A stretch of DNA of 5,424 nt, from assembly GCA_903938955.1 (NCBI GenBank), contig CAJAFJ010000151.1:1-5424 (forward strand). The letters run 5' to 3'. Source of the DNA: an uncultured beta proteobacterium (GTDB taxonomy: Bacteria > Pseudomonadota > Gammaproteobacteria > Burkholderiales > Burkholderiaceae). Numbering within the stretch: the first letter of the stretch is position 1; every line of letters starts with the position of its first letter. Below are positions 1 to 5,424 of the stretch, in pieces. A program made the translations under genes and the position numbers. Under the pieces are notes generated by a model. It was not told the origin of the DNA. It saw nothing but the letters and a program-made list of their open reading frames with translations, and did no database searches.

Positions 1-53
1 CAGAAAATCATCATTCAGCGCGCGCTGGCTTGAGATTTCTGGGGTAGGCTTGA

Positions 54-90
54 GGTTGAAATTCAACCATTGCGTGGTTGAATTTCAACC
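54..90. repeat. Pair of palindromes forming a long inverted repeat (candidate operator)
   Basis: Two 15-nt palindromes with perfect 7-nt arms, GGTTGAA-W-TTCAACC, lie at 54-68 and 76-90. Their centres (61 and 83) are 22 nt apart, about two helical turns, so two dimers could bind on one DNA face. The stretch 54-69 is also the exact reverse complement of 75-90 around a 5-nt loop (70-74), so the block could fold into a 16-bp hairpin. The heptamer GGCTTGA occurs at 27-33 and 47-53 and inverted at 99-105, flanking the block. The symmetry is seen directly; the operator role is inferred from its position just upstream of the ATPase start codon. Confidence 0.75.
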
Positions 91-98
91 ACTAAAAT
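70..98 (+). promoter_or_regulatory. Candidate promoter of the DUF4143 ATPase gene, possibly giving a leaderless mRNA
   Basis: A -10-like hexamer TAAAAT (93-98, 5 of 6 matches to the sigma-70 consensus) stands 17 nt after a weak -35 hexamer TTGCGT (70-75, 3 of 6). The second palindrome (76-90) fills the spacer exactly, so a bound protein would block RNA polymerase. Transcription would be expected to start about 7 nt after 98, at or next to the A of the ATG at 106. No Shine-Dalgarno-like purine run precedes that ATG, which fits a leaderless transcript. The prediction is by eye, and the -35 match is poor. Confidence 0.4.
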
Positions 99-105
99 TC
101 AAGCC

Positions 106-1353
106 ATGCACCCCAGACACATTGCCCCCTTACTGACCGATGCGCTCTCCGATACGCCGGTGGTCCTGATCAACGGCGCCCGGCAAAGCGGCAAAAGTAC
201 GCTGGCACAGGCGCAAACGACACCGACCGGCGAGCCACGGCAGTACCTGACTTTGGACGATGCGGTGGTGCTCAATGCCGCCAAGTCTGACCCGGCCGGC
301 TTCATCAATGGCTTGCAGGGCGCGGTGACGCTGGACGAAGTGCAGCGAGTGCCCGAGCTTTTTTTGGCGATCAAAGCGGCGGTTGACCGGCAACGCCAGC
401 CTGGGCGGTTTTTATTGACGGGCTCGGCGGATGTGCTGCTGCTACCGGGCATTGCCGATTCACTGGCCGGGCGCATGGAGGTGCTGTCCCTGTGGCCACT
501 CTCCAGCGCCGAAATTGCCGATAGCCCCAGCCTGAATCGTGCCGATGCCTTGTTTATGGGTGACTGGTCTGCTTTAGCCGTGCCCCCGTGTGAGCGGGGC
601 GAGTTCATGGGGCGTCTGTTGGCGGGCGGTTTCCCGGATGCGGTGGCGCGCACCAGTCCACGTCGGCGCGAAGCCTGGTTTGACAGCTATGTGCAGGCGA
701 TTTTGCAGCGCGACGTGCGCGACCTCGCCAACATCGAGCAGCTCACCGAAATCCCCAATCTGCTTCATCTGGTGGCCACACGCAGCGGCACCTTGCTCAA
801 CTTTGCCGAGCTGTCGCGCACGGCCGCCATCGCGCAAAGCACGCTCAAGCGCTACTTTGCGCTGCTGGAGATGTTGTTTCTGGTGGTACGCCTGCCTTCG
901 TGGGAGCGCAACCCCGGCAAGCGCCTGGTCAAGGCGCCCAAGGTTTTTTTGCCCGATAGCGGCCTGCTGAATCACTTCATGGCTGCCACGCCGGAGAGTC
1001 TGGCGGCCAAGCCGGGCTTGCCCGGCGGCGTGGTGGAAACCTTTGTGTTGACCGAGTTGCTCAAGCATGTGGCGTTTTCGGCGCAGCGCTTGTCGTTGTG
1101 GCACTACCGCACGCAAACCAACATCGAGGTGGATTTCATTCTGGAAAACCGTCTGGGCCAGATCACCGGTATTGAAGTCAAAGCCAGCGCCACCGTGGAT
1201 GGCAAAGACTTCAAGGGGCTGCGCCATTTGCAGGAGACCGAGCCCGCCATTTTCCAGCGTGGCATCGTGCTGTATGCGGGACGCGAGGTGGTGCCGTTTG
1301 GTGAGAACTTGTGGGCGGTGCCCTTGTCGGTTTGGTGGGCGGGGGCTCGGTAA
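106..1353 (+). CDS. AAA+-type ATPase with C-terminal DUF4143 domain
   Basis: This 415-residue protein has the usual length and order of the bacterial/archaeal AAA_14-DUF4143 ATPases. The N-terminal P-loop domain shows Walker A GARQSGKST at residues 24-32, Walker B with D77-E78 in TLDEVQ, and the family-typical LLTGSAD segment near 103-109 followed by LAGR at 120-123. Residues about 216-262 look like a winged helix (AELSRTAAIAQSTLKRYFALLE). The C-terminal part carries a PD-(D/E)XK-like core with D343 in EVDFIL and E357-V-K359 in GIEVKAS. The start at 106 is chosen because family members begin only some 20 residues before Walker A. The cellular role of the family is poorly defined; ATP binding is well supported, while DNA binding or nuclease activity is inferred from the fold. 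The gene is followed by a rhodanese gene 90 nt downstream and has no obvious functional partner here. There is no signal peptide or membrane segment. Confidence 0.93.
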   Translation: MHPRHIAPLLTDALSDTPVVLINGARQSGKSTLAQAQTTPTGEPRQYLTLDDAVVLNAAKSDPAGFINGLQGAVTLDEVQRVPELFLAIKAAVDRQRQPGRFLLTGSADVLLLPGIADSLAGRMEVLSLWPLSSAEIADSPSLNRADALFMGDWSALAVPPCERGEFMGRLLAGGFPDAVARTSPRRREAWFDSYVQAILQRDVRDLANIEQLTEIPNLLHLVATRSGTLLNFAELSRTAAIAQSTLKRYFALLEMLFLVVRLPSWERNPGKRLVKAPKVFLPDSGLLNHFMAATPESLAAKPGLPGGVVETFVLTELLKHVAFSAQRLSLWHYRTQTNIEVDFILENRLGQITGIEVKASATVDGKDFKGLRHLQETEPAIFQRGIVLYAGREVVPFGENLWAVPLSVWWAGAR

Positions 1354-1364
1354 GGCGCGTGTGA

Positions 1365-1395
1365 TTGGGAATCGGGCGCCGTGCGGTTGGGAATC
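1365..1395 (+). repeat. Short direct repeat upstream of the rhodanese gene
   Basis: The 9-mer TTGGGAATC occurs at 1365-1373 and again at 1387-1395, exactly 22 nt apart. It lies in the 90-nt gap between the ATPase and rhodanese genes. A spacing of about two helical turns is compatible with a regulator binding site, but two copies of a 9-mer may also be chance or a local duplication. No convincing sigma-70 promoter was found in this gap. Confidence 0.3.
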
Positions 1396-1432
1396 TGCAT
1401 TTGGATAGACTAAAGCCTGCCTAAATTCAACC

Positions 1433-1437
1433 GAGAG
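1433..1437 (+). promoter_or_regulatory. Ribosome binding site of the rhodanese gene
   Basis: The purine run GAGAG ends 6 nt before the ATG at 1444. It is a reasonable Shine-Dalgarno match and supports that ATG as the start. Confidence 0.55.
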
Positions 1438-1443
1438 ACAAAA

Positions 1444-1869
1444 ATGCCCATCACCAAAACCTGCCAACAACTCGTGGCCGAAGCCACGGCCCAAATCACC
1501 ACCTACACAGTGGCCGACGTGCTGCCCCGCATGAACGATGCCACGGTGCAAATCGTCGATATCCGCGACCCGCGTGAGCTGGAACGCGACGGCACCGTGG
1601 TGGGGGCCTACCCGGCGCCCCGCGGCATGCTGGAGTTTTGGGTCGACCCCGGCTCGCCGTACCACAAGCCCCTGTTCGCCGACGAATCCAAAGAATTCAT
1701 CCTGTACTGCGGCGCGGGCTGGCGCAGCGCACTGGCGGCCAAAACGTTGCAAGACATGGGCATGACCAACGTAGCGCATATCGAGGGGGGTTACGCCGCC
1801 TGGGTCAAGGCCGGGGCGCCGACCGAAACGCTGGCAGAGCAAAAAGCCCGCCGAACACCCAAAGCCTGA
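1444..1869 (+). CDS. Single-domain rhodanese-like sulfurtransferase
   Basis: This 141-residue cytoplasmic protein is one rhodanese domain. Visible marks are the IVDIRDPRELERDG segment (residues 37-50, the CH2A-like motif), the PRGMLEFWVDPGSPYHK segment (59-75), the active-site loop CGAGWRS with the presumed persulfide-carrying Cys89, and the C-terminal motif HIEGGYAAWVKAG (112-124). Rhodaneses move sulfane sulfur from a donor such as thiosulfate to a nucleophilic acceptor. The six-residue loop from Cys89 is typical of sulfurtransferases rather than of Cdc25-type phosphatases. The physiological donor and acceptor cannot be read from the sequence, and the neighbours do not suggest a sulfur pathway. 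A GAGAG ribosome binding site supports the start. There is no signal peptide, so the protein probably acts in the cytoplasm. The last 15 or so residues are a charged tail outside the domain. Confidence 0.93.
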   Translation: MPITKTCQQLVAEATAQITTYTVADVLPRMNDATVQIVDIRDPRELERDGTVVGAYPAPRGMLEFWVDPGSPYHKPLFADESKEFILYCGAGWRSALAAKTLQDMGMTNVAHIEGGYAAWVKAGAPTETLAEQKARRTPKA

Positions 1870-1947
1870 ACCCCGCTGCCACCCGTATCCCTCGGCATGT
1901 GGGTGAGTGCTGGGGGTCTCCATCTCGTTTTATTGGCGTTCTTGGCT

Positions 1948-2607
1948 ATGAAGTTTGAAGCAATCCTGTTTGACTGCGATGGCGTGCTGGTGGACAGCGA
2001 ACCGATCGTGAATGGCGTGTTACGCGACATGCTGGAGGCGCGTGGCTGGGCCATGAGCGCGCAGGAATGTATGCGTTATTTTGTTGGCAAGGCCGTGCGC
2101 GACGAGCGCGTGGCCATCGAGGCACGCACCGGCCTGCCGCTGACCGACGAATGGATGCAGCTGTTTTATGAACGGCGCAACCTGGAGCTGGACGCCCGGC
2201 TGCAGATCATGGCGGGCGCGCAGGCCGCCGTGGCCGCTGCGCACGCCCACACGCAGCAGCGCATCGCCTGCGCCTCGGGGGCGGACCGTTTCAAGGTCGA
2301 AATGCAGTTGACTAAGGTGGGGCTGATGGATTTTTTTGCGGGCAACATTTTCAGCGGGCACGAGATGCCGCGCTCCAAGCCCGCGCCCGACGTCTATCTG
2401 GCCGCCGCCCAGCACCTGAACACGCCGGGGCACCAGTGCCTGGTGATTGAGGACACAACTGTCGGCGTCACAGCGGGCGTGGCGGCTGGCGCCACCGTCT
2501 GGGCCTATTGCCCGCAAGCCGAGCGCGGTCCTGATTTGCTGCAGGCCGGTGCCAGCCTGCTGTTTGGCCACATGGGTGAGTTGCCTCAGTTGCTGGCGAC
2601 GGCCTGA
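1948..2607 (+). CDS. HAD-superfamily hydrolase, subfamily IA (YieH / beta-phosphoglucomutase-like)
   Basis: This 219-residue protein shows all four HAD motifs. Motif I is FDCDGVLVDSE, with nucleophile D9 and acid/base D11. Motif II is S110 in ACASG, motif III is K144 in RSKPAPD, and motif IV is E168-D169 in LVIEDTTVGVTAG. An alpha-helical cap (about 16-85) follows motif I, as in class C1 caps. The pattern FSGHEMPRSKPAPDVYLAAA and the C-terminal FGHMGELPQLL resemble E. coli YieH, described as a 6-phosphogluconate phosphatase, so a small-molecule phosphatase is the best guess; a phosphomutase cannot be excluded. The frame is open upstream to an ATG at 1897, but the extra 17 residues are hydrophobic and lie outside the family, where the DxD motif normally sits 6-10 residues from the start. 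The ATG at 1948 is therefore preferred, although its ribosome binding site is weak. Confidence 0.92.
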   Translation: MKFEAILFDCDGVLVDSEPIVNGVLRDMLEARGWAMSAQECMRYFVGKAVRDERVAIEARTGLPLTDEWMQLFYERRNLELDARLQIMAGAQAAVAAAHAHTQQRIACASGADRFKVEMQLTKVGLMDFFAGNIFSGHEMPRSKPAPDVYLAAAQHLNTPGHQCLVIEDTTVGVTAGVAAGATVWAYCPQAERGPDLLQAGASLLFGHMGELPQLLATA

Positions 2608-2624
2608 AAGGGCGCTTCAGAACG

Positions 2625-2721
2625 CTGCCTGTTTCGCAGGCACCGGGCTGCAAGCCGCGCCGAATAAGGCTTTGCGCAGCTTGTTCTGGTAGTCATGCAC
2701 AAAGTTATCCACATAAATTGT
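2625..2721 (+). repeat. Intergenic repeat, copy A
   Basis: First of three diverged direct copies. It opens with a perfect 6-bp hairpin, TGCCTG (2626-2631), loop TTTCG, CAGGCA (2637-2642). It continues with CTGCAAGCCGCG (2648-2659) and ATAAGGCT (2664-2671), and ends with CACAAAGTTATCCACA (2698-2713). The first CTGCCT lies 80 nt before the DnaA box. The last 16-mer is identical in copy C. Confidence 0.7.
2705..2713 (+). promoter_or_regulatory. DnaA box 1 (perfect TTATCCACA)
   Basis: The nonamer TTATCCACA matches the high-affinity DnaA box consensus TTATNCACA at every position. It lies at the end of repeat copy A, upstream of the main AT-rich tract. Confidence 0.65.
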
Positions 2722-2767
2722 GTACGGACGACAGGGGCTGCCACCCTCGTCAGACGGCAGAGACAAC

Positions 2768-2801
2768 TATTTATTTATTAAATTTTTCGAGGTATTTTTT
2801 T
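2768..2801. other. AT-rich tract (candidate DNA-unwinding element)
   Basis: Thirty of 34 bases are A or T, in an otherwise GC-rich genome. The tract includes TATTTATTTATTAAATTTTT and then a run of seven T. It lies between DnaA boxes 1 and 2. A melting role is inferred from composition and position. Low-GC intergenic filler is the alternative. Confidence 0.4.
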
Positions 2802-2945
2802 GCCTCTTGGGGCTGGTTTTTTGTATTTTTGATGTAAGGTTTTGACGCGTTTGGTGTGAATTTTGAGACTTGTTAGACCTGCCTATTTGCTAGGCAATGC
2901 GTTGCAACCCGCGCCAGATAAGGCTTCAGCGGGTTTTCCCTAGGC

Positions 2946-2954
2946 TGATCCACA
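2946..2954 (+). promoter_or_regulatory. Degenerate DnaA box (TGATCCACA)
   Basis: The nonamer TGATCCACA has one mismatch to TTATCCACA. It starts 12 nt before DnaA box 2 on the same strand, making a close tandem pair. It could be a weaker DnaA site or a chance match. Confidence 0.35.
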
Positions 2955-2957
2955 CAG

Positions 2958-2966
2958 TTATCCACA
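2958..2966 (+). promoter_or_regulatory. DnaA box 2 (perfect TTATCCACA)
   Basis: Perfect match to the DnaA box consensus, in the same orientation as boxes 1 and 3, at the end of repeat copy B and just before the second AT-rich tract. Confidence 0.65.
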
Positions 2967-2976
2967 GAAGTTGTGG

Positions 2977-3000
2977 AATCAATTTATTTTTGACAAATTT
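2977..3000. other. Second AT-rich tract
   Basis: Twenty-one of 24 bases are A or T. It directly follows DnaA box 2 and precedes repeat copy C. It is a candidate melting region, judged on composition alone. Confidence 0.3.
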
Positions 3001-3026
3001 CAGCTGAAACCGGCAGTCAAATGGCA

Positions 3027-3125
3027 CTGCCTGTTTTTAAAGCACCGTGCTGCAAGCCGCGTCGGCCGTGGGTTTGCAGGGCTTGTCCGGGGGCTGGTAC
3101 ACAAAGTTATCCACAAAATTTGGGG
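3027..3125 (+). repeat. Intergenic repeat, copy C
   Basis: Third copy in the same orientation. It begins CTGCCTGTTTTT (3027-3038), and here the right hairpin arm has decayed to AAAGCA, so the stem is broken. CTGCAAGCCGCG (3050-3061) matches copy A exactly, and CACAAAGTTATCCACA (3100-3115) is identical to copy A. The CTGCCT start again lies 80 nt before the DnaA box. The ATAAGGCT core of A and B is missing. Confidence 0.65.
3107..3115 (+). promoter_or_regulatory. DnaA box 3 (perfect TTATCCACA)
   Basis: Third perfect DnaA box on the same strand, about 55 nt before the 3' end of the convergent AraC-family gene. Confidence 0.65.
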
Positions 3126-3170
3126 AGCGAGTGTTTGTTGGGTTTGTGCTAGTGCGCCAAGCCCGAGAAT

Positions 3171-4175
3171 TCACGTTGATGGCATGCCCAGGCGCCTGAA
3201 TTCCGCGGGTGATGTGCCTGTCCAGTGCTTGAAGGCGCGCATAAAGCTTTTCTCATTTTGAAAGCCTGCCGCTTGCGCCACCTGCTTGATGGGGCGCTCT
3301 GTGCGCAGCAACAGGTCCAGCGCCCGGGTTTTACGCACATCGTCCTTCAGCGCTTGCAGCGAGGCGCCTTCGTCCTGCAGTTGTCGGTGCAGCGTGCGTG
3401 GCGACATATGGAGCAGCGCGGCCAGGGCTTCGGCGTTATGCGTTTGTGCCGGATGGGCGTTCAGTGTTTGGCGCACGCGCTGCACCAGCAGGCGGTCGCG
3501 ACGGTAGGGTCGCACGGTCAGGGGCAGGGCGTTTTGCAGCATATGTTGCAAGGCCGCCTCGTCGCGCCGCACGGGCAGGGCGAGGTAGCGGGCATCAAAG
3601 CAAAGGCTGGCCGGTGCGCTGTCAAACGCGGTGGGGCCTGAAAACAGCACGTCATAGACCTGCGCGTGGGCCGGGGCGGGATACGGAAACTGCGCACTGT
3701 GCAGCGGAATGCGCGAATCGATCAGCCAGCAGGCCACGCCCAGCAGATTGCGCAGCACCGACACCAGACAAAACTCACGCAGCGCGCCGAGCTCACGCTG
3801 CTCGGTGATAGACAGCGTGGCGGTGTCGCCGGTGACCTTCAGCCGGAGCGTGATGTCATCAGTTATCAGTCCGTGGTGGCGACACCAGCGCTGCAAGGCC
3901 ACGCCCAGATGCGGCGCGCTAATAGAGGCGCGCGCCAGCATGCCGTAGCTGCCCCAAGGCAGGCGGCGGCTGAACCAGCCCAGGCCTTCATCGTCCAGCT
4001 CCAGCATCGCCGCACCGGACAGGCGCTCAAACTGCAAGGCGGTGACGCACGCGCTGGGGTTGGTCAAAGAAGCTGGCGCAATTTGTGCCAATGCCAAGGC
4101 CTGTGCCGGGCTTTTTTCATAGCTCGCGTAGGCTTGCACGATAGCGTTGACAAAGGCGATAGGCGTCAACGCCAC
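3171..4175 (-). CDS. AraC-family transcriptional regulator with arabinose-binding-like N-terminal domain
   Basis: A DNA-binding activator or repressor, 334 residues from the GTG at 4175. The N-terminal sensor region (TPIAFVNAIVQAYASYEKSPAQAL, then LPWGSYGMLARASISAPHLGVALQRW) matches the style of the Arabinose_bd (PF12625) regulators. The C-terminus has both AraC helix-turn-helices: about 248-270 (AEALAALLHMSPRTLHRQLQ) and about 296-320 (IKQVAQAAGFQNEKSFMRAF), closed by GTSPAEFRR. The frame stays open to a GTG at 4325 (384 residues), but the extra 50 residues are Thr/Pro/Leu-rich and outside the family. That start would also leave only 47 nt to the divergent carboxylase gene. A TTG at 4169, seven nt after AGGG, is another possible start. 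The gene is divergent from a leucine-catabolism gene, so it may respond to a leucine/isovalerate intermediate; the ligand is unknown. Confidence 0.9.
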   Translation of the reverse strand: MALTPIAFVNAIVQAYASYEKSPAQALALAQIAPASLTNPSACVTALQFERLSGAAMLELDDEGLGWFSRRLPWGSYGMLARASISAPHLGVALQRWCRHHGLITDDITLRLKVTGDTATLSITEQRELGALREFCLVSVLRNLLGVACWLIDSRIPLHSAQFPYPAPAHAQVYDVLFSGPTAFDSAPASLCFDARYLALPVRRDEAALQHMLQNALPLTVRPYRRDRLLVQRVRQTLNAHPAQTHNAEALAALLHMSPRTLHRQLQDEGASLQALKDDVRKTRALDLLLRTERPIKQVAQAAGFQNEKSFMRAFKHWTGTSPAEFRRLGMPST

Positions 4176-4245
4176 GCCCTGCGTCAAGGGGGTAACCGGC
4201 GGAGTGGCCGTGTGGGATGTTGGGCGGGTCGTCAAAGTGAGCGTG

Positions 4246-4274
4246 AGTATGCCGATAAGTGGCGCGATTTGCAA
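4246..4274 (-). promoter_or_regulatory. Candidate promoter of the AraC-family gene
   Basis: Read on the minus strand, TTGCAA (4274-4269, 4 of 6) and CATACT (4251-4246, 4 of 6) are separated by 17 nt. Transcription would start near 4239, about 65 nt before the GTG at 4175 and downstream of the GTG at 4325. This agrees with the shorter protein. Both hexamers are imperfect. Confidence 0.28.
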
Positions 4275-4299
4275 CCTGCTTGGCCCCCGTAAACCCGTA

Positions 4300-4325
4300 G
4301 TGTCTTTTATGCTCAGCAGGGACAC
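4300..4325. repeat. Small inverted repeat in the divergent control region
   Basis: GTGTC (4300-4304) and GACAC (4321-4325) are inverted around 16 nt and overlap the only -10-like hexamer facing the carboxylase gene. It could be a regulator site. The arms are only 5 nt, so chance is a real alternative. Confidence 0.2.
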
Positions 4326-4372
4326 AATGGCCCACCACCCGGCCCACGCCTTTGAACTTTAGAAAGAACCTC

Positions 4373-5424
4373 ATGCCCGTTCTGGAGACAAAACTCAACG
4401 CCCGCTCTGCGGATTTCCTGGCCAACGCCGCCGCCATGCGCGGCTTGGTGGAGGATCTGAATGCCCAGATCGCCAAGGCCTCGCTGGGCGGTGGCGACGT
4501 GGCCCGCGCCCGTCACACCGGGCGTGGCAAGCTCTTGCCGCGTGACCGCGTGCAAATGCTACTGGACCCCGGCACGCCGTTTCTGGAGTTGTCCCCGCTG
4601 GCGGCGCTGGGTTTGTACCCGGACCGCGATGGTTCTGACAGCGCACCCTGCGCGGGCGTGATTGCCGGCATTGGCCGCGTCAGTGGCGTGGACTGCATGA
4701 TTGTCTGCAACGACGCCACCGTCAATGGCGGTACCTATTACCCGATGACGGTCAAAAAGCATTTGCGCGCGCAAGAGGTGGCGCAGCAAAACCGCCTGCC
4801 TTGGATTTATCTGGTGGACTCGGGCGGCGCCAATTTGCCGAATCAGGATGAAGTGTTCCCGGATCGCGACCACTTCGGGCGCATCTTCTTTAACCAGGCC
4901 AACATGAGCGCCGAGGGCATTGCGCAAATTTCTGTGGTGATGGGCAGCTGCACCGCGGGCGGCGCCTACGTGCCCGCCATGAGCGACGAGGCCATCATCG
5001 TCCAGAACCAGGGCACCATCTTTTTGGGTGGCCCGCCACTGGTCAAAGCCGCCACCGGCGAGGTCGTGACGGCCGAAGACCTGGGCGGTGGCGACGTGCA
5101 TACGCGCCTCTCGGGCGTGGACGATCATTTGGCGGTCAACGATCTGCACGCGCTGGCGCTGGCACGGCAAGCTGTGGCCCATTTGAACCACAAAAAGCCG
5201 CAGTCCCCCGCCTTGTTGGCATCGGTCGTGCCGAAGTTTCCGGCGCAGGAGTTGTATGGCGTGATTCCCACCGACACGCGCAAGCCGTTTGATGTGCGCG
5301 AAATCATCGCCCGCATCGTCGATGGCTCCGAGTTTCATGAATTCAAGCCGCGTTACGGCGCCACGCTGGTGACCGGCTTTGCCCATATTGAAGGTATGCC
5401 GGTCGGCATCATTGCCAACAACGG
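4373..5424 (+). CDS. mccB: 3-methylcrotonyl-CoA carboxylase beta subunit (carboxyltransferase), 5' part
   Basis: This is the carboxyltransferase subunit (also called LiuB) that moves CO2 from biotin on the alpha subunit to 3-methylcrotonyl-CoA, a step of leucine breakdown in the cytoplasm. The first 350 codons are present, out of about 535 usual for the family, and the frame runs off the window. Recognisable segments are [20 protein letters not shown] (46-65), [20 protein letters not shown] (113-132), [20 protein letters not shown] (148-167), [12 protein letters not shown] (172-183), the glycine-rich [15 protein letters not shown] (191-205) expected to help form the CoA/oxyanion site, and [12 protein letters not shown] (219-230). 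These closely follow Pseudomonas LiuB as remembered. Geranyl-CoA carboxylase beta (AtuC) is the nearest alternative. The AGAAAG run at 4361-4366 is a modest ribosome binding site. The alpha subunit and other leucine genes would be expected downstream, outside the window. Confidence 0.94.

Follow-up and report, generated by a model that had tools for sequence, protein, structure and literature searches.

The gap between the convergent genes for a HAD-family hydrolase and an AraC-type regulator in an uncultured beta proteobacterium holds three diverged copies of a repeat unit, each with a perfect DnaA box. The array is real and its geometry is conserved where it is present; its function is what we infer. 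We favour, at about an even chance, a reading in which DnaA binds the array as an accessory locus apart from the origin, and is there titrated or changed in its nucleotide state.

A DnaA-box array between convergent genes

The window, which is the whole stretch of 5,424 nt analysed here, encodes an AAA/DUF4143 protein, a rhodanese, a HAD hydrolase, an AraC-type regulator on the opposite strand and a carboxyltransferase (open reading frame list and Pfam). No replication or initiator gene is found among these genes by Pfam, as an earlier note on this DNA had remarked. The same note placed the repeats between convergent genes, and the coordinates agree: the HAD gene stops at 2607 (plus strand), the AraC gene stops at 3171 (minus strand), and the array occupies the 563-nt gap between them. 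The features are as follows.

1897..2607, likely start 1948, plus strand: HAD-family hydrolase ORF, whose 3' end borders the array (Pfam PF00702/PF13419)
2625..2722, plus strand: unit A; highest identity to unit A of L012 (79%), which is not its nearest row on the unit tree
2693..2701, plus strand: weak upstream box TCATGCACA, 12 nt before box A (from the sequence; columns 72 and 74-77, T-N-CACA, are conserved in 40 units)
2705..2713, plus strand: DnaA box A, perfect TTATCCACA (consensus match)
2723..2877, no strand: AT-rich spacer A-B, 155 nt (155-157 nt in nine of nine arrays)
2878..2975, plus strand: unit B; closest to unit B of L012 (85%)
2946..2954, plus strand: weak box TGATCCACA, 12 nt before box B (match at no more than one mismatch)
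2958..2966, plus strand: DnaA box B, perfect TTATCCACA, followed by inverted TTGTGG (TGTG of columns 95-98 conserved)
2976..3026, no strand: spacer B-C, 51 nt (40-42 nt in seven of nine arrays, 51-52 nt in two)
3027..3124, plus strand: unit C, with inverted half-box TGGG and not TGTG; closest to unit C of L012 (84%)
3095..3103, plus strand: weak box TGGTACACA, 12 nt before box C (from the sequence)
3107..3115, plus strand: DnaA box C, perfect TTATCCACA (consensus match)
3171..4325, minus strand: AraC-type regulator ORF, convergent to the HAD ORF (Pfam PF12625, PF12833)

The three perfect boxes (2705-2713, 2958-2966 and 3107-3115) all lie on the plus strand, within a span of 411 nt. The units of about 98 nt begin at 2625, 2878 and 3027, and the boxes follow the CTGCCT starts at 2625, 2879 and 3027 by 80, 79 and 80 nt, so that both the three copies and the offsets described from the letters alone are confirmed. 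A repeat search of the window aligns A with C at 74% over 96 nt, and finds B only in two shorter families. Four box matches at no more than one mismatch occur in the window, a count reached in none of 200 dinucleotide shuffles, and 20,000 first-order Markov resamples of the 563-nt gap contain a mean of 0.0023 perfect boxes and never more than one. The three boxes are therefore not a product of chance, and the improbability claimed for them stands under both kinds of control. In 200-nt intervals, G+C falls to 0.405 (2701-2900) and 0.430 (2801-3000) within the gap, and is about 0.63-0.71 (intervals 2001 to 2600) and 0.64-0.67 (3301 to 4100) on its flanks.

Little else is recognizable in the gap. 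A simple consensus scan of 2550-3250 gives no sigma-70-like promoter, the one terminator-like hairpin (3012-3031) is no more than shuffles give, and Rfam has no family at the array, with one sub-threshold match to a microRNA family elsewhere in the window. The exact repeat pattern matches nothing in genome contigs or viral contigs, because the unit is too diverged for such a search.

Structure of the repeat unit

A search with the AraC protein gave mostly metagenome records among the 120 listed of 6018 matches, with named Polaromonas and Rhodoferax proteins between them. The sample used for the unit consists of 80 loci, the best of 168 confirmed, which were retrieved with the AraC protein and without reference to any box. 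These loci contain 28 perfect boxes in 1.27 Mb. Of the boxes, 27 are found downstream of AraC and on the strand opposite to it, usually within 1 kb and in some cases 2.5-8.8 kb away; the remaining one is far upstream (L048). An HMM grown from the three copies in the window gives 44 matches at E<=1e-3 in the 80 loci and the window together; in the 80 loci alone, at the same threshold, there are 41 units, all in the same orientation. The model finds no match in the same loci reversed, a control that speaks for specificity only, as these loci were also used in training. It also finds no unit in 400 kb sampled from the chromosome of one relative (G012), and from this the copy number of the unit appears to be low.

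In an alignment of 40 units, the strongest columns are TGCC...GGCA (2-5, 15-18) and A..CC...GG (28, 31-32, 44-45), together with T-N-CACA (72, 74-77), TTRTCCACA (81-89) and TGTG (95-98). The DnaA consensus positions are among the best conserved, with eight of nine columns at 1.66 bits or more. The boxes are not always perfect, since column 83 is G in 13 of the 40 units. The weak box begins 12 nt ahead of the strong box.

The inverted repeats of the unit pair in 86% of cells, with covariation no higher than in column shuffles, and RNAalifold gives only four pairs in the unit alignment. As covariation remains at the shuffle level and so few pairs are predicted, DNA dyads fit these inverted repeats better than RNA. 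A structured RNA was accordingly rejected as a candidate: it has no excess of compensatory changes over shuffles, only those four pairs and no Rfam family at the array.

Occurrence and geometry of the array in relatives

Among 76 AraC loci with 600 nt or more of sequence downstream, units occur less than 1 kb from the AraC match in 19, with perfect boxes in 13. The HAD protein, matched in 55 of the 89 genomes of the genus, is followed by units in eight of its 30 best-scoring loci, four of the 30 having less than 600 nt of DNA downstream. In a further 25 genomes with HAD, coordinates place a unit beside it in seven (G007, G011, G033, G038, G039, G042 and G047). Units are absent from the HAD-AraC gap in most relatives, and the array is thus not generally required; it is accessory. 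The alignment ends of HAD and AraC are 175-553 nt apart in seven HAD loci with units. In the 17 unit-less loci with a usable AraC match they are no more than 66 nt apart in 13 and 186-895 nt apart in four. In G038, HAD and AraC are separated, and there are units beside each (L169, L170).

Nine arrays have three boxes: those of the window, L002, L005, L009, L012, L027, L174, L176 and L177. The distance from box A to box B is 253-255 nt in all nine, which by sequence form only a few related groups and are not nine independent cases. From box B to box C the distance is 138-140 nt in seven arrays and 149-150 nt in two, the window belonging to the latter class. All three units are strong by HMM in five arrays (the window, L002, L012, L176 and L177). 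The third unit of L005 is weak, and TTACCCACA is found among the boxes of this array; L009, L027 and L174 have kept the third box at the usual distance, within DNA in which the HMM no longer recognizes a unit. For these faded units the evidence is balanced: the retained box favours selection on box and spacing, and to the same degree the lost unit counts against the unit. Two-unit arrays have A-B distances of 256, 256, 257 and 288 nt (L010, L042, L046 and L036, in that order), and L170 and L019 have degenerate boxes with spacings of 255-256 and 180-181 nt. From these numbers, the B-C spacing classes would differ by about one and about four helical turns.

The spacing is kept while the spacer itself diverges. 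The A-B spacer of the window is only 32-41% identical to those of the other eight arrays, and the mean pairwise identity over all nine is 44% (shuffled spacers, 22%). Among the nine arrays, identity averages 71% for units A and B and 58% for unit C, with the A and B units of the window at 62-85%. Short blocks resembling TTTCTGGTATG and GACTTATACC recur in the A-B spacer of most of the nine arrays and are incomplete in the window. An IHF consensus at no more than one mismatch is found in four of 13 arrays (the window included), in none of them rarer than in 14% of Markov resamples; an IHF site is not conserved. It had been proposed that boxes lacking conservation in syntenic regions of relatives would speak against a role for the locus. 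Where the array exists, its boxes are mostly kept, if not always perfect, at fixed spacing, yet most relatives have no unit at all between HAD and AraC (19 of 76 and eight of 30 loci with units, as above).

Related units upstream of priA and xseA and at other sites

Units are widespread beyond the HAD-AraC gap. At E<=0.01 a model built from sequence only, R1, finds them in 10 of 10 genomes. At E<=1e-6 it finds them in 79 of the 89 genomes from the genus to which G002 belongs, and at E<=1e-5 in 22 of 24 genomes for which named loci were the entry point. The positive genera include Limnohabitans, Acidovorax, Hydrogenophaga, Curvibacter and Diaphorobacter; at E<=1e-5, R1 has no match in the genomes of L075 (Limnohabitans) and L060 (Paracidovorax). 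Many of the matches, as labelled with Pfam and tblastn, lie between hemE and priA or in the region upstream of xseA towards lpxK. The earlier alternative of a dispersed repeat family carrying DnaA boxes is borne out to this extent, with units in many relatives and many places by the R1 searches and tblastn labels.

Counts at the two genes were anchored on the proteins to avoid choosing loci by box. PriA is matched in 59 of 60 family genomes, of which 55 were counted (the 30 best-scoring and 25 more that were fetched; four were left out), and a perfect TTATCCACA lies upstream of priA in 48 of the 55 (26 of 30 and 22 of 25). For XseA, matched in 55 of the 60, the corresponding number is 36 of the 45 counted, with ten left out (28 of 30 and eight of 15). 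The reversed pattern gives none in the priA and xseA loci counted. The hexamer (A/C)CAAAG precedes 80 of the 98 perfect boxes in 100 priA and xseA loci. At the level of the order, 10 of 20 genomes fetched from 60 PriA matches, mostly the better-scoring ones, have a perfect box upstream of priA. In L313, from the order set, three perfect boxes lie in a stretch ahead of priA that is very rich in A+T (63%).

Of the 48 family genomes with a main priA box (among loci L196-L225 and L256-L280), 28 have a further TTNTNCACA box, usually TTATGCACA, 184-191 nt ahead of it; the reversed control gives 0, and other 8-nt bins from 30 to 333 hold three at most. In the order set a second box is found 162-188 nt before the priA box in nine of 10. 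The second box of the family genomes lies 3' of the hemE stop in the two sequences viewed (L196 and L261). The xseA site (L226-L255, L281-L295) is composite and sits on the other strand, in most cases some 195-250 nt ahead of xseA; a relaxed TTNTNCACA box precedes the perfect box by exactly 12 nt in 19 of 36 cases. Several perfect boxes precede priA in Acidovorax CF316 and in a Curvibacter MAG (four in L185, three in L187).

In G012 there are 15 perfect boxes in total: two in the HAD-AraC array, one at priA, one at xseA and 11 elsewhere. Of these, the boxes at priA and xseA and array box B have (A/C)CAAAG before them; the third array box and the 11 elsewhere lack it, one of the 11 (L303) lying in faint unit-like sequence. 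Perfect boxes are not always enriched genome-wide, the counts of perfect to reversed boxes being 15 to 18 in G012, 24 to 27 in G038, 30 to 10 in G005 and 26 to 11 in G004.

Arrays also occur at lineage-specific places (L167, L169, L171-L173 and L184), and units have multiplied locally, with six in L184, eight in L169 and pairs in L167 and L171-L173. Box spacings at such sites differ from those at HAD-AraC, for example 297-298 nt in L167, L172 and L173, 134 and 228 nt in L186, and 137-229 nt in L184. The six tandem units of L184 (3071-4014, Acidovorax sp. CF316) fill 0.96 kb and have one perfect box, the rest being one-mismatch boxes, each followed by TCATCCAC. In Polaromonas sp. OV174 (L095:2400-6481), seven unit-like repeats with inverted repeats lie between ankyrin, GDSL-lipase and unknown genes in a cassette-like layout; integron attC sites would be a candidate reading of these clustered units.

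A tree of 163 distinct units has 13 changes of the four locus labels, against a mean of 85 for shuffled labels, with none of 200 shuffles as low, and five changes when priA, xseA and HAD-AraC are taken alone. Units B and C of the window are nearest to units B and C of L012, and other rows are nearer to its unit A by path. This tree rests on 97 alignment columns, no more than 12 of its 160 inner branches are starred, and its clustering is raised by near-copies; it therefore shows clustering by locus and not a history. Such clustering would argue against free mobility of the units.

Relation to the replication origin

An origin, or a remnant of a mobile replicon, had been suggested for the array from its layout, and neither suggestion is supported. 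In G012, dnaA is at the start of the chromosome record (C2:409) and the array at 4.281 Mb of 4.712 Mb, 431 kb away. This distance is not constant among relatives, being 643 kb in G038 and about 2.15 Mb in G011. Most segments of G012 from 0.1 to 2.26 Mb have positive GC skew (two are slightly negative) and most between 2.5 and 4.68 Mb have negative skew (one is slightly positive); the sign of the skew changes between 4.68 and 0.1 Mb, next to dnaA, a placement that is coarse because the skew was taken from 20 segments of 20 kb. On either side of the array the skew is negative, with -0.050 at 4.18 Mb and a value near zero, -0.005, at 4.42 Mb.

The dnaA regions of ten relatives (L101-L110, L110 being partial) contain no unit above 8.2 bits. 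Upstream of dnaA, one perfect box was seen in the Rhodoferax-type relatives viewed (L101, L103 and L106), and two or three perfect boxes with TAGTAG-like repeats in Polaromonas (L107 and L109). The single box and lack of a unit in the rpmH-dnaA region of the three Rhodoferax-type loci raised the idea that the array could be the true oriC of Rhodoferax, and this was rejected on the sampled skew of G012.

The array is thus probably not the replication origin, and very unlikely to be one. The wider proposal of an origin, a second origin or a mobile-replicon remnant can draw on the three boxes and the AT-rich DNA between A and B, and we regard it as highly improbable: skew in G012 turns positive only past dnaA, the window matches no plasmid or phage DNA and its genes include no initiator.

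A possible role in the control of DnaA

DnaA probably binds at the array, to judge from the perfect consensus boxes and from the usual box-recognition region in the DnaA of relatives; the sequence GRDHTTVLHA, which we take to be the region that reads the box, is present in nine of nine relatives examined. The formation of a DnaA oligomer at the array, and an effect of it on initiation, would be further steps. Each unit carries one strong DnaA box, a weak box exactly 12 nt before it and, in the majority of units, an inverted TGTG half-box just after it, and its two conserved upstream inverted repeats could be the site of a second protein. The pairing of weak and strong boxes at 12 nt and the fixed distances between boxes would suit cooperative assembly, with the three boxes holding DnaA molecules in a defined arrangement. 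It may be that the array takes up free DnaA, or shifts its ATP/ADP state, possibly with a partner on the dyads, and so tunes initiation at a distant oriC. An effect on DnaA itself is favoured over one on transcription because a promoter is unlikely between two 3' ends; the convergent position argues against a promoter role. Titration, which in its datA-like form was one of the roles first suggested, or another regulatory role would be the most likely reading on the conserved boxes, orientation and spacing.

A bolder reading covers all of the sites. In Comamonadaceae, and partly in the wider order, an independently evolved cis-acting system of DnaA control may exist, in which a composite unit of about 100 nt, with two dyads for a partner protein and a weak-strong-inverted triplet of DnaA boxes, has a fixed place ahead of priA and xseA and has multiplied into arrays with helical phasing, the present one among them. 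We hold this only tentatively, as somewhat doubtful. If true, composite units would set the availability or nucleotide state of DnaA and tie initiation to genes of replication restart and repair.

A serious rival, though in our judgement an unlikely one, is that the units are sites of DnaA-dependent transcription control, through which DnaA at priA and xseA would link the state of replication to the expression of restart and repair genes; the HAD-AraC array would then be a copy, perhaps with a local promoter or small RNA. The boxes upstream of priA and xseA and their constant orientation fit this, as do the TTTCTGGTATG and GACTTATACC blocks that the A-B spacer keeps in most of nine arrays, if not fully in the window. 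It sits poorly with an array placed between two 3' ends, where the scan of 2550-3250 found no sigma-70-like promoter and where neither conserved RNA structure nor an Rfam match is seen, and tandem units and a second priA box at 184-191 nt exceed what a simple operator needs. Less likely again is a slowly spreading MITE- or REP-like intergenic repeat in which the DnaA box is incidental and which has no host function here. Units do occur in many unrelated intergenic places, with local multiplication and varied spacings, and the HAD-AraC locus has the look of an empty site where units are missing (alignment ends within 66 nt in 13 of 17 loci, against 175-553 nt in the seven with units). Units of such a repeat would hardly be expected to group by locus on the tree, to be as few as the empty 400 kb of one relative suggests, or to keep boxes and spacing at HAD-AraC while the spacer diverges and even while the third unit fades. 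That the 25-nt core is the site of another DNA-binding protein and merely contains TTATCCACA seems improbable: the core is longer than a DnaA box, carries (A/C)CAAAG before 80 of 98 perfect priA and xseA boxes and includes a CACA/TGTG dyad, but its most conserved columns include the DnaA consensus positions (eight of nine at 1.66 bits or more), and 19 of the 36 xseA sites that have a perfect box show the relaxed TTNTNCACA box at a distance of exactly 12 nt.

Comparison with known systems

The control of DnaA by chromosomal sites has been worked out mainly in E. coli and B. subtilis. The unit at priA, at xseA and, in certain lineages, in arrays would provide defined targets for the study of initiation control in these Betaproteobacteria. 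The HAD-AraC array, present in some and absent in other close relatives, offers a natural comparison, and its fixed spacing around a diverged spacer allows a physical model to be tested, with DnaA on one face of the helix and possibly looping. No earlier description of the unit appears in the literature on DnaA-box clusters, Betaproteobacterial intergenic repeats, DnaA regulons (Burkholderia, Ralstonia and Bordetella), DnaA boxes of Rhodoferax or at priA, xseA and hemE, or the distribution of datA and DARS2, as represented by titles and the beginnings of abstracts among the matches listed (the term datA also matched 'data', which yielded mostly noise).

REP- and MITE-type repeats are dispersed and intergenic and contain inverted repeats, and the units resemble them in all three respects. 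The units differ in being grouped by locus, in their fixed spacing at HAD-AraC, in being centred on a DnaA box and in their low copy number.

E. coli datA, like the array, is non-coding, lies outside oriC and contains several DnaA boxes. As a cluster of boxes outside oriC, which is what marks datA, the array has three perfect boxes in 411 nt, of predicted high affinity for DnaA, and in a relative it does not lie at the skew switch. By comparison, datA has five DnaA boxes and an IHF site required for its activity (PMC4585315), whereas the array has three boxes in repeats of about 98 nt and no conserved IHF site; it also differs in its HAD-AraC context and in being present in a minority of relatives. 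DARS1 and DARS2 of E. coli are likewise non-coding groups of DnaA boxes away from oriC with a conserved box arrangement. There are three boxes in DARS1 and six in DARS2 (PMC4585315), the latter with IHF and Fis sites (PMC4585315, PMC5295017). Because the IHF consensus is not conserved, we do not file the array as datA or DARS.

The DnaA-box clusters of B. subtilis are, like the array, intergenic and outside oriC. In that bacterium, removal of all six clusters leads to early initiation, according to a review which also says that no cluster of significant role has been identified there (PMC5295017). These clusters belong to a different phylum, but by analogy they would be the nearest functional precedent for the array, with an effect of the titration type.
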